This document shows positions 1-64,000 of a DNA stretch of 64,000 bases, piece by piece. The notes beneath the pieces were generated by a model, which did no database searches, was not told the origin of the DNA, and was given only the letters and a program-made list of their open reading frames with translations. Both the position numbers and the translations under genes were made by a program. This DNA is from a virus. The stretch is taken from positions 27,046 through 91,045 of the IMG/VR virus record IMGVR_UViG_3300029258_001504; one strand, 5' to 3'. Position 1 is the stretch's first letter; each line of letters starts with the position of its first letter.

Positions 1-2
1 AC

Positions 3-992
3 GACCAAACGTGCGACCCGGGTTATGCCCATCTTCGAGTGGTTCTTGATCGCTTTCCTGCATTGCAAGAAGTGGCCAAGACTGCCAACATCGACGAAGA
101 CGAGTTTTCGGATCTCCCCGATAGTTCGTTTGCGTGGCCGGGACAGCGTCGATTTCCGTTACACACGCGAGAGCACGCGGCGCTTTCCTTGGGCTATCGA
201 AAGCTTGCGTCCGCGGTTCCTCGCGAAGTTGATGAGATGCTGGAGAAAGCGGCGGAAGTCTACGAGCTTGACGACGACATCTACGTAGCGTCCGCCGAGA
301 AGACTGCGTCTGCGGAAGAGCGCTACGTATTTCCTGAACAACAGCGCTTCCTGGTGAAGACCGCGGAAGATGTCAAGTTGGCGGAAACTCGTATCCGTGA
401 GATTTACCCGACTCTTACTGTAGAGGATCGGGCTTCTGGGATGTTCCAGCTTTGCAAACTCGCAAAGGAATTTGGAGTCACATTACATCCTTCTACCGAG
501 AAACTGGCCGGTTTTACGCTTACCAGTACTCAGCGCCTAAAAGACTGGCTGGGTGCGCGAAGGGAAGTGACTCGGGGCACCGTTTTCTCGGATGCGTTTG
601 ACAAAATATCCCAGGAACTCGAGGGTGTTGCTCCTGAGTTTCATGACAGAGAGATTCAGACTAAATTAGCCAGCGCGATTCACGAGCTGGACAAGGAAGC
701 CGGGCTTACACGTCTTTACGGTCGTAAGCTTCCAGATCCGATTCAGACTGTCTTCAATTCGGAGAAGCTTGCGGAGGACACTCTGGAGCTTGGTACCGGG
801 ATGATGCTCAATAAGCAGAAGTTAGCGGCGCTTCCCCTTACGTTTTGGAAGGACCTGCTGGGGGATAACGTGGCTTCCGAGATTTCCAGTGACGGGGAGA
901 CTGTTAACCCGGAAGCTTTGATGCAGCTTCTTCCCACGCTTCCTGATGACGTGAAGGCCATTGCGCAAAAGCAACTCTCCTCCTACGTATGA
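3..992 (+). CDS. Unknown phage protein, 5' end outside window
   Basis: The reading frame is open to the left edge, so the gene begins upstream; the first in-window start-like codon, a GTG at 39, has no Shine-Dalgarno sequence and is probably internal. At least 330 codons are visible. No known domain is recognised. The protein is rich in charged residues and repeats the short motif K-[TL]-A (EKTAS, VKTAE, EKLAG, EKLAE), which recurs in many proteins of the virion module at 31-62 kb. This suggests a virion or assembly role, but that is inference only. Its stop overlaps the next start by 4 bp (ATGA), so the two are translationally coupled. Confidence 0.75.
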   Translation, partial: DQTCDPGYAHLRVVLDRFPALQEVAKTANIDEDEFSDLPDSSFAWPGQRRFPLHTREHAALSLGYRKLASAVPREVDEMLEKAAEVYELDDDIYVASAEKTASAEERYVFPEQQRFLVKTAEDVKLAETRIREIYPTLTVEDRASGMFQLCKLAKEFGVTLHPSTEKLAGFTLTSTQRLKDWLGARREVTRGTVFSDAFDKISQELEGVAPEFHDREIQTKLASAIHELDKEAGLTRLYGRKLPDPIQTVFNSEKLAEDTLELGTGMMLNKQKLAALPLTFWKDLLGDNVASEISSDGETVNPEALMQLLPTLPDDVKAIAQKQLSSYV

Positions 993-1735
993 ATGAACTC
1001 TTAGAAAAACTCGCAAGTAGCGTAGCTGCGATCCCGGAGTCTCTTCCTGCGACTTCTAGGGCGCGTTCTCTAGAATTTCTCAAGAGTTCAACGGATGAGC
1101 GTAGCGCAGGATCTCTCTACACCGCGGCGCGCAACGTTTATGGTTTGGAGATGCTTTCTTGGGAGCCGGAGACTCTCTGGATAACGATGGAGAAAGACGG
1201 TCTCGACTTGAGCCTCGTCAACCGTGACAAGCTCCAGGCGGTTATCGCCCTCATCGTCAACCCGCAATTCTTCTGGGACCACATTGTGTTCGAGAATACT
1301 GTCCACGCTTTTGTGGGGAATATTAGTAACCCCGATGCGATTCAGGAGTGTCACCCTGCGGAAATGGCGTGGACAGTCTACGAGGCAGACGCTGTCCGAA
1401 GGATGGATCCCGAGGGCAAGGGGGACGCGGAGTTCGATGAGGATGTCCAGCAGTACGTTGCTGTTTGCTTGAAGCGCGCAGGTTACATCACCACTCCTGA
1501 GGAGCTCTCCTTTGCCGAGGATAACCTCGTAGACTTGCAACCTCCTGAAGCAAAAAATTTGCGGAAGGAAGTCCGCAAGGCGTGGGAGGGGTTGGATAAG
1601 GGGGCTCTCCAGCACACTGAGTTTGCGGAGAACCCCCTTGGGGTGAACCTGTCTCGGCTCGCAGGGACCTACGTCTTTGTGGAAGACGCCGCTAAGTCCA
1701 TGGGACAGGACTTCCTAGAGCTCAAGGGAGTTTGA
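989..1735 (+). CDS. Unknown phage protein coupled to the upstream gene
   Basis: A 248-residue soluble protein whose ATG overlaps the stop codon of the preceding gene. It opens with ELLEKLASS, again the K-L-A-S type peptide seen in many proteins of this genome. No catalytic motif, membrane segment or known fold is evident; the middle is acidic and rich in aromatic residues. Its last 14 bp overlap the end of the convergent gene on the opposite strand. Function unknown; co-transcription with the upstream gene is likely from the overlap. Confidence 0.75.
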   Translation: MNELLEKLASSVAAIPESLPATSRARSLEFLKSSTDERSAGSLYTAARNVYGLEMLSWEPETLWITMEKDGLDLSLVNRDKLQAVIALIVNPQFFWDHIVFENTVHAFVGNISNPDAIQECHPAEMAWTVYEADAVRRMDPEGKGDAEFDEDVQQYVAVCLKRAGYITTPEELSFAEDNLVDLQPPEAKNLRKEVRKAWEGLDKGALQHTEFAENPLGVNLSRLAGTYVFVEDAAKSMGQDFLELKGV

Positions 1736-2099
1736 ATTCCGGGTTGATCTCCAGCCCCATGTCAGGCAGGCTTCGACGCCCCTTGTCTGACAGGATGTTC
1801 AGATCCACCCAGGCGTCGGTCTCCTGCAGAGCCCGAGACACGTTCGAAAGGTAGGCCACGCAATCCAGCTTCTGAGCAAGAGGCCGGAAGGCGCGTTGGA
1901 TGTGGAGGCGGTCAGCGACGGGAAGCACGAGGAGGAGGCAGATCAAGTCGTAGATGATCTCTTCCGGCTCAGGCTGTGCCGTCATTACTTCTTTAACGGC
2001 GATGAGACACTTCTGCCGGATCTCCTCTGAGTCCTTCCGCCACTCTTCTTCGGTTCTGGATTGGCGCAACTCACACGCCAGGGACAGATACGGCGACAC
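1722..2099 (-). CDS. Small protein downstream of the MoxR-like ATPase
   Basis: A 125-residue protein starting with GTG four bases after the stop of the AAA+ ATPase gene, with a GAGG element overlapping that stop. The sequence looks all-alpha, with a hydrophobic stretch near residues 50-60 (DLICLLLVLPVADR) that is too short and polar-flanked to be a confident membrane helix. MoxR-type ATPases are usually paired with a von Willebrand A partner, but this gene is far too small to be one. A cofactor or regulator of the ATPase is the simplest contextual guess. Confidence 0.7.
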   Translation of the reverse strand: MSPYLSLACELRQSRTEEEWRKDSEEIRQKCLIAVKEVMTAQPEPEEIIYDLICLLLVLPVADRLHIQRAFRPLAQKLDCVAYLSNVSRALQETDAWVDLNILSDKGRRSLPDMGLEINPEFKLP

Positions 2100-2103
2100 G
2101 GCC

Positions 2104-3354
2104 TCAGCTCCCGCGCAGGGCCCGCTCGACCTCCGTCTGCGCGTCGTCCAGGCTAGCGTGGATCTTGATCCAGCTTTTGTGTGTTTGGACGTGACGCATC
2201 AGGGAGAAGAGGTAGTCGTTGGCGTTGTTCTCGTCTGCGAACTTCTTCAGCTGCGAGAGCAGGCTGACACGCATCTCGTTGGGCAGATCTTCGAGATACA
2301 TGACGAAGTTCTTCGCCGCTACCTTTGCGTCGGGCTGCAGGCTGAACATGTACGTCAGGACGTTGATGTTCAGTTCGGTGATCTTCTCCTGCTCCGACTT
2401 CTGCAGGAGGAGGCGCACCGGCTTGCGAGCGAGCTTCTTGTAGTCGGAGACCACGTCGTCGGCGCGAACCGCGGTGCGGTTGTCCTTGAGGTGCTCGACG
2501 AGTTGCGTCGCCATGTGCGTGCCCACGGAGGATGCGTAACGGCACAGGGCGAACTCGTTGTCGACGGGGAGGTCCATCTTCTCGAGCATGTACGCGTCCA
2601 GCGAGACGGTCTGGACCGTCGCGGGGCACATGTACTGCTTGCCTTCTCCCTGCGCCTTCTTGTCGTACAGATTCTTGGGGTACTGCTTCACGAAGTCGAG
2701 TACTCCCGGATGGCATGGACGCCCCTTGTGATCGTCGAAGCAGGAACGGTCGCTCTCGTGGAAGCTGTCGGTGGACGCGTGTTCGACCCAGTCCTTGAAC
2801 GACTCCAGTGCGTAGAACCACTTCAGGCGCCGACGGAGAGCTGCGTTGTTTTCGAGCTGTGTGACGGCGTATTGCGCCGTTGCGGGGTTCATCAGCGCGA
2901 CCACGATGGCCTCATCCGGAAGGAAGTAGTTGAACATCCTCCGGTCCTCGACGAGGGAGAAGAACATGGCGATGCTGTGCTGAAGACCCTGGTTGATCTC
3001 CTCGAACAGCATGATGGACTTCTCACCCTTCTTTGGGAACACCGACGGGACGAGCAGGTCGAAGTACCCCTCGGGGGAGTCTTTAGTGCTCGGGATGCCG
3101 GTACCCACGAGACCGTAGTGGGCGGTCCTGATGTCGTAGATGCTCGCGCCTTCATCCCTCGCGATCTGGGCGACGATCTGGGACTTGCCGATGCCTGCCT
3201 CACCGACCACGCAGATAGCTCCGCGGTGCTGTTTGGTCTGCCAGGTGAGCAGGATCTGCTGCCGGATCTCTGCGATGGTAGCTCGTGGGATGTCGTACTT
3301 CTCGGCGTAGTGCAGCTGCTTGTTCGGGTTCTCTTCTTGCCTGCCTCGTGCCAT
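2104..3354 (-). CDS. MoxR-like AAA+ ATPase
   Basis: A 416-residue ATPase. The Walker A motif GEAGIGKS is at residues 51-58, Walker B (IMLFEEI) near 114-120, and a sensor-1-like ALMNPA segment follows. This arrangement is typical of MoxR/dynein-type AAA+ proteins, which remodel protein complexes as hexamers. The remainder is mainly alpha-helical with no second catalytic domain. An AGAGG element precedes the ATG. It is divergent from the terminase gene with only 20 bp between start codons, so the two promoters must lie inside each other's coding region. In phages such ATPases have been linked to capsid assembly or metal-cofactor insertion; neither can be chosen here. Confidence 0.85.
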   Translation of the reverse strand: MARGRQEENPNKQLHYAEKYDIPRATIAEIRQQILLTWQTKQHRGAICVVGEAGIGKSQIVAQIARDEGASIYDIRTAHYGLVGTGIPSTKDSPEGYFDLLVPSVFPKKGEKSIMLFEEINQGLQHSIAMFFSLVEDRRMFNYFLPDEAIVVALMNPATAQYAVTQLENNAALRRRLKWFYALESFKDWVEHASTDSFHESDRSCFDDHKGRPCHPGVLDFVKQYPKNLYDKKAQGEGKQYMCPATVQTVSLDAYMLEKMDLPVDNEFALCRYASSVGTHMATQLVEHLKDNRTAVRADDVVSDYKKLARKPVRLLLQKSEQEKITELNINVLTYMFSLQPDAKVAAKNFVMYLEDLPNEMRVSLLSQLKKFADENNANDYLFSLMRHVQTHKSWIKIHASLDDAQTEVERALRGS

Positions 3355-3365
3355 GCTGTTAACCT
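3337..3365 (+). promoter_or_regulatory. Candidate promoter for a leaderless terminase mRNA
   Basis: TTGCCT and TAACCT are separated by 17 bp, and the ATG of the terminase gene lies 9 nt beyond the second hexamer. No Shine-Dalgarno sequence precedes that ATG, so transcription would begin at or very near the start codon. The hexamers are imperfect; support comes mainly from the same geometry at several other genes in the window. Confidence 0.4.
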
Positions 3366-3374
3366 CTCTTTGTT

Positions 3375-4973
3375 ATGAGCAACTCCCGCTCAGCCCTACT
3401 GTCCGTTACCGCCGAAGCATGGATTATGCTCGACGGGAAACCTTTTCGTTTGACGGATTGGCCGATGCACCGTGCGTTCTATGACGGGCGCTATCGGCGT
3501 ACGTTGTTTAAGACTAGTCGCCAGGTTGCGAAGTCTACTACGCTAGCGAATTTCTCCATCATCGAGTGCAGTCTTATACCACACTTCTCTACCATGTTCG
3601 TGAGCCCCTCCAAGGAGCAAACGACGCGGTTTTCCAATACGCGTATCGGTAAAACGATGCGCTATTCCCCAATTATCAACGATAAGTTTCTGCGAACGGA
3701 CTTGGCAGACCGCGTCTTCCACAAACAGTTCACGAATGGCAGCGAGATGCTCTTCACCTACGGATGTGATGATGCTGAACGTCTTCGTGGGCCTTCCACT
3801 GACCGGAACATGTATGACGAGGTCCAGGATATTCTGTATGACCCTGTCATCACTGTCGGTAACGAGACGATGGCGGAGTCTGACTACGCGTATGAGACGT
3901 ATGCCGGGACTCCGAAGACGATGGAGAATACCATTCAGTACCTCTGGGAGCTCAGCACCCAGACTGAGTGGGTGATGAAGTGCGAGGGCTGTAATAACTA
4001 CGTGTACATTGACAGTGAGAAGATACTCCAAAAAGAGGGCCCCGGCTGTCCTAAATGTAAAAAATTGCTTAACCCCTTCAATGGCCAATGGGTGGATATG
4101 GCTCCGAGTAAAACACTCCAGGGTTTTCATATTAGTCAGCCGATGATGCCGCGTAACAACCCACATGCAATGAGAATGGCGGGACGTTCCACATCCGAAA
4201 TTCAAGTTGCGGAGCAGCGCTGGTCGCGAATCTTACAGAAATACGAAGAAGCCCCTCTTTCGACTTTTCGGAATGAGGTCTTGGGTGTTTCGGACGAGAT
4301 TGGTAGCCGCTTACTTTCTCAAGAAGAGCTTGAGGCGTTGTGCACAGGTAGAAAGCTGGAGCAGTATCCCCCGCGAGACCACTTAAAGGACATCACACAA
4401 ATCGTTGCGGGCGCTGATTGGTCGGGGGGAGGGACTTCTGGGGTATCCAGGACTGTTCTTTGGATCTGGGGTTGGCGACCTAGAGATCAGAAGCTCGTGT
4501 GCTTGTTTTATAAGGTATACCCGGGAACTAACCCTGTAAGCGCCGTAGAAGAGATCGCATACACTTGCAAGCAGTACCACGTCTCTATGTTCTGCGGTGA
4601 TGCAGGTGAAGGGGCATTAGCTAATGACCTCATGCGCACACACCTCGGACACCACAAAGTGATCCAGGTACAGTATGGTATGCAGGCCAAAGCCTTGAAG
4701 TTCAACCAGATTGACCGCTACATGGGTGACCGCACAACTCTCATCGACAACTACTTCATGCTCTTGAAGCAAAAGAAAGTAGAGTGGGCTCCGTTGGTGG
4801 AGATGCGGGTCGCGATTAACGACATCTTGAACGAGTACGAAGACATCACGCAGAATGACCGGAAGGTTTGGCGCCATTCTCCCCAGAAGCCTGATGACTG
4901 CCTCCACGCTGGCCTCTTTGCGTGGCTAGCGTGGAAGGTCATCAACAAGGATTTCAAATTCTGGCAGGAGTAG
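3375..4973 (+). CDS. Terminase large subunit (DNA packaging ATPase-nuclease)
   Basis: A 532-residue packaging motor. The N-terminal ATPase has an R-type Walker A (SRQVAKST, residues 48-55), Walker B MYDEVQ at 146-151 and a coupling motif GTPKT near 178. A four-cysteine zinc knuckle (C203, C206, C225, C228) sits in the linker. The C-terminal RNase H-like nuclease begins at GADWSGGG (D348), with further acidic residues in GDAGEGA (around 410) and DDCLHAG near the end. The protein pumps DNA through the portal and cuts concatemers. The ATG has no Shine-Dalgarno sequence and follows a -10-like element by 9 nt, so the mRNA may be leaderless. The zinc knuckle is an uncommon addition. Confidence 0.93.
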   Translation: MSNSRSALLSVTAEAWIMLDGKPFRLTDWPMHRAFYDGRYRRTLFKTSRQVAKSTTLANFSIIECSLIPHFSTMFVSPSKEQTTRFSNTRIGKTMRYSPIINDKFLRTDLADRVFHKQFTNGSEMLFTYGCDDAERLRGPSTDRNMYDEVQDILYDPVITVGNETMAESDYAYETYAGTPKTMENTIQYLWELSTQTEWVMKCEGCNNYVYIDSEKILQKEGPGCPKCKKLLNPFNGQWVDMAPSKTLQGFHISQPMMPRNNPHAMRMAGRSTSEIQVAEQRWSRILQKYEEAPLSTFRNEVLGVSDEIGSRLLSQEELEALCTGRKLEQYPPRDHLKDITQIVAGADWSGGGTSGVSRTVLWIWGWRPRDQKLVCLFYKVYPGTNPVSAVEEIAYTCKQYHVSMFCGDAGEGALANDLMRTHLGHHKVIQVQYGMQAKALKFNQIDRYMGDRTTLIDNYFMLLKQKKVEWAPLVEMRVAINDILNEYEDITQNDRKVWRHSPQKPDDCLHAGLFAWLAWKVINKDFKFWQE

Positions 4974-5086
4974 TGCCGCTATGCTGTCGTTCTTGCTCAG
5001 AACCGAGAGCACTCAGTTCCACACACGAAGGCGTCCGGCGTGTAGCTCACCGGCTGGGGTATACCCGGTTTTCCGGCACTAAAAAT

Positions 5087-5395
5087 GGTACTGCTAGGCT
5101 TTGAGTTGGGGTCCTCATCTTAGCGGATAGCGGGATGAGGAGGCCAACTCAGGTACACAGGTACTGCTAGGATGTTCATCGGAGATCCGGGCCCTCGCAG
5201 AGGTGAGACTACGCAGCGTCCGATCATCGCGTAGATCTCCCGCGGAGAGGGCCTCGGATCTCCGAAGAACTCACAGGGGGTACTGCTTTCCTCCTAGTGA
5301 GAAAAGTGTCAGATGGGCAGCTAAGATTTCGTCGTTCGTCCAGTCGGTCCCGAAATCTTGGCGCGGCATCTGACACTCGAACGTGGGGTACTGCT
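5087..5395 (+). repeat. Four exact copies of GGTACTGCT in the hairpin array
   Basis: The 9-mer occurs at 5087-5095, 5160-5168, 5279-5287 and 5387-5395, always in the linker between two stem structures and never inside a helix. The first two copies extend to GGTACTGCTAGG. The spacing (73, 119, 108 bp) follows the sizes of the intervening structures, so these are not helically phased iterons. A related GGTACT sits in a hairpin loop at 63402-63408. Confidence 0.85.
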
Positions 5396-5517
5396 GTCAG
5401 GTGGGAGTCACGTCGTAGCCCGGCTTGAGCCACGTGTGTGATCGCAGGTCACACAGTGGGTCGGCTCGGGCTGTGGCGGTGACACCCCTGGTCGTACCGC
5501 GAGCTCGTGCAGCGTGC

Positions 5518-5541
5518 GAGGGAGTAACTCCCTCTGTTTTT
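5518..5541 (+). terminator. Rho-independent terminator closing the hairpin array
   Basis: An 8-bp perfect stem, GAGGGAGT and ACTCCCTC around a single A, is followed by TGTTTTT. It lies on the plus strand after terminase and the structured array. A second hairpin (GTTTTTC with GAAAAAC) follows directly and may serve the convergent polymerase transcript. Confidence 0.75.
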
Positions 5542-5580
5542 CTGCGTATGGAAAAACGCCAGTACCAAACTCTTTTACCT

Positions 5581-8547
5581 CTAGGAGTCGAGGTTTTCGA
5601 AGTCGCTTTTGATTTCGTGGTCGAGGTAATCGTCGCCACTAATGTCAGCAGGGAGGACGTTCCCTTTCAGGTACTTATCTATGTCAGTAAGTTGTCCGTA
5701 AGAGGGACCTACTTCCACGTCCCATAGGAAAGGGACAGGCAGCCACGGATAGAGCTCTCGGACGCGCTTGACTCCGTATTCGGTGATGAAGTCTTTCATT
5801 TGAGGGACGTACTTTTTGGGAATCTCCGCAACAAGAGAGTCGTGAACTGTGATGAGCAAGTTGCCTCCGAAGTCGTGACGTATGGGTTCGTCAACCGCGG
5901 TGATTACCCTCATGATGATCTCTGAGCTCGTACTCTGGATCAGCATGTTAACAGCCTGCCGCTCAGCCTTGTTGCGCATTTTGAAGGTCATACCGCGCAG
6001 GTTGAAACGGCGCCGTCTTCCAAAGAAGGTCTCTACGCACCCGAGGTACTGGATCTTCTCTTTAGTCTTCGAGATGTACTCTGGAATAGTAGGGAACATT
6101 CGGAACAAGGATTCGATGATGGCAGCAGCTTGAGCTTCTGGGATCCCTACAATACTGGCGATCTTTTTAGGTGCGGCTCCGTAGAGGATGCCGAAGACCA
6201 CCCGTTTGATGTTTCCCCGGAGTTTACCGAGCTGTTGACCGTAAGCGACGTCAGGGCCTGGGTCCTCCTCAGTCCCCGTATAGTATCCACGCTTTTGGAA
6301 ATCTTCGTAGCTCCAGTCGTGTACGTCGTCGATCCCGACTAGCGCCAAGACCGAAGATTTCTCGGAAGCCCGAACACCTTCCAGGATCGTAGCGGGGTTG
6401 AGGACTCTAGAGGAGAAGAAGCTGTGAGGGTCCAGACCTTCGTTGAGAGCGCTAATCAGGTTTTCATCTCGACTATATGCGGCGTAGAGGCGCACCTCTG
6501 CGGCCTTGGCATCAGCGTTCATCATGACTTGCGTATCCGGGTCAGTTGGAATGAACGACTGTTTGAGGTTGTGGTCCCCGATCTTCTTGGGGATGTTTTG
6601 CATGTTCTCATCCACGGAACTTAGCCTTCCGGTAGCTGTTCCGTGGATGTTAAAGGTGGTGTGCATCCTCCCGTCTTCTTCACTCAGTACGAGGATGTTA
6701 CGTACGAAAGTGTCTCGGGCTTTGGTGATCGCGCGGTACTTCAAGAGGGTGTCTGAGAACTGACAGTCATACTGGTTTTTGAGCACGCGCAAGAACTTGG
6801 CGTTCGTAGAGATTAATCCCGTGCCTGTACGCGGGATATCTTCATCAGGGATTTCTCCGGTATGACATACCATCCGCCCTGTTTTGGGGTGTAGGTAACC
6901 CGCTGTGAAGAGGATCCGTCGTAACTGTGCCACGCTTTTAGGGTTGAAGTCTTCGTTGACTACTCCGTTAGGGAGCATGAGTTTCAACTCTGCGTAGAGG
7001 TTACGTGCCGACCTACGCATCTTCTCGTCGAGGTCCAGGACGTATGGGCGGTCGACACGCATCCCGACCTCTTCCATCCGAGCTAACGTACGCGTGACAG
7101 GGATGAGTTGCTGAAACATGAGCGCTTTGAGAGGCTCTTTCTCCGGCGTGCCAGGAGCTGCTAGCGCTGCAAAGTACGTGTTCGTACTGATTTTTCGACG
7201 ACGCGCGTTCAGGTCTTTCTGTTCAGCGAGCATCCTCTTACGCTGGACGAGAGCAAGTTGCCGAGTAACGTCAGCGTCAATCGCCCCGTACACGCTCAAC
7301 TTCTTAAGAGGGACGAAGGCGTACCCGTAGTCTTCATCGAGCTTCTTAGCAGCACCCTTCAATTTTGGGGCGTTAGGGTCTCGTTCGAGTGACGCTTTGT
7401 ACTCGAGGACTCTCTTCCGGTAAACTGCTTGCATCTCGTCTTCGTATCCGCCGTATTTAGGGAGGAAGCTCTGCGTCAAGGACTTCAGGTCGTAGTACCC
7501 CTTTTTGGCCTCAGCAAGAAGGTGTTCTGCTAGCATTGTGTCCCAAGCCAGCTTCTCTACGTCCCACCCTTTACGTCGTAAAACTTTGAGGTCGAACTTG
7601 GCGTTGTGAAAAACTTTAGGCTTAGGGCACGTGAGAAGCTGCTGGATATATGGGGCCACTTCCGCCAATGTCAGAGGACTCTCGTCGTGTTCGATAGGGA
7701 TTGAAGCGGCTAAGCCAGGGCCCCAAGAGAACACGAAGGTTAGAATCTTGAGCTTTTCGCGGTGCGGAAACAGGGTGTTAGTTTCTGTGTCTACTGAGAT
7801 GACGTGCGTATCGGGGTTTCTCCCCTCAGGAGCGTAGGCGACTACTTCTTCGACGAGTTTCTGGACCGCACGAACGGATTTGGGGAAGCGGTAGTCTTGG
7901 ATGAGCATGTCCGTAGGGGTGATGATCTGTACGGATCTTCCCGCGCGTACTTCCAGTACTGCATCCAAGAACTGGTACAGTTGGCGCATCAGGATTTCGT
8001 GGTGCTCCGGATTTGCCGCAAGTTGTCGCTTAGATAATGACGGCATGATGATGACACGGCGTCCACTGAGCGTCGCTTCGACGAGCCTGCCCTGGAGTTT
8101 TTTGTACCCCGAGACCTTAATCCCTAGGGACTGGAGGACCGCGGGTCCTAGCGCAAAGATCATGATGGGGCGTTTAGGATTCGCAGCTTTTAACAACTCA
8201 GGTTTGAAAAGTTTCGAGCAGGCTTCTCGTATCTTCTTGTTAGGCTTGTCGACAGCGCAGCGGACAGCGTACGAAAAGCGTCCTCGCAATTGCCGGTAAC
8301 GATTCTTAGTGGCTACCGTGTCTGTAACAGACCGTTTCACGATAGCTTCTACGTCGAATCCCCAAGGAGTGTGTTTTGTGAGGGAACTCGATACGCCGGG
8401 TACGTGAGGAGACTCGGCTACACAGAAGAAGTCGACATTTTGTTGTGTGCCGACTCCTTCCATGTAGTGTTCTTGTTGGTAAATCGGACAGTCGGGACAG
8501 GATTCGCCTTTCCAAGCGGTCTGTCCGCAGAGATTACAATCGAGCAT
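5581..8547 (-). CDS. Family A DNA polymerase with N-terminal UDG-like domain
   Basis: A 988-residue replicative polymerase. Residues 1-200 resemble family 4/5 uracil-DNA glycosylases: cysteines C4, C7, C17 and C20, AESPHVPG near 44-51, C97 and C110 in the iron-sulfur positions, then FALGPAV. The 3'-5' exonuclease follows, with Exo I DTET (D253, E255), Exo II HNAKFDL and Exo III YGAIDAD. The polymerase has the GRLSS and NIP segments, motif A as NADAKAAEVR (the usual DYSQIELR is diverged but the aspartate remains), motif B KRVVFGILYG and motif C VHDS. Phage SPO1 polymerase is known to have the same UDG-like fusion. Whether the domain excises uracil is not evident. GGGGG precedes the start. Confidence 0.95.
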   Translation of the reverse strand: MLDCNLCGQTAWKGESCPDCPIYQQEHYMEGVGTQQNVDFFCVAESPHVPGVSSSLTKHTPWGFDVEAIVKRSVTDTVATKNRYRQLRGRFSYAVRCAVDKPNKKIREACSKLFKPELLKAANPKRPIMIFALGPAVLQSLGIKVSGYKKLQGRLVEATLSGRRVIIMPSLSKRQLAANPEHHEILMRQLYQFLDAVLEVRAGRSVQIITPTDMLIQDYRFPKSVRAVQKLVEEVVAYAPEGRNPDTHVISVDTETNTLFPHREKLKILTFVFSWGPGLAASIPIEHDESPLTLAEVAPYIQQLLTCPKPKVFHNAKFDLKVLRRKGWDVEKLAWDTMLAEHLLAEAKKGYYDLKSLTQSFLPKYGGYEDEMQAVYRKRVLEYKASLERDPNAPKLKGAAKKLDEDYGYAFVPLKKLSVYGAIDADVTRQLALVQRKRMLAEQKDLNARRRKISTNTYFAALAAPGTPEKEPLKALMFQQLIPVTRTLARMEEVGMRVDRPYVLDLDEKMRRSARNLYAELKLMLPNGVVNEDFNPKSVAQLRRILFTAGYLHPKTGRMVCHTGEIPDEDIPRTGTGLISTNAKFLRVLKNQYDCQFSDTLLKYRAITKARDTFVRNILVLSEEDGRMHTTFNIHGTATGRLSSVDENMQNIPKKIGDHNLKQSFIPTDPDTQVMMNADAKAAEVRLYAAYSRDENLISALNEGLDPHSFFSSRVLNPATILEGVRASEKSSVLALVGIDDVHDWSYEDFQKRGYYTGTEEDPGPDVAYGQQLGKLRGNIKRVVFGILYGAAPKKIASIVGIPEAQAAAIIESLFRMFPTIPEYISKTKEKIQYLGCVETFFGRRRRFNLRGMTFKMRNKAERQAVNMLIQSTSSEIIMRVITAVDEPIRHDFGGNLLITVHDSLVAEIPKKYVPQMKDFITEYGVKRVRELYPWLPVPFLWDVEVGPSYGQLTDIDKYLKGNVLPADISGDDYLDHEIKSDFENLDS

Positions 8548-8550
8548 GGG

Positions 8551-11500
8551 TTACCCCCAGTCGTCATACTCTTCCAGTTGCGGATTTTCTAGCGTATCGT
8601 CGTCTTTCTTCGGTGGTTTCGGTGCTGAATCGTCCGCTATACCGGGCTCGTTCAACCAGGGTTGTGCGCGGAAGGCGACGACGTCTTCCACTGCGATATT
8701 GACACCCAAGAAGGGGGCGGAACGTTGGATCATGCCTGATTTCTTTATCTCTGCAGGTGAGAGGGCCAGCGGATGACGTTCGAGAGTGTCTCGAATTCGA
8801 ACTTCGCTAGCGTTTCGCATGGGATTCTGTGGAGGGATGAGAACAGGCATCGCTTGGCTGAGGAGGAGCATGATGTTCTTAGTGGCTTCGTCGTAGTAAA
8901 CGCCACAGGCGTAAGAGTTGATCTCGTTACGTGTAATGCTCTGCCCCAAAAGTGTATTGACGGAAGTGTTGCGCTTCGTCTCGTAGTTGTAAAGCGCACC
9001 ATAGCGAAACATGGTGTTAAGGAGGTTGGTAGACTCGTTGATGGTTGACGCACGCTGAATCGTAGTAGCATTCTGAGAGACGAACTCACGAAAGAACGAC
9101 TGCCAGTCGTGCCCCAAGTATTTCAAAAGAGACAGCGTTCCGAAGAGCGCGGACGCGTAACGCCACTCTACAGGGAAAGGAAGCAGGGCGTTGAGCTCAA
9201 CAAACTGGGACTTGATTTCCTGGTAGTGTGTCAGGATTTCAGGAACGCGCGGGTAGAGCGCTACAGCAATTTGGCGAGCCATCTCGTGGATCCGTTCCTG
9301 TCCGAATTCTTTAAGGAGGATATTTTCTGGACTGTTGCGAGAACGAATCTTCTTCATTTCAACGATCAGAAGGCGGTTCAGGTCCTGGGGCAGTTCAGCG
9401 CCAGTAATGCCGCTCAAGATCATTGGCAGACGGTGATACGTAACCTTGTAACCCTTTCCGTCTTTTACGCCGGTGACGCGTTTGGCTTGGTCAGTTACCA
9501 GACCGCGGAGCATTTCCATGATAACCCGGGACGCTTCTGCCTTTGCACCTTCGAACTCGAACTCGTCGAGACACATGAGCCGGGAGTCGCAGTTGGTGGC
9601 TGCCATGACGCCTGCGGCAGTATAGTTGTCCATGCCTTGAGAGCACAGCACGAGCTTCAAGTTGGGTACGAAAGGTCCCCCGAAGGTTGAGAGGAGTGTA
9701 GACTTACCGGAGTGCGTCTCCCCAGTGATGAACATGAGCATCTGGCGGTCGAAAGCGTTCATGACAGGGAAGATCAGTGTCTGCGCTGCCAAGAGTGTTT
9801 TCATGATGTCGTGAGTTGCGAACTGGAATCCGATATCGAAGAAGTGTTGTAGCTCCTTGAATAGGGCATCTACGTTGATGTTCTGGGCATCCTCGAGGAC
9901 CTTTGTAGTAAGCCCTCCGGGGTACCAGGGTTCCGTGTCCTCTTGAGGGTTGATGAGGCCCAGGTCGAATAGGATACCCTCGTGTGCTGGTCCGTCGAGA
10001 TGCTTGTAGATAGGTGCTCCGTTGGAGGATCTCTCGATATGTAGAACGTCTTTGCCGCAGACAATGAACTCACGCGTACCGTCGGAGCCCTTGACAGTGT
10101 GGTATCCTTGACGCAATGTTTTCGTCGCGGTGAGATCGGGTACGCCTTGTGCCATGTCCAAACACGCTTCTTTCAGGTAGTAGCGGACATTCTGATCAGC
10201 TCGTTTACGTCCTTGACCGTCAAGCTCTTCGGGGTCGTCCATGAAAGCCGGAAAGCCTACTTCGTTGCGTATAAACTGGAGGAGATTACCCGTTGTCGGT
10301 GCGAGTTCCTGAGCGATAGACTGTTCACTGTCCAGTTTGATTTTTCGGTATTCACGTGCTCGTTTAGCGTAGAGTAACAACCACCGATTACCGCTCTCCA
10401 ACTTGGTGGCGAGGGTGGCGAAGTGGTCTTTCAAAGCGTCAGTGCACCGTAGGATGAACCCCGTTTCTGTGTCCTCGCTGGAGGCTATTTCACGTTTCAG
10501 GATGGGAACCGTGATCTCGTCATACGCGGAAGAGATCTCGTTAGCGTACTGCTCAATGTCGTGACGGTTTCGAAGACAGCTCCCAATCTGGGAAGCAATT
10601 TCCACCATCACGCGGTAGTCTTTATCGCTCAAGTTGTCGATGGCGCTCATAGCGCTCTCTGCGCACCATTGCCACGCAGGAACAAAGAATTTGCTCGGGT
10701 CTTTCCAAAGCGTGTCCTCAACTTTCTTGAGGCCATGCGTCAGTACAGCTTCGTCGAGGTCCCCACAGGGAATGAGTTCGTCCCAACCGGTGAAGACTTT
10801 GACACGTGTATCCCTGATGTGGGACATCCAGTGGTAGACAACGACATCACCCCCCGACGAACCTTTGTTCGGCGAGTCTCCGATCATGTAAGCGCCGGAG
10901 AATCCCGCTGCTTTGAAGATGGGTTCGATGTGAGCGGACCCGCCCTTCCCGCCAATCGAGAAGAGCGGAAAGTTGATGTTTCCGGTCTTCAAAGCTTGGG
11001 CCATGTACGACATGACGTCCATCTCACCTTCTGTGAGATACGCCCAGTCACTCATCGTCTTGGGGTCAAGGAGTGCCTGGTAAGGCCCCCACCCAAGTCC
11101 GAACATGCCGAGGAGATCTTCGTACTCATCCATCGGCATCGTGATGTCTTTAGGAGTGTTGTTGTTTGGTCCGCGTATCTTGAGGCGTGCAATTTCCGTA
11201 GGGGTTGCGTGGAGGGGCCACACGACCCCGCCTACGGTAAAAGGAACGCTGAAGGATTCGGACATGTAATTGATGGAGTTGTCAGTGACATCTTCAGGAG
11301 GCGTAGGTCCCCTCTTAGGATCGTTGTCCCACGCGGTTTTGAGTTTCTTGCAGTAGTCCTCCACCAAATTACCGAGCTCTATCAAGGGTGGCATGATCCC
11401 CACTGGAAGAGCATGCAGCATATCCGCAGGAACTTTTCTAGTGTTGATGAGCCAGTCGAGAGCCGGTTGTGCGAACTTGTGCGTTTTTCCAGAGGTGTCA

Positions 11501-11952
11501 GCTAGCGCGTCAATCAGCACTTGATTACATACGTGCATGATCGCTTGCTTGGTGTTCTGGTTGGTCTTTTGTGCTCGCAGCTCTTCAATGGCTTTACGAG
11601 GTAAAAAGTTCAGGTTGAAGCGCTCATTCAAGAACTGGACGGCGTCGGCATCTGTGCCGCCCATCAACATCGCGATGAGCTCTATCGGGTTGGAGGTGTA
11701 GAAGTCGCAACCAAAACACTTAGCGTAGCCCTTGGCCGTGAAGACGAAGAACGACGGCGAAGTGTCCGGATGCTTAGGGTGGGGGCACAGGGCCTTCAGC
11801 GTCGTGTCCCCCGCAAACTCTACGTTGGACCCGCGCTTGAAGTGGTTAAAGAACTCGTACCAGTCCCGAGGCGACACCGTTTCCCAGATCTTCCAGATCT
11901 GTTTGCGGGTAATGCCCCGTTTCTTACCCTTCGCTTTCCTTTCCGCAGGCAT
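8551..11952 (-). CDS. Fused DNA primase-helicase
   Basis: About 1133 residues. An N-terminal CHC2-type zinc finger (LCPHPKH, then KCFGC) recognises template, a TOPRIM domain follows (LTEGEMDVMSY, then GDSPNKGSSGGD), and the C-terminal half is an AAA+/superfamily 3-like helicase with Walker A GETHSGKST and Walker B LMCLDEFE. The order matches phage primase-helicases that unwind the fork and make RNA primers. The ATG at 11952 is preferred, with GGGAG upstream; an in-frame GTG at 12003 would add 17 residues. It ends 3 bp before the polymerase start and overlaps the end of the upstream nuclease gene, so all three are probably one operon. Confidence 0.88.
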   Translation of the reverse strand: MPAERKAKGKKRGITRKQIWKIWETVSPRDWYEFFNHFKRGSNVEFAGDTTLKALCPHPKHPDTSPSFFVFTAKGYAKCFGCDFYTSNPIELIAMLMGGTDADAVQFLNERFNLNFLPRKAIEELRAQKTNQNTKQAIMHVCNQVLIDALADTSGKTHKFAQPALDWLINTRKVPADMLHALPVGIMPPLIELGNLVEDYCKKLKTAWDNDPKRGPTPPEDVTDNSINYMSESFSVPFTVGGVVWPLHATPTEIARLKIRGPNNNTPKDITMPMDEYEDLLGMFGLGWGPYQALLDPKTMSDWAYLTEGEMDVMSYMAQALKTGNINFPLFSIGGKGGSAHIEPIFKAAGFSGAYMIGDSPNKGSSGGDVVVYHWMSHIRDTRVKVFTGWDELIPCGDLDEAVLTHGLKKVEDTLWKDPSKFFVPAWQWCAESAMSAIDNLSDKDYRVMVEIASQIGSCLRNRHDIEQYANEISSAYDEITVPILKREIASSEDTETGFILRCTDALKDHFATLATKLESGNRWLLLYAKRAREYRKIKLDSEQSIAQELAPTTGNLLQFIRNEVGFPAFMDDPEELDGQGRKRADQNVRYYLKEACLDMAQGVPDLTATKTLRQGYHTVKGSDGTREFIVCGKDVLHIERSSNGAPIYKHLDGPAHEGILFDLGLINPQEDTEPWYPGGLTTKVLEDAQNINVDALFKELQHFFDIGFQFATHDIMKTLLAAQTLIFPVMNAFDRQMLMFITGETHSGKSTLLSTFGGPFVPNLKLVLCSQGMDNYTAAGVMAATNCDSRLMCLDEFEFEGAKAEASRVIMEMLRGLVTDQAKRVTGVKDGKGYKVTYHRLPMILSGITGAELPQDLNRLLIVEMKKIRSRNSPENILLKEFGQERIHEMARQIAVALYPRVPEILTHYQEIKSQFVELNALLPFPVEWRYASALFGTLSLLKYLGHDWQSFFREFVSQNATTIQRASTINESTNLLNTMFRYGALYNYETKRNTSVNTLLGQSITRNEINSYACGVYYDEATKNIMLLLSQAMPVLIPPQNPMRNASEVRIRDTLERHPLALSPAEIKKSGMIQRSAPFLGVNIAVEDVVAFRAQPWLNEPGIADDSAPKPPKKDDDTLENPQLEEYDDWG

Positions 11953-12745
11953 TGTCGGCGTCGCTCCCTTGGCCGAACTCAGGACATGTGGACTGGTGCT
12001 CACACCACGGGCACAGGGGTCCTGGTTTGGCAGTTTCGAGGTTTTCGGATGCGGCCTGTACGGAAGCGTTCAACCACTCAATCAGTTGCTCCTGATATGG
12101 CTGAATCTCCGTCAGGTTTCTGGGTTGCTTCGAAAGCTCGATCAGGTCTTCCTTCGCCCAATGGATTCCGACGCGTCCTTGGTTGATGCGTCCCAGGGTA
12201 GCCTTCACGAGTAAGAGGTAACAATCGAACTGTCGCTCGTAGTACTTCAGATTCCGCCGTTTCCCCGTTTTGTGATCGAGGACGATTACGTGTCCTTTAT
12301 CTTTGGGGAAAAGTGCCAAGTCCACAACTCCTCGGAAGAAGACGTCTGAGGCGAAGAACTTGGTAGGCTTACCTTCCAAGGTGATGCCCATCTTCCGCTC
12401 AATCCAAGTGTCTTGGATGTTGTGGCGTTCTTGGTACCGGGTCAGTTTCTGGATGAAATTCTCAGCGGAGAATCGCATGTCTGCAACGCGGTCGAGCTCG
12501 TTGGTCGTTAGGTCGTAGGACTCTAACGCAGCATCCCTAGCCAGGTTCCACTCCCTACCGCTGATCATGAACTCCAGAATTTTATGTACCGCTTGTCCGA
12601 CCAATGCGTCGGCGTTCGGACGCCCCTTCGCACGCTTTTCTATATAGGTGTAGTAGAAACGTAGCGGACATTGCGACGCTGACTCCGCTTTGGAGTATGA
12701 CCAGGGACCGTGATCCAATACAAATTGCGACGGCTCGATTGTCAT
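11924..12745 (-). CDS. Cas4/RecB-like iron-sulfur PD-(D/E)XK nuclease
   Basis: A 273-residue nuclease. The SQCPLRFYY segment (C26) and a C-terminal cluster CPWC...C are the four cysteines that hold a 4Fe-4S cluster in Cas4, AddB and Dna2 nucleases. The catalytic core is GVVDLA (D142) followed by VLDHKTGK (D157, K159), with H54 upstream, matching the RecB motif order. Such enzymes resect DNA ends in recombination or replication. The ATG lies directly after the minus-strand terminator of the preceding gene and has no Shine-Dalgarno sequence, so expression may depend on read-through or a short leader. Confidence 0.82.
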   Translation of the reverse strand: MTIEPSQFVLDHGPWSYSKAESASQCPLRFYYTYIEKRAKGRPNADALVGQAVHKILEFMISGREWNLARDAALESYDLTTNELDRVADMRFSAENFIQKLTRYQERHNIQDTWIERKMGITLEGKPTKFFASDVFFRGVVDLALFPKDKGHVIVLDHKTGKRRNLKYYERQFDCYLLLVKATLGRINQGRVGIHWAKEDLIELSKQPRNLTEIQPYQEQLIEWLNASVQAASENLETAKPGPLCPWCEHQSTCPEFGQGSDADNACGKESEG

Positions 12746-12749
12746 GACT

Positions 12750-12781
12750 AAAAAAAGTGAGGGGGCGTTGCACCCCCTCAC
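12750..12781 (-). terminator. Rho-independent terminator just before the nuclease start
   Basis: On the minus strand a 9-bp perfect GC-rich stem (12773-12781 with 12757-12765) is followed by seven Ts. It ends only a few bases before the ATG of the nuclease gene at 12745, so it sits between two co-directional genes and would cut or attenuate expression of the replication genes downstream. Confidence 0.85.
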
Positions 12782-12794
12782 TCCTCCCCCTAGG

Positions 12795-13817
12795 TTAGAC
12801 GTTGTCTTCGAAGTCGTCGTATTCGCTAGCATCCTTGACGGCATCGCCACTCTGCGAAGTTGCGGCGTCTCCGCTGAGGGCCGCGGCGTCGTTATAGATG
12901 CGTCCCAGACCCGGGAGGATAAAGTCGTGTTCCGCCATTGCACACAGCGCAGCACAGAACTCCATCAACTCGGTAGGCATCGAATCCTCGGAAGGCTCTA
13001 CTTTCATGACGTGCCACTTGATCGAAGCGCCGCCCTTGCCCTGCCGCTCACTCGCGGTGATCTCGTAGAAGCGCTGCCACGGCACGAGGTTCTTAGCGGC
13101 GAACTTAGAGAGTTGCCGTCCGGAAGCCTCCGACGTACGCGAAAACCGGACGATGATGATATCGTCCATAGCCTTAGGCAGCATGAACGCGACAACGTCG
13201 TCGTTACAGTTTGTCTTCTCACCATCACGCCATGGGCGCTCAGGACAGGTTTCGCAAGTTCCGTACTTGGAACCCACTTCCCGGTCCATCGACGTACAGA
13301 CGGGACCGCTGCGAGGATCTTCGGGACCTGCCCACATGGTGCGTCCCTGCCACAGTGCGAGAACTGCACCCTCGAATTTCGCTCCGACATTCTGTTTGGT
13401 GGTCAAGTAGAAGTGCCCTACGCGGCAATTGTCGGGACGGTTAGGGTCGTTACCGGACCCTTGGTAGAGCCGGAGCTCTGTGAGTTGGGGTCGCGAATCC
13501 GCGAGGTAAAGTCCGGGACGGTTCGGATCCATCTTCTTCATCAAGGTGGTGATAGCGTCCTGATACTCTTCGGGAATCGTGTTGATTATGCTCACCAACT
13601 CGTTGAGAGTGGGGCGGCGAACGCGTTCGAGCTGAGTACGGAACTTGTCATAGAACCTCGGGTTCTTGACTTGCTGTACGAGATCCAAAAGGACGGGGGA
13701 TTGGATCGTCTTCTCCAGCTCTGCGCTGTCTGCTTTGACGATGTCAGTCGGCTCTTGCTTGTCGCTCATCTCTTCTTTCTCCTGTTTGGGTTCTTCTTTT
13801 TTCTTGGCTTTACTCAT
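12795..13817 (-). CDS. Probable single-stranded DNA-binding protein with zinc cluster
   Basis: A 340-residue protein with a lysine/glutamate-rich N-terminal tail, a central beta-rich region holding cysteines in CTSMD...CETCPERP...C (a probable zinc site), and an acidic C-terminal tail ending DDFEDNV. An acidic tail and one zinc site between DNA-facing segments are features of T4 gp32-like ssDNA-binding proteins, and the position at the head of the replication genes fits. No direct family match can be claimed; it could instead be a recombination mediator. A strong AAGGAGG precedes the start, and a terminator follows the gene at once. Confidence 0.5.
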   Translation of the reverse strand: MSKAKKKEEPKQEKEEMSDKQEPTDIVKADSAELEKTIQSPVLLDLVQQVKNPRFYDKFRTQLERVRRPTLNELVSIINTIPEEYQDAITTLMKKMDPNRPGLYLADSRPQLTELRLYQGSGNDPNRPDNCRVGHFYLTTKQNVGAKFEGAVLALWQGRTMWAGPEDPRSGPVCTSMDREVGSKYGTCETCPERPWRDGEKTNCNDDVVAFMLPKAMDDIIIVRFSRTSEASGRQLSKFAAKNLVPWQRFYEITASERQGKGGASIKWHVMKVEPSEDSMPTELMEFCAALCAMAEHDFILPGLGRIYNDAAALSGDAATSQSGDAVKDASEYDDFEDNV

Positions 13818-13885
13818 GAGAGGTCCTCCTTGGCGGTCTATCCACGTTATTGGATCAGTATGGACAAGTCAACTTCTATTTGGCA

Positions 13886-13893
13886 GTATCTGA
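13886..13893 (+). promoter_or_regulatory. Candidate extended -10 for the sigma gene
   Basis: A TGATATAGG element lies upstream of the sigma start in the 105-bp divergent gap; a similar TGATATAGT lies before the spike gene. No convincing -35 hexamer is seen. A minus-strand promoter for the probable SSB gene must share this gap. Confidence 0.35.
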
Positions 13894-13922
13894 TATAGGT
13901 ATTTAAGCACGGGGAGTTAAGG

Positions 13923-14975
13923 ATGGAATCGGCAAGCGCGTTTAACGATAGGACATTTAAAGCGTACTATGAAGACTTGGGAAAGCACCCGTTATTGCGT
14001 CCCAAAGAAGAGCGCGCGCTTCTTAAGCGTTACAACACGTGCCCTCATTGCGACGAGCTAATCCCTCACAAAGTTCGCAGACCTTACTGCACTGAGTGTG
14101 GCGCCAACGCTCCCGTAGAGGGTGACGAAAACGCCACGGAATACTACTTAACTCTTTGTACCGCGTGCGGGGACAAATTTGAAACTTACTATGCTCCACC
14201 TTATTGCTTGAGGTGCGGTAGAGGGCGAGATCTCGATGCTCGTGAACGTATTGTAAACGGTAATTTGCGATTCGTTGTACGCATGGCGAAGTCCATTACT
14301 AAAGACCCGTACCGAATACAACAACTCACGTCAGCGGGAAACGTCGGGCTGCTCATTGCAATCGACAAGTTCGATATCACTCAGGGGACGCGCTTCTTGA
14401 CCTACGCGGCACATTGGATCCGAAAAGAGATGTTTGATGAGATCCAAAGTAGCAGTATTGTGCACGTCCCCTCCCACAAACATAAGTCGCACCGCAGAGC
14501 GCAACGTACCACGTCGTTTATGTGCCGCCATTGCGACTATCGAGTAGATGGCGATATTACCCCTAGAAGCCTACCGCCATGCCCTTCAGGTGAGGCTCAC
14601 GACTTCCTGCCAGTGGTTGACCAGGAAGCTCTCAACATCATGGTCCCTCTCGAGAACGCCCAGGGTCGTCCGATACCTCTTACGAGTGACTCCGATATGG
14701 AGGAAGAAGTCATTGACGCTACTGTCGCAAAGATGATTCGCGACGTGCTTTCCAAGATCCCAATGCGTGCGCGTGACAAGTTTATCTTACTCCAGTACTA
14801 CAACATCCCTGAAAAAACGCGCCGAACTTCTTCGAAGAGTCTTCACCAACTTGCAGTACTCGCCGACCTGACTCCGGAACGTGTCCGGCAGATCAAGCAG
14901 CGACTACTGCAAGAGGTGAAGTTAGAGTTCCGAAGATTGTCAGTGAATGATTTGAGCGATCTCTGCGCGGAATAA
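13923..14975 (+). CDS. Sigma-70 family factor with zinc-ribbon insertions
   Basis: A 350-residue sigma factor. Residues 8-37 resemble region 1.2. Region 2 lies at about 105-172 (RERIVNGNLRFVV, TSAGNVGLL, RFLTYAAHWIRKEM), which melts the -10 element. A helix-turn-helix region 4 at about 315-345 (SLHQLAVLADLTPERVRQIK) reads the -35. Two CxxC...CxxC ribbons (C40/C43/C56/C59 and C79/C82/C95/C98) are inserted between regions 1.2 and 2, and a third cysteine cluster (C201, C204, C220) replaces much of region 3. Insertions of this kind are not typical of bacterial sigma factors. With the phage polymerase genes at 23.9-31.6 kb, it probably directs that enzyme or redirects host polymerase. Confidence 0.88.
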   Translation: MESASAFNDRTFKAYYEDLGKHPLLRPKEERALLKRYNTCPHCDELIPHKVRRPYCTECGANAPVEGDENATEYYLTLCTACGDKFETYYAPPYCLRCGRGRDLDARERIVNGNLRFVVRMAKSITKDPYRIQQLTSAGNVGLLIAIDKFDITQGTRFLTYAAHWIRKEMFDEIQSSSIVHVPSHKHKSHRRAQRTTSFMCRHCDYRVDGDITPRSLPPCPSGEAHDFLPVVDQEALNIMVPLENAQGRPIPLTSDSDMEEEVIDATVAKMIRDVLSKIPMRARDKFILLQYYNIPEKTRRTSSKSLHQLAVLADLTPERVRQIKQRLLQEVKLEFRRLSVNDLSDLCAE

Positions 14976-14977
14976 CG

Positions 14978-16054
14978 CTATTCCTTCAGACCGGAAGCCA
15001 GCTCCAGACCGTGGAGCACACCCTTCAAGAACTGCTTGGTCTTCTCTGACGTGGCGCGCGCCATGCGCTCGGAGTGACCGTTGAGGTAGGCAAGGAGCTC
15101 CGTCTTGTTCGAGGGGCGGATGTCAGCCTTACGGTCATCATAGGTCGGAACCTCGGCTTCTGGACGTCCGGGGCCCTTCTTGGGCTCTTCCGGCTTCTTC
15201 CCTGCGCCCTTCTTGCTGGAAGTGTCCTTCCCAGCGGCTTTGTCCTTGGCCTTCTGCGCCTCTTCCTTCTCCTTTTGGCGCTGCTTGTAACGGTCGAGAT
15301 ACGCTTTCGTCTTCTCGTCCGCTTCGGGGGCGCTGAGACCCTTGGTTACCATCTGTTCGAACAGGCGGAAGAAGAAAGTGGAATGTTCTTCCACATTGAC
15401 GCGGCAGAGGATGCGCGCCTGGGACATCGAGATGACGTCCTTCGCGATAGCTTTCTGTACCGCACTGTCGAGGTCGAGGAGCGACAAGTGTTGCGAAACG
15501 AACCCCTCGGAGACGCCACCTGCCCGGGCGATCTTGCGGTTATTCATACCTCCTTCGATCAACTCAGAGAACGCGTTGGCGATCTCCATAGGGTTGTGAC
15601 CTTCCCGGTTGATGTTTGCCACCAGGGACTTGGTGTAGGCTTCGGTCTCATCGCCCGCGGTGAACGTAACGAACGCATTTTTGATTTTCGCGTCTTGGAG
15701 CGCCATGTAACGCCGCCGCCCATCCACGAGGACATATTTCCCCTTCTTGGTGGGGTGAGGCTGCACGACCATGGCGACGATTTGCCCGATGGTCTTGAGC
15801 GACGTGGTCAATGACCCGAGGTTACCGGGCTTGTCCCGGTTCCACTTGTCCGGGAGCTCGATGTCAGTGAGCTTCACAACGAAGTTGTTCTCCGCTACCG
15901 GCTCTTCCTTCTTGACAGGGGCTTTCTTCTTCGGAGCTTTACGCTCAGTCTTCTCTGGTGCCTTGGCGTCAGTCACGTTTTTCTCCTTCTGGTTTTTTGA
16001 CTCTTGGGTGTCGGCAGACACCGGGGTGTCTTTGTTCTCTTGTTTTTCGGTCAT
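14978..16054 (-). CDS. ParB/Spo0J-like DNA-binding protein
   Basis: A 358-residue protein. A lysine-rich disordered N-terminus (1-60) leads into a ParB N-terminal domain with LVDGRRRYMAL, matching the conserved box of ParB proteins, then a helix-turn-helix (NNRKIARAGGVSEGFVSQHLSLL). The C-terminal part is a highly charged linker plus a short helical domain. ParB proteins bind centromere-like sites and many act as CTP switches; phage copies may act in partition, replication or regulation. No ParA ATPase gene is present in this window. CGGAG precedes the ATG. Confidence 0.85.
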   Translation of the reverse strand: MTEKQENKDTPVSADTQESKNQKEKNVTDAKAPEKTERKAPKKKAPVKKEEPVAENNFVVKLTDIELPDKWNRDKPGNLGSLTTSLKTIGQIVAMVVQPHPTKKGKYVLVDGRRRYMALQDAKIKNAFVTFTAGDETEAYTKSLVANINREGHNPMEIANAFSELIEGGMNNRKIARAGGVSEGFVSQHLSLLDLDSAVQKAIAKDVISMSQARILCRVNVEEHSTFFFRLFEQMVTKGLSAPEADEKTKAYLDRYKQRQKEKEEAQKAKDKAAGKDTSSKKGAGKKPEEPKKGPGRPEAEVPTYDDRKADIRPSNKTELLAYLNGHSERMARATSEKTKQFLKGVLHGLELASGLKE

Positions 16055-16080
16055 TGGCGGTCACTCCGTGGAGCTAGAGA

Positions 16081-16368
16081 CTAATCGAACGCTAGCTCCT
16101 CGAGAAGGGCCTGCTTGCTGATATTACGCAGGCTCAGTTCGTCGGGGGGTACGCCCTCCAGCACCTCACCAAGGGTGTGGAAGAGCTCTACTGATTGTGG
16201 AAAGAGGCTCTCGTCACTGTTGTACGCGACGAAGTAAAGGGCCCGAATGATCCTCAGCTTTTGGGCGACGGAGGTTCGGTCGACTCGAAGGGTCGACTTC
16301 CGCACTGCGGACAGACCAGCACGCCGGTTTCGCTTCTGTCTCGAAGTCGTTTTCCGCACTGAGGGCAT
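16081..16368 (-). CDS. Small unknown protein, start uncertain
   Basis: An open frame of up to 95 codons. The C-terminal 60 residues look like a real soluble domain (RALYFVAYNSDESLFPQ and onward), but the N-terminal part overlaps a zinc-ribbon gene in another frame and looks like its shadow. Translation may begin lower down, by re-initiation around 16254 where the upstream gene stops. Function unknown. Confidence 0.5.
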   Translation of the reverse strand: MPSVRKTTSRQKRNRRAGLSAVRKSTLRVDRTSVAQKLRIIRALYFVAYNSDESLFPQSVELFHTLGEVLEGVPPDELSLRNISKQALLEELAFD

Positions 16369-16430
16369 TTGGACTCGATTTCGTTAGCGGTTTTTTGCTC
16401 GGGCTCCTGGTCTACTCCGTATTTCTCCAT
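16254..16430 (-). CDS. Small zinc-ribbon protein
   Basis: A 58-residue protein with two CPQCG knuckles about 18 residues apart, a classic zinc ribbon. The ATG overlaps the stop of the upstream gene (an ATGATG context gives two possible starts, 16433 or 16430), with AAGGA just upstream. It overlaps the next minus gene by about 115 bp in a different frame, so one of the two starts is misplaced; the zinc ribbon is the better supported reading. Likely nucleic-acid or protein binding; no specific role is visible. Confidence 0.65.
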   Translation of the reverse strand: MEKYGVDQEPEQKTANEIESKCPQCGKRLRDRSETGVLVCPQCGSRPFESTEPPSPKS

Positions 16431-16774
16431 CATTCCTTACTCTTAGAAGGGCCCTTAGCCTGTCGGTAGATGTCATCTACCAGAGCCTGGACGCGCTTCA
16501 AGCAGCCGCTCTTGTTCCGCTTCTTGGTCTCATCAGGGCCGCACAGCTTGGTGAGCGCCTTGACATCGAAGCGGTACTCTCCGTTGTCGTCTTGCACACG
16601 GACGAGCGTGATGATTTCGGGGAGAGGGTCCTCGAGGTTATCGGCGAATTGCCGAAACTTCTCGATGATCTCATTGACAGAGGCTTCCTCCTCGATCTTG
16701 AGTTTCATCAACTCGGGGTCAGCGGGAACCTTAACGGACTTCCCACACCTGCTGCAGACTTCGTTCAGTTCCAT
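16430..16774 (-). CDS. Unknown protein with N-terminal CxxC
   Basis: A 114-residue protein. The ATG at 16774 is chosen because GGAG lies 8 nt upstream; a GTG at 16783 overlapping the amidase stop is an alternative. It begins with VCSRCGKSVKV, a half zinc knuckle, followed by an acidic helical region; C-terminal cysteines could complete a metal site. It lies between the amidase and the zinc-ribbon gene with overlaps on both sides, so it is co-transcribed. Function unknown. Confidence 0.65.
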   Translation of the reverse strand: MELNEVCSRCGKSVKVPADPELMKLKIEEEASVNEIIEKFRQFADNLEDPLPEIITLVRVQDDNGEYRFDVKALTKLCGPDETKKRNKSGCLKRVQALVDDIYRQAKGPSKSKE

Positions 16775-16779
16775 GGCGG

Positions 16780-17970
16780 TCACTCCTTCTCATACCGTTT
16801 GAGAGCTGCACACGTACGGGGGCCTGGTATGCCGTCGACAGCCAGGGCGTCCGTACTCGGATACTTCATGTTATAGACGGTCTGGAATTTGCCGACAGCT
16901 TTCTTGGTCTGGGGACCGAACTTACCATCGACTTCCACACGGAATCCGTAAAGGTTAAGATATTCTTGGACCTCAGAGATCGACATTACGCTTTCGTTGT
17001 CGTCGTCCAGGTCATCATCGTGAGTAGGAGTCTCGTCTCCATACTCAGGGCTGTGTCCTTCCATCTCCAGTTCGGCAGCTTCAGCTTCGGTGATCGTGCC
17101 GTCTTTGACTGCTAATTCAAATTTGGAGAGGAAGGAGTACTGCGAGATCGGGAATGCATCATGCGCAGCATCGTTGACGTCCTTGAAAGGCCACAGAGGT
17201 CCCATGTCCAGCTTGGTACTGCGCCATTCCTGGTGCTGACTGAAGCGTGAACGGTCCAATTTACCGGGTAAAGCTGCGAGGATAATGCGCTTGAGGAGAA
17301 CATTGTACTTTATCTGGGACGCCGTAAACGGCTGGAGGATCTTAGCTCCTCGGAAATTGAAAGGGAGCCTCGTCGGAGGAAGTTCGGCTACGAGTTGTGC
17401 CGGGATTTCTTGCGTGTATCCCTTGGGCCAGTAGCAGTACTTACCCTTATGTTCCTTGATAGCGCCGCAGTTTACCATCTCGATGCTGATGGAGTCTCTG
17501 TTACGCTTCGGTTCATGCCACGCTCCGTGCATGAGCGGGATAATATAGAAAGGGTAGCCCTCGTAGCCGAGGACAAAATGCGTCGAAGCTCCGTTATACC
17601 GCATCTTCCCTTTCTTATTCGCATTCTTCTTGGAGCTGAACCAGCTGAGAGTCGACCACCGAGAGACCCCCGAGGTGTAGTGGTCGACCCACCACATATG
17701 CTCCAAGTCCTCTAGCTTATTTTTGGTCAGCTGTTTGGTAGGGTAGTGTTTAGCGAGCGCAGAGCTGTGCTCCTTGATTCGCCGGTGCGAATCAATGAAA
17801 AGCGCATCCAACCCCTCAATCGCTTCTTTCTGGTTGAGTACTTGGCGGTTAGCCTTCTCAAAGATCTCCTGTACTTTTGTCTGCGCAGCTCCTGCTTCGG
17901 CATCAACGAGTTTCCAAAACTCTTTGGGAGACAGTTCGGTGAAGTCGCGGAGTTTCAGTTCCTCAGTCAT
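16780..17970 (-). CDS. N-acetylmuramoyl-L-alanine amidase endolysin with peptidoglycan-binding domain
   Basis: A 396-residue enzyme. The ATG at 17970 overlaps the upstream stop (ATGA) and has GAGG in front, so it is preferred over an ATG 15 bp upstream. An amidase_2-type domain spans about 90-270: WWVDHYTSG (H97, probable zinc ligand), THFVLGYEG, ISIEMVNCG, then SQHQEW followed by KLDMGPLWPF. It cleaves the bond between muramic acid and the stem peptide. An acidic linker leads to a C-terminal peptidoglycan-binding repeat (VQEYLNLYGF, VDGKFGPQTKKAV, VDGIPGPRT). No signal peptide is seen, so a holin is probably needed for release. It lies among replication genes rather than with a holin. Confidence 0.85.
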   Translation of the reverse strand: MTEELKLRDFTELSPKEFWKLVDAEAGAAQTKVQEIFEKANRQVLNQKEAIEGLDALFIDSHRRIKEHSSALAKHYPTKQLTKNKLEDLEHMWWVDHYTSGVSRWSTLSWFSSKKNANKKGKMRYNGASTHFVLGYEGYPFYIIPLMHGAWHEPKRNRDSISIEMVNCGAIKEHKGKYCYWPKGYTQEIPAQLVAELPPTRLPFNFRGAKILQPFTASQIKYNVLLKRIILAALPGKLDRSRFSQHQEWRSTKLDMGPLWPFKDVNDAAHDAFPISQYSFLSKFELAVKDGTITEAEAAELEMEGHSPEYGDETPTHDDDLDDDNESVMSISEVQEYLNLYGFRVEVDGKFGPQTKKAVGKFQTVYNMKYPSTDALAVDGIPGPRTCAALKRYEKE

Positions 17971-18824
17971 TGGGGTCCTCGACATCTTTCGTAGTAGCCG
18001 CAGAAGCGCGGAGTACAGGCCCAGGTCGTCGGGTCACAACGCGGGAAGATGCCTTTCTTGATGAGGTCCACACATTCTTCCAGGTCTTCTTCGAAGTTCT
18101 TAGCATCCCGCGGTGTCCTTAACGATCTTTCCTGAACGTAACGAGTGCCGCTCTTCTGGTCAAGCAGAAAGTCGATGCGAACACGTGGAATCCCCTTAAC
18201 GTGCGCATAAAGAGTCAGCTGGGTGTCATGTCTCAACTTAGCCGCCTGCCATTTACGACCCGTGAACTTCAAGTCCGTGACGACTTCCGTGACTAGCGGA
18301 CCTTCCCCTTTGGCCAGGGTATCATTTTCGCGATCCAACATCACCTCGTCAATGAGGTCGATAAAGCCGACGATGGGTACTGTCCCGACTTTAACCGCAA
18401 ACGGCTCCTCCACCGCTTTGGGGCGTACCAGGGGTATCGACTGTTTATGGTAGACTCGGAAGTGGTGAAGCGTCAGTTCTTTGACCTTTCCTGGCTTCGC
18501 GTCTCCCCAGTCTTCGATGTACTCCTTCACAGAATCGAACTTGTCCGACACTATAGCCTCTGCGTGCTCTAGTGATAGGGGCCTACCGTTTTCGATAGTG
18601 GCGCGGTGTGTGGCCTCTGCTCCGGCATGGATGACCGTCCCCTGTGTCATGGCGATACCCGGCGGTTGGCGCATACCGAGTACGTAGCGGTATTCGAACT
18701 GCCGGGGGCACCTCCGATACATTGAGAACTGGGAGTGTGAGAAGTATTCCTTATTAGGGAGTCCGGAATCTCCGAATCCCGCGGGAACCTCCACGATCTT
18801 TCCATGTATATTGAGTTCGGGCAT
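17967..18824 (-). CDS. Second Cas4/RecB-like iron-sulfur nuclease
   Basis: A 285-residue PD-(D/E)XK protein. SMYRRCPRQFEYRY carries the N-terminal cluster cysteine; CDPTTWACTPRFCGYYERC at the C-terminus supplies the rest. The catalytic core is GFIDLIDEV followed by VVTDLKFTG, with a QLTLYAH helix motif. This is the same architecture as the nuclease at 11.9-12.7 kb, but the proteins are diverged. Its start abuts the preceding gene and its stop overlaps the amidase start. A role in end processing during recombination or replication with the SNF2 helicase upstream is plausible from context. Confidence 0.8.
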   Translation of the reverse strand: MPELNIHGKIVEVPAGFGDSGLPNKEYFSHSQFSMYRRCPRQFEYRYVLGMRQPPGIAMTQGTVIHAGAEATHRATIENGRPLSLEHAEAIVSDKFDSVKEYIEDWGDAKPGKVKELTLHHFRVYHKQSIPLVRPKAVEEPFAVKVGTVPIVGFIDLIDEVMLDRENDTLAKGEGPLVTEVVTDLKFTGRKWQAAKLRHDTQLTLYAHVKGIPRVRIDFLLDQKSGTRYVQERSLRTPRDAKNFEEDLEECVDLIKKGIFPRCDPTTWACTPRFCGYYERCRGPQ

Positions 18825-19217
18825 TTACAATTTCTCCTTGCCGTGTTCGGTTGGGGGCGGCACTTCAGTGCGTTCGTTGGCTCCCAGCGCTCGGGGAGAG
18901 TTTTCAGAATTCCCCGTTTGTGGAGGAGCCGCTGCCAGGCCCGCGCTCTCCCGTTTCAAGTCGTCCATGGACATGAGGGGTGAGGCGTCCGCGCTTGGCG
19001 GGGGCTCGGAGTCTTCAGAGGCATCTGGAGGTTGCGACGGTGCTTCGTCAGGTTTACCTCGTAAAACTGGTTTCTTTTTGTAGAGGTATTTTTCCGCATT
19101 TACGATAGTCACACTCAGGGGGTCCTGCTCGACCATCAAATCGTCAGGAGGGATCTTTACTCCCAGGGCTTCTCCTATCATTCTTTTAACGTCGTGTTCT
19201 CGTAGTACGATGTCCAT
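18825..19217 (-). CDS. Unknown protein with disordered C-terminus
   Basis: A 130-residue protein. The first 50 residues look folded; the rest is a proline-, serine- and glutamate-rich disordered tail. Its ATG overlaps the helicase stop (TAATG) and its stop abuts the nuclease start, so helicase, this protein and nuclease are made from one message. It may bridge its neighbours; there is no direct evidence. Confidence 0.65.
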   Translation of the reverse strand: MDIVLREHDVKRMIGEALGVKIPPDDLMVEQDPLSVTIVNAEKYLYKKKPVLRGKPDEAPSQPPDASEDSEPPPSADASPLMSMDDLKRESAGLAAAPPQTGNSENSPRALGANERTEVPPPTEHGKEKL

Positions 19218-21271
19218 TACGCTTCCTCCGTGTCCTCTCCTAGGTGGATTACACCTACCCGGGTGATCTTCTTTTTAACCTCGCGCCCTAAGATGCAGCC
19301 GTCCGTCCACGGATCTACTTTGTCCTTGGCACAGGTGGGGTACTGCGCGCACACCATACAGTTGATGTGTTTCGTAAGAGAAGAAGAGATATCTTGCTTC
19401 GACTTCAGTGCGGCTATTTGCTGAGCCTCTACGGTTTTCTTCCCGCACAAATGATAGATAACAGTCTTCTTCGTCTGTCCGATTCGAAAATTTCGATTAC
19501 GCGATTGCAACCAGTCTTCTAGCGACCAACTTCGGGAATAGTAAACCGTGTACTTGGCAGCAGTAAGCGTAACTGCGATACCTGTTTTGATCTGACCCAA
19601 AAAGACTCGACAGTTCGCGTCGTTCTGAAAGACCTCCTCCATCTCGGACATCTTGTTGGAGTTGCTCCCATCGACGCGTACGTACCCCAACTGCTTTTTG
19701 GAGATAAGCTCTTCGAGGTCATCCAATTCCGCTTCGAAATTGGCCCATATGATGACCTTAGTCACCTTATTATCCAAGAGATCGTCGAGGAATTCGCTTA
19801 TGCGCTCTAGCTTAGGATTCTTCGAGTATCGGAGTGTCTCCCTCTCAGGTGCCTCTGCTACTTGGGTGCAGCGGGGGGACCCGGGATGTATTCCGTTAAC
19901 GACACACCTACGCAGGTCCGAACACTCGTCACACGGACTCTCAGTAGCCTTCGGGGAGTAGACGAAGCCGCTACATATTTGCAAAAGCTTATTAAGGCGA
20001 ATGGCACCGTTCTGAAGTTCGAGGGGCTCGGCGTTCGGGCGGTCAATGAGCATGTTTTCGATGGCTCCGTTGTAGTCTCGGAGCTGTTCACGGGTGAGGT
20101 CAAAATAAAGCGTTTCAGTTGTGCGCTCAGGGAGGTCCACACACTCCTCTAGTTCACGCCTGTCGGAAATTCCCGTAACCACTTTGTTCAATGAGTCTAA
20201 TTTCTTATACCCCACAACTACGTGTTTATTCCATTGGGAGTAGACTACGTACTTGTCACAGAACGCCCGATAGTCCTCTGAGAGAGCGTACGGGGCTAGG
20301 AACTTGAGCTGTGGGTAGAGATCCCGAGGATCTCCCAAGCTCAGGGTTCCGCTAAGTAAGTATCGGCGTGGAAATTTAGAAGCTAACCGCATACACACCT
20401 TCGTACGCTGGCTACGGATGTGTTTAATACGGTGAGACTCGTCTGCTACGACGGTGGTGCACGGTAGTTGAGTTATCCACTGTAGCGTGCCTTTGGCCAA
20501 CTCTCGAGATTCCTGTCCGATCTCGCGAACAGAGCGCCCTCTGATCCACTCCTCTGCGAATCTGAGTTGCGTTGCAGGATCGTTGATGTTCATCAGGGCA
20601 CGTTTTAACGCCTCCGTTATTGAATAGTATCCTCGGGAGTCCATGACAGCCTTGACGACTTTTGGGGATACAGAAGGGACTCCGTGTAAACGTGCCGTAT
20701 CGTACGTGGTGATAAAAACGTCAGCGTCCTCAGCATCGTTGAGAAGCTGCAATTTTTTGCCCCGTGTACCAAGCATTGCTAGAGGTTTTAGGGCCCCTCC
20801 ACTGTGTTTCTTGACCTCTTTAGCCCAGTTCTTGGCCGCTACTAGAGGGCATAAGACCAGGACCTTTTCCCCGAGGAGGTACGTCATGTCGATGATGGGC
20901 TTTGTCTTCCCTGTCCCCATCTCCCACTGCAGAATGTAGCGATAATTGTGAAGGAGTTTCCCTAGGCCGATGTTCTGATGTTCGTAGTTTCCAAAGGGCC
21001 CCGGGAGTTTTGTGTTACTTGCAAAGTCTACCCACTCCTCCTCTTTTTTTAGCGTTGAGAGCCACGTGTCCGCTTGTGGGCTAAAGGTTAATGACGCGTA
21101 GACTTTACCGAGGTCGTGTAGTACTCTCTCGACAAATGGAGGGAATGCCGGAAAACGCCAGTGTGTCTTGCCTCGATCCATGGAGGCACCGAATACGCGA
21201 CTTCCACTTGATGTGGGGTCATTTACGGTGAGTACAGGGGTCTCGTTAATAGCCGTTAGTCCGACTTCCAT
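19217..21271 (-). CDS. SNF2-family helicase/translocase
   Basis: A 684-residue protein with both RecA-like lobes. Motif I is WEMGTGKTK (about 115-123), motif Ia LVLCPLVAAKNW, motif II ADESHRIKH, motif III LLSGTLSLGDP. The C-terminal lobe has VIIWANF, VRVDGSNSN, and motif VI LQSRNRNFRIGQ. Two cysteine clusters are inserted: C..C, C and C around 450-475, and CMVCAQYPTC near 640. SNF2 proteins translocate on duplex DNA and remodel bound protein; phage versions take part in replication and recombination. GGAG precedes the ATG. It heads a leftward run that includes the Cas4-like nuclease. Confidence 0.88.
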   Translation of the reverse strand: MEVGLTAINETPVLTVNDPTSSGSRVFGASMDRGKTHWRFPAFPPFVERVLHDLGKVYASLTFSPQADTWLSTLKKEEEWVDFASNTKLPGPFGNYEHQNIGLGKLLHNYRYILQWEMGTGKTKPIIDMTYLLGEKVLVLCPLVAAKNWAKEVKKHSGGALKPLAMLGTRGKKLQLLNDAEDADVFITTYDTARLHGVPSVSPKVVKAVMDSRGYYSITEALKRALMNINDPATQLRFAEEWIRGRSVREIGQESRELAKGTLQWITQLPCTTVVADESHRIKHIRSQRTKVCMRLASKFPRRYLLSGTLSLGDPRDLYPQLKFLAPYALSEDYRAFCDKYVVYSQWNKHVVVGYKKLDSLNKVVTGISDRRELEECVDLPERTTETLYFDLTREQLRDYNGAIENMLIDRPNAEPLELQNGAIRLNKLLQICSGFVYSPKATESPCDECSDLRRCVVNGIHPGSPRCTQVAEAPERETLRYSKNPKLERISEFLDDLLDNKVTKVIIWANFEAELDDLEELISKKQLGYVRVDGSNSNKMSEMEEVFQNDANCRVFLGQIKTGIAVTLTAAKYTVYYSRSWSLEDWLQSRNRNFRIGQTKKTVIYHLCGKKTVEAQQIAALKSKQDISSSLTKHINCMVCAQYPTCAKDKVDPWTDGCILGREVKKKITRVGVIHLGEDTEEA

Positions 21272-21331
21272 AGTGTTTACTCCGGTTTTGAGCTATGATT
21301 CGATAGCTGGATCGAAGTAGGAGAGCACGTC

Positions 21332-23077
21332 ATGACGAATGATTTCAACGTATCTGACCCCTACATGCTCAGTGGGACGCGAGATACCGCCCCCCACACC
21401 AATCCTTACCACACCTATAGCCAGGTTTACAGTCCGCGAAGGCTCAAAGAACTCTTTAAGTGGTGCGAGTACTTGTTTTTTAACTCGGCTCACATCTACT
21501 CGGCGTTGCGGAAGTTTGGTGAGTATCCCATCACAGAACTCCTTTACGACACCGAGAATGAGGCGCTCAAACTTCGACACAAAAATTTGTTAGAGAAGGT
21601 TCTTCACGTCCGGGAGATACTCATTCAGATGACCCTGGATAAGTACGTGTACGGAAATGCCTTTCTCTCCATGTACCAACCCTTCATCCGGTATCTTAAG
21701 TGTCCTAAGTGCAAGACACTCACCAACATCCAGAACTTGGACTATAAATACAGCTACTCGTCACTGCGGTTCACTTATAGGTGTCCCGCATGTGACAACG
21801 AGGTTATCGCCACCGAGAGAGAGATCGAGGACCGCAAACTCGCGGTAAGTCGGAGAATCAATTTTATTCGATGGGACCCCAAGCACATGGACGTGGACTT
21901 CAACCCCCTGACAGGGGCGTCGGTGTACTACCACACCATTCCACGTTCGATGGTGGATAGCGTACAGAAGGGCCACAAGTTCGTTATCGACAGTATGCCC
22001 GTAGGGTTCTTGAAGGCGATCCAGAAGAAGAAGCAGTTCAAGTTTGCTCCAGGATACATCTTCCACATGAAAGTGGGGGGACCTGCCGGGATCAACCCGC
22101 AATGGGGCCTTCCACCGCTGCTCTCGACACTGCAGTTGTTCCACTACGCAGCAATTTTGCGTAAAGCTAATGAGGCTATCGCTCTTGACCACCTGACACC
22201 CTTCCGGATTGTGCATCCCGCACAGTCAAGTGGGAACGCGGACCCTGTCACGACCATTAGCCTCGAAGAGTGGAAGACCAAACTGAAAGATCACTTCAAG
22301 CAGTGGCGCGTAGACCCCCTCCATATGATGTTCGCGCCTATCCCAATTGGGATGACGCAAATCGGGGGACAGGGACGCGCGCTTCTGACGTTAGGTGAGG
22401 TACAAGAAGCAGAGAAGAACATCGTTGCCGCTCTCGGGATCCCCATTGAGTTCCTGTATGGTGGCCTCACCAAGAGCGGGATGGAAGCTACGCTGCGACT
22501 TATCGAAAATCAGCTAGAGACACACGTTAATGACCTTAATGATTGTCTCCAGTGGATTGACGACAGTTGTGCGAAGTTCCTGGGGTTCGAAAAGATCCCC
22601 GTGGAACTTGCACCGTTCCGGATGATCGATGATCAGTACCAGAAGCAAATCACGATGCAGCTTTACCAGTCGGGTATCCAGATGGGTCGAAAGATCATTT
22701 CGGACAAGACCATGGCGGAGCAGAACAGTATCGATTTGGACCAGGAAGAGGACCGTATCCGACAGGAAGAGCTGGACAACGTTCGTAGGGAGACTGAACT
22801 CCAACTTGAAATCCGAAAGCTCCAGAACAATATGGCGCAACAAGCACAGATGGAGGCGCAACAAGCGCAGTCTGGTGGGATGGGTTACGACCAGCAGCAA
22901 CTCATCGGTCAGGCGGATATGTTGGTGCAAGAGTGGATGAGCATGGATGACGGGGGACGTAAGAGCGCCATGGATTCTCTCATGAAAGAGGACTTTGTCT
23001 TGTACTCTGTCGCGATTCAGAGGTGGGAACAGATGACTCGCGGTAAGGGCCAGGAGGCTCAAGGGGGGATGCTGTAA
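21332..23077 (+). CDS. Portal protein
   Basis: A 581-residue probable portal. Typical segments are LDKYVYGNAFLS, then in the C-terminal half IPIEFLYGGLTKSGMEATLRLIENQ, near the usual clip/stem region. A CPKC...CPAC zinc ribbon is inserted at about 128-155, which standard portals lack. The last 120 residues are a glutamine-rich coiled coil. The portal forms the dodecameric ring at one capsid vertex through which terminase pumps DNA. AGGAG lies upstream of the ATG, and its stop overlaps the next gene (TAATG). Confidence 0.8.
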   Translation: MTNDFNVSDPYMLSGTRDTAPHTNPYHTYSQVYSPRRLKELFKWCEYLFFNSAHIYSALRKFGEYPITELLYDTENEALKLRHKNLLEKVLHVREILIQMTLDKYVYGNAFLSMYQPFIRYLKCPKCKTLTNIQNLDYKYSYSSLRFTYRCPACDNEVIATEREIEDRKLAVSRRINFIRWDPKHMDVDFNPLTGASVYYHTIPRSMVDSVQKGHKFVIDSMPVGFLKAIQKKKQFKFAPGYIFHMKVGGPAGINPQWGLPPLLSTLQLFHYAAILRKANEAIALDHLTPFRIVHPAQSSGNADPVTTISLEEWKTKLKDHFKQWRVDPLHMMFAPIPIGMTQIGGQGRALLTLGEVQEAEKNIVAALGIPIEFLYGGLTKSGMEATLRLIENQLETHVNDLNDCLQWIDDSCAKFLGFEKIPVELAPFRMIDDQYQKQITMQLYQSGIQMGRKIISDKTMAEQNSIDLDQEEDRIRQEELDNVRRETELQLEIRKLQNNMAQQAQMEAQQAQSGGMGYDQQQLIGQADMLVQEWMSMDDGGRKSAMDSLMKEDFVLYSVAIQRWEQMTRGKGQEAQGGML

Positions 23078-23622
23078 TGGCGCAACAACCTGGACAACCA
23101 GATTCGTTTGTAGATCTCTTGTCAAGTGCCCGAGGAGAAGTACCTCGGATGTCTGCCGAAGTGGAGCTCCCCACTCTATTCGGACCTCCCAAAGACAACA
23201 TCCCTCTCGTAGCAAAAGAGATCGATAAGCTGCAACCCGCCCGTCAAGTGCGCATGGTGAGCTATTTGCGCACATTCGTGGTTTGGAGGCCCTGGAGTAA
23301 GTGTGATCGTTGCAAGGCCATGATTGCCAAGGATGAAGTGGAGCTCCCCGACGTCGGAGACTACACGTGTCCTCACGTGCAGGTAGTCGACTACAAAGAA
23401 GTCAAGGATAAGCTCCTGTCAGGTAAGGGTGTGAAGGAGTTCGAAGAGCACTTTCAACTCCATGACGGTACTCGTTGTGTAGAACTCGCGTGGCTCGAGA
23501 CCGACCCTGTGTTCCTGGAAGAGGAAAAACGCAAGGCGGAAGAAGCCGCGGAAAAATCTGTCTATCCTCCCAACCCTGAAGCAGCTTTCGCCAAAAAAGA
23601 GACGCCACCCTCGGAAGAGTGA
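23077..23622 (+). CDS. Unknown protein coupled to the portal gene
   Basis: A 181-residue protein whose ATG overlaps the portal stop. The centre has CDRCKAMI and a later C (YTCPH), a likely zinc site; the C-terminus is a charged helix and a low-complexity tail. Coupling to the portal suggests a role in capsid vertex or packaging assembly, by inference. The stop codon lies inside a hairpin that reads as a terminator on the opposite strand. Confidence 0.7.
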   Translation: MAQQPGQPDSFVDLLSSARGEVPRMSAEVELPTLFGPPKDNIPLVAKEIDKLQPARQVRMVSYLRTFVVWRPWSKCDRCKAMIAKDEVELPDVGDYTCPHVQVVDYKEVKDKLLSGKGVKEFEEHFQLHDGTRCVELAWLETDPVFLEEEKRKAEEAAEKSVYPPNPEAAFAKKETPPSEE

Positions 23623-23628
23623 CGTCTC
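23593..23628 (-). terminator. Terminator-like hairpin on the antisense strand
   Basis: GAGACG (23599-23604) pairs with CGTCTC (23623-23628), with an inner imperfect stem and a GGAA loop. On the minus strand it is followed by six Ts. No minus-strand gene ends here, so it would stop antisense transcripts running into the portal gene. Confidence 0.5.
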
Positions 23629-23828
23629 ACGTCTGTGGAGACGGTTCGGGTTGATCGTGTCGAACTACTTCTTGAGAGCCTTGAAGAACTCCCAGAGAAG
23701 TTCGATGATCACCCCGAGCTGCTCACCTGGTACATGTGGGACTTCATTGTCACCTCCTTGGAAAGAATCCTCTTGTCGTCCACATATTCTTTTACCAAAA
23801 TGGGATTCGGGATTCTGAGAACGTGTTC

Positions 23829-23834
23829 TATACT
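23829..23834 (+). promoter_or_regulatory. -10 element (TATACTTAG) upstream of the polymerase genes
   Basis: TATACT lies 20 nt before the polymerase ATG, in front of a GGAGG ribosome-binding site. The downstream TAG matches the element at 45763. No good -35 hexamer is seen at 17 bp, so recognition may rest on the -10 alone. Confidence 0.5.
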
Positions 23835-23854
23835 TAGAAAACGTTGGAGGACGT

Positions 23855-26800
23855 ATGCCTAATCTGACTCCCCTAATGGTCGGGCCTGATCAGCGCCGAG
23901 AACTCATCCGCCAGAAGGTTGTTGAGGGGCTGAAGGAGTCCTTTCCGATACTTTCTCGGAACAAGACTATCGAAGTTGATGATGTTGAGGTGGTCGGGAA
24001 AGACTACAGCCCCTCTGAACAGAAGAAAGCGATCCTCACGGGCGACTCCTTGTTCGAGTCCGTGAAGGGTACAGTGCGGATGAAGGACAAGGACGGAAAA
24101 ACCATTGACGAGATGAAGAACTTCACCCTCGTCAGAGTGCCATATTTCACCCCACGGCACACATTCATCATCGGAGGCAACGAGCATTCGGTGTCGAACA
24201 TGGTTCGCCGTAAGCCGGGAGTGTACTCGCGTAAACGGGCTAACGGTATTCTCGAAGCAGGATTCAACACGTTGGGCGGTGCGAACTTCCGTATCAGTAT
24301 GGACCCTGCGAAGGGGCAGCCTCAACTCGAGTACAGTTCGACTAAGATCCCGCTCTATCCTATTCTCAGGAAGTCGGGCGTTTCTCACGATGAGATTTCT
24401 AAATCTTGGGGTCCGAAGCTTGCCGACGCTAACGCGAAAGTATTGGAGCCAAAGGCCGACAAGTATGTCGACAAACTGTACAAGAAAGAGGTCCCCACTT
24501 ACGCGCAGAAGTCGGAACAGGATTCCGTGACTAAGATGCGTGAGGTTCTGGAGCGTTATCGAAACGCTAAAATGGACCCTAACGTTAATCGACAGACCAT
24601 TGGTAAACCGCACGACCATGTGTCGCCTCAAAGCCTCTTGGATGCCTCGACTAAGGTCCTCAAGATCTTTAATAACCAGGCTGAGGTCGACGACCAAGAT
24701 AACCTAGGGTTCAAGACCATCATGTCCGTGGACGACTTCTTCAAAGAAAGGATCAAGCTCCACGCCAGAGAGGTGGCGAAGAAGGCATCTATTAAGATGG
24801 AAGCGACGCCCAACTTGAAGAAGGCGATCCCTTCCGGGCCCTTTACGAAAGACCTCCTCAAGTTCCTATCGACGACTACGCTGTCTTCGATTCCGGACCA
24901 GACTAACCCAGTAGACCTCATCGACTCTGCGATGCGGGTCACTTCTTTGGGTGAGGGTGGCATTTCTACGGAGCGGGCTATTCCTATTGAGGCACGCCAG
25001 ACACACGTGACCCAGATGGGGGCCCTTGACCCTATCCGTACTCCGGAGTCCATGCGCGCTGGAATCGACATTCGTGCCGCAGTGACCGCGCAGAAGGACG
25101 AGAATGGCGATATCTACGTCCCAGTTTACGACGTAAAGTCCAAGCGAGAAAAGTACGTCAAAGCGGGGGACCTTCAAGAATCAGTGTTGGCGTTTCCGAA
25201 TCAGGAAATTCGGGGCACTGTGGACGCGGTAGACCGCGGTGTTGTTCGCCGTGTTCCTGCTCGGAAGGTGAACTACCAGGTCCCGCATCAATCCCGCATG
25301 TACAGTCCGACGACAAATCTCATCCCATTCTTGGAGTCCGCACAGGGTAACCGTGCGGTGATGGGATCCAAGATGCAGGTTCAAGCACTGTCGCTCGTCG
25401 ACCGCGAGGAACCATTTGTACAAGTGGCTACTCCCTCAGGTAAGTCGTTTGAGAACATGATCGGTAAGATCATCAACCCTTACGCACCCGTTAGCGGAGT
25501 TGTTAAGAAGGTGGATGATGATTTCATCTACATCCGCCCTCATGAAAAAACAGCCGCTCGAGGTCCGGCTCTCGTGAAGGTTCCGTACGATAAAAATTTC
25601 CCGCTAGCGGCCAAGACTTATTTGAACCATGACCTTTCGGTTAAGCCTGGAGACGAAGTCAAAGCGGGGCAGCGATTAGGGGACTCCAACTTCACACGCA
25701 ACGGCACCCTGGCGCTTGGTAAGAACATGAGCGTAGCGTTCATGCCCTACTACGGGGCAAACTCCAATGACGCAGTAGTCGTAAGTGAAGCCGCGGCGAA
25801 GAAACTTACGTCTGAGCGCATGTACAAGATTGTCATCCCTAAAGATCCCGATCTGACATTCAGCGCGAACAAGCACAAGTCCTACTACGGACACAACTAC
25901 ACCAAAGACCAGTACAAGCCTATAGACACAGACGGTGTAGTCGCTCCGGGGACTAAACTGCTCCCCGGGGATCCTGTAGTCGTAGGCGTACGCAAGACGG
26001 AGCTCTCCCCTGATGACCTCATTCTCGGGAAGCTTCACAAGTCATTGGCCCATCCTCACCGTGAGTTCACACAGGGATGGGACCACGATCACGAGGGTGA
26101 GGTTATTGACGTAGTGAAGACCCCGAAGCGCGTCACCCTCACCGTGAAGACTCGAGAGCCTGCGGGGATCGGGGACAAAATTGCGGGTCGCTACGGCAAC
26201 AAAGGTGTCATTTCAGAGATCGTTCCTGATGGCCAAATGATTCAGGACGAGGCAGGCAAACCCGTCGATGTTCTTATGACGTCGGCAGGGGTGGTGTCGC
26301 GTATCAACCCAAGTCAGATCATCGAGACCGCTGTAGGTAAAGTGGTAGAGAAGACCGGTAAGCCTATCGTAGTGGACAACTTCACAAACGAAGACAACGT
26401 AAAGTGGGCAAAAGATTTACTACGTAAACACGGAGTCAAAGACAAGGAAACGGTCTATGACCCACGTTCGGGGAAGAAGATTCCGAAGGTCTTCGTAGGG
26501 CGCCAGTATCTCTATAAGTTATTCAAGACTACTGATAACAACTACAGCGCACGTAGCACGGGCACCTACGACATGAACTTGCAGCCTACTAAGGGCGGCG
26601 TTCAAGGTGCGAAGGCCATCGGCAAGATGGAGTTCGACGCTCTTCTCGGACACAACGCCCGCAACATCCTCCGGGAAGTTGCGACGGTGAAGAGTCAGAA
26701 GAATGACGAGTTTTGGCGCGGTGTACAGCTGGGCATGACTCCTCCAGAACCGAAATCGACTTTCGCGTATGACAAGTTCGTCGGGATGCTCACCGGAGCT

Positions 26801-28213
26801 GGTGTGCGTGTCCGCCGCGACGGTAGTAGGGTAGCTCTTGGACCTCTTACTGATGACGACGTCAAGGAGATGTCTTCGGGAGAGGTGAAGGACGCTAAGA
26901 TCGTTCGTGCGAAAGACCTACGTCCCGAAGCGGGGGGCCTGTTCGACCCGGGAGTAACTGGCGGTCTTCGAGGGACGCGATGGTCACATATTGACTTGGC
27001 TGAGCCCATTGTAAATCCTGTATTCAAAGAGCCAGTTCGCCGCCTTCTCGGTATGACGAACGCGCAACTCTCCCAGACGCTGCAGGAGAAGGGCGGAGCG
27101 CACATCAAGCGTGAGTTGGGCAGGCTCGATCTTGACCAGAAAGAGAAAGACATACGCAAACAGATGAAGGGGCGTAAGGCTGATCAGCTTGACAACGAGG
27201 TTAAGCAGCTCAAGTACATCAACGCTCTTCGTAACGTGGGTCTCACACCTGATAAAGCGTACGTTGTTAGTAAAGTTCCGGTACTACCTCCGGTGATGCG
27301 CCCGATCATGCCCGGTAAGGGTGGAACGCAGATCATCTACGGGGATACTAACCCTCTCTACCAAGACCTCATCTACATCAACAACCAGATGAAAGAGGTT
27401 AAGAACCCCAAGACGCCCACCCCTCCCGGCGAGGAAAAGAAATTGCGCCCAGCCTTACAGCAAGCAGTAGGCGCGGTGTACGGGACTGACGAACCCGCTA
27501 CGGCGAAGTCCAAAGCACGTAACCACAAGGGTTTCTTGACGTACATCTCCGGTGTTGGAGGTCCCAAGCATGGTTTCTTCCACTCGAAGCTTATGTCCCG
27601 AACTCAAGACGTGGCTGGCCGCGGGACTATCGTTCCAGATAGCACCCTTGGAGTAGACGAAGTTGGAGTTCCCAAGGACATGCTTTGGGGGATGTACGAC
27701 AAGTTTCTCATTCGCCGACTTGTCCAACAGGGTTTCCCAGCTGTTCAGGCTAAGCAGATGGTAGAGAAGCGCCACCCCGCCGCGGAAGAAGCACTTCGAC
27801 GAGAAGTCCAGGAGCGTCCTGTCCTCATGAATCGTGCTCCAACGTTGCATCGTTACAATGTTGTTGCCGCTAAGCCGGTACCTGTCCCTGGGCGCACCCT
27901 CCGAGTTAACCCGTTCGTGGAAGAAGGTATGAACGCCGACTACGATGGGGACACAATGATGCTCCATGTTCCTGTAGGTCCTAAAGCGGTCGAGGACGCG
28001 AAGAATATCACCCTCTCGAATCTTCTTTTTGGGGACAAGTCCAAAAGTGACCTACTGGTGTTTCCGCAGCATGAGGCGATCATGGGTATCCACCACGCGT
28101 CTCGTGTGGATGACAAGAATAAGACGCCCAAGAAGTTCAAGACTAAGGCTGACGCCATGGCTGCGTATAAGCGTGGTGAGATTGGTCTTGGGACGCGTGT
28201 GAGTATCGGTTAA
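23855..28213 (+). CDS. RNA polymerase beta subunit fused to N-terminal half of beta'
   Basis: A 1452-residue fusion. Beta landmarks run in order: VPYFTPRHTFIIGGNE, SSIPDQTNPV, MGALDPIRTPESMRAG, PFLESAQGNRAVMGSKMQ, FMPYYGANSNDAVVVSE, GIGDKIAGRYGNKGVIS and the C-terminal SARSTGTYDM segment. From about residue 1020 the beta' part begins: GLFDPGVTGG, VLPPVMRPIMPG, SRTQDVAGRGTIVPD, VLMNRAPTLHR and the magnesium motif NADYDGD at 1360-1366. It ends about 85 residues later, before the bridge helix. The N-terminal zinc ribbon of beta' is missing. The protein is much shorter than its bacterial counterparts. The rest of beta' is the gene at 29800. Confidence 0.92.
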   Translation: MPNLTPLMVGPDQRRELIRQKVVEGLKESFPILSRNKTIEVDDVEVVGKDYSPSEQKKAILTGDSLFESVKGTVRMKDKDGKTIDEMKNFTLVRVPYFTPRHTFIIGGNEHSVSNMVRRKPGVYSRKRANGILEAGFNTLGGANFRISMDPAKGQPQLEYSSTKIPLYPILRKSGVSHDEISKSWGPKLADANAKVLEPKADKYVDKLYKKEVPTYAQKSEQDSVTKMREVLERYRNAKMDPNVNRQTIGKPHDHVSPQSLLDASTKVLKIFNNQAEVDDQDNLGFKTIMSVDDFFKERIKLHAREVAKKASIKMEATPNLKKAIPSGPFTKDLLKFLSTTTLSSIPDQTNPVDLIDSAMRVTSLGEGGISTERAIPIEARQTHVTQMGALDPIRTPESMRAGIDIRAAVTAQKDENGDIYVPVYDVKSKREKYVKAGDLQESVLAFPNQEIRGTVDAVDRGVVRRVPARKVNYQVPHQSRMYSPTTNLIPFLESAQGNRAVMGSKMQVQALSLVDREEPFVQVATPSGKSFENMIGKIINPYAPVSGVVKKVDDDFIYIRPHEKTAARGPALVKVPYDKNFPLAAKTYLNHDLSVKPGDEVKAGQRLGDSNFTRNGTLALGKNMSVAFMPYYGANSNDAVVVSEAAAKKLTSERMYKIVIPKDPDLTFSANKHKSYYGHNYTKDQYKPIDTDGVVAPGTKLLPGDPVVVGVRKTELSPDDLILGKLHKSLAHPHREFTQGWDHDHEGEVIDVVKTPKRVTLTVKTREPAGIGDKIAGRYGNKGVISEIVPDGQMIQDEAGKPVDVLMTSAGVVSRINPSQIIETAVGKVVEKTGKPIVVDNFTNEDNVKWAKDLLRKHGVKDKETVYDPRSGKKIPKVFVGRQYLYKLFKTTDNNYSARSTGTYDMNLQPTKGGVQGAKAIGKMEFDALLGHNARNILREVATVKSQKNDEFWRGVQLGMTPPEPKSTFAYDKFVGMLTGAGVRVRRDGSRVALGPLTDDDVKEMSSGEVKDAKIVRAKDLRPEAGGLFDPGVTGGLRGTRWSHIDLAEPIVNPVFKEPVRRLLGMTNAQLSQTLQEKGGAHIKRELGRLDLDQKEKDIRKQMKGRKADQLDNEVKQLKYINALRNVGLTPDKAYVVSKVPVLPPVMRPIMPGKGGTQIIYGDTNPLYQDLIYINNQMKEVKNPKTPTPPGEEKKLRPALQQAVGAVYGTDEPATAKSKARNHKGFLTYISGVGGPKHGFFHSKLMSRTQDVAGRGTIVPDSTLGVDEVGVPKDMLWGMYDKFLIRRLVQQGFPAVQAKQMVEKRHPAAEEALRREVQERPVLMNRAPTLHRYNVVAAKPVPVPGRTLRVNPFVEEGMNADYDGDTMMLHVPVGPKAVEDAKNITLSNLLFGDKSKSDLLVFPQHEAIMGIHHASRVDDKNKTPKKFKTKADAMAAYKRGEIGLGTRVSIG

Positions 28214-29799
28214 TGCCCTACTCCTCACCAGCTCAACGCGCCGCAGTCTGGGCTAACCGGAAGTACCAGGATGTAGAGAACCTGGACGCGGTCGTGATCG
28301 ATAGTCCTTCTACTGGCATCAAGATGACCAAGAAGGATGTGCTGGATTACTATTCTACTCCCGAGGTACGTCGCCGCCTTTTCCGTGAGCTTAAGGACAA
28401 GGATCTGCTTACGGTTATGAACCGGGAGCCGAATACTCCTATTGTTCGACGTTACCGTAAGAAGGATGAACCTATCCGAATCCCTACAGGGAAGGACATC
28501 GACTGGTACACATCGAGACGTTACACGGAGTTCCACCCAACCATCGGGAAGACTACGAACCAGGTGTGGGTGGACATCGATGCGGGCAAGGACGTGGGGA
28601 TCGAAGAGCTGAAGCCTGCGGTCCGCGCGGTTCAACGTGAAGTCCAGAAGATCCCCGGAGTCAATAAGACTGATGTCTCTTTCTCTGGCGGTACGGGGTT
28701 TTATGTTCGGGGTCAGCTGGATGCTGAACGCGACACCAACAAGCTCGAACGCACGGTCAAGCGCATCATGTCGAGGTTGGCTCGCCGTAAGAATCCTTAC
28801 ACGGTAACGCCTCCGGAAAAAGACCAAATCCGTCTGGACGTTTCCACTTTCCACGACCAGGGGTCTATCCGAGCGCCCTACTCATTGAATAGTGAGACGG
28901 GCCTGGTCTCCGTACCTGTAAGGGATAATGAGCTTAAGAGATTCGACCCGGCAACCCATGCCAACCCTCTTGAAGTCGTCACACGTCTCCGCACTAAGAA
29001 GAAACCTAAGGAGTTCGCTCCGGGGATTCCCGCGGGGAAACCCGTAGAAAAAATTCCTACATTCCGGCAACCCAAGTCTTGGATGTTAGCTGTACAGGAA
29101 CACAAGGCTGAGCGTGCAGGTAAGCACTACGATCTCCGTCTCGTCGATCCCTGGACAGGGCACGCCCATTCTTGGGCTCTCCCGAAGGCGAAATTACCAT
29201 CTACTCGAGAGAACGTGTTGGCGATTCAAACCCCTACCCATACAGCCGACTACGCTCTAGGGTTCGGAGCATCAGGTCCGCAACCCATCATGAAAGGCTA
29301 TGGGAAGGGATCTGTTGAGATTAAGCATAAGGAACCGGTTCAGGTTACCGCCGCCTCTCCGGATAAGGTAAAATTCAAGAGACGTGTAGGTGGTACTGAG
29401 GAGGACTACGTGTTATTCCGAACCAAGGAAGATGCGTGGTTATTGAGGAATGTGACGGATATGAGAAAGACAGCCCTACAAAAAATGTCGGCTTTCTGGG
29501 AAGGGTTTGACCGTGTGCTCCAGAAGTTGGGGGCTACGCGGGAGATCCGGTCACGCTTAAAACAAAAACGTCTCAGTACAAGTGAGGCTCAACAACCTAT
29601 GGAGAACGCGGATGAGGGGATGCCCGCATCGGAGTTGGCGGGTCTCCTCAACACCTTGAGAGTTCCAGAGCGACAGGGTGGTAACAAGGCGGATGACCGG
29701 GTAGAGGACCGGCTTAACCGTCCGACTTCTTGGGGTCCCAAGGAGGAGATTTCGCACGAGACGGCCACAGGACCCTCGCCTATTGGGTTGGGATTTTAG
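28213..29799 (+). CDS. LigD-like AEP polymerase plus 3'-phosphoesterase
   Basis: A 528-residue protein lying between the two polymerase genes and overlapping the first (TAATG). Residues about 110-240 resemble an archaeo-eukaryotic primase/LigD polymerase: VWVDID (D121, D123), FSGGTGFYV (158-166), RLD (D209), then RAPYSLNSETGLVSVPV. Residues about 288-415 match the LigD 3'-phosphoesterase: QEHKAERAGKHYDLRL (H297, H305, D307), HSWALPK, and HTADYALGF (H343). No ATP-dependent ligase domain is present and no Ku gene is seen nearby. In bacterial NHEJ these domains add ribonucleotides to DNA ends and trim 3' ends. The role here is unknown; repair, priming or 3'-RNA trimming are options. Confidence 0.8.
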   Translation: MPYSSPAQRAAVWANRKYQDVENLDAVVIDSPSTGIKMTKKDVLDYYSTPEVRRRLFRELKDKDLLTVMNREPNTPIVRRYRKKDEPIRIPTGKDIDWYTSRRYTEFHPTIGKTTNQVWVDIDAGKDVGIEELKPAVRAVQREVQKIPGVNKTDVSFSGGTGFYVRGQLDAERDTNKLERTVKRIMSRLARRKNPYTVTPPEKDQIRLDVSTFHDQGSIRAPYSLNSETGLVSVPVRDNELKRFDPATHANPLEVVTRLRTKKKPKEFAPGIPAGKPVEKIPTFRQPKSWMLAVQEHKAERAGKHYDLRLVDPWTGHAHSWALPKAKLPSTRENVLAIQTPTHTADYALGFGASGPQPIMKGYGKGSVEIKHKEPVQVTAASPDKVKFKRRVGGTEEDYVLFRTKEDAWLLRNVTDMRKTALQKMSAFWEGFDRVLQKLGATREIRSRLKQKRLSTSEAQQPMENADEGMPASELAGLLNTLRVPERQGGNKADDRVEDRLNRPTSWGPKEEISHETATGPSPIGLGF

Positions 29800-31599
29800 A
29801 TGTCGACGCAAACACTAGGACAGCTTCTGCTAAATCAGCATATTCCCGAGCAATATCGGCTGTCAGGAGAGTCGGGGAAGGGTGAGCTCAAAAAGAAGAT
29901 GAATGAGCTCGCGCATAAAGATCCCGTAGCTTACGTCAAAACGATCACTGACCTCAAGCGGGAAGGTGACGCGTTAGCTACGATGGAGGGCCTTTCTATT
30001 GGACTAGACGACATCGCTCCTGACTATAGGAATCGCAATAAAGTCCTGAAACCTTACGTCACAGCTTTTGACAAAGCTACTACGGATAAACAACGCAGCA
30101 GGATCGCAGAAGATGCCCAGGAGAAGATGGTGGGAATTTCGACCTCACACCCTGGGACGATGACTCAGCAAGTTCGGAGCGGGGCACGAGGAAAGCCTGT
30201 GCAGTTTTCGAAGATCGTGGGCTCCCCTGCTGCGGCCCGTGACCCTTACGGTTTTACTGAACCTTGGCTAATTCGAAAGTCTTACAGTGAGGGGCTCAAA
30301 CCTTCGGACTATTGGGTCGCAGGTAACGAGGCCATTCTAGACACTATCAAGAGTACCGTCTCTGTTTCGGAGCCTGGCGAGTTGACCAAGATACTAATGG
30401 CCAACATGGCGGATGCTCTGGTAACGGAAGTGGACTGCGGAACGCACAACGGCATTACGATGGAGGTTACCGACCCGAACATCGTAGATCGTTATCTGGC
30501 ACGGGATACTGGAAAGTTCCGCAGGAACTCTTTAGTTACTTCCGATATGCAGACGAAGCTTCGAAAGAGTGGGGCTTCCAGGGTGTTGGTGCGCTCCCCT
30601 ATGACTTGTGAGGCAGATGATGGTGTCTGTCAAAAGTGCCAGGGGCTGAACGAAAAGGGAAACGTACACGAATTAGGGGTTAATGTAGGAGTACGTTCCG
30701 CTTCTGCAATGGGGGAACCGCTCAGTCAGTTCGCTTTAGATGCCAAGCACGGAGTTCGCACAGCCAAAGGTGACCGAATGCGCCTGCAGGGTGTTGCGGG
30801 ATTCCGACAGATCATCGAGTCTCCCAAGCAGTTCATGAATAAAGCTACGCTAGCGGACATTGACGGTAAGGTATCAAAAATAGAGAAAGCTCCCCAGGGA
30901 GGCTCCTACGTACACATAGGTAACACACAACACTTCGTAGCTCCTAATTTGGGAGTAGTCGTGAAGAAGGGTGACGCCGTGGAAAGGGGCGACCGCCTTA
31001 GCGAAGGTATCCCTAAGCCAGATGAAATCGTGCGCCACAAGGGGCTGGCCGCAGGGAGGCTTTACCTCGTAAATACCCTGCGAGATTTGTATGAGAACCA
31101 GGGGAAGACTCTGGATCAACGACATTTTGAGTTGCTTGCAAAGAACGAACTGAACCATGTTCGCGTTCTCGATGACCCGACTAATAAGTTCATCAAGGGG
31201 GACGTGGTTTCGTATAACAAGTTGCGCTCTTCTTTGGCTTCGGGAACTAAGGAGGTCCCCGTCAACGAGACTCTCGGACAAACTTTAGGAAAGCCCTACT
31301 TTCACTTCTCTGTAGGGCAGAGAGTCACCCCCTCTGTATTACATTACCTTAAGAAGGAGGGGTTAAAGACCATTGCGATTGCCCCGCGTGCTCCAGAGGT
31401 AGAGTTCATCATGAAACCTGCTTCGCGTGCCCCGCTACTCCATCCGGATTGGCTTGCGCGCCTCGGTCATCGTAACTTGAAAAGCACACTCCAAGAAGCG
31501 GCACATTTTGGGGATATTTCGAATCTGCACGGAACACACCCTGTTCCTGCGTACGCATATGGCGTAGACTTTGGTCGAGGAGAGAAGGGGCGGTACTGA
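29800..31599 (+). CDS. RNA polymerase beta' C-terminal half
   Basis: A 599-residue protein completing beta'. SGARGKPVQF and GLKPSDYWVAGNEA correspond to the segment before the bridge helix, and the run ending DALVTEVDCGTHNG to the bridge helix and first zinc cysteine. TCEADDGVCQKCQG supplies the other three zinc cysteines. VGVRSASAMGEPLSQFALD matches the trigger-loop start (bacterial GEPGTQLTMRTFH) but is diverged. The C-terminal clamp region follows. It must pair with the preceding fusion to form an active site. Stop and start overlap with the next gene (TGATG). No alpha or omega gene is recognised in the window. Confidence 0.9.
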   Translation: MSTQTLGQLLLNQHIPEQYRLSGESGKGELKKKMNELAHKDPVAYVKTITDLKREGDALATMEGLSIGLDDIAPDYRNRNKVLKPYVTAFDKATTDKQRSRIAEDAQEKMVGISTSHPGTMTQQVRSGARGKPVQFSKIVGSPAAARDPYGFTEPWLIRKSYSEGLKPSDYWVAGNEAILDTIKSTVSVSEPGELTKILMANMADALVTEVDCGTHNGITMEVTDPNIVDRYLARDTGKFRRNSLVTSDMQTKLRKSGASRVLVRSPMTCEADDGVCQKCQGLNEKGNVHELGVNVGVRSASAMGEPLSQFALDAKHGVRTAKGDRMRLQGVAGFRQIIESPKQFMNKATLADIDGKVSKIEKAPQGGSYVHIGNTQHFVAPNLGVVVKKGDAVERGDRLSEGIPKPDEIVRHKGLAAGRLYLVNTLRDLYENQGKTLDQRHFELLAKNELNHVRVLDDPTNKFIKGDVVSYNKLRSSLASGTKEVPVNETLGQTLGKPYFHFSVGQRVTPSVLHYLKKEGLKTIAIAPRAPEVEFIMKPASRAPLLHPDWLARLGHRNLKSTLQEAAHFGDISNLHGTHPVPAYAYGVDFGRGEKGRY

Positions 31600-32138
31600 T
31601 GACTCCCTACGATCTTGGTAAGTACGCCGTGTATTCCGAGATGGGCCTTACTAAAGAGGCGGCTATGCCGAGGGCTCTTTCCCGATTAGGGAAGTACCTC
31701 GCTAAGAAGCTCCCCACCCGAGAGGGTGTGAAGCGATTCATGATCGGTCGACCTCGTCGTTTCGCTCATGAGTGGCGGATGAAGCAATCGCTCAAACCGG
31801 GCAGCGTATTCCGGGAGGGATTCGAGGCACCGGGGGCGTTCAACAAAGCGTTACTGTATGGATTCCCCGCAATAGAGGCTGCCAACATCGTACGAGGAGA
31901 TCCTGGTGAGCGTGCGGAACGTATCGGAGGGTTGCTAGGGGGAACTGCCCTAGGATTAGCCGCTTGGGGACCCACTGGAATGCTTGGCTCGATGGTTGCG
32001 GGAACTTTAGGGGAACGTTTGGGGCGCGGGTTAGGCCGCACAGCCAAGTACGTCACACGCGTTTCACCCCGAGCGGATGAACAGTTGCGCAATTTGCCTC
32101 TTGGATATAACAACGAATCGCCATATACTTGGCGTTGA
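31599..32138 (+). CDS. Glycine-zipper virion-module protein
   Basis: A 179-residue basic protein. Residues about 108-138 form a hydrophobic glycine-rich segment (GGLLGGTALGLAAWGPTG) that could insert in membrane or form a glycine zipper. The N-terminus has LTKEAAM, a variant of the recurrent short lysine-alanine peptide of this genome. Its start overlaps the polymerase stop. Possibly an internal virion protein; function unknown. Confidence 0.65.
   Translation: MTPYDLGKYAVYSEMGLTKEAAMPRALSRLGKYLAKKLPTREGVKRFMIGRPRRFAHEWRMKQSLKPGSVFREGFEAPGAFNKALLYGFPAIEAANIVRGDPGERAERIGGLLGGTALGLAAWGPTGMLGSMVAGTLGERLGRGLGRTAKYVTRVSPRADEQLRNLPLGYNNESPYTWR
32101..32129 (+). promoter_or_regulatory. Promoter TTGGAT-17-TATACT
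   Basis: TTGGAT and TATACTTGG are separated by 17 bp, inside the end of the preceding gene and upstream of the small gene at 32155, which has a strong GGAGGAG site. It is one of the best consensus-like promoters in the window and probably begins a virion transcript. Confidence 0.65.
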
Positions 32139-32154
32139 TTACTGGAGGAGACGG

Positions 32155-32331
32155 ATGGACTCTACCGCTACCCTTTTGAAAGTTGCTTACGCTGAAGGCG
32201 TAAAGCGTGCGCTTCTGGAACATGGAGTGGACGAAGCAACGGCAGTGCAACAGAGTGCTGCGTACACAGAAGAGAAACTCGCCACGGTTGAGGACATTAC
32301 CTCCCTACTCCAACAAGGGACCCAGAAGTAG
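32155..32331 (+). CDS. Small unknown helical protein
   Basis: A 58-residue protein; the ATG at 32155 is chosen for the GGAGGAG 5 nt upstream. It contains LLKVAYAEGVKRALLEHGV and EEKLATVED, again the K-[VL]-A peptide, in what looks like two helices. It lies between a promoter and the next virion gene. Function unknown. Confidence 0.65.
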   Translation: MDSTATLLKVAYAEGVKRALLEHGVDEATAVQQSAAYTEEKLATVEDITSLLQQGTQK

Positions 32332-32369
32332 GCGGCCAGTAGGCCCTAACCGACTAGGAGAGAAATATC

Positions 32370-33362
32370 ATGGGACTGTTCAAACGCGCACACGTCAGGG
32401 GCATCAACCATGAGCTCGTGCGTCAGGGCTTGATCAGCTGGCCTACCGAGAAGATCGCGGAAGAAGCTGCTGATGCCGTGGCGGATGAGCTCCCCGAAGA
32501 GGAGATGCCGGAGATCAGCGGTGAAGAAGGTCTCTCGGCTGAGGAGGCCGCGGGTGTCATCGACAAGCTCGTTGATGTCGCCGAAGAGATTGCCGAGAAG
32601 ACTAGCCACTACAAGGATGAAGAGTTTCCGAAGCTCGCCGCTTCGGTGGACTACGAGACCGCAGCTACCGTTCACGCTACTGCCCTGATGCACAAGGCAG
32701 CGGAAGAAGGTGCGGGTACGGACGTGACCGGTGATGGCCGCTTTCAAGAAGACATGATGGAAGGAGGCATGGGCCCCCTCGATGCCAAGAAGGATCCGTC
32801 GTCTGAGAAGGTCGGTCCGCAGGGTACCACCACTCTAGACACCTCCCCCGGTGAAGTCGGCGCTCAAGAGCCGCAGAACCCGCCTCCAGGTGCTAGCGCG
32901 GCTACCCCCAGCGAGGTTGCGAAGCTCTCAGCTCAGGTCGATGAGCTGCTGCGTCTCCAGAAAAAGTCGAGCACTGATCCGGGTTCGGGAGACACTGGCG
33001 CTCCTGGGCACACGGAGCCCCCGGACAACCAGGCGATGTCCGGTGTCGCCCCTGCCCAAGGCAAAACTACGCAGCCCAAGGGTCCCCTGATGGGTGAGCA
33101 GAAGCCGCAACCACGTACGGATTCTGTCCCTACTAGCGGCGAAGTCTCGAAGCTCTCGTCTCTTCTTCAAGAAGCCATCTCTAAGCTCGGAGGGGAACTG
33201 CCTCCCGAGCTGAAGGAGAAGATGGAAGAGAAGAAGGAAGAGAAGAGCGACGACGACGATGGGGAAGAGAAGAAGGATGACGAGAAGGGCGACGATGAGA
33301 AGAAGGCGGAACTCGCCAACGCTCTCCAGACCCTGACTGAGTACGTCTCTTCCGCGCAGTAA
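32370..33362 (+). CDS. Acidic, low-complexity protein, possible scaffold
   Basis: A 330-residue strongly acidic protein. The N-terminal 110 residues are helical with repeated K-[IL]-A peptides (EKIAEEAADAV, KLAASV, MHKAAEEG). The middle is proline/glycine/threonine-rich and disordered. The C-terminus has a dense lysine-glutamate/aspartate stretch and a final helix. Length, acidity and position upstream of the capsid genes fit a scaffolding or core protein, but no family match is claimed. GGAGAG precedes the ATG. Confidence 0.6.
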   Translation: MGLFKRAHVRGINHELVRQGLISWPTEKIAEEAADAVADELPEEEMPEISGEEGLSAEEAAGVIDKLVDVAEEIAEKTSHYKDEEFPKLAASVDYETAATVHATALMHKAAEEGAGTDVTGDGRFQEDMMEGGMGPLDAKKDPSSEKVGPQGTTTLDTSPGEVGAQEPQNPPPGASAATPSEVAKLSAQVDELLRLQKKSSTDPGSGDTGAPGHTEPPDNQAMSGVAPAQGKTTQPKGPLMGEQKPQPRTDSVPTSGEVSKLSSLLQEAISKLGGELPPELKEKMEEKKEEKSDDDDGEEKKDDEKGDDEKKAELANALQTLTEYVSSAQ

Positions 33363-33389
33363 CCCCTTTCCTCCTTACAATTTCAACAG

Positions 33390-33395
33390 TATAAT
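33390..33395 (+). promoter_or_regulatory. -10 element TATAAT upstream of the 870-residue protein
   Basis: A perfect TATAAT followed by T lies 35 nt before the ATG at 33431, which has AGGGAGGA in front. No consensus -35 is seen at 17 bp. It lies in the 68-bp gap between genes. Confidence 0.45.
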
Positions 33396-33430
33396 TCTTC
33401 ACGACGACCCTCACTAAGGGAGGAATACGT

Positions 33431-36043
33431 ATGCCTATGTCGATGTCCCCGCAAGTTCAAAAGGGAATGCAAGGACCGCCTCCGGCTGAACAAGCCGAAC
33501 AGTCGTTCAAGGAACGGTTCTCGCAAATGGCTTACAGCGTTCTCTTTGCTAAGTTCCCGGAACTTGCGCAGAGTGTTGTGACGTTCAAGATCTTGGAGGT
33601 GGATGCGGAAGCAGGAAACGGAGTGGGGGCATTTGTCGTGCTCCACAACCAGCTCCCCATCTACATTCCGGTGGTGCTTGTGGATGGACAGCTCAAACCC
33701 GTAGAGATGTTCTACTACAAGAAGCTGAATATCTTCCTCCCGCTCGACAACGCGTGGCTCGAGGAAATTACCAAGATGTCTCTTGACGAGATGGGAGGTG
33801 CCGAAAACGCGCCGCAGACAGTTCCGCGAGATGTCAGCGTGCGTAACCTCGTGCTTCCACCCTACACTACCGGGCGCTACGGTTACGCTAGTGCTGAAGA
33901 CGTTCCTGCGGAGGTTGTGGACAGCGGAGTTGCGGCAATGGTGAAAGCCGCACAAGATCATACTCTTGAGATTCACCCGCAGTTTCTCAACATGTTGAGT
34001 TCCGGTAACCAGCTACTGCTGGACAGCGTAAAGGTTGCTTTTGAGAAGCACCCGCCCCTCCTCCAGAAGATCGCTAAAGTTTACGGGGTAAAGCCTCTCA
34101 AAGAAGCGATGGTCTCGGGATACACTAAGGTTGCGGAGAGCGTGAAAGTCGCAAGTGCTCCCTCGCGTGTGCGCGTGGTCACGAAAAGTGCGTCCCCCCA
34201 GGAGATCAGGGAAATTTTTGGTGACCGCGCTAAAGAGGCCTTCGCTACGATCATGAAGCAGGGCTATGACGTGGCGGATAACCGGGAAGGCAACACCCTC
34301 AACCGCGCTATCAAGGTGGAGGGTGAGCGCTTTCTTCAAGAGCCCGACGCTAATGGGGGGTGGTACCGCCTTTATTTTGTAGACGGAAATCCTGACGTCT
34401 ATTTTGTAGTTCCGTGGCCTGTGAGCAGGTACGGAGATAACCGTATTCGTTCCTACTACGGACCGCAACGTCACCGTGTCCCCAAGAAGTTCTTGGCTAT
34501 TAGCAAGGACATGAAAGAAGCATTCGTGTGTGAGGGTTTGATGGGGGAGCCTGTCAATTTTGACAAGGACGTTCAGGGCAGCGCTTTGTTCAAGCTTCTG
34601 GAGAAGGGGACGGGGAGCACACGCCCCAAGGCTAATTCCTACGGGTTCTTCTTGGTTCCGGATTCTAAGAACCCGCAAGCGACGGAGCCCATGCGTATCC
34701 AGTTCGCTATTAGCGATGGTGGGAAAGAGAAGTACGTTCGGGAGTACAGTGATTGTCGTTACGTTATTGATGATGACCCCTCCCGTAAGTACATGGAGGC
34801 AGCGGTGAAGGGTCAGGTGGTGTTCTTGCCGAAAAACACGACATGGGTCAATCTCATGTCGAATGCCACGGACAAGAATTCCCCCACCAATTACGATAGT
34901 GAGGCTCGTCAGCGTATGAAGCGCAATTCGGTCATGCGCGACCCTAAGCTCATTACTCGTTGGCTCGACGGAAAAATGCAGGAAGGTGGGGCGAAAGTCG
35001 CGACAGTGCGTAGCGATGGTGCGGGCTTCTGGCGTGTAGAAAATGGGGAGCGTTCCTACAATTTCGTAGACGCCTTGGAAAAGGTTGCCACGCACTACCA
35101 CATCCCAGCAACAGAGGCGGCGGGGATCCTCAAAGAGGCGCAGGACCACGGTAAGGCGAATATCCGAATTGTTAAGGGCGGGGATGCGATTGGGGACTTC
35201 TTGTCCGGTCTGTACAAAGAGGCGCAGTCTCCCATGGACATGCAGCAGACTGCTCAGATGCCAGCGGGTCAGATGCCGCCGCAGGGCGCTATGGATCCGT
35301 CGATGGGGCAAATGGATCCGTCGATGGGGCAGATGCCCCCACAGCAACCGTCACTGAGCCCCACAGACTTGGCGATCACTGAAGCAGTGCAGCAACTCCA
35401 ACAACAGAGTGAGATGGAGATGCAGCAGATGCAGTCGCAGGCTGAACAAACACAGCAAGCGATGCAGCAACAGGCACAGCAGACGCAGCAGCTCGTTGGG
35501 TTGCTCCAAGGTATCCAACAGCGCTCCTCGGAGATCGGACAATCAGCGGGAGGGATGGTCCCTCCTGAGGCTACTGGGGCACCCGCGGCAGCGGCAGAGA
35601 TGCTTGCTCCTCAGCCGCCCATGGAAGAGCCACCTCCCCCCATGCCAGTCATGGACCAGGGTGAAAATTTGACCCCTGACATAGTAGCTGATCAGATCAA
35701 TCCGGAGCTCATCGACCAAGCAGAGGGCTTGCAAGATGAGGGCGTTTTCGATACCGCCGCAATTTCTATGATGGCAGCAGCCCCCGTTCTCCAAGACGTA
35801 GTTTCGACATACGTCCCAAACATGGAGAAATGCCTCGATAATGTGGGCCGGGTACTGCTGACTCTGTGGATGACCGAAGGAGACACGAAGAAATCAATAG
35901 GCGACGAAGCCTTTGTTGTCTTGGAAGACAAACTCCGGACAGTTTTCAAGTCTCTTGGGGATGTGGTCATTAACTTGAGCCAAAATGCAGTGAGCACACT
36001 TCCTGACGCACAAGCACAGCAAGGGCCTGCCGCGGAGATTTAA
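33431..36043 (+). CDS. Large structural-module protein with Gln/Met-rich region
   Basis: An 870-residue protein of unknown family. Residues 1-600 appear folded and carry repeated K-[VIA]-A peptides (VKAAQ, VKVAF, QKIAKV, TKVAESVKVAS, AKVATV, EKVATH, YKEAQ). Residues about 605-735 are methionine-, glutamine- and proline-rich, with a 21-bp tandem duplication at 35291-35331 encoding DPSMGQM twice. The C-terminal 120 residues are helical. The stop overlaps the next start (TAATG). It is probably a virion component by location. Confidence 0.65.
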   Translation: MPMSMSPQVQKGMQGPPPAEQAEQSFKERFSQMAYSVLFAKFPELAQSVVTFKILEVDAEAGNGVGAFVVLHNQLPIYIPVVLVDGQLKPVEMFYYKKLNIFLPLDNAWLEEITKMSLDEMGGAENAPQTVPRDVSVRNLVLPPYTTGRYGYASAEDVPAEVVDSGVAAMVKAAQDHTLEIHPQFLNMLSSGNQLLLDSVKVAFEKHPPLLQKIAKVYGVKPLKEAMVSGYTKVAESVKVASAPSRVRVVTKSASPQEIREIFGDRAKEAFATIMKQGYDVADNREGNTLNRAIKVEGERFLQEPDANGGWYRLYFVDGNPDVYFVVPWPVSRYGDNRIRSYYGPQRHRVPKKFLAISKDMKEAFVCEGLMGEPVNFDKDVQGSALFKLLEKGTGSTRPKANSYGFFLVPDSKNPQATEPMRIQFAISDGGKEKYVREYSDCRYVIDDDPSRKYMEAAVKGQVVFLPKNTTWVNLMSNATDKNSPTNYDSEARQRMKRNSVMRDPKLITRWLDGKMQEGGAKVATVRSDGAGFWRVENGERSYNFVDALEKVATHYHIPATEAAGILKEAQDHGKANIRIVKGGDAIGDFLSGLYKEAQSPMDMQQTAQMPAGQMPPQGAMDPSMGQMDPSMGQMPPQQPSLSPTDLAITEAVQQLQQQSEMEMQQMQSQAEQTQQAMQQQAQQTQQLVGLLQGIQQRSSEIGQSAGGMVPPEATGAPAAAAEMLAPQPPMEEPPPPMPVMDQGENLTPDIVADQINPELIDQAEGLQDEGVFDTAAISMMAAAPVLQDVVSTYVPNMEKCLDNVGRVLLTLWMTEGDTKKSIGDEAFVVLEDKLRTVFKSLGDVVINLSQNAVSTLPDAQAQQGPAAEI

Positions 36044-36756
36044 TGCCTGCACGGGACATCAACCCGGAGCGGCGATGGCACGCTCTGCTTAAGGCAGTAG
36101 ACAAGGGGAAACCTCCTAAAAAGGGGTCGTATCTCTTAGATGTCTACAATGTGGTAGTCGGAAAAGCCCAAGACACAGATATCGAATACGCTTTGGACAT
36201 TGTGCGCGTACGTGAACACCGGGAAGTTATCCAAGCATTCCTCTACTGTGAATCCACCCTTGAGCGTATCAGCGAAGTTCTAGAGATTGATCTGCGGGTT
36301 CTGGAACACGTTGAGAAGTTGGTGATGGATTCGTCGCAGTTCAGAAACAAGCTGGAGCGCCTTACCTACGTACGCAAGCTGCTGCATAACGACAAGGCTT
36401 TGTCTGACCACGGGCGCGAGTGCGTTCAAATGGGGCTTACCCACGGGCCGGAAATTTTGTCACACCATTTCCGGATGGGGAATGAAGACATTAAGATCGA
36501 TCCCAAAAAAATGATAGAGCACTTCATAGTAACTGCGTATTATTTAAGTGCGAACGCGAGAGGTAACTCTATTACTGCGGATGTAACAAAACAGTCGCGT
36601 TTATGGATGCAAGACAGCATCAAGTATCTGGAAGCGCGTAAGGATGCTGAGGGTGGTATCGACGCGGATAGCGAAGCCATGATGGCTATCGAAGAACGTC
36701 AAGCAACCATCAGCGCCGAAGACCTGGGCATAGATCCCAGTGACATCTACCACTGA
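36043..36756 (+). CDS. Unknown helical protein
   Basis: A 237-residue soluble, mostly helical protein whose ATG overlaps the preceding stop. A segment around 75-95 (STLERISEVLEIDLRVLEHVEKLV) looks like a DNA-binding-type helix-turn-helix; by that and by size it could be a small terminase subunit or a capsid assembly factor. No family match is claimed. Confidence 0.65.
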   Translation: MPARDINPERRWHALLKAVDKGKPPKKGSYLLDVYNVVVGKAQDTDIEYALDIVRVREHREVIQAFLYCESTLERISEVLEIDLRVLEHVEKLVMDSSQFRNKLERLTYVRKLLHNDKALSDHGRECVQMGLTHGPEILSHHFRMGNEDIKIDPKKMIEHFIVTAYYLSANARGNSITADVTKQSRLWMQDSIKYLEARKDAEGGIDADSEAMMAIEERQATISAEDLGIDPSDIYH

Positions 36757-36768
36757 GGCGAGGGCGAT

Positions 36769-37578
36769 ATGTTAGTCAAGACCGATTTCGAAAAAGCCGC
36801 TGAGAAGATTGCGTCCCAGTTTATTTCTCCGGACTGCGACCAGACTATCAATCAACTCTCGCAGAAGGTCGCGGCTGATAACAACCTCAACCCGGAGCAG
36901 ATTCGCACACTGGTGAGGGTCGCGAACGTGCAAGTTTTCGGAAAGGTCTTTCAGCAGAAGGAAGGCTCGGATCGGAATATCACCTTCGATCCAGGCGACG
37001 CCGAGGTTGTTATCGAAGCGCTGTACGACGACGCTAAGTCTCTGAAAGTGGGTTCGGAGAAGACCGCAGGGTACAGCCGCACTTCCGATTACTACAGTGA
37101 TCTGTACACCATCGAACAGGTGAAAGTCGCATCAGCAGAACCTCAGCCGGAAAAGCCTCGCTATTCCAAACCCGAGTTAGCGATGCAGCTCAAGAGAGCT
37201 TCTGACCGTTTCCGAATGGAAGGACGCCAGGCTAGCCAGCGTTGGAAGATGGCTATGGAGACGGCGGTTTCCTGCTATCGAAAAGCGCACGGTTTGAAGA
37301 TAGCAGAAGCGTTTCCTTCTTTCGAGAAGGATGCACTGTCCGCAAATACGGATGTGGCCCCTGAAGTGCAGGCTTTGCGGGCTATGGTGACAGGTGACAA
37401 GGTCGCGGCGTACCCGGATACTCAACTGTCCGAAATCCAAGACCGACATGTGGCAGTGATGGACCAAGACACCCAAGAGATTTTCAAATACGTCAAGACT
37501 GCTGCCGCTGCACGGCTGGTGTACGAGGAGTGTGACCTCTGCGAAAAGAAAATCGCGGAAAGTTTGGGAGATCTTTGA
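36769..37578 (+). CDS. Unknown protein with repeated K-x-A peptides
   Basis: A 269-residue helical protein with a high density of the recurrent peptide: EKAAEKIAS, QKVAADN, EKTAGYS, VKVASAEP, LKIAEA, DKVAAYP and VKTAAAA. It ends in CDLCEKK. The motifs are spread over the whole length rather than forming one tandem repeat. GGCGAGGGCG precedes the ATG. Probably a virion-associated protein; function unknown. Confidence 0.65.
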   Translation: MLVKTDFEKAAEKIASQFISPDCDQTINQLSQKVAADNNLNPEQIRTLVRVANVQVFGKVFQQKEGSDRNITFDPGDAEVVIEALYDDAKSLKVGSEKTAGYSRTSDYYSDLYTIEQVKVASAEPQPEKPRYSKPELAMQLKRASDRFRMEGRQASQRWKMAMETAVSCYRKAHGLKIAEAFPSFEKDALSANTDVAPEVQALRAMVTGDKVAAYPDTQLSEIQDRHVAVMDQDTQEIFKYVKTAAAARLVYEECDLCEKKIAESLGDL

Positions 37579-38282
37579 TGCCGAAAGCATTACCAGGTAA
37601 AACTGCACCAGGCGCTTTTAAAAAAGTGCTGCAGTGGATCAAGGACAACCCCAAGAAATCTACCGGCATTGCCGCGGGTACCGCGGGAGTGTTGGGTACC
37701 GCCGCAGCTGTCCCTCGAGCAGGTAGAGAAGGCCGTAAGCTGGAGGCAGAGATCATGCAGAACTACACGGGGGCCCCCGGGGGGAAGTTTGTCTACGCTG
37801 AGCTCGAAGCGTTCAGCACCCGCAAACGCTATCTTGGAGAAAAGATAGCCCTCAACAAAACAGCGTCTGAGGGTTTGCCCGGTTATGCGGATCTAGTGGG
37901 AGGTGCCGAGACAGGATTTGCGTCCGCCCTTGGAAAGGGCGTCGCACAATCCGGCTTGGAAGCGCTTGGGAAGCTCATTCGGGGAACTGCACGAAGCGTT
38001 AAAGAGCGCATGGTCCTGGACAAAAAACGAGAAGGGATCGTTGATCACATCATGAGTTACGACCCTATCGTATCCGTTCAAGAGCGCGTCAATCCCGGAT
38101 CCACTATCCAGGCGTACTCTACGATGGTGAAGTTTGCTCCAACGCTCAGCACTGATCCCAACGTTGTCACGTCGTTTCTCCGTGAGGCGTCCCAGTCGGA
38201 AGGTGGCATCAACCCTCTGACTGTTCAACAGTTGGCAAAAACGGAAGAATCGATTAACAAGGCTCTAGGGAGGATGCAATGA
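37578..38282 (+). CDS. Unknown protein with N-terminal hydrophobic segment
   Basis: A 234-residue protein; the ATG at 37578 overlaps the preceding stop (TGATG). Residues about 30-48 (TGIAAGTAGVLGTAAAVP) form a short glycine/alanine-rich hydrophobic segment after a basic N-terminus. NKTASEG carries the recurrent peptide. The C-terminal half is helical. The stop overlaps the next start (ATGA). Possible internal virion or membrane-active protein. Confidence 0.65.
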   Translation: MPKALPGKTAPGAFKKVLQWIKDNPKKSTGIAAGTAGVLGTAAAVPRAGREGRKLEAEIMQNYTGAPGGKFVYAELEAFSTRKRYLGEKIALNKTASEGLPGYADLVGGAETGFASALGKGVAQSGLEALGKLIRGTARSVKERMVLDKKREGIVDHIMSYDPIVSVQERVNPGSTIQAYSTMVKFAPTLSTDPNVVTSFLREASQSEGGINPLTVQQLAKTEESINKALGRMQ

Positions 38283-38497
38283 CCGAATTCGAAATCCTGG
38301 ATCAACTGCTTCCGGAAAACCTGAAAGTGGCGATGGCTACCGGGAACGCGGATGCGATCACTACAGCTCAGACTGGGATGTCACGGTTCGAGTTCGGCGA
38401 TATCGCTCTTTCTGTGGGCGAGAAGATCGCATCTCGCCACTTGAGTAACCGGAAAGTTGCGCGCGGACTCTTGGCGCTGGCTAACCTGAAAGGTTAA
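38279..38497 (+). CDS. Small unknown protein
   Basis: A 72-residue soluble protein, coupled to its upstream neighbour by an ATGA overlap. It has SVGEKIASRH near the C-terminus. No domain is recognised. Its place in a tightly packed run of small genes before the probable prohead protease suggests a capsid-assembly role. Confidence 0.6.
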   Translation: MTEFEILDQLLPENLKVAMATGNADAITTAQTGMSRFEFGDIALSVGEKIASRHLSNRKVARGLLALANLKG

Positions 38498-38502
38498 GAG
38501 TC

Positions 38503-38874
38503 ATGCGGAAGTTTGCGGAAGAGGTTTCTCGCATCGCACACAGCATCGGTAAGATGGATGTCCTCGCAGTGAAAGTCGCGTCCGAAGTCGCAAGTGCGCA
38601 GACCCAAGCAACTTGCGCCAAGGTAGCGAGCGGGCTTTACGACGTAATCCTAGAGAAAGCCGCCTCCGACAGTGAGGGGGATGTCTGCGAGCTAGTCGTG
38701 AAAATGGCTGCATCTTTGGAAATGCCTGAGATCCCCAATGAGATGAAAGCTAAGATCGCAGCAGCGGTAGCTGTGGACGCGTCTTTGGACCGTGCACTGA
38801 AGACCGAGAAGACAGCAGCTGTGCGTCTCTTCGGTCGTGAGTATATCTCAGAGTTGTTGAGGGAAGTGCTGTAG
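38503..38874 (+). CDS. Small helical protein with K-[VTM]-A peptides
   Basis: A 123-residue, all-helical, alanine-rich protein with VKVASEVAS, AKVASG, EKAASD, VKMAAS and EKTAAV. It contains single scattered cysteines and no catalytic motif. It stops one base into the GTG start of the protease-like gene, with GAGGGAAG serving that start. Function unknown. Confidence 0.6.
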   Translation: MRKFAEEVSRIAHSIGKMDVLAVKVASEVASAQTQATCAKVASGLYDVILEKAASDSEGDVCELVVKMAASLEMPEIPNEMKAKIAAAVAVDASLDRALKTEKTAAVRLFGREYISELLREVL

Positions 38875-40961
38875 TGCTTTCAAAAGTCTTACACCTGGAT
38901 CCGTATTTCCCCACCGGGGAGCTCACTGTTCAACCTGTTAAGCTCTGGGCCAACGGGCGCGTCTGTCAGGAAGAGGTGACAAAGTACGCCAGCGTAGGGT
39001 CCGACTACTTCCGTACGATTGAGCCGATCCCAGGACACTCTATCGTATACGTCTTGGCAGTCAGTGCTTGGGAGACGTACGGAGAGAACCGGAACGGAGA
39101 CGGCTTCCCTGAGCATCCTTTCAAAGAGGACATGTCTCCTCCATGGATTGCTCCCGACGATACCCTTCCGCTCCACTACAAGACTTTCGAGCAGTTCGGT
39201 TACAACTACCGACACCACGTAAACAAAGATCCGAAGAAGGCCGTCGGAAAGGTCATGAAGGCGTTCTGGAATCCGGCGATGCACCGTGTAGAGCTCCTGA
39301 TTGACTTGGACAACGCCAAGGCTCCTGACCTGGCCCAGCGCATAGAAGCCGGGGAATTCCCTCCTGTGAGCATGGGGACCAGGGTGAAGTACGATGTGTG
39401 CAACATCTGCGGGAACCGTGCGCCTACTCGTGCGCAGTACTGCGACCACCTGAAGTTTCAGATGAAGCAGACGTTGCCGGATGGGCGCACCGTCTGCGCT
39501 CTGAACCCTAAGCCCAAGTTCTTTGATATCTCGTGGGTGTTCAAACCCGCCGACCCGACCGCCTACATGATGAAGAAGGTCGCGGAAGCTCCCTACGAAA
39601 TTTCAGGCGCAAACGCCGGGGAGTACCTGGATAAGATGGCGGAGCGGAAGCTTGCAGCGCGTAAGCTAGCGGTCATCGACAAGATTGTGCAAGGGTATCC
39701 TGTCGATGCTAAGACTGAGGGTTTTGATGTCGCGGATGTGCACAACTTGAAGGCCATGCGCGAGACCATCCTCTCCTCAGCCCAGTGTGCTCCTGAACTC
39801 CCAGACGACACACTGCGGAATCTCTCAGCTCACCCAATTAACAAGGTGCTTTCCACATTGATGGCGGGTGGGATGTCGCTTTCGACGCCGGAAATTACCA
39901 AGATCGTGGTCTACAAGTCCTTCCCCAAGGCGCAGCTGGGCGACGACGTACTAGACAAGTGCGTAGCTATCCAGCGTCCCATTATGGATTTCTTGGGGGA
40001 CTGCCCGCAGGTTCTGGACCAGATGGTAAAGTCTGGAATGTTAGACCTGGGGGTCGAACATGTAGATCCGAAGATCGCCGAAGAAGTGGACGCTTACTTC
40101 GAGAAACGCTCGGGTATTCCCCAGTACCTGAAACGACAACTCACCCCGACCTCTTTGAGAGACACTCCCGACCCTCGTACGTCTCCCCTCACGGTCACGG
40201 ACCCCGCGACAGGGACGGTGTACGGGACTACGAGAGGCGCAGCTATCTCCGCGCATGATGAGATCGCCAAGAAGAACTTGCTGAAAGCCCTTGGAGGAGC
40301 AGCGCTTCTCGGGGGGTCGTATAAGCTTCTGGGGAGCGGTCTTGAACGTTTAGGGCACGGGAAGCTTAAACCCCTGCTGGCTCTTTCGTTAGGGACACTC
40401 GGAGTGACGCAGTTCCCGAAGATGGGTCCGCACTACATGACTGATCAGGGGGTGCCTATCCCCACGCTCACCGAGATGGTTCCGAAGCAGGCGTCCGTGG
40501 GTAACGTTACCAAGTCTCTTGCGTTGCCTGCGTTAGGTACGCTGGCAGCTATGTCCGCGCTGGGATTGGATTACCAATCACGCCTCCGGCGTGGTGAGCC
40601 CGTTGGCCACCCGGCACTTCCGTTGTCTCGTAGACTACTGGACCGAGTGGAGGGCTTCGCACATGAGCATCCGATCATCACCGCTGTAGGTGGCACGATG
40701 GCTCTCAAAGGGCTGGGACGTCTTCCTGTTGTACAGAAGGGCGTAGGGCATGCCTCTCGTGCCGGAAAATTCGTAAAAGATAAGGCAAGAGCCGCATCCG
40801 AAAAGGTCAAGGACGCGATGCGGGACTTGGCTGCCGAGCAAGTAAAGATGTCTGAGCTACTGGAACCTGACATGCCGACACCATCCGGTACTGTCGAGCT
40901 TCCTGATGTGGACTTGGATAAGGTAGCAACGAAAATCGGAGTGTTGATCTGGGAGGGGTGA
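38874..40961 (+). CDS. Putative prohead protease with long C-terminal extension
   Basis: A 695-residue protein starting with GTG. Residues 60-200 carry a pattern like phage head-maturation serine proteases: NRNGDGFPEHPF, YNYRHHVNKDP (H114/H115), VELLIDLDNAKAP and FPPVSMGTRV (S166), then a zinc-type C176, C179, C190, H192 site. Histidine and serine at these places suit an assemblin-type dyad. The C-terminal 280 residues are different: hydrophobic glycine-rich segments (KALGGAALLGGSYK, LALPALGTLAAM) and K-x-A peptides (PKQASV, DKVATK). Such a long tail is unusual for a prohead protease and may be a fused internal virion part. Confidence in the protease call is moderate. Confidence 0.55.
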   Translation: MLSKVLHLDPYFPTGELTVQPVKLWANGRVCQEEVTKYASVGSDYFRTIEPIPGHSIVYVLAVSAWETYGENRNGDGFPEHPFKEDMSPPWIAPDDTLPLHYKTFEQFGYNYRHHVNKDPKKAVGKVMKAFWNPAMHRVELLIDLDNAKAPDLAQRIEAGEFPPVSMGTRVKYDVCNICGNRAPTRAQYCDHLKFQMKQTLPDGRTVCALNPKPKFFDISWVFKPADPTAYMMKKVAEAPYEISGANAGEYLDKMAERKLAARKLAVIDKIVQGYPVDAKTEGFDVADVHNLKAMRETILSSAQCAPELPDDTLRNLSAHPINKVLSTLMAGGMSLSTPEITKIVVYKSFPKAQLGDDVLDKCVAIQRPIMDFLGDCPQVLDQMVKSGMLDLGVEHVDPKIAEEVDAYFEKRSGIPQYLKRQLTPTSLRDTPDPRTSPLTVTDPATGTVYGTTRGAAISAHDEIAKKNLLKALGGAALLGGSYKLLGSGLERLGHGKLKPLLALSLGTLGVTQFPKMGPHYMTDQGVPIPTLTEMVPKQASVGNVTKSLALPALGTLAAMSALGLDYQSRLRRGEPVGHPALPLSRRLLDRVEGFAHEHPIITAVGGTMALKGLGRLPVVQKGVGHASRAGKFVKDKARAASEKVKDAMRDLAAEQVKMSELLEPDMPTPSGTVELPDVDLDKVATKIGVLIWEG

Positions 40962-40970
40962 AAACCTCTC

Positions 40971-40999
40971 TTGTAAAACTTCGTTGTGCATCCTATCAT
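40971..40999 (+). promoter_or_regulatory. Promoter TTGTAA-17-TATCAT before the capsid operon
   Basis: TTGTAA and TATCATTGG are separated by 17 bp in the gap upstream of the gene at 41029, which has a GAGG site. It probably drives the capsid block ending with the major capsid protein. Confidence 0.6.
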
Positions 41000-41028
41000 T
41001 GGGTGCGTAACTTGAAGCGAGGTAAAAA

Positions 41029-41652
41029 ATGGAGTTGCAACAGCTGATCGAGCAATTCAATCCTGAGGGTTCTGGCAGCGAGAAAACCGCCAGCGAAGGC
41101 GACGCTGCTGCGCCCGTTAACACGGACGAGCTGAAGGGGGCTTTGGGTGATCTGCTCGAGGAAGGTCAGCAAAAAGAAGCTGCCGTTGCCGAGGGCAACC
41201 CCATCGACGGTCTCGTGAAGATGGCCGAAGAGCTCACCGAGCTGGACAAGGAAGCGGAAGAGTCGCACGTGCGCAACCTCGCGATTGCGTTTGCGGACTC
41301 CGCTCATCGCCGGTGGAACGAGCTCAACGAGAAGGTCGGGTCGGTTATCGATACGAGCCCTCTCGCTGACGCGGTGAAGCTAGCTGCCCAGCAGGGACAC
41401 GCAGATGCCACCGAGGCTCTTCAAGGTCAGCAGAAAGAAGCTTCGCAGGAAGAGCAGTTCCAGCAGATCGTGAAGCTGGCAGAGGCCGGTGACGCGGAAG
41501 CTCAAGAGTTCCTGCAGAAGCTGGCTGCTGAAGAGTACGAAGCTGGGCAGCAGGCTGCTCTGGAAGAGGTCCACAAGACCGCGTCGGTCGAGTTCCTCAA
41601 AGGCGCTGGCGAAGTTCAGGCTCTCCTGACGCTCGCTCAAGCTCAAGAGTAA
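41029..41652 (+). CDS. Acidic coiled protein, possible scaffolding protein
   Basis: A 207-residue glutamate/alanine/glutamine-rich, helical protein. The N-terminus is LQQLIEQFNPEG followed by SEKTASEGD; later EEGQQKEAA, VKLAAQQ and VKLAEAG. It sits at the head of the capsid operon, five genes before the major capsid protein. Size, acidity and predicted helicity fit a scaffold cleaved or expelled during maturation; no family match is claimed. Confidence 0.6.
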   Translation: MELQQLIEQFNPEGSGSEKTASEGDAAAPVNTDELKGALGDLLEEGQQKEAAVAEGNPIDGLVKMAEELTELDKEAEESHVRNLAIAFADSAHRRWNELNEKVGSVIDTSPLADAVKLAAQQGHADATEALQGQQKEASQEEQFQQIVKLAEAGDAEAQEFLQKLAAEEYEAGQQAALEEVHKTASVEFLKGAGEVQALLTLAQAQE

Positions 41653-41653
41653 G

Positions 41654-41752
41654 ATGTACGGACACGACACCATCCGCACCTACGCTGAGCTTTATAAGAT
41701 GGCCTACGAGGTCATGGTGAAGCGTTATGGTGTTGAAGGAGCGACGGCATGA
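41654..41752 (+). CDS. Very small protein (32 aa) in the capsid operon
   Basis: A 32-codon frame between the scaffold-like gene and the next gene, starting 1 nt after the preceding stop and overlapping the next start (ATGA). It encodes MYGHDTIRTYAELYKMAYE and a short tail, an amphipathic helix. It has no own Shine-Dalgarno sequence and would depend on coupling. The exact tiling between two coupled genes supports it as real. Confidence 0.5.
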   Translation: MYGHDTIRTYAELYKMAYEVMVKRYGVEGATA

Positions 41753-41979
41753 AGCGTCTGCCCAACGTCCGTGAAGTCATGTCGGCTGTGAAGTCGGCTG
41801 TGGAACCTTCGCGACTGGAGAAGCAAGCGGCGGCACTCCCCGAAGCTTCGATGTCCGCGGAGGTAGCGAAGGACCTCATTAAGGTAGCTCGTGAAATTAG
41901 GGATGGGAGTTTTGCTCCCGTGACCTATAATGAGGTCATGAATTTTGGGTCGCAAGTGAAAGAGGCGGTTTCGAAATGA
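41749..41979 (+). CDS. Small unknown helical protein
   Basis: A 76-residue basic, helical protein with EKQAAALP and IKVAREI. It is coupled by ATGA overlaps at both ends. It is part of the run of small genes before the major capsid protein; function unknown. Confidence 0.6.
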   Translation: MKRLPNVREVMSAVKSAVEPSRLEKQAAALPEASMSAEVAKDLIKVAREIRDGSFAPVTYNEVMNFGSQVKEAVSK

Positions 41980-42134
41980 CCACTGCTGAGCAACTACGGA
42001 AGCTCGCCAGCGATCTTCGCAAGGCCTCGGAGCAGGTGCAGCAGGAACGTACGCAGAAGTGTGCGCAGGTGCTGGTTGCGGTCCAAGGACTGAACGCGCT
42101 TCGTCGGCGACTTGTAGGAGAGGATAAGCGATGA
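41976..42134 (+). CDS. Small coiled-coil protein (52 aa)
   Basis: A 52-residue amphipathic helix: RKLASDLRKASEQVQQERT, then a hydrophobic half and a basic end. The start and stop overlap neighbouring genes by 4 bp and 4 bp (ATGA), so it is translationally coupled and almost certainly expressed. It carries the recurrent KLAS peptide. Function unknown. Confidence 0.6.
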   Translation: MTTAEQLRKLASDLRKASEQVQQERTQKCAQVLVAVQGLNALRRRLVGEDKR

Positions 42135-42484
42135 AAATCGACGCCGAAATGCTGCCGAAGATCGCTACGGTCCTCGAGAAGCTAGCGGACTATGTTGAGC
42201 AGATCGAGTCCGGTAAGCAGAACGAGGAACAGACGAAGCGAGCGACGGCTGCCAAGAACCTCGCGGAAAAGATCGGCATGATCACCGGTGAGAACCCGGA
42301 TGAGAAAGTTGTCGAGAAGCTCGCGGGACTCGACCCCGAAGTGGCTGAGATGATCGGAAAGTTCGCCGGTGAGTCTACCGGCGTGGATTCCATGGGCGGT
42401 CCAGAAGAACGAGACACGGAAAAGACGGCGTCCGCAGGAGAGTCCGCTGACGCGCGTTTCATCAGTTGGGTCACTGGACCTTAA
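42131..42484 (+). CDS. Small unknown helical protein before the capsid genes
   Basis: A 117-residue acidic helical protein: PKIATVLEKLADYVEQ, EKLAGLDPE, then TEKTASAGES and a C-terminal FISWVTGP. GGAGAGG precedes the start. It lies just upstream of the probable decoration and major capsid genes. The EKTAS peptide separates the helical part from a short C-terminal tail. Confidence 0.6.
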   Translation: MKIDAEMLPKIATVLEKLADYVEQIESGKQNEEQTKRATAAKNLAEKIGMITGENPDEKVVEKLAGLDPEVAEMIGKFAGESTGVDSMGGPEERDTEKTASAGESADARFISWVTGP

Positions 42485-42496
42485 ACGGAGGATGCG

Positions 42497-43003
42497 ATGA
42501 GCAATCTGAACTCTCTTTTCGACATTGTGACCCGGGACCCGCACCCCAACGCGCTTGCGAGTCTTATGGTCATCCTGGACGTCTCTGGTGCCCCGGGTCC
42601 GGGGACCGGTGGCACGCCGACTCCAGGTACGATTCGCCCCGGCACCATCGTCATGATGGACGCCGCCGGTGAAGCCGTCCTGGGAGACCGCGCAACTTGG
42701 ACGGCCAACGACCCGTTCATGTTCGCTGTTGCGGTCGACGGTGACATGGATTACGACGGTGCGTTCCTGCACCGTATTACCTGCCTCGAAGGCGGTCTTG
42801 AGATGAAGACCGAACAGTACGTGGCAGGCGTGTACAATCCCGGCGAGCCCCTCACGGTGGGGACGGTGGGTGACGCGGGTTTGATCGAGAGGATGACGGT
42901 CGGCGCTGGCGCCGGTGAGCCGCTCATCGGTTTCGTGGGCCCCAACGGTGTGAACTCTGACGGCACGCTCGACGTGATCATGCCGCAGAGCAACGGTCGC
43001 TAA
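42497..43003 (+). CDS. Putative head decoration protein
   Basis: A 168-residue beta-rich, glycine/proline/threonine-rich protein directly before the major capsid gene. A short flexible loop (APGPGTGGTPTPGT, about 32-45) lies in the N-terminal part. Position and composition resemble decoration proteins that sit on the capsid surface, but there is no clear sequence signature. CGGAGGA precedes the ATG. Confidence 0.45.
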   Translation: MSNLNSLFDIVTRDPHPNALASLMVILDVSGAPGPGTGGTPTPGTIRPGTIVMMDAAGEAVLGDRATWTANDPFMFAVAVDGDMDYDGAFLHRITCLEGGLEMKTEQYVAGVYNPGEPLTVGTVGDAGLIERMTVGAGAGEPLIGFVGPNGVNSDGTLDVIMPQSNGR

Positions 43004-43017
43004 TAGGAGGGCGCGTC

Positions 43018-43929
43018 ATGGATTACAACGTTGAAACTCCGGAAGTGACCGCTCAGCTCGTGAACTCCAGCTTTGTGCGGAAGATCGAGGACGGGCGCGT
43101 CAAGGAAGCCGCAGAGGAAAGCACCGCGTTCATCCGCGAGAAGCTGCGCCAAGAAGCGGCAGTGCGTGAGATCCTCGCCCCGGAAGGTATTTCTGAAGAA
43201 GAGATCGACCGGGACGAAGATACGGATCAGCCGAAGAAGATCATCGATAAGGAGCCTGACTCCTACGCTACCTTCGTCCAGTTCCAGGGCGTTGGTCCGC
43301 GCACCTGGTTCAAGGGTCCGCGGTATGCGATCTACTTCGGGAAGATCGAGTCTCAGCGCTTCACGAAGAACAAGTGGGAGCTGATGACCTACACCAGCGA
43401 CATCCGCAAGATCCTGTCGGACAACTCGGTCAAGGACATGGCCGATGAGGAAGACAGCAAGTGGAACGAGCTGGTTACGGACATCATCAACGCCAACCCG
43501 GTCGAGCAGCGTACCGGTGGTGGTTTCCAGAGCTCCACGTTCAAGCGTGCGATGCAGAAGATGATTGGTCGTCGGCGTCCCATCGGCAAGATGCTGATGA
43601 CGAAGTACCGCTACTTCGACGCGCTGGACCTGCCCGCCGTGACGGTCGGTGATGACATCGCCACCCGCCACTTCGATCAGGGCATCGAGGCTACCGAGCG
43701 GCTGTGGGGCATCCCGGTCGTCACCACGATCAAGGGTGACATCTACGACCAGGACAAGGCGTGGATCTTCTCGCCACAGAAGCCCAACAACTTCCTCGGG
43801 AACTTCTATCTCCTGCAGGACGCCACCCTGTTCATCAAGCAGGAAGCCGACGTCATCATGTTCTGGAGCTACGAGGCTCTGGGCATCGGAGTGGGTAACC
43901 GGCTGTCGATGCAAGAGATCCAGTTCTAA
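43018..43929 (+). CDS. Major capsid protein
   Basis: A 303-residue probable HK97-fold coat protein. The N-terminal 80 residues are charged and helical; the centre has FVQFQGVGPRTWFKGPRYAI and RPIGKMLMTKYRYFDAL, and the C-terminus ends with ADVIMFWSYEALGIGVGNR, a typical end of phage capsid proteins. It has strongly optimised C-ending codons compared with neighbouring genes, as expected of the most abundant virion protein. AGGAGG precedes the ATG. It would assemble around the portal and scaffold into the head. Confidence 0.75.
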   Translation: MDYNVETPEVTAQLVNSSFVRKIEDGRVKEAAEESTAFIREKLRQEAAVREILAPEGISEEEIDRDEDTDQPKKIIDKEPDSYATFVQFQGVGPRTWFKGPRYAIYFGKIESQRFTKNKWELMTYTSDIRKILSDNSVKDMADEEDSKWNELVTDIINANPVEQRTGGGFQSSTFKRAMQKMIGRRRPIGKMLMTKYRYFDALDLPAVTVGDDIATRHFDQGIEATERLWGIPVVTTIKGDIYDQDKAWIFSPQKPNNFLGNFYLLQDATLFIKQEADVIMFWSYEALGIGVGNRLSMQEIQF

Positions 43930-43993
43930 TCGAACTGGTCTTGTGACGGAGTAGCCAGTGGCTTTCCTACCCTTCCTACTGGAGGAGTCAAAA

Positions 43994-44491
43994 ATGAAGT
44001 ACGCGAAGTTGACGAATACGACCCAAGCACGTAGGGCCTATTCGGGCCTTCGTGATGGGACGGGGAGGCCATTGGTGCTGGATGCTGGGCAGACCAAGCC
44101 TGTGCACCCGTCCCTTGCACGCCATCCTCGGATCATGGAAGGCGTCCAGAACGGCGAACTCGAGATGACGACGCCGACTGTCAAGGAGAAGGCCCCCGTT
44201 CCCGCGCCTGCTCCTGCGCCTCCGGCTGAGCCTCCCAAGGAGCCGATTGCTCCTCCGGTGGAGCCGCCCCCAGAGGAACCTCCCGCGGATGACTCCCAGG
44301 ACTCGGATTCCGAACTGCGCGAGCTCTTCCTCGATGCTCCAGGTATCACTGAGAAGAACGTCGACTCGGTGCTGGACTCCTTCACGACTATCCAGGAGCT
44401 CGCCGACGCCGACGAAGATGCTCTTGTCGAAGCAGGCGTGAGCAAGTCCTTCGCCGGTCGGGTCCTCGAGTGGGCTATCGAGAACCTCTAA
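43994..44491 (+). CDS. Protein with proline-rich linker and helix-hairpin-helix-like end
   Basis: A 166-residue protein; the ATG at 43994 follows GGAGGAG, so an upstream in-frame start at 43958 is rejected. Residues 1-60 resemble small phage head-closure or Ho-like proteins. A proline/alanine/glutamate linker (about 70-105) follows, then a helix-hairpin-helix-like module: PGITEKNVDSVLDSF and DALVEAGVSKSFAGRVL. This module usually binds DNA backbone or mediates protein contacts. The role, just after the capsid gene, is likely head-associated. Confidence 0.65.
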   Translation: MKYAKLTNTTQARRAYSGLRDGTGRPLVLDAGQTKPVHPSLARHPRIMEGVQNGELEMTTPTVKEKAPVPAPAPAPPAEPPKEPIAPPVEPPPEEPPADDSQDSDSELRELFLDAPGITEKNVDSVLDSFTTIQELADADEDALVEAGVSKSFAGRVLEWAIENL

Positions 44492-44518
44492 ACCTCCCCT
44501 CTTCCTTCCACATCGTTG

Positions 44519-44547
44519 TTGTGATTCGACGTTCCACGTCGTATTCT
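44519..44547 (+). promoter_or_regulatory. Promoter TTGTGA-17-TATTCT giving a leaderless start
   Basis: TTGTGA and TATTCT are separated by 17 bp. The ATG of the next gene is 7 nt after the -10, exactly where transcription should begin, and there is no ribosome-binding site. The same geometry recurs at 57581-57609. Confidence 0.65.
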
Positions 44548-44554
44548 TTTGGGT

Positions 44555-44830
44555 ATGACTACGAAGGTGGATCATGACTATCCTACGCCCGGTAACCTCT
44601 CCGTGACCGACGAGGATACAGGCCTACCTATAAAGAACGTCCGTATCAGAGTTTACGCTGCCGCTTCCTATCCTCCTGCTGGTGACGAATACTCTTGGAC
44701 TGGCGCGACCGTTACGGACAGTGAAGGTAAGTGGCTCGACCCTCTCTACCTACCAGACGGTACTGACTGGGTAGTCAGCTTCAACAGGAACCTCACGTAC
44801 GCTGAAAAAACCGTGGAGATCAGTACATGA
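44555..44830 (+). CDS. Ig/transthyretin-like small protein, tandem copy 1
   Basis: A 91-residue beta-sandwich-like protein: VTDEDTGLPIKNVRIRVY, then TVTDSEGKWLDPLYLPDGT, a pattern seen in carboxypeptidase-regulatory and transthyretin-like folds. It is paralogous to the next gene. Probably leaderless: a promoter -10 lies 7 nt upstream and no Shine-Dalgarno sequence exists. A virion surface or decoration role is plausible from fold and position. Confidence 0.65.
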   Translation: MTTKVDHDYPTPGNLSVTDEDTGLPIKNVRIRVYAAASYPPAGDEYSWTGATVTDSEGKWLDPLYLPDGTDWVVSFNRNLTYAEKTVEIST

Positions 44831-45096
44831 CGGTCTCTGTAAACCACGATTACCCGCATGTCGGGGATATGGCGGTAGTGTCTCCTTCAGGAGTAGCTGT
44901 CGAAGGAGTGGAGATTCGGATTTTTGAACTCGAGAAGTTCTTGGCGGGGGACACCAGTACGTGGGTTGCGCACACGACTACGGATGCCAACGGAGAATGG
45001 GTGGATACCTTCGATCTCGATGATGGGCGAAGCTGGGCTGTACATTTTCAGAAGTTAAATGAATTTGGCCCCGAGCATCGGGAGATCACGACGTGA
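44827..45096 (+). CDS. Ig/transthyretin-like small protein, tandem copy 2
   Basis: An 89-residue paralogue of the preceding protein; both share an HDYP start, a GV-x-I-x-I strand, a TTDANGEW turn and a W-x-V-x-F end. Its ATG overlaps the previous stop (ATGA). The pair looks like an ancient tandem duplication that has diverged in sequence but kept its length. Confidence 0.65.
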   Translation: MTVSVNHDYPHVGDMAVVSPSGVAVEGVEIRIFELEKFLAGDTSTWVAHTTTDANGEWVDTFDLDDGRSWAVHFQKLNEFGPEHREITT

Positions 45097-45112
45097 GACT
45101 TGAGGTACTGTC

Positions 45113-45754
45113 ATGGGCGACTCGATGGATTCCCGACCTCCGGCCACCCCCCGGAGTTCGTTTTCGACAAGTAACGGCAATGGACTCAAATGGATCGAGC
45201 GGGAACTCAGCCGACTCGAGCACGGCAAAGTCGACAAGGCGCACTACAAACCCGCGCTCGAAAGCGTTAAAGAGAAATTTAAAGACCTCCAAACCCAGCT
45301 CGATAAGCTGCGTTCCGAGTTTATCGAGGACATCACAGATGTGCGCCGTGATCTTGGAAAAGACATCACGGGCGTGCAGGACGTAGCATCAAGTGCTAAA
45401 GATGCTGCAGGGCACCACGTGTGCACGTCTGAGGAAAGGATCGATCTCGTGGAGAAAACGGTAAACTTCTGGGGCACATGGTTTCTTCGCGGGCTAGTCG
45501 GTATGATCCTCCTCCTCATTACTGCGGGTGGGGGATGGGTGTACTCCCATGTACGTTTAGAAGAGACTGCGAAACAGTCCAGTAAGGCTGTAGAAGAGCT
45601 CAAGGTCGCAGTGGGCCAAGTGCGAGAAGAACAGCAGTCACAACGCCAGACGCTAAACCGCATCGAGACCGAAACCACCTCCGTAGATACCGCTACCGTC
45701 GAGGACGCCCTACGGGAAGTCCTAGAAGACGTATTGGACAAGAAAAACAAGTAG
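45113..45754 (+). CDS. Coiled-coil protein with one central membrane helix
   Basis: A 213-residue protein. The N-terminal 20 residues are disordered, 23-115 form a coiled coil, a single membrane helix (FLRGLVGMILLLITAGGGWVY) follows at about 126-146, and 148-213 are again a coiled coil. No signal peptide is seen. The layout suits a membrane-anchored spacer or a spanin/holin-like lysis factor, but nothing decides between them; it lies among head-tail genes rather than near the endolysin. Confidence 0.65.
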   Translation: MGDSMDSRPPATPRSSFSTSNGNGLKWIERELSRLEHGKVDKAHYKPALESVKEKFKDLQTQLDKLRSEFIEDITDVRRDLGKDITGVQDVASSAKDAAGHHVCTSEERIDLVEKTVNFWGTWFLRGLVGMILLLITAGGGWVYSHVRLEETAKQSSKAVEELKVAVGQVREEQQSQRQTLNRIETETTSVDTATVEDALREVLEDVLDKKNK

Positions 45755-45762
45755 ATCTGCGC

Positions 45763-45768
45763 TATACT
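45763..45768 (+). promoter_or_regulatory. -10 element (TATACTTAG) before the neck genes
   Basis: TATACTTAG, identical over nine bases to the element before the RNA polymerase gene, lies 30 nt ahead of the ATG at 45799 with an AGGAGG site between. There is no clear -35 at 17 bp. Confidence 0.5.
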
Positions 45769-45798
45769 TAGTGCAGCTTTTGGTTAGGAGGCTACGTC

Positions 45799-46596
45799 AT
45801 GGCAGGCATTCCGACCCGGACTGTGGAGTCGAAGACGATTATCGGAAACGAACTGGTTGCGGTGCGTCAACGTGTGAAGTTGGCAGCCCAATTCAATGGT
45901 GTTGCGCCGGTGATTACTGGCCCCCCGCAGATTGATCCCCTGGACGGTGCCTACTACGCTGACGGCGTTTACATGTACTCCGACATCCAACCTGAATGTC
46001 TTATCGGAGACCCTGCTGACGTTAACGCGCAGGTGGTCCTGAAAGCGTTGAATACTACCGTAGACGGCCTCGGAACTAAGGTAGTGATGTCTGAAGGTGC
46101 TGCGCTAACCGTGCGTGTAGGTGCCCCCTGGACGATTTTCATCGAGTACGTCCCGGGCACCACGACTTACGCGCTCCTTCAAGCCGCGCTTGCCGCTGAC
46201 GCAAACGTCGCTGCTGCTTTCTCCGTGACGCTGCCCGGTACTGGGGCTCCTTTCGTTGCTGCAGGAACCCCTAAGTTCGTACAGCCGACGGTTGCTCAAG
46301 CCGTACAAGATGACGGGGGCGTCTTTGCGTTTACTCCTGGGCCTCGAAACGTAACTCTCAAGTCTGTGAGCCTCGTTTGCGGGGCCGGGTCTACCGTTGA
46401 TGTGTACCTGCAAGACAAGGGTGGTGCGAACCCCCGGAAGATCCTAGCCGCAGTGAGTGGTGCCGCTGATGAACATGCCGTGGATGTTCCTTTCTTGGCG
46501 ACGGAAGAAGTTATGGTCCAGGAAACGGCTTCGGGAGTTCCTGTGGGTTCCGATAAATATGTGACGCTTTACCTCGTAAAAGAACAGGTGCTCTAG
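45799..46596 (+). CDS. Structural protein, unknown
   Basis: A 265-residue beta-rich protein, high in glycine, valine and threonine, with few charged residues and the look of a virion shell or appendage component. No family is recognised. The stop overlaps the following GTG start by one base. It begins a run leading through neck genes to the tail sheath. Confidence 0.65.
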   Translation: MAGIPTRTVESKTIIGNELVAVRQRVKLAAQFNGVAPVITGPPQIDPLDGAYYADGVYMYSDIQPECLIGDPADVNAQVVLKALNTTVDGLGTKVVMSEGAALTVRVGAPWTIFIEYVPGTTTYALLQAALAADANVAAAFSVTLPGTGAPFVAAGTPKFVQPTVAQAVQDDGGVFAFTPGPRNVTLKSVSLVCGAGSTVDVYLQDKGGANPRKILAAVSGAADEHAVDVPFLATEEVMVQETASGVPVGSDKYVTLYLVKEQVL

Positions 46597-47099
46597 TGGT
46601 TGTTGCGCTTAACTCCAACGCTGCCCCTCTCACAATGGATATTATCCGGATGTTCTTGAGGGACCAGCCTGAGAAGAACCCTCTTCTCGAGGACGTTGAG
46701 TGGGACGACACCGAGATCAACAACGCCATTGACTTGGCTGTCTCTAAGTACAATGTGATGACACCTATCACGAATATCTACGCTGAGCAGATGAATGCGT
46801 GGATGCTCCTGACCGGTGTGTGTTGTATCCTGTTCCGCTCTGAAGGTGCGCGACAACTGCGCAATCAGGTCCAAGCTCAAGACGGTGGGATAGCCCCAGT
46901 CGGGCTTGATGAGAAAGAATCTCTCTACATGCGTTGGGCGGATTGGTTCTGCGCAGAGTTCGAGAAAATTGCCCGCGCTGTTAAGACGCAAGCCAACATG
47001 GAAGGTGGGTGGGGCGGCTTGACGAGTGGGGGCGGCGGCGCGTACGGTGGTATCTCTTCTGGATACAAGTGGGTAGGCCGCTGGTATCGGAAGATCTAG
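46596..47099 (+). CDS. Putative head-tail connector protein
   Basis: A 167-residue protein starting with GTG immediately after the preceding stop. It is helical (LLEDVEWDDTEINNAIDLAV, then a long helix) and ends in a glycine-rich tail. Helical proteins of this size with an early WDD-type motif are common among head-completion/adaptor proteins, and the location between capsid and sheath genes fits. Not a firm family assignment. Confidence 0.5.
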   Translation: MVVALNSNAAPLTMDIIRMFLRDQPEKNPLLEDVEWDDTEINNAIDLAVSKYNVMTPITNIYAEQMNAWMLLTGVCCILFRSEGARQLRNQVQAQDGGIAPVGLDEKESLYMRWADWFCAEFEKIARAVKTQANMEGGWGGLTSGGGGAYGGISSGYKWVGRWYRKI

Positions 47100-47109
47100 G
47101 AGGAAGAAC

Positions 47110-47502
47110 ATGAGCCCAGCTCTGCGTGAAAAAATTGCCGAGTTCTTGGACCAGCAAAAAGTCTTCGAAAAGTCTGCTGCCGGGCCTGTTCCGCCTATGG
47201 GAGAGGTGTTCCGGGGCGGCGGTACGAAGCTCAAGAATCTCCTCATGGCTCACCGCGGAAAGCTTGGCGTCGGTCTTGGGGCAGCAGGTGTGGGCGGTAT
47301 CGCCACGGCTATGGGTAAGGGGGAGCAGAAGGCTCAGCAGGAAGCTGAAGAGCTGAATCAGCTTCTTGAAGCGTATCCGGAGCTGCTTTACCAGACCCCA
47401 CAGGCGCCATACCAGCCTGAACCGGACCCTCGTTTGATGGGGTATCCGCAGTACGCGGAGATTCCCAAAAAGTACGTCCCTCAAATGAAAGACTTCATCT
47501 AG
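47110..47502 (+). CDS. Glycine-zipper protein in the neck region
   Basis: A 130-residue protein with a hydrophobic glycine/alanine segment (GVGLGAAGVGGIATAMG, about 54-71) between charged helices and a proline-rich C-terminus. YVPQMKDFI at its end also occurs in the DNA polymerase, probably by chance. AGGAGGAAG precedes the ATG. It belongs to the group of glycine-zipper proteins spread through the virion module. Confidence 0.6.
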   Translation: MSPALREKIAEFLDQQKVFEKSAAGPVPPMGEVFRGGGTKLKNLLMAHRGKLGVGLGAAGVGGIATAMGKGEQKAQQEAEELNQLLEAYPELLYQTPQAPYQPEPDPRLMGYPQYAEIPKKYVPQMKDFI

Positions 47503-47505
47503 GAT

Positions 47506-48390
47506 ATGGGAACGCCCTACTCGCAGACCTATGGTAAGCAAAAGACCTCTCCGCTACCGTCAGAGTTCAGCGTAGAGGTGACCCGGACCGTTGCGTCTTT
47601 CCCTCGCCGAGTATTCATCCAGTGGACTCTCAGAAAGCCTCCCGCCGGTGAGGGTTTCTTTTTTGATGTTTACCGGGCAGGATCTTCAGAAGGCCCCTGG
47701 GAAGAGTTAACTACTGACCTCCAAGACACCTTCTTTTACGTAGATGAAAACTTCAATCAGCCCACTGTGGTGGGTGGTGAACGCCGGGATCTCAATCTGT
47801 TCTCTCTCACCCGCGTCATCTATTACAAAGTGGTGTGTCGGTTTGGCGCGCAAACTGTGGAAACGGTAGCGCAATTAGAGCCGGGTCTGGACCGAAGGCG
47901 CAAGGGTATTCAGCGAAAACTCATTCGCGATGCTGCGAAGGCTTTGAAGTTAGTTGTAGGGACCGAAGTCGCAGTGCTCAAACAGCGTCGATGGGGTGTA
48001 AAGTGTAACCGTTGTGTTTCGAAAGGAACCACGCAGGTAGTTCGTGCTCACTGTAAGTACTGTTGGGGTACCGGATTCTTGGGAGGGTATTGGGACCCTG
48101 TTTACGGATACGCACAACGTCAACGTTCTCCAGTACAGACGCAGATAGCGCCTGAAGGGAACGTAGATGTGAACAAGGTTTCGGTCATTATGCTCAACAT
48201 TCCGCGTGTGGAGAAAGACGATATTCTCGTCTTTTTGCGTGACGACACGCGTTACATTGTTGAGATGTCAAACCCAACACAACTACAGTCGGTGGACGTG
48301 CATCAGGAACTTCAGGTTTCCGAACTCTCCAGATCTTCGAGAGAGTACGGACCTGAAGTTGATCCTTGGCACGACCCCCTCTGGTTCTGA
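47506..48390 (+). CDS. Neck/tail protein with fibronectin III-like and zinc modules
   Basis: A 294-residue protein. Residues about 25-120 resemble a fibronectin type III fold (VFIQWTLRKPPAGEGFFFDVYRA, a strand-turn-strand pattern). A DnaJ-like zinc site CNRC...CKYC spans about 166-188. The C-terminal part is beta-rich. Its place between connector and sheath genes suggests a neck or tail-completion role. Zinc sites in such a protein are unusual. Confidence 0.6.
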   Translation: MGTPYSQTYGKQKTSPLPSEFSVEVTRTVASFPRRVFIQWTLRKPPAGEGFFFDVYRAGSSEGPWEELTTDLQDTFFYVDENFNQPTVVGGERRDLNLFSLTRVIYYKVVCRFGAQTVETVAQLEPGLDRRRKGIQRKLIRDAAKALKLVVGTEVAVLKQRRWGVKCNRCVSKGTTQVVRAHCKYCWGTGFLGGYWDPVYGYAQRQRSPVQTQIAPEGNVDVNKVSVIMLNIPRVEKDDILVFLRDDTRYIVEMSNPTQLQSVDVHQELQVSELSRSSREYGPEVDPWHDPLWF

Positions 48391-48397
48391 GGATGTA

Positions 48398-49126
48398 ATG
48401 GGTGGAGTGGTAGTAACGCAGCCTCCTAACCAGCCTCGTTTGGAGGGGGAGCACCAAGATATCATGCCGGGGACGCCCCTCGCCGTGATCGGGTGCTGGA
48501 TAGCAGCGCTTCGATACCGCTTCAATGACAACCCTGGAGAGCCACTTCCTTGGGTGTGGGACCCTGATTTAAAACCCGATGACGACGAGGACGGGCAGCC
48601 ACGTAGTGAAGACGGGGTCCCTAGAAAGCTGCTCATTGAGGCGGCATTTAACGTTGAGAAGCAGGTACGAAATTACCGTCCCGCAATCTACGTAGACCGC
48701 GGCGCGTTGACGCCTATGAAACACCACGTGGACAACTTCGTTGGGAAGTACATCCCTTCCGGACTCAAGGCCCATCACGCCATGGCGAACATGCCCATGT
48801 CGTTTCTGGTGGAGTCGGAGTCAGCAGGGGAGTGCAGTGTTCTAGCAGACACGGCTTGGTTCTTTGTGCTCGCAACTCGAGATCTCTTTCGGAAAGACTT
48901 CGGGTTCCACGAAATCTCAAACCCCGTCCTGGGTCCTACGCAGCCCCAGACGATGCAAGACAAGACCATCTGGCAAACGACTATTGAGTTCAACGTGCAG
49001 TTTGATTTGCGTTGGACCACGCGTCCCATCGCTCCGTTCTTGCGAGAAATCGCGCTGCAGATTCAAGATGCGCAGAATGCTCAATTGGTCTACCACGAAA
49101 TTGCACTACGCGATCACAGTGGTTGA
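48398..49126 (+). CDS. Putative tail terminator/completion protein
   Basis: A 242-residue protein; the ATG at 48398 has GAGG upstream, and the open frame further upstream is a shadow of the preceding gene. No domain is certain, but it lies directly before the tail sheath, where tail-completion proteins of myoviruses usually are. An acidic run (PDDDEDGQ) is near residue 60. Confidence 0.5.
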   Translation: MGGVVVTQPPNQPRLEGEHQDIMPGTPLAVIGCWIAALRYRFNDNPGEPLPWVWDPDLKPDDDEDGQPRSEDGVPRKLLIEAAFNVEKQVRNYRPAIYVDRGALTPMKHHVDNFVGKYIPSGLKAHHAMANMPMSFLVESESAGECSVLADTAWFFVLATRDLFRKDFGFHEISNPVLGPTQPQTMQDKTIWQTTIEFNVQFDLRWTTRPIAPFLREIALQIQDAQNAQLVYHEIALRDHSG

Positions 49127-49129
49127 CCG

Positions 49130-49135
49130 TATAAT
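49130..49135 (+). promoter_or_regulatory. -10 element TATAATTGG upstream of the tail sheath
   Basis: A perfect TATAAT followed by TGG, the same downstream triplet as in the TTGGAT-17-TATACT and TTGTAT-17-TATACT promoters. It lies 41 nt before the sheath ATG; GTGGAGGAG is the ribosome site. No good -35 is seen. Confidence 0.5.
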
Positions 49136-49176
49136 TGGACGAGCACATAGACGCGTACAGACGTGGAGGAGACCCC

Positions 49177-52056
49177 ATGGCTATGCAACGACCTAACGTG
49201 ATTGTTTTTCAGGAGTACGAAAGCATCACGGTAGCCCCTGACATTCCGGACCTGAACGTCATCGTAGTGGGCTACGCGTATCAGATTCTGGACTACCTGG
49301 ATGACAAGTCCGATTGCCAAGCGAGTTCCGACTACGGCGTTGAAGATGGCGCCATTCCTGTGCCGGGAAGTGATAACTACACGGCACCCACGGCTGTGAC
49401 GTTGTCGGATCCGCCGAATGTTGAGTCGGGGGCGATCCTGGATGCCGACAGTGTCCGGATTTTCTTTGACGAGGCCAGGGCGGTCGTAGCGGAGCATGAT
49501 GGTTCGGCTCCGGCGTATGGTCGCTACTACCAGAACGACAATTTGTTCGAGGCCAACACCGGTCCTGGTGGTGGAGGTCAGCACCTCGGTCAGGCGAATG
49601 TGGCTCCCGGGGATCTGCTCTTTACTCAGTACAACGCCGGTGTTTCGGCGGATTACAAGAAGACGGTCCGCGAGTTGTGCTACACGTTCTATGACAACTC
49701 AGGTGCCGCCCTGAACTTCCAAACCAATGGGGTTGCCCCTGGAGACACTCTGACAATTAGCGCAGACGCAGGCGGTACGTCACGGGACGGTTCGTACACT
49801 GTCAAGCGTGTTATCAGCCAGAAAGTTCTCGAAGTGGAAGAGGTTATCCCCGGACCAGGTAACCTTCTCGCCGCCCCTGTATGCCAGGTTGTTGTCCAAT
49901 CTCCCAGTGGGACAATTCGATGCCAGGACACCGCGACCGGGTCGATGTACGACTGGTGCAACGCTCGGATGAATTCCGACTTCGCAACGGACTATATCGG
50001 TCCCCCTCCAGGAGCCTCAACGGAGAAGTGGCGCTTCGAGCGTGAGCTCAGCGACGTCGAGCTGGACAGCACCGATTTCAGTGTGAGCGGTAACTCCATC
50101 ACCATCGACGCAGGTATCACCGTGGATGTAGGGACCCTCACGGGGCTCCCTATCACCTACGCGGAGATCTACGTGGAGTACATGGCGCAGCGTACGGATC
50201 TGCAAGAGATCAACACGCTGACTTCGACTGCTGAGATGACCACTACGCTGGGTAAGCTCGACGCACGTAACCCTCTGTACGTAGGTGCGTATGTGGCTGC
50301 CCTCAACACCACGACTCCGGTCAAGGTTTACGGCCTCGGCAACTTCGCCACGGAGGAACTGGCGTATCTCGACTTCATCGACCGTGTCAGCGCGGAACGT
50401 GATATCTACGCCATCGTCCCCTTGACCTACAACACCACGGTCTTGGCGACCCTGAAGTCGACGGTCGAGAACCTGTCCGACCCGAACTACGTGCTCACCA
50501 ACGGAATCAAACAGAAGTTCCGCGTGATTCTGGGGGCGGTCGAACTCGAGACTCAGAAGATCGTCAAGGACGTGACGGGGGGAGCCTCGACTTTGCAAAA
50601 GTCGGGGACTGCTCCTGTCGTGCCGGTTAACGATGACTACCGCACTGTAGAAATCTCCGGGGCATCTCTGCCGACCCTCGGTAATGCCGGTGCGAAGTTG
50701 GTTCCTGGTGATAAGCTTTGGGTCAAGCTCTGGGACGGTGTCGCTAACCACGAAATGACCTGGGATGTGGCCCATTACAACGGAACAGTAGCTGGACCTG
50801 CTGAGTCTTTCGAGGTGGATCTGCGCACCGCTCAACCTGTGACGCAACAGGGTCTCCCCGTGTGGGGTGCGGGACCCAACACTTGGGACAACTGGTTGGC
50901 AGGCGGCTACGACATGGACAACACGGGTGTTCCTGGCCCCTACGTCCAGCAGATCGATATCCAGGACAGCACTGGTGCTTCCAAGATCGGTGGGGCAATC
51001 ACGGTCGCTGCGGGAGCGGCGGACATCGTTGTCGAAGCCAAAAACTTGGACAACTACTATCTCATTCTCCAGTCCCCGGGCGCGACGTTCATCACCGATG
51101 GCGTTATCCCTGGAGACATCTTGGAGATGCCGGTGGACTGTGAATCCGATCCTGGGGACTGGGGAGATCTCGCCACGTCTCAGACTTGGGAGGTGAACGC
51201 CGTTCTCAGTCAGGAACGGATTGAAGTCCGAAACGAAGGTTCGAATACCTCGACGGTAGCCAATGAGCTTCCGCACCTGTTCAAGAGGACCCTCGTTAGT
51301 GGTCAGCTCGAGGACGTCACCAACGGAGAAATCTTCTTCCGGATCATGCGAGACATGGACAAGACTGAACAGGTCACGACCATGGTCTCTACGGCTTCGA
51401 GCTTCGCTAGTAAGCGCTTGCTTCTGGCCTACCCGGATGAAGTAGACGTCTCAGGTCTCGTGGACGGAAGCAAGCCGCGCTACGGTGCAAGCACTCCGGC
51501 AGAAGCGGATCCGCAGCCGGGTTACTACCTGGCTTGCGCCGTCGGTGGGCAGACTGCCGGTCAGCCTTCACAACAAGGCTTCACGAACCTGGGCATTGCT
51601 GGGATCACCAAGCTCTACAACTCGAGCGAGTACTTCAACGAGCAGCAGATCACCGACCTGTCCAACGGCGGAGTCTACGTATTCATCCAGGATAACCCGA
51701 CGGCGCTTCCTTACAGCGTCCACGAGGTCACGACCGACACTACCGCGCTCGAAACGGGTGAGTACATGGTGGTGAAGAACTTCGACTTCATCTCCTGGAC
51801 GTTCCTCGACACGCTCCTCCCCTTCTTGGGGATCTGGAACGTGACGCCCGAGGCTATCGAGTTCATCCGGCAGGCTATCCGGACGACCATCGATAACCTC
51901 AAGGCGCGCTATGTTACGCGTATTGGGCCGCCTCTCATTGACGCGGTCATCGATGGTGTGGAAGAATCAGACTTGAGCACGGACCGGATCGAGGCGTACG
52001 TCAGCGTCGATCTCCCGATGGTCCTCAATACGATTGGCCTGCACCTGGTGGCATGA
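49177..52056 (+). CDS. Tail sheath protein
   Basis: A 959-residue protein; the ATG at 49177 follows GGAGGAG. The N-terminus has PDLNVIVVGYAYQILDYL; the middle holds beta-rich inserts; a central region has AYVAALNTTTPVKVYGLG and DIYAIVPLTYNT, and the C-terminus IEFIRQAIRTTIDNLKARYV and YVSVDLPMVLNTIGLHLV, matching the end of myovirus sheath proteins. It polymerises round the tube and contracts on infection. It is longer than T4 gp18 (659), mainly from insertions that probably decorate the tail surface. Confidence 0.85.
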   Translation: MAMQRPNVIVFQEYESITVAPDIPDLNVIVVGYAYQILDYLDDKSDCQASSDYGVEDGAIPVPGSDNYTAPTAVTLSDPPNVESGAILDADSVRIFFDEARAVVAEHDGSAPAYGRYYQNDNLFEANTGPGGGGQHLGQANVAPGDLLFTQYNAGVSADYKKTVRELCYTFYDNSGAALNFQTNGVAPGDTLTISADAGGTSRDGSYTVKRVISQKVLEVEEVIPGPGNLLAAPVCQVVVQSPSGTIRCQDTATGSMYDWCNARMNSDFATDYIGPPPGASTEKWRFERELSDVELDSTDFSVSGNSITIDAGITVDVGTLTGLPITYAEIYVEYMAQRTDLQEINTLTSTAEMTTTLGKLDARNPLYVGAYVAALNTTTPVKVYGLGNFATEELAYLDFIDRVSAERDIYAIVPLTYNTTVLATLKSTVENLSDPNYVLTNGIKQKFRVILGAVELETQKIVKDVTGGASTLQKSGTAPVVPVNDDYRTVEISGASLPTLGNAGAKLVPGDKLWVKLWDGVANHEMTWDVAHYNGTVAGPAESFEVDLRTAQPVTQQGLPVWGAGPNTWDNWLAGGYDMDNTGVPGPYVQQIDIQDSTGASKIGGAITVAAGAADIVVEAKNLDNYYLILQSPGATFITDGVIPGDILEMPVDCESDPGDWGDLATSQTWEVNAVLSQERIEVRNEGSNTSTVANELPHLFKRTLVSGQLEDVTNGEIFFRIMRDMDKTEQVTTMVSTASSFASKRLLLAYPDEVDVSGLVDGSKPRYGASTPAEADPQPGYYLACAVGGQTAGQPSQQGFTNLGIAGITKLYNSSEYFNEQQITDLSNGGVYVFIQDNPTALPYSVHEVTTDTTALETGEYMVVKNFDFISWTFLDTLLPFLGIWNVTPEAIEFIRQAIRTTIDNLKARYVTRIGPPLIDAVIDGVEESDLSTDRIEAYVSVDLPMVLNTIGLHLVA

Positions 52057-52724
52057 TGGAGAAGGTAAGTGAAGACATCATCGTCAAAACGGCACACCTG
52101 ATGGGTGTAGCGCAGGCGATGTTTGACCGAGGGTATTCTCAGGAAGGGGTCAAGCTGGCATTTGTCCAAGCCGATCTTTTTCCTGAAGACGTGGCCGGGG
52201 TCTTTGTAAAAGCTGCTTCAGAGACTGACCTCACCAAGGAAGCCATCGCTCCCGCGATCATTGCAGGGATTGCTTCGGTGGGGGCTAAAGTCGCCCCATG
52301 GCTAGCTAGAGGAGCCAAGGCTATCGGGCGATTTGCCGGTAAAACCAAGGGCAAGTTAATGCGTGGTGGCAACTTCTCTCAGATGGCTGGAGGAGCTGTG
52401 GGCGCTGCGGGTCAAGGTGCGGGCAAGGTCATGAAGGGTATGCACAAGGCTACTCTCAAGGGCACTGCCGGTCTTCGACAGGCAGGACGTTCTTGGGAAG
52501 GCGCTCAAGGGATCGGTGGCAAAGCCAAGCTCCTCGGTTCCGGTGCTTACAACGCAGGTAAAGGTGCGCTCTTTTTCGGCGGAAAAGGTACAGGCGGTGC
52601 CATAGGTAGGGGGGTTGGCTACGCCGGTATGGGTGCCGGAGCTCTTGGAATGATGCGCGGAGGCGCACAGCCAGCTCAACAGATGCAGCAGATGTACCCG
52701 CAACAGCGGATGTACGGAGGATAA
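52053..52724 (+). CDS. Glycine-rich protein with K-x-A peptides
   Basis: A 223-residue protein overlapping the sheath stop (ATGATGG, two possible starts). The N-terminal 70 residues are helical with VKTAHL, VKLAFVQ, VKAASET and TKEAIA. A hydrophobic stretch (IAPAIIAGIASVGAKVAPWLA) follows, then an extended glycine-rich basic region to the C-terminus (MRGGAQPAQQMQQM). A membrane-active or DNA-associated internal role is possible; the function is unknown. Confidence 0.65.
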   Translation: MMEKVSEDIIVKTAHLMGVAQAMFDRGYSQEGVKLAFVQADLFPEDVAGVFVKAASETDLTKEAIAPAIIAGIASVGAKVAPWLARGAKAIGRFAGKTKGKLMRGGNFSQMAGGAVGAAGQGAGKVMKGMHKATLKGTAGLRQAGRSWEGAQGIGGKAKLLGSGAYNAGKGALFFGGKGTGGAIGRGVGYAGMGAGALGMMRGGAQPAQQMQQMYPQQRMYGG

Positions 52725-52726
52725 TC

Positions 52727-53500
52727 ATGCCAGGTAACGTACCACTGGGAATCACGAAGGGTATTGGGAACTGGTTTTCCCAACAGCACTCTGTTGAGCG
52801 CGTCACCGATAACGCAGCGTACACGTCGGCTCACCCCGATGATACGCTGGTACTGGCGGGTCCTCCACGGAAGCTGAGTGTGCAGGAACAGTCCACCTCC
52901 GGGTGGCAGAGCCTGCTGGCTATCGGGATGATGCAGACGTTCCAGATTACGTCTCAGAAGCCGACCCAGCCGCTGATGGCTATTGGTTCTGGCCGCACGT
53001 TCTACGTCAGCGGTAAGAGCCAGACCACGTGGCGCATTGGCCGCCTTTTCGCCAATGGCCGTAATCTCCTGCGGGCGCTCTACCACAACGCCGTCGCTGG
53101 GGGAGTGGAAGTCCAGAAACTGGATGACCCTGCAGCCGAGAACCAGTTTGATAACATGTTCACGAACCTGGACTCCGAACTCTACTACGTTCCATTCGGC
53201 CTCGGCGCGATCTTCAAGGACAAGGTGCACGACCTCATCGGCGGTTTCTACGCCGAGCTGGCCATGATCAACAGCTACACGGTCGGGTTCACTGCGGGTC
53301 AGAACATGGTCATGGAAGATGTGGGTGGCATGTGCGACAGGCTCCTGCCATTCCGTCCGACCTCGGTGGCGCAGATGCAAAACGTGCCGCGGTCTACTAT
53401 CGATCAAGTCATCGGCTTCGTCCACAGCGATCCAGACACACTCGTCAAGAACACCGGACTGAATGACGACCAGCTGGACGCTAGTGACGAATATCCGTGA
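52727..53500 (+). CDS. Putative tail tube protein
   Basis: A 257-residue protein. TLVLAGPPRKLSVQEQS, GMMQTFQITSQKPTQPLM and FTAGQNMVMEDVGGM are beta-strand pairs like those of tail tube/virion proteins. It follows the sheath with only one small gene between, which is where the tube gene is commonly found. It could instead be a baseplate or tail-tip protein. AGGAGGA precedes the ATG. Confidence 0.45.
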   Translation: MPGNVPLGITKGIGNWFSQQHSVERVTDNAAYTSAHPDDTLVLAGPPRKLSVQEQSTSGWQSLLAIGMMQTFQITSQKPTQPLMAIGSGRTFYVSGKSQTTWRIGRLFANGRNLLRALYHNAVAGGVEVQKLDDPAAENQFDNMFTNLDSELYYVPFGLGAIFKDKVHDLIGGFYAELAMINSYTVGFTAGQNMVMEDVGGMCDRLLPFRPTSVAQMQNVPRSTIDQVIGFVHSDPDTLVKNTGLNDDQLDASDEYP

Positions 53501-53506
53501 TCCTGA

Positions 53507-53512
53507 TATAGT
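53507..53512 (+). promoter_or_regulatory. Extended -10 (TGATATAGT) at a leaderless start
   Basis: TATAGT with an upstream TGA (extended -10) lies 9 nt before the ATG of the spike gene at 53522. That ATG has no Shine-Dalgarno sequence, so the message may be leaderless. No -35 is visible. Confidence 0.45.
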
Positions 53513-53521
53513 CTCCGTACG

Positions 53522-55078
53522 ATGCCACGGAGACCCCCCCATCTAGACTCCTCTGAAGAGACCAGGCGTACTGCGCTGGGCGAGCAGCCCATGCGAAATA
53601 ACCTCTTCGGTCCAGGTTCGAAAGTCCTTGCAGAAGTTCAGAACTACGACGCCAAATCCGACACCTACCTCTTGGTAACTCGGGGACTGGGAGGCGTAGC
53701 GGGGCAAGCAGGAGGACGCAGTCTTCCAGGAGTCCCTCGGCGCGTAGAGGACCCCGGAACTATCGCGCCTCTAGAGACTGGAACCGTAGTGGTAGTGGAC
53801 ACCTCTCTCGGATTCCCCTACATCGATGGCGTCTTGAACATCAATGCGTCCAGTGAGAAACGAGAGCGTGCTCCTAAGCCTCCTTCCCTGGCAGGGTCCG
53901 AAGGCGAACTAGTCACCGAGGCCATGACAGGACAGGGCCTCCCCGGTTACTACAAAAACATCCAAACTCCTGATGACGTAGTTCCGGGGGACTTTGTGCG
54001 TATGTCTCCCGACGGTAACTACGTTGCTGTTTTACGGGGTAAAGAGACTCGAGTCTTCGGCAGTGAAAAAGCCCAGATACAAGTCATCGGGTACAACGAT
54101 CTCATCCGGACCATCTGCGAGGACCTTGAGCATTACAACGGTTTTGGAACATTCAGAATCAGTAACGCGGAAGGTCGCGGGAACATCGAGATTCGTGGAG
54201 GCGCCGACCAACTGAACGAGACGGGGGGAGACGAAGAGCAGTGGACCTTCCGCTTAGACATCGGAGACTCCGGTGAGTTCTTCGATATGCGGATCACGAC
54301 GCTAACCGGAAAGACTCTTTCGCAGCTCAAAATGACTCCTGACGGCCAAATAAAAATCATGGCAGTCAAAGGCATCGAGCTCGTCAATGCTGACGGCGCT
54401 CCTCGAAGCGAAGAGATCGGCGGAAACCATTACCGTAGGGTTCTTGGAAACACCGTAGATAAGGTCTCCGGGTCTTCGAATACTACTATCCAAGGTGAGA
54501 AAGTTACCAACACCTCTGAGAGTGACAAGAAGGTTATCGGAAACGATCAAGTCCGGACCATAAACCGCAACAAGGTCACACAAGTTGGAGGAAACTTCCA
54601 GGAGACTATCACCGGGGGTGACCCTCTCACGGCAGCCCCCACGAATGTCGCTGTGGATCGTCAAATCCTGAACGGAAGTTACTACCTGGAGCTGGGCAAT
54701 CCCACAGCAGGTGCTAGCCCTGCGGCGATGGCAGGATATAACGTTTTCGTGAACAACGGGACAATCACATTCGGAGAGAATCCTCTCGGAATCCCCGCCA
54801 CGAAAGCTCACGTTAATCTCAATACGACACAGCCCAGTTCTGTGGCTCTTGGAGGAACCGTAGGCCCTGGCCCCTCTATCGCCACTATGCACGCCATGCT
54901 CTTTGAGCCGTTCTCGTCCATGATGTCTACACTTATTGGTCTCCTGGACACGCACACTCATTCCACCGCCTGGGGCCCCTCCAGCCCCGCCATGGCTCCC
55001 CAACCTGGAGGATTCGCGAGCGCCATCTCGTCCATGGTGCCTAACATTTCGAGTATCCGAGTTCTCATTGGAGCGTAG
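53522..55078 (+). CDS. Baseplate central spike protein
   Basis: A 518-residue protein. The N-terminal half carries an OB-fold-like region and beta strands; residues about 290-370 are a repetitive triple-stranded beta-helix (EIGGNHYRRVLGNTVDKVSG, NRNKVTQVGGNFQET), the needle typical of gp5/gpV-type spikes. The C-terminal LDTHTHSTAWGP is shared by many phage baseplate spikes. It pierces the host envelope at contraction. The ATG is 9 nt after an extended -10 and lacks a ribosome site; a downstream in-frame ATG (residue 24) is the alternative. No lysozyme domain is seen. Confidence 0.7.
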   Translation: MPRRPPHLDSSEETRRTALGEQPMRNNLFGPGSKVLAEVQNYDAKSDTYLLVTRGLGGVAGQAGGRSLPGVPRRVEDPGTIAPLETGTVVVVDTSLGFPYIDGVLNINASSEKRERAPKPPSLAGSEGELVTEAMTGQGLPGYYKNIQTPDDVVPGDFVRMSPDGNYVAVLRGKETRVFGSEKAQIQVIGYNDLIRTICEDLEHYNGFGTFRISNAEGRGNIEIRGGADQLNETGGDEEQWTFRLDIGDSGEFFDMRITTLTGKTLSQLKMTPDGQIKIMAVKGIELVNADGAPRSEEIGGNHYRRVLGNTVDKVSGSSNTTIQGEKVTNTSESDKKVIGNDQVRTINRNKVTQVGGNFQETITGGDPLTAAPTNVAVDRQILNGSYYLELGNPTAGASPAAMAGYNVFVNNGTITFGENPLGIPATKAHVNLNTTQPSSVALGGTVGPGPSIATMHAMLFEPFSSMMSTLIGLLDTHTHSTAWGPSSPAMAPQPGGFASAISSMVPNISSIRVLIGA

Positions 55079-55089
55079 GAATCTTCGTC

Positions 55090-55118
55090 TTGTATAAGAC
55101 CAACAGACGCCCTATACT
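55090..55118 (+). promoter_or_regulatory. Promoter TTGTAT-17-TATACT
   Basis: TTGTAT and TATACTTGG with exactly 17 bp, in the 95-bp gap after the spike gene. It has a conventional leader of about 50 nt with GAGGG before the ATG at 55174. It is the closest match to the common motif of this window. Confidence 0.7.
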
Positions 55119-55173
55119 TGGTTCAACGAAATTGAAGGAGAGTTTCTACTCCCTACAACGGAGGGTTTGAAAG

Positions 55174-56085
55174 ATGCCCAAACTAATCGCTACGGCCCTG
55201 GTCAATGACGTGACGCTTCAGGATCCGTTCCCCACGGATGACAAGCTCGTCATCCTTCTTCCCGCTACGACTCCGACCACCGATGTCGAAACGGATGTCA
55301 CGCGTGGTCAGCTCGAGCGCCTCCGTGAACAGATGGTGGGTCTCGAAGCTTCGGGGCTCCTCCGCTGGAGCGTGGAGTCTTCTGACGGAGACGAGCGTGT
55401 CGACGAATTCGGGTACGAAGGCGTTCCGATGCTGAGCTTCATCGATACCGCTACGAGCCCGTTGTCTGTCGGTGGTGGTGTCGCCAACGGGATCATCACG
55501 GGAGTCAACCTCCTGGGCGGCCAAGTGAAGGACCATGTCACTCTTGGTGACGCGGCAGATCCTAATAATTTCCTGCGCATTGACCTACTTACCGCAGACC
55601 CCACTCTCAGTGGTGACGCTAATACGGGTGGTTACATGACGGTGTCTCTGGCTGACGCCGGTGTCGGTAATCCTCAGGCGATCACGTTCACGGCAGCCAC
55701 GGGTGCCAATCCTTACGCGGCGGGTTTCGTTCCCGCTAACGTTGCTCTCGTGAGCGACTTCGCGAACGCTGCGCATACCTGGGCGACGCTGGGTGCTATC
55801 GCCAATCTCGATGCGGGTTTCGCAGCGGTTGCCCGCGCTGTGTGGGATGTCGGTAGTGATCAGATCGTAGCTGCGCATGCCTCGGAGCGTTCCTCGGGCC
55901 TCTTGAACGGTGCGGGCCACAGCCTGACTGTCGGCGGCGCTGCTGCGACCATCAACTTCATCGACGACACCACGGTGGACTACTCCATCGCGGCCCCCAT
56001 CGTCGGCGCGGCTGGTGATTTCGCGCAAATTGATCTGCGGACCAACAACAAGCTGGCTCAGATCAGCGCCATCCTCGCTGCCTAG
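55174..56085 (+). CDS. Structural protein, unknown
   Basis: A 303-residue protein, low in lysine and rich in alanine, glycine, threonine and aspartate, consistent with an extracellular beta-rich virion protein. Residues about 95-175 have repeating hydrophobic-glycine strands. It has its own good promoter and is the last gene before a convergent minus block, so it may be strongly expressed; a fibre or decoration protein is possible. Confidence 0.6.
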   Translation: MPKLIATALVNDVTLQDPFPTDDKLVILLPATTPTTDVETDVTRGQLERLREQMVGLEASGLLRWSVESSDGDERVDEFGYEGVPMLSFIDTATSPLSVGGGVANGIITGVNLLGGQVKDHVTLGDAADPNNFLRIDLLTADPTLSGDANTGGYMTVSLADAGVGNPQAITFTAATGANPYAAGFVPANVALVSDFANAAHTWATLGAIANLDAGFAAVARAVWDVGSDQIVAAHASERSSGLLNGAGHSLTVGGAAATINFIDDTTVDYSIAAPIVGAAGDFAQIDLRTNNKLAQISAILAA

Positions 56086-56090
56086 AACCA

Positions 56091-56123
56091 AAAAAAGAGG
56101 CACGGGATTTCTCCTGTGCCTCT
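56091..56123 (-). terminator. Terminator of the leftward small-gene block
   Basis: A 12-bp near-perfect stem, AGAGGCACGGGA with TCCTGTGCCTCT, is followed on the minus strand by seven Ts. It ends the operon running from 57581 leftward. It also lies directly after the rightward gene ending at 56085, though the T-run on that strand is weak. Confidence 0.85.
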
Positions 56124-56129
56124 TCTACC

Positions 56130-56480
56130 TTACTCAGCCGCCAGTGCCTCTTGTTCCAGGGGATTCATGTCTATGTCCCCCGTGAGGATCAACGCCTTGA
56201 GCTGTCCGTAACGGTACTTCAAAAAGAACTTTCGGAACCCTCCTGCTTTCTGGATTTGCTCGCAGTGCTTCAGCTCGTGCCGGATGTTCTCTGGGGTCAT
56301 ATCTTCTTCTGACCGGAACATAGCCACAGGCCCCAAAGCGAATGCTACTTTACCAGAATGTCGGCTGTCCCAGACCCTCTGGTCTTTGTAGAAGTAAAGC
56401 TCTACGTCTTGGTCTGTAAGGACGTAGTGCCCTCTAACCTGAGCCCACAGACGCGTGACGTCTGTCCACCAATCTCCCAT
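56130..56480 (-). CDS. HExxH zincin-like protein
   Basis: A 116-residue protein with NIRHELKHCEQIQ (H68, E69, H72), the HExxH zinc motif of metallopeptidases, and conserved-looking FFLKYRYGQ and NPLEQEA downstream (a possible third ligand). It resembles the short DUF4157-type HExxH proteins associated with contractile injection systems and phage genes; whether it has activity is unclear. Its stop lies close to a strong terminator. Confidence 0.55.
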   Translation of the reverse strand: MGDWWTDVTRLWAQVRGHYVLTDQDVELYFYKDQRVWDSRHSGKVAFALGPVAMFRSEEDMTPENIRHELKHCEQIQKAGGFRKFFLKYRYGQLKALILTGDIDMNPLEQEALAAE

Positions 56481-56493
56481 GAAACGCTCCCTT

Positions 56494-57120
56494 TCATGGA
56501 AGGACCCCTCTCGATCTGTATTCCTCGTAGAATTCGTCGAGTTTTGCGTACGCCATTTCCATACCTACTTCGAGCTCGTCCTCGGGGTAAGCGTATTGAA
56601 TGGGTGGCGCGATCTTCTCCAGCTCGGTTATCCATTGAATCTTCTTGGTGCGTCTCTGTATATTGACACGTCGAATAAGCAACGCCGAATCTTCGAGCTC
56701 TTTATACTCGAGGTCCTTGAGAGGGACGGTCTTACCGGCTGCGTTCATCCACATGTCGAAATCTTCTACCCATTTCCATTTTTTGACGACTCTGGCTTTG
56801 TCTAGTATCTCTTGCTCTTCTTCAGACCGATGTTTGATTTGCTCTCCAGGGGCCCGGTAGAACAGCTCGCAAAGGCTTAACGGTTTGAGTACCTTCTCGC
56901 CCTTCACCTGGACCTGGACCCTAACCTCTCGTGGCTCTTTTCCACTTTCTAGATCTCTCTTGGCTGTGTGAGCTTGGGAGATATGCTTCTGACAGGCAGG
57001 AATGTAGATCCTACTCCCATCTTTTCGCATCGCCACTAACTCCACACAGCAGTCTTTCGAACAACCCGTAACAGCACACCCAATGTAATTAGATTGCCGC
57101 GCTCTTAAGTACTTACCCAT
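56494..57120 (-). CDS. Unknown cysteine-containing protein
   Basis: A 208-residue protein. Residues 14-45 carry C, C, CC and C plus H (GCAVTGCSKDCCVEL, ACQKH), a likely zinc-binding N-terminal module. The rest is charged and helical. GGTAGGAGG precedes the ATG, directly after a terminator, so it must have its own promoter or be fed by read-through. Function unknown. Confidence 0.65.
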   Translation of the reverse strand: MGKYLRARQSNYIGCAVTGCSKDCCVELVAMRKDGSRIYIPACQKHISQAHTAKRDLESGKEPREVRVQVQVKGEKVLKPLSLCELFYRAPGEQIKHRSEEEQEILDKARVVKKWKWVEDFDMWMNAAGKTVPLKDLEYKELEDSALLIRRVNIQRRTKKIQWITELEKIAPPIQYAYPEDELEVGMEMAYAKLDEFYEEYRSRGVLP

Positions 57121-57135
57121 ACGGAACCTCCTACC

Positions 57136-57165
57136 AAAAAAGACACGGAGGGGATTCCGTGTCTT
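57136..57165 (-). terminator. Terminator between two leftward genes
   Basis: AAGACACGGA pairs with TCCGTGTCTT around a short loop, followed on the minus strand by six Ts. It separates the small membrane protein genes from the cysteine protein gene downstream. Confidence 0.75.
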
Positions 57166-57201
57166 GTAGTATCCGGTGGGATCGTCGCCGGGGAGGTGTC
57201 G

Positions 57202-57339
57202 CTAGTTCTCGCTGCTCTGCTCGCTCTCGCGCTTCTTGCGGGAGTGGCGCTTGGCGACGGCGCTGGCGACGGCTTCGCCACCGCGCAGGACGGCGTAGGT
57301 TCCGAGCGGGATCAGGATCGCCTTGAAGAACGACTTCAT
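57202..57339 (-). CDS. Tiny membrane protein (45 aa)
   Basis: A 45-residue protein; the ATG at 57339 follows AAGGAGGAGA. FFKAILIPLGTYAVL is a probable membrane helix and the rest is basic and polar. A holin-like or membrane-modifying role is possible; the second tiny membrane protein lies directly upstream. Confidence 0.6.
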   Translation of the reverse strand: MKSFFKAILIPLGTYAVLRGGEAVASAVAKRHSRKKRESEQSSEN

Positions 57340-57389
57340 CTCTCTCCTCCTTAGTTGTTCGACCGGTCTATCGGCCTGTTCTGAGTACA

Positions 57390-57581
57390 CTAACTTGTAC
57401 CGTTTTCCCCCTCACTTTTTGACTCTTTATCTTCTTCCTTGGCCTTCTCTTTCCGCTTTTCGGCCCGCTCGTCCATGTACTCGGAGGCTCGGTTGGCGAT
57501 CTCCTTACCGAGTACCGCAAGGAGTGCCACCCCCACCTCTACTAAGACGAGCTTCCACGTACCGCCTCCTCGTTTACCCAT
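57390..57581 (-). CDS. Tiny membrane protein (63 aa)
   Basis: A 63-residue protein: a short basic N-terminus, one membrane helix at 10-30 (WKLVLVEVGVALLAVLGKE), and a long lysine/glutamate C-terminal tail. An AGGAG site precedes the ATG. Its start codon overlaps the -35 of a rightward promoter. With the neighbouring tiny membrane protein it may form a lysis or superinfection-exclusion unit; this is context only. Confidence 0.6.
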   Translation of the reverse strand: MGKRGGGTWKLVLVEVGVALLAVLGKEIANRASEYMDERAEKRKEKAKEEDKESKSEGENGTS

Positions 57582-57609
57582 TGTTGCAGGCTCCTTTCTC
57601 TGTTATCGT
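57581..57609 (+). promoter_or_regulatory. Promoter TTGTTG-17-TATCGT giving a leaderless start
   Basis: TTGTTG and TATCGT with 17 bp; the ATG at 57617 is 7 nt after the -10 and lacks a ribosome site. The geometry is identical to the promoter at 44519. Confidence 0.6.
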
Positions 57610-57616
57610 TTTCTCT

Positions 57617-57871
57617 ATGACTTGGCGTCAGCGACCGGAGTCGTCTGAACTCGAAAAATTGGGTAAGCTTACTGTGCGTCTAATCCGCGTGATGACGTAC
57701 GAGAAGCTAGCTCGGGCGCAGGCTCAATTTCGTGCCCATGGAGTGAAGACGAACTTCCTCTCCGAGTTTCGAAAACACGCCGCCGCGGATTTGGACATGC
57801 TGAGGGAACATGAGCCTGGATCTTCAGAGCGGTCAGAGAGCAGCGGACGAAAAAGCCGTCCGGGACGCTAG
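57617..57871 (+). CDS. Small unknown protein, probably leaderless
   Basis: An 84-residue basic helical protein; the longer open frame upstream is not supported. Its end overlaps the next gene by 62 bp in another frame. The translation start rests on the promoter geometry, since there is no Shine-Dalgarno sequence. Confidence 0.6.
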   Translation: MTWRQRPESSELEKLGKLTVRLIRVMTYEKLARAQAQFRAHGVKTNFLSEFRKHAAADLDMLREHEPGSSERSESSGRKSRPGR

Positions 57872-58565
57872 TCTCTACGCTACAGCACGTCAGCAGTTTG
57901 GAGGTGCCGTCGGTGCCATGCGTGGGGATGCTCCAGTTGGTCTACTTTTGGGGCACGTTTTACGTGTGGACCCTTCCCTCTCGTTGTCCCCTCCAGTCCA
58001 AAAAGATCGGCGTGTGGGTTTCATGAAAGCCTCAGTAAACGAGGCGCGCACCGTGAACATCCGAACTGAACAGCTGCAGGAAATGGAGACGTGTGCGTTC
58101 GTATATGGTCGTGAAATCAACCGGGCAGCTTTAAGTGTTTATACCACGTACACCTCGCTGTTTACGGAAGCCGACGAGAACTTTTGGAAATGCGCGTACC
58201 TCTACACCACCTTGGGTTCGGCTCTCTTTACAGAGCTCTGGAACGCCGCGTCTCCAGGGGTAGTCTCGACGGTTAAACCGATTCAGGTTCCTGCAGGTCG
58301 TGGCAGGTTCAACTGGGAGATTGAGAGCACCACGTCCTCAGACTCCACGAACAAGGCGTATGACGACCTGCTTTACGTCGTAAATAACCTCACGTCTGCT
58401 CCTCCGGGTTGGAGACTCGAACCGTTCAAGCGGCTTGTCCTCCTGGACTGTGAGTACGTGTACGCGCTCTGGCGTAGGTACGGAGCAAGCCGGTTGGAGG
58501 GTTTCGGGACTCTTCCAGTGCTCCAGAATTCCCAGATGCGCACTATTATGAATCGGGTGAAGTAG
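57810..58565 (+). CDS. Unknown protein, probable baseplate region
   Basis: A 251-residue protein overlapping the previous gene by 62 bp; GAGGGAA lies upstream of the ATG. No domain is certain. It is helical with several tryptophans, and its position before a long probable baseplate protein suggests a tail role. Confidence 0.6.
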   Translation: MSLDLQSGQRAADEKAVRDASLYATARQQFGGAVGAMRGDAPVGLLLGHVLRVDPSLSLSPPVQKDRRVGFMKASVNEARTVNIRTEQLQEMETCAFVYGREINRAALSVYTTYTSLFTEADENFWKCAYLYTTLGSALFTELWNAASPGVVSTVKPIQVPAGRGRFNWEIESTTSSDSTNKAYDDLLYVVNNLTSAPPGWRLEPFKRLVLLDCEYVYALWRRYGASRLEGFGTLPVLQNSQMRTIMNRVK

Positions 58566-60383
58566 ATGGGTTGGCAGAAATGGGAACTCGATCTTCCGGA
58601 TCTCGGGGCCGTAGCTGACTTATCGGAGATCATCGACAAGATTCGTGAGTTCTTAGAGATCATCGTTGGGATTCTCGAGAGCATCCTCAACTTCATTACT
58701 GCGTTCACCGACCCCTTAGCCGCAGCCATCAAAGCCATTATCGATAAGATCAAGGAAGTCGTGGAGGGGTTCCTCGAAGATGTTGGGGTCTACATCTTGG
58801 GAGTCCCTATCCGGAAACGATTCGCTACCAACTTCTTGAACTTGGGGGACATCACTCCAGATTGGGCAGGCAGCCTTGGCATCTTCGGAGAAGGTGTCGC
58901 GGATACCGACCAGCCTGGAAATCTCGGACAGATCCTTCCTCCTTGGAAAGACGACAACCTCAACGACTTCTTGGTCGAAGCCAACCGCTACAACGGAGGC
59001 AACTACGGGTTCTTCAAGACTGTCATCGAATCCCTTAGAGACGAGGGCGATACTAACCGCCCGCAGTTCTATGATGAGGACGATTACGTTGGCGGTGTGG
59101 TCTTGGTCATGGGCGTCGGAGGATTCGATGCTTTAGGTTTCTTGGATGACATCTGGAAACTCTTCGGACTCTTCGACTTTGATCTGGACGGTGTCCCCAA
59201 AGCTCCCCGGCCTCAGAACTTACAGGGTCGGGCCATGACCCCCATCGTAAAGTCCGCAGTAAACGACACGGGAGGAAAGTTCAGCACCTTCCTTGAGTGG
59301 GACCCCGTCGAAGTTCCTATCACCAAGTTGACTGACCTCGGAGGAATCATCCTCTTCCCGGAGCGGTACGCTATCATTCGCTCCAAGAACAATGTCAACG
59401 CACTCAGTGCTAACAGTGTTGTTGACTTGATGGGTACTCGGACGTTGTCTAATGGCTCTACCTTTGGACCCAGTGAGGTAGTCTTTGAAGGCCCGTACGA
59501 CCCTACAGACGTTACCTACATCGATGAGAACATCGAATCCGAACCCGACGACTCGTTCTACTACACTATCGCGTGGAAACTCCGGGCGTACGGTGCTGAC
59601 GAAGATCGCACCACGTCCGACGGTACCGCTTACGAGTACTGGTACACCTCTAATGTTGTTCGTGTTGTCCCCTACCCTACTGTTCCTGGGAGTACCCCTC
59701 CCGACTGGAGACGCACTCCCTCTGTCTCTTCCTTGTTTCCGGAGTTTGCCTACCTCTTGCGCTTGTTGGTAGCGGAGCTCGAGAAGATGGCAGGTAAGCT
59801 CGTCGGGGCTCTGGACTTCATCACTGAGTACGTCGAGTTCTTGAAGTCAGAGATCCAGCGATATGAAGAGCTCGTCAACAAGATCTTGGATGCCTTAGAG
59901 CAGCTCACCTTCAAGTTCCAACTTCCGACTGCGGGGGTCTATTACCGTACCTTTGAGGGGGAAGGTGGCAACACGTTCTTCATACAGGATTTAGCGCTGT
60001 CTCTTCGTTCCAGCTACGCGTCTTCTCCTCCATTCCATAAGGGGGATGAGTACGTTACGGGTGTCATTTTGATGGCAGGGGGACCGTCCCCCAGCGCAGC
60101 AGCTGACGTGGGGGCTCAGAGCGGTAAGCAGATAGTCGAAAGTTTCATGCGACTCATCGGCTGGATCTTCGGAGGGAGCTCTAGCGGACTTACCCCTGTT
60201 CTCGAGGGTCTCGATAGCGCTGTGGAGGACCTGGAGAACCAATACTTTAATGACGATATGAGCGTTGGTGTTGCGCCGGTGGAGTCTGAGGTTCAACTCA
60301 ATCTTTGTGAAGAGATTTCTCCGGCTCCTTCAGTGGAGTTCGATGCTAACATGTCTATTGTATCCGAGACGACGGAGTCCTAA
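58566..60383 (+). CDS. Large structural protein with central fibronectin III-like domain
   Basis: A 605-residue protein starting directly after the preceding stop. Residues 15-75 are strongly amphipathic-hydrophobic helix (IREFLEIIVGILESILNFI). The middle (about 220-370) has a beta-sandwich pattern like fibronectin III (FSTFLEWDPVEVPITK, FYYTIAWKLRAYGADEDR). Residues 390-460 form a long coiled coil, and the C-terminus is acidic. Probably baseplate or tail-tip; the family is not recognised. Confidence 0.65.
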   Translation: MGWQKWELDLPDLGAVADLSEIIDKIREFLEIIVGILESILNFITAFTDPLAAAIKAIIDKIKEVVEGFLEDVGVYILGVPIRKRFATNFLNLGDITPDWAGSLGIFGEGVADTDQPGNLGQILPPWKDDNLNDFLVEANRYNGGNYGFFKTVIESLRDEGDTNRPQFYDEDDYVGGVVLVMGVGGFDALGFLDDIWKLFGLFDFDLDGVPKAPRPQNLQGRAMTPIVKSAVNDTGGKFSTFLEWDPVEVPITKLTDLGGIILFPERYAIIRSKNNVNALSANSVVDLMGTRTLSNGSTFGPSEVVFEGPYDPTDVTYIDENIESEPDDSFYYTIAWKLRAYGADEDRTTSDGTAYEYWYTSNVVRVVPYPTVPGSTPPDWRRTPSVSSLFPEFAYLLRLLVAELEKMAGKLVGALDFITEYVEFLKSEIQRYEELVNKILDALEQLTFKFQLPTAGVYYRTFEGEGGNTFFIQDLALSLRSSYASSPPFHKGDEYVTGVILMAGGPSPSAAADVGAQSGKQIVESFMRLIGWIFGGSSSGLTPVLEGLDSAVEDLENQYFNDDMSVGVAPVESEVQLNLCEEISPAPSVEFDANMSIVSETTES

Positions 60384-60650
60384 ATGCCCATGTTCGATTA
60401 CATTTGTGAACGCTGCAAACTCGAAACCGAAGAAGTGGTCAGCGACGCCAAAGAAGAGGTGCCTTGTCCGGACTGCGGGAACATCCTATCTCGAGTATGG
60501 CGCAGCGGTCCTGTCACTATGAATACCGTCATTCCTTCGTATCCAGGCTGCAAAGGGAACAAGGCCGGGTACGTCCATACGCACAGTCCAAAGCGTCCCG
60601 CAACCAAGATCCAGTCCGGTTACGGAGGGGCTCAAGGACCTAGAAGCTAA
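60384..60650 (+). CDS. FmdB-like zinc-ribbon protein
   Basis: An 88-residue protein starting MPMFDYICERC with CPDCG about 15 residues later; this is the FmdB/YrxA-type N-terminal zinc ribbon common in bacteria and phages. The rest is low complexity. It starts right at the stop of the long structural gene. A hairpin follows the stop. Function of the family is poorly known. Confidence 0.75.
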   Translation: MPMFDYICERCKLETEEVVSDAKEEVPCPDCGNILSRVWRSGPVTMNTVIPSYPGCKGNKAGYVHTHSPKRPATKIQSGYGGAQGPRS

Positions 60651-60651
60651 A

Positions 60652-60673
60652 AGAGGGACCCCGAGGTCCCTCT
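60652..60673 (+). terminator. Hairpin after the zinc-ribbon gene
   Basis: AGAGGGACC pairs with GGTCCCTCT around a CCGA-type loop. There is no T-run, so termination on the plus strand would be weak or would depend on another factor. Confidence 0.45.
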
Positions 60674-60737
60674 ACGTGGGATAGCCACTAGTTTCCAAAG
60701 CCAATGGGTCCCCCTTCTTTTACCAAGGATTTTGCCG

Positions 60738-60743
60738 TATAAT
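60738..60743 (+). promoter_or_regulatory. -10 element TATAAT at a near-leaderless start
   Basis: A perfect TATAAT lies 10 nt before the ATG at 60754. No Shine-Dalgarno sequence precedes that ATG, so the leader would be at most a few bases. No clear -35. Confidence 0.45.
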
Positions 60744-60753
60744 TCGTGGTGTC

Positions 60754-61389
60754 ATGAGTGAAGGACTACTGAAACACGCAGGTGGTATCTGGTTCCGGCC
60801 TTCTGGAATCCCGTTCACCTTTGCGGGTACTCCGAATTACCAGGAGAGGCTCACCGGAATGTCCGAGTGGGCTCCCCGTTCCATGGTCGAGCGCATGGCT
60901 CGGGGACTCCACGAGGGGCAAACTGTAGACGACCTCGCTAAGTCCGAGAGGTCTCGTGGGTTATTGCGCCCAGCTGCGGGAGGCGCCCTCGCTGGAGGTA
61001 TCGGAGGAGGTGTCCTGGCTCGTGGTCTCGGCGGGAAGGCTACTACGGCCCCCTTCAAAGAGATGCTGGAACAGGGGCTGTTGAAGAACCGAAGTCTCAA
61101 AGGTCTCAAGAACCTTCCGCTCTCAGTGAAACTCCTCCCACTGCTCGGTGCCGGGGCTGGGTTACTGACTGGGAGCGCTCTCTGGGGCGCCAAAGGAGAC
61201 CAACGAGAGCGCCAGGCACGCCAGGTATCGCGGGGGCTGCTTGCTGAGCGCGTTTTACAGAGAAATGCACTAAAAGAGGCCCTGAAAAGCGAGCAGCCGT
61301 ACAACCGGCCCCTCCTCCAGGGAGTACCTCTCACGAGCGCCTCGGCACAGACTCCCTACGCGGTGACACTGAGTAACACGGGGATGTAG
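60754..61389 (+). CDS. Glycine-zipper protein
   Basis: A 211-residue basic protein with two hydrophobic glycine-rich segments (GGALAGGIGGGVLARGLGG, about 73-91, and LPLLGAGAGLLTGSALWGA, about 126-144). These could insert in membrane as a hairpin. It is followed by a second, related-looking gene. Injected virion proteins of other phages have similar segments; this is inference. Confidence 0.65.
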   Translation: MSEGLLKHAGGIWFRPSGIPFTFAGTPNYQERLTGMSEWAPRSMVERMARGLHEGQTVDDLAKSERSRGLLRPAAGGALAGGIGGGVLARGLGGKATTAPFKEMLEQGLLKNRSLKGLKNLPLSVKLLPLLGAGAGLLTGSALWGAKGDQRERQARQVSRGLLAERVLQRNALKEALKSEQPYNRPLLQGVPLTSASAQTPYAVTLSNTGM

Positions 61390-61394
61390 GATAA

Positions 61395-62339
61395 ATGCGT
61401 ACACTCGAGAAACTAGCGTTGGGCGGCCATGACGAGCTGTACGAGCGCCTGCTGCAGCGAGAGAAAGAGTTGGCTCAAGCTCGAGGCATCTCGGACTTCA
61501 CTCCTGGCATGCGGATGTCAGGAAGTACCCCCGGACCCCACCCTGCGATGGAGAAAGAAGTCATCAAGGGTACGGGTCCGAGTACGGCGCAGAAGGTCAA
61601 GCACCACACGGTAGGCAAGGTTCGTCGTCTTTGGTCCCAACCAGGCAAGTATCGCTGGCTGCGACGTGCGGGCCTTCTTGGGGGCGCTGTGGGTGCAGGA
61701 CTCCTAGGGAAAGCGTGGATCGATTCTGCGAAGAACGACAAGGCGCTGAAAGAGCAAGCAGCTCAGCTCGAAGCGTACAAGTTTGGAGCAAACTTCGACT
61801 ATACCCCGAACGCACCCGTGACGCCGAAACCCGCCAAGTTCCCGAAGATGCCCGCCCCCATGAGCACCAGCGGGGGGATGCCTGACGTGCCCAAGCCTCC
61901 GAAGAACAGCGCCAAGACTCAAGCGTATACGGGAGAATCTGCCGAGATGAAAGTCGCTACCCTTCTGCATAAAGTCGCATTTCTCGAGAGTGGTGCGATG
62001 CCCTGGGTCGCCGGTGCCGCGGGGGGCCTCGGTGGATATTACGCAGGTAAGAAAGTCATCGACCCTATTCTAGATATTGGCCAAGAGAGTCTGCGACGTA
62101 AGATCCACATCGCTGAGAGGATCATTGAGGGTCTTGAGAAGGGCAAGAAAGTGGCCCCGTTCGCCGGAGCAACCGTGGGTGCGATCCTTCTCGCTGCTAT
62201 CGCCGCCAAGAAGGCGAAGCAGAAGGAGCGCGAAACCATGGAGCGTGTTGAGGCCATGGGCGGCCCTGAGCGTGAAGGCTTCAGTCCCTATGACCGACGT
62301 TACGTCAATGACCCGTATGCGGGCTTCTATTATGGGTGA
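61395..62339 (+). CDS. Glycine-zipper protein with K-x-A peptides
   Basis: A 314-residue protein starting RTLEKLALGGHDELYERLL. Glycine-rich hydrophobic segments occur at about 95-113 (GLLGGAVGAGLLGKAWI), 199-217 (WVAGAAGGLGGYYAGKK) and 253-270 (APFAGATVGAILLAAIA). KVATLLHKVAFLES carries the recurrent peptide. The overall pattern matches its neighbour and the genes at 31.6, 47.1 and 52.1 kb. The stop overlaps the next small gene. Confidence 0.65.
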   Translation: MRTLEKLALGGHDELYERLLQREKELAQARGISDFTPGMRMSGSTPGPHPAMEKEVIKGTGPSTAQKVKHHTVGKVRRLWSQPGKYRWLRRAGLLGGAVGAGLLGKAWIDSAKNDKALKEQAAQLEAYKFGANFDYTPNAPVTPKPAKFPKMPAPMSTSGGMPDVPKPPKNSAKTQAYTGESAEMKVATLLHKVAFLESGAMPWVAGAAGGLGGYYAGKKVIDPILDIGQESLRRKIHIAERIIEGLEKGKKVAPFAGATVGAILLAAIAAKKAKQKERETMERVEAMGGPEREGFSPYDRRYVNDPYAGFYYG

Positions 62340-62472
62340 GCCTACCATCTACCGGCGTCCCACGCCGATCCTTCCTGCCAAGCCTCCTAAGAAGCGCGAC
62401 CTAGAGAAGTGGCAGAAGCACCGCACCCACAAAGGTAAAGACCCCTCTGCTCCCCGCATCCACAAGAATTGA
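62332..62472 (+). CDS. Small basic protein (46 aa)
   Basis: A 46-residue proline- and lysine-rich protein overlapping the end of the preceding gene by 8 bp; no independent ribosome site is seen. It is the last protein gene before the RNA cluster. Function unknown. Confidence 0.5.
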   Translation: MGEPTIYRRPTPILPAKPPKKRDLEKWQKHRTHKGKDPSAPRIHKN

Positions 62473-62474
62473 AA

Positions 62475-62543
62475 ACAGCCCCGTTACCTGGTAAAAGAAA
62501 CTGATCCGGCGGACTTACCCTACTAAGAGGTCGTCGGGGCTGT
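62475..62543 (+). ncRNA. Putative structured RNA before tRNA-Met
   Basis: ACAGCCCCG (62475-62483) and CGGGGCTGT (62535-62543) can form a 9-bp perfect helix enclosing about 50 nt with an inner GGTAA/TTACC pair. No tRNA T-loop is present, and no T-run follows. It may be a processing element or small RNA. Confidence 0.35.
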
Positions 62544-62573
62544 AGGTTGGGCGTACGGGGCTCGCCTACGTTT

Positions 62574-62644
62574 TGCGGGATAGAGAAGTGGCAACTCGGG
62601 GGTCTCATAAGCCCCAGGCCCGGGTTCAAATCCCGGTCCCGCAA
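62574..62644 (+). tRNA. tRNA-Met (anticodon CAT)
   Basis: The acceptor TGCGGGA (62574-62580) pairs with TCCCGCA (62637-62643). The D arm is GAG/CTC, the anticodon stem GGGGT/GCCCC closes a CTCATAA loop with CAT at 62606-62608, and the T arm is CCGGG/CCCGG with loop TTCAAAT. CCA is not encoded. A methionine (or modified isoleucine) identity is inferred from CAT alone. Confidence 0.9.
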
Positions 62645-62659
62645 CTGGTCTTTGAAAAT

Positions 62660-63045
62660 GGGCTCGAAACGGTTTCGACGGGTACGATTGGAAGTGTGCT
62701 GTGCGTGTTCCGCTTTGTGGGTTCAGCGGGTTAAAAAGGACTCTCAACACGAACTGCCAACAACGTAGTTCCCTTCCCGACCGCTTCGGTGACTCCGGTC
62801 GCCAAGGCTGCCTAAACAGGCACGGGCGTGCCCTGAGTGAGGAGCTCGAGTAACTCAGGGGGCGTAATTACACGAGCAATCCCAGGCCGATTTCTACGCG
62901 ATGACGCCGGGCAAACGAAAGCGTAGTAAGACCGCAGCAACTCGTCTCTTGGAAGCTGCTGTCTAAACTAAAGAGAGACCACACACGTAACGATCAGTAC
63001 ACAACCCGTATTCGGACGCGGGTTCGACTCCCGCCGGGTCCACCA
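62660..63045 (+). ncRNA. ssrA: Transfer-messenger RNA (tmRNA)
   Basis: A complete one-piece tmRNA of 386 nt. The 5' GGGCTCG (62660-62666) pairs with CGGGTCC (63035-63041), the D-loop segment GGTTTCGACGGG is present, and the 3' T arm (GCGGG, TTCGACT, CCCGC) is followed by an encoded CCA. The tag frame begins at GCC 62756 and ends at TAA 62813-62815, reading ANNVVPFPTASVTPVAKAA, which is 19 residues. The stem around GGCACGGGCGTGCC after the tag is a probable pseudoknot. With SmpB it frees ribosomes stalled on broken messages. Phage tmRNAs are known but rare. Confidence 0.93.
62756..62815 (+). other. tmRNA tag reading frame
   Basis: GCC-AAC at the resume position resembles other bacterial tmRNAs, which resume on an alanine codon. 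Nineteen codons end in VAKAA and TAA. Typical bacterial tags are about 8-15 residues and end in ALAA or similar; the lysine before AA and the length are unusual. Confidence 0.75.
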
Positions 63046-63077
63046 CAGTTGGCAGCTGTGAAAAAGCGATGGGCTTC

Positions 63078-63105
63078 TTTGTCGCTATACAAAATAAGGT
63101 ACAAT
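63078..63105 (+). promoter_or_regulatory. Candidate promoter TTTGTC-16-TACAAT
   Basis: It lies after the tmRNA and upstream of structured sequence and tRNA-Glu. There is no protein gene for 470 bp downstream, so it would drive RNA genes. Confidence 0.5.
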
Positions 63106-63111
63106 ACCGGG

Positions 63112-63272
63112 ACAAGTTGCGTTGAGTCCGAGAAGCAAAAGACGCATGCGCCTGGGGAGGGCGCAGGCTATAAGTACTCCCCCTTTGTTAACGTAGTCAG
63201 GAGAAGGTCCGGATGGTCGATGTCTTCGGTCTGGTTACTTCACGAAGTCCCGGGTAGCCTTCTCCTTATTTT
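63112..63272 (+). ncRNA. Putative structured RNA ahead of tRNA-Glu
   Basis: AGGAGAAGG (63199-63207) pairs with CCTTCTCCT (63258-63266) and extends inward through TCCGG/CCGGG; an inner CTTCG/CGAAG helix (63223-63227, 63243-63247) is also possible. TTATTTT follows, as in a terminator. The upstream part has GGGGAG/CTCCCC. It could be a terminated small RNA, or a precursor trimmed at the tRNA. Confidence 0.4.
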
Positions 63273-63346
63273 GGCCCCGTCGTCTAATGGTTTAGGACAT
63301 CGGCCTTTCACGCCGAAGATTGCGGGTTCGAGCCCCGCCGGGGTCA
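63273..63346 (+). tRNA. tRNA-Glu (anticodon TTC)
   Basis: The acceptor GGCCCCG (63273-63279) pairs with CGGGGTC (63339-63345). The anticodon loop CTTTCAC in a CGGC/GCCG stem gives TTC, and the T arm is GCGGG/CCCGC with TTCGAGC. CCA is not encoded. Confidence 0.92.
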
Positions 63347-63353
63347 CTATCGG

Positions 63354-63442
63354 TGCGCGAGACTAGACCAAGTACCTGCACGGTAGGGTCTGACGGGCAT
63401 GTGGTACTCATGTCCAGACCACAGGTGGGCGCGCAATAGTCT
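63354..63442 (+). ncRNA. Putative structured leader RNA with alternative helices
   Basis: TGCGCG (63354-63359) can pair with CGCGCA (63430-63435), and the adjacent AGACTA (63360-63365) with TAGTCT (63437-63442); these two helices cannot nest and would be a pseudoknot or a switch. A GGGCATG/CATGTCC hairpin (63395-63401, 63409-63415) shows TGGTACT in its loop. It precedes the last gene by about 130 nt, with further small hairpins in between. Confidence 0.35.
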
Positions 63443-63574
63443 GTAATAAGGTGTAATGGGAGCCTTGCTTCCTGCAGCGTGTTCTTTGAAAAACAAGTCT
63501 CAAAGAAGGTACAAGTTCGTACTTTCCCCTATCGGACGCTTTCGCGTCTCAGAACTATGAAGGAGGTACGGATC

Positions 63575-64000
63575 ATGACCGACAAGAAGAAAATCGCCTT
63601 GGCTGAGCTGCTCCTGCGTCGTAAGGAGCTCAACGCCCTCTTCAGCGGACGCTTGGCAGCGCAGGAGGCGGGTATCACCCGTGACAACGTCCAGCGGCGC
63701 AAGGTCAACGACGAGATCGACCAGGTGGTCGGACACGTCAGCCTGGTCGACAAGGACCTCCTGGAGAAGGAGACCAACTACTACGCGCACCAGCGGCGCC
63801 TCGCGGACAGCGTCGTGCAGCAGGCCAACTGGACGACCGAGGTGTCGGTCTCCGGTGACCTGATGTCGGACGAGGAGGTCGCGTCCACGGGACCCGCCAC
63901 CGTCAAGCTGGCCGAGCTGCTCGTCCGGCGCAAGGAGCTCGAGGATCGCATCCGCCGCGCCCCGGCCCCCCACAACTTCCGCGTCTCGGCGGAGGAGCTC
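63575..64000 (+). CDS. DIP1984-like coiled-coil protein, 3' end outside window
   Basis: Open from the ATG (AAGGAGG upstream) to the right edge, 142 codons visible. The first 100 residues fit the DIP1984-type layout: ALAELLLRRKEL near the start, VSLVDKDLLEKE in the middle, and VVQQANWTTEV near residue 90. A second LAELLVRRKELEDRI then begins, so the protein is a tandem duplication of this unit. Almost all codons end in G or C, unlike the rest of the window, which suggests recent acquisition from a high-GC genome or strong selection. Family assignment is tentative. Confidence 0.6.
   Translation, partial: MTDKKKIALAELLLRRKELNALFSGRLAAQEAGITRDNVQRRKVNDEIDQVVGHVSLVDKDLLEKETNYYAHQRRLADSVVQQANWTTEVSVSGDLMSDEEVASTGPATVKLAELLVRRKELEDRIRRAPAPHNFRVSAEEL

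Follow-up and report, generated by a model that had tools for sequence, protein, structure and literature searches.

A modular structured element with a repeated closing strand beside the terminase gene, a putative RNA family of uncultured large tailed phages

Results

The gap between the terminase and DNA polymerase genes

The window, i.e., the whole stretch of 64,000 nucleotides that was analysed, comprises bases 27046-91045 of a virus record of 91,045 bases. It harbors convergent genes for a terminase large subunit and a family A DNA polymerase, and the gap between them is filled by an array of structured units. A sequence-only reading of this DNA had described five units alike in plan and joined by an exact 9-mer. 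Four exact copies of this 9-mer, GGTACTGCT, were indeed located on the plus strand at 5087, 5160, 5279 and 5387 (spacing 73, 119 and 108 nt), with a chance expectation of 0.39 per whole 64 kb window; three more single copies are scattered elsewhere in the window. Long hairpins also exist as had been proposed. They are apparent as inverted repeats. The folding energy of the region amounted to -295.5 kcal/mol compared to -230.8 kcal/mol in shuffles (z = -10, plus strand; z = -8.5 for the fold of the minus strand). Direct repeats found in the array by repeat search were only 11-14 nt long. The features of the locus are:

3375..4973, plus strand: terminase large subunit gene (GpA_ATPase and PHROG terminase), directly upstream of the array
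4971..5081, plus strand: module A, a separate complete module, 8-bp P1 found by script
4971-4978, plus strand: module A, P1 5' strand TAGTGCCG
4979-4980, plus strand: module A, CU, followed by a branched interior
5035-5053, plus strand: module A, P3-like hairpin, imperfect in the window
5056-5066, plus strand: module A, P4
5074-5081, plus strand: module A, P1 3' strand CGGCACTA
5087..5566, plus strand: module B, four s1-P2 units followed by P3, P4 and one P1 3' strand (scanner and pairing probabilities)
5087..5095, plus strand: P1 5' strand copy 1 (GGTACTG) and CU, preferred partner of 5560-5566
5102..5151, plus strand: P2a hairpin (inverted repeat I3, 18-nt arms, 89%)
5160..5168, plus strand: P1 5' strand copy 2 and CU, exact repeat
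5174..5270, plus strand: P2b hairpin (inverted repeat I2, 21-nt arms, 86%)
5279..5287, plus strand: P1 5' strand copy 3 and CU, exact repeat
5305..5377, plus strand: P2c hairpin (inverted repeat I1, 27-nt arms, 81%)
5387..5395, plus strand: P1 5' strand copy 4 and CU, exact repeat
5396..5490, plus strand: P2d hairpin, approximate limits (minimum-energy fold)
5518..5534, plus strand: P3 hairpin GAGGGA-GUAAC-UCCCUC, GUNNC loops being conserved in relatives
5535..5558, plus strand: P4 hairpin, GUUUUUC...GGAAAAAC (fold and scanner)
5560..5566, plus strand: P1 3' strand CAGTACC (inverted repeat I8), complementary to all four GGTACTG copies
5581..8547, minus strand: family A DNA polymerase gene, convergent to the terminase gene, ending 15 nt beyond P1

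The described likeness in plan holds for four of the five units, the P2 hairpins of module B, while the first one is module A, complete in itself; it does overlap the terminase stop codon (4971-4973), at which its P1 5' strand begins. The end of the array had been set at 5541 but lies at 5566, where the partner strand (5560-5566) ends. An intrinsic terminator at 5518-5534, assumed to follow the last unit, was rejected. The window P3 is followed by UGUUUUU, but this T run is part of P4, and the same conserved P3 hairpin is without a U run in relatives.

The sequence CCAGTAC(C/A), 5-8 nt and TWTACC abuts the polymerase stop codon (window 5559-5579, plus strand) and is kept in relatives. TTATACC near this stop codon was retained even where the last P1 differs (L013, L015, L022).

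Elsewhere in the window, genes at 23855-31599 (plus strand) and 13923-14975 (plus strand) matched PHROG families of the RNA polymerase beta subunit and a protein with sigma-70 region 2. It thus seems that a multisubunit RNA polymerase is encoded by the phage itself, in which case its promoters and terminators may follow unusual rules. A ParB-like protein (HTH_ParB) is encoded at 14978-16054 (minus strand). At 62574-63347 (plus strand) a tmRNA was detected (Rfam, 108.6 bits), which has a long predicted tag of 30 residues and is flanked by tRNA-Met and tRNA-Glu. Further tmRNAs were found in the contigs G007, G008, G013, G014 and G016.

The linker is one strand of a variable helix

A terminase search gave 35 loci for comparison. 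In loci with a last P1 of the window type, the 3' end of the array reads CCAGTACC or CCAGTACA and is situated shortly before the polymerase stop codon. The former is complementary to GGTACTG and the latter to TGTACTG, which indicates that the linker forms one side of a helix. GGTACTGCT comprises the P1 5' strand (s1) and a fixed CU, and the partner of s1 is the 3' strand (s2) CAGTACC at 5560-5566. The linkers had been thought to stay unpaired. Partition functions contradict this for copy 1, which was predicted to pair with 5560-5566 at a mean pair probability of 0.93; the unpaired probabilities of copies 2, 3 and 4 were 0.23, 0.70 and 0.28, respectively.

The same gap contained other numbers of linkers in relatives. 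There were three in L006, three in L017 (two exact GGTACTGCT and one GGCACTGCT), one GGTACTGCT plus eight GGCACTGCT in L016, and three CGTACTGCT in L019. Several relatives have a zero gap between terminase and polymerase, and the element is thus optional at this place. Equivalents of the linker in other phages included CGUACUGCU, AUGCCGCU, UGUGUUGCU and UUUUGUCGCU, each with its own matching 3' strand. When the gaps were searched for helices with a 5' side ending in G|CU and a 3' side C|C, at least one was found in nearly every gap, the sequences being different. The P1 pairs thus obtained included GGUACUG/CAGUACC, UGUACUG/CAGUACA, GUGUUG/CAACAC, AGUGCCG/CGGCACU, UUUUGUCG/CGACAAAA and AUGCCG/CGGCAU.

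Compensatory changes became visible between close relatives. In P1 of module A, TAGTGCCG/CGGCACTA of the window is replaced by TAGTGCTG/CAGCACTG in L006, a change from C-G to U-A, and L016 (ACTTTTGTCG/CGACAAAAGT) and L017 (ACTATTGTCG/CGACAATAGT) also differ by a compensatory P1 change. Module A of L006 has a perfect P3, CGGCGT-GUAGC-ACGCCG. The P2 arms of the window and L006 are unrelated despite 87% identical terminases. A k-mer search of P2 arms revealed no enrichment beyond pieces of P1 and P3 except a modest excess of GAGCTC/GAGCTCG. In L402, L361, L372, L378, L012, L014 and the window, the palindrome GAGCTC occurs within P2 arms or in the stretch that follows; this may be chance or reflect a kissing or dimer contact.

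Module plan and statistical support

All modules follow the order P1 - CU - P2 - P3 - P4 - C - P1'. P2 is a long variable part with one or more hairpins and at times a nested module, and P3 is a stem with a GUNNC loop (GUAAC, GUUAC, GUAGC, GUAUC and GUUGC were seen). Module B shows every feature of this rule; module A has P1 and CU, with an imperfect P3. Using one fixed rule, 44 modules were identified in 23 intergenic regions of related phages (11.7 kb), compared to a mean of 0.02 and at most one module in 60 dinucleotide shuffles. The opposite strand yielded two modules, the reversed or complemented sequence none. Invariant over the 44 modules were CU after s1, the G, U and C of the P3 loop, and C before s2; CU and C belong to the search rule itself. 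A purine, nearly always G, directly before the P1 5' strand is also constant across phages.

In the core alignment of the 44 modules, 98.7% of the cells were paired, compared to 57.1% in shuffles and at most 43.8% when the partners were slid; a slide by one column was sufficient for pairing to collapse. Changes on both sides occurred in 219 cells (55.5 in shuffles). The covariation score was 1.09 versus 0.24 for shuffled rows, with all 12 core pairs covarying, and the compensatory changes expected earlier for relatives were thus found on a massive scale. The rows had been picked by a rule that requires pairing, so the module count against shuffles is the cleaner test of reality, while the alignment shows the freedom of the helices. 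We regard it as near certain that the family and its module architecture are real.

Distribution in the phage clade

We scanned most of 14 clade contigs and the window contig, with A-U or G-C as innermost P1 pair. Modules were present in 13 of these 15 contigs, often two or more, and absent in G005 and G007. Thirty-three modules with a P1 of at least seven Watson-Crick pairs were found in 1.79 Mb of clade contigs and none in the controls. Unrelated viral loci (2.1 Mb), a set consisting of chance matches among those listed in database pattern scans, contained three strict modules. Among the matches listed, these pattern scans gave copies of the window phage, one known relative and otherwise chance matches. 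Lone hits in the contig scan, e.g., in G004 and G006, may be chance as well. All modules examined fall outside credible genes. The largest array, six tandem modules, follows the terminase gene in G013, and four tandem modules are located away from terminase in G011. A second locus adjoins a putative lytic-enzyme gene, as read from the sequence, in G001, G003, G009, G012 and G016; two of these, G001 and G003, lack a gap after terminase. The closest terminases of isolated phages are about 30% identical, and these phages are without such a gap after terminase.

Three further observations were made. At the second locus of L361, L378, L392 and L411 the modules are followed by a terminator-like A/T-rich hairpin on the strand of the flanking genes, and a transcript of the lytic-enzyme gene may therefore run antisense through the modules. 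In L033 (contig G007) another 9-mer, CCACTACGG, occurs four times after terminase at about 4581-5780, in a phage that yielded no module; these repeats are possibly another type of array. L359 (QMZE01000001.1), a relative of the window phage, was assigned by binning to a genome of Archaeoglobales recovered from Guaymas sediment. As the clade carries tmRNAs, this assignment may be wrong.

Several 5' strands for one 3' strand

A repeated P1 5' strand with a single 3' strand was observed in module B of the window and in L006, L015, L016, L017, L019 and L293. The P1 sequences differ among these loci, and the repeats are altered by one base in L016 and shortened in L293. Each repeated 5' strand carries a different P2 after it. 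Partition functions favoured the first 5' copy in all seven loci (0.73 to 1.0), which suggests one large junction enclosing all arms. L005 and L006 share 363 of 367 aligned bases and differ by the precise absence of one s1-P2 unit, indicating that such units behave as blocks.

Strand of the element

At the terminase locus, G-U pairs made up 9.4% of the helices predicted for the terminase strand, compared to 5.1% for the opposite one; phage tRNAs treated in the same way gave 9.6% and 1.8%. This is moderate support for an RNA of the terminase strand. No strand preference was seen at other loci (6.4% and 6.7%); there, both genes next to the modules mostly lie on the opposite strand. In P3 there was no G-U pair in 220 cells of the 44-row alignment, which is unusual for RNA and keeps a role as DNA possible. 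The folding energy was better for the terminase strand in 13 of 16 arrays, but this strand test was set aside since most of the difference follows from base composition. The element is likely an RNA of the terminase strand.

Comparison with known RNAs

The earlier view of a structured, diversified tandem array without a known RNA family was upheld. Rfam 15, including GOLLD, ROOL, tRNA and tmRNA, gave no match at gathering score on either strand of the window region, and at E <= 5 only chance-level microRNA and snoRNA matches were obtained for 4900-5700. Rfam models revealed nothing meaningful in nine relatives either. No description of the element was found in open-licence papers on structured RNAs of phages, RNAs with four-way junctions and antitoxin arrays of type III. 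As in the packaging RNA of phage phi29, the helices of a module enclose a multi-way junction, and the modules here stand beside the terminase gene. Unlike that RNA, the modules have no Rfam match, occur many times per genome and also far from terminase, and are missing between terminase and polymerase in several relatives. A pac site or packaging RNA, one of the functions suggested for the array, seems unlikely, as the zero-gap relatives carry modules elsewhere. A replication origin, likewise suggested for the array, is conceivable.

GOLLD and ROOL, termed ornate RNAs, are large, highly structured phage non-coding RNAs of unknown function, often located near tRNA islands (PMC12286853). In GOLLD, the 3' region is constant and the 5' region variable (PMC12286853), similar to the constant P3-P4-P1' and the variable P2 described here. 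In contrast to both RNAs, our element is a small module repeated in tandem, has a repeated P1 5' strand and lies beside terminase or other genes. TIGR arrays, too, are series of stem-loops found in phages and contain short complementary segments (PMC12045711), but they alternate 8-12-nt repeats with 9-nt spacers or have dual spacers flanked by C and D boxes, whereas here a single element (s1 and CU) is repeated in units of 73-119 nt. No Nop-domain (PF01798) Tas gene was found in 10 clade contigs, which are possibly incomplete (archaeal controls were positive), and no C/D boxes flanking s1 or s2 were seen by eye in the window. ToxI-type antitoxins consist of multiple copies of a single RNA, to which an endoribonuclease toxin binds (PMC8860590). 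Tandem RNA units are common to both systems, but the P2 arms here all differ and the neighbours are terminase and DNA polymerase. CRISPR arrays have repeats of about 25-36 nt and similar spacers, while the longest direct repeat family here has 14 nt and two copies.

Two other candidates were dismissed. Pairing of the linker in trans with host or phage RNA was rejected as a general role, for the linker changes with its partner in cis; complementarity to the phage tmRNA was 6 nt at most, and matches of the array to the remaining contig, sense or antisense, were unremarkable. Transposon target-site duplications, i.e., 9-bp direct repeats around palindromes, do not agree with the covariation of the 9-mer with s2 across phages, and no terminal sequence common to the P2 arms is evident.

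Discussion

We consider the array of the window a two-module case of a modular structured non-coding family that is undescribed so far and is carried by a clade of uncultured large tailed phages. The element is most likely an RNA with terminase-strand sequence, and a trans-acting structural role as scaffold or sponge is the most probable one; this account has, in our estimation, about an even chance of being correct. A fold that recurs with different sequences in most related genomes must do something. The RNA would be co-transcribed with terminase. P1, P3 and P4 with the fixed CU, C and loop may constitute a constant core for one partner, which could be a second copy of the RNA or a protein of phage or host, and the P2 arms would be free to vary and multiply. 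Since only one s1 at a time can pair with the 3' strand, either all arms are held in one junction or arms are exchanged; the large junction closed by copy 1 would be the energetically preferred option. In a variant that we put forward only tentatively, the 5' half-modules compete for or share the single 3' half, and the transcript assembles different junctions or cross-links itself via spare strands, with one partner binding the core and the arms serving as variable information against a host factor.

It is rather unlikely, if conceivable, that the element acts as DNA, forming cruciforms or single-stranded hairpins that are read by a structure-specific DNA protein in replication, recombination or packaging. 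The perfectly Watson-Crick P3 of nearly every module would suit such a site, as would the strand preference, weak at the terminase locus and lacking elsewhere, and the always intergenic location without a constant sense relation to genes. However, the G-U share on the terminase strand is RNA-like, one strand is singled out by conserved asymmetric features (CU and C at opposite sides, U first in the loop), and closed multi-helix modules with giant P2 arms are unusual for DNA sites. We are similarly doubtful about an insulator in the untranslated region, by which structure shields 3' ends or limits read-through and antisense RNA. Any hairpin would suffice for this purpose, so the fixed junction, loop and CU/C over 44 modules as well as arrays of up to six modules exceed the need; moreover, zero-gap relatives manage without an array between the same genes, and P3 of relatives is not followed by a U run. 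The insulator would nevertheless fit the position of the array exactly between convergent terminase and polymerase genes and the strong T-tract hairpins past the modules on the gene strand at the second locus.

That the RNA is a defence decoy, a sponge whose variable P2 arms imitate what host nucleases or sensors target, we judge quite unlikely. The complete turnover of P2 at 87% terminase identity while the core persists, the gain and loss of units and the patchy presence per locus would be expected of a decoy, but unconstrained arms would turn over too, the similarity of P2 to the rest of the phage contig is at chance level, and no host factor or neighbouring defence gene was found. The sequence-only reading favoured recognition or cutting of the linkers by one factor. 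That the linkers are a universal sequence for recognition or cleavage is not supported, since only CU and the preceding purine are constant across phages and P1 varies freely with its partner. A precursor of small RNAs cut at GGTACTGCT linkers is accordingly improbable: exact linkers do separate different hairpins, and L016 has eight identical GGCACTGCTGT, but the linker is unconserved across phages, covaries with the P1 3' strand and is predicted to be paired in copy 1, and many modules have no repeated linker. Lastly, tandem stem-loops in a phage and short complementary strands resembling dual spacers bring to mind a guide-RNA array of the TIGR or CRISPR kind. With a unit spacing of 73-119 nt instead of 36, many s1 for one s2, no C/D boxes seen around s1 or s2 in the window and no Nop-domain gene in 10 clade contigs, such an array is extremely improbable.

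Few large structured phage RNAs are known; GOLLD and ROOL are two of them. We know of no other case of small closed tandem modules with a repeated closing strand. The broad kind, a large phage RNA of unknown function, is known, and the family and its modular plan match none that could be compared. If the element is RNA, it adds a family, present at one or more loci in most genomes of the clade, in which structure is strongly conserved while the arms change fully between near relatives. The explicit rule P1 - CU - P2 - P3 (GUNNC) - P4 - C - P1' allows more members to be found, and the division into a constant core and variable arms offers a direct route to the binding partner.
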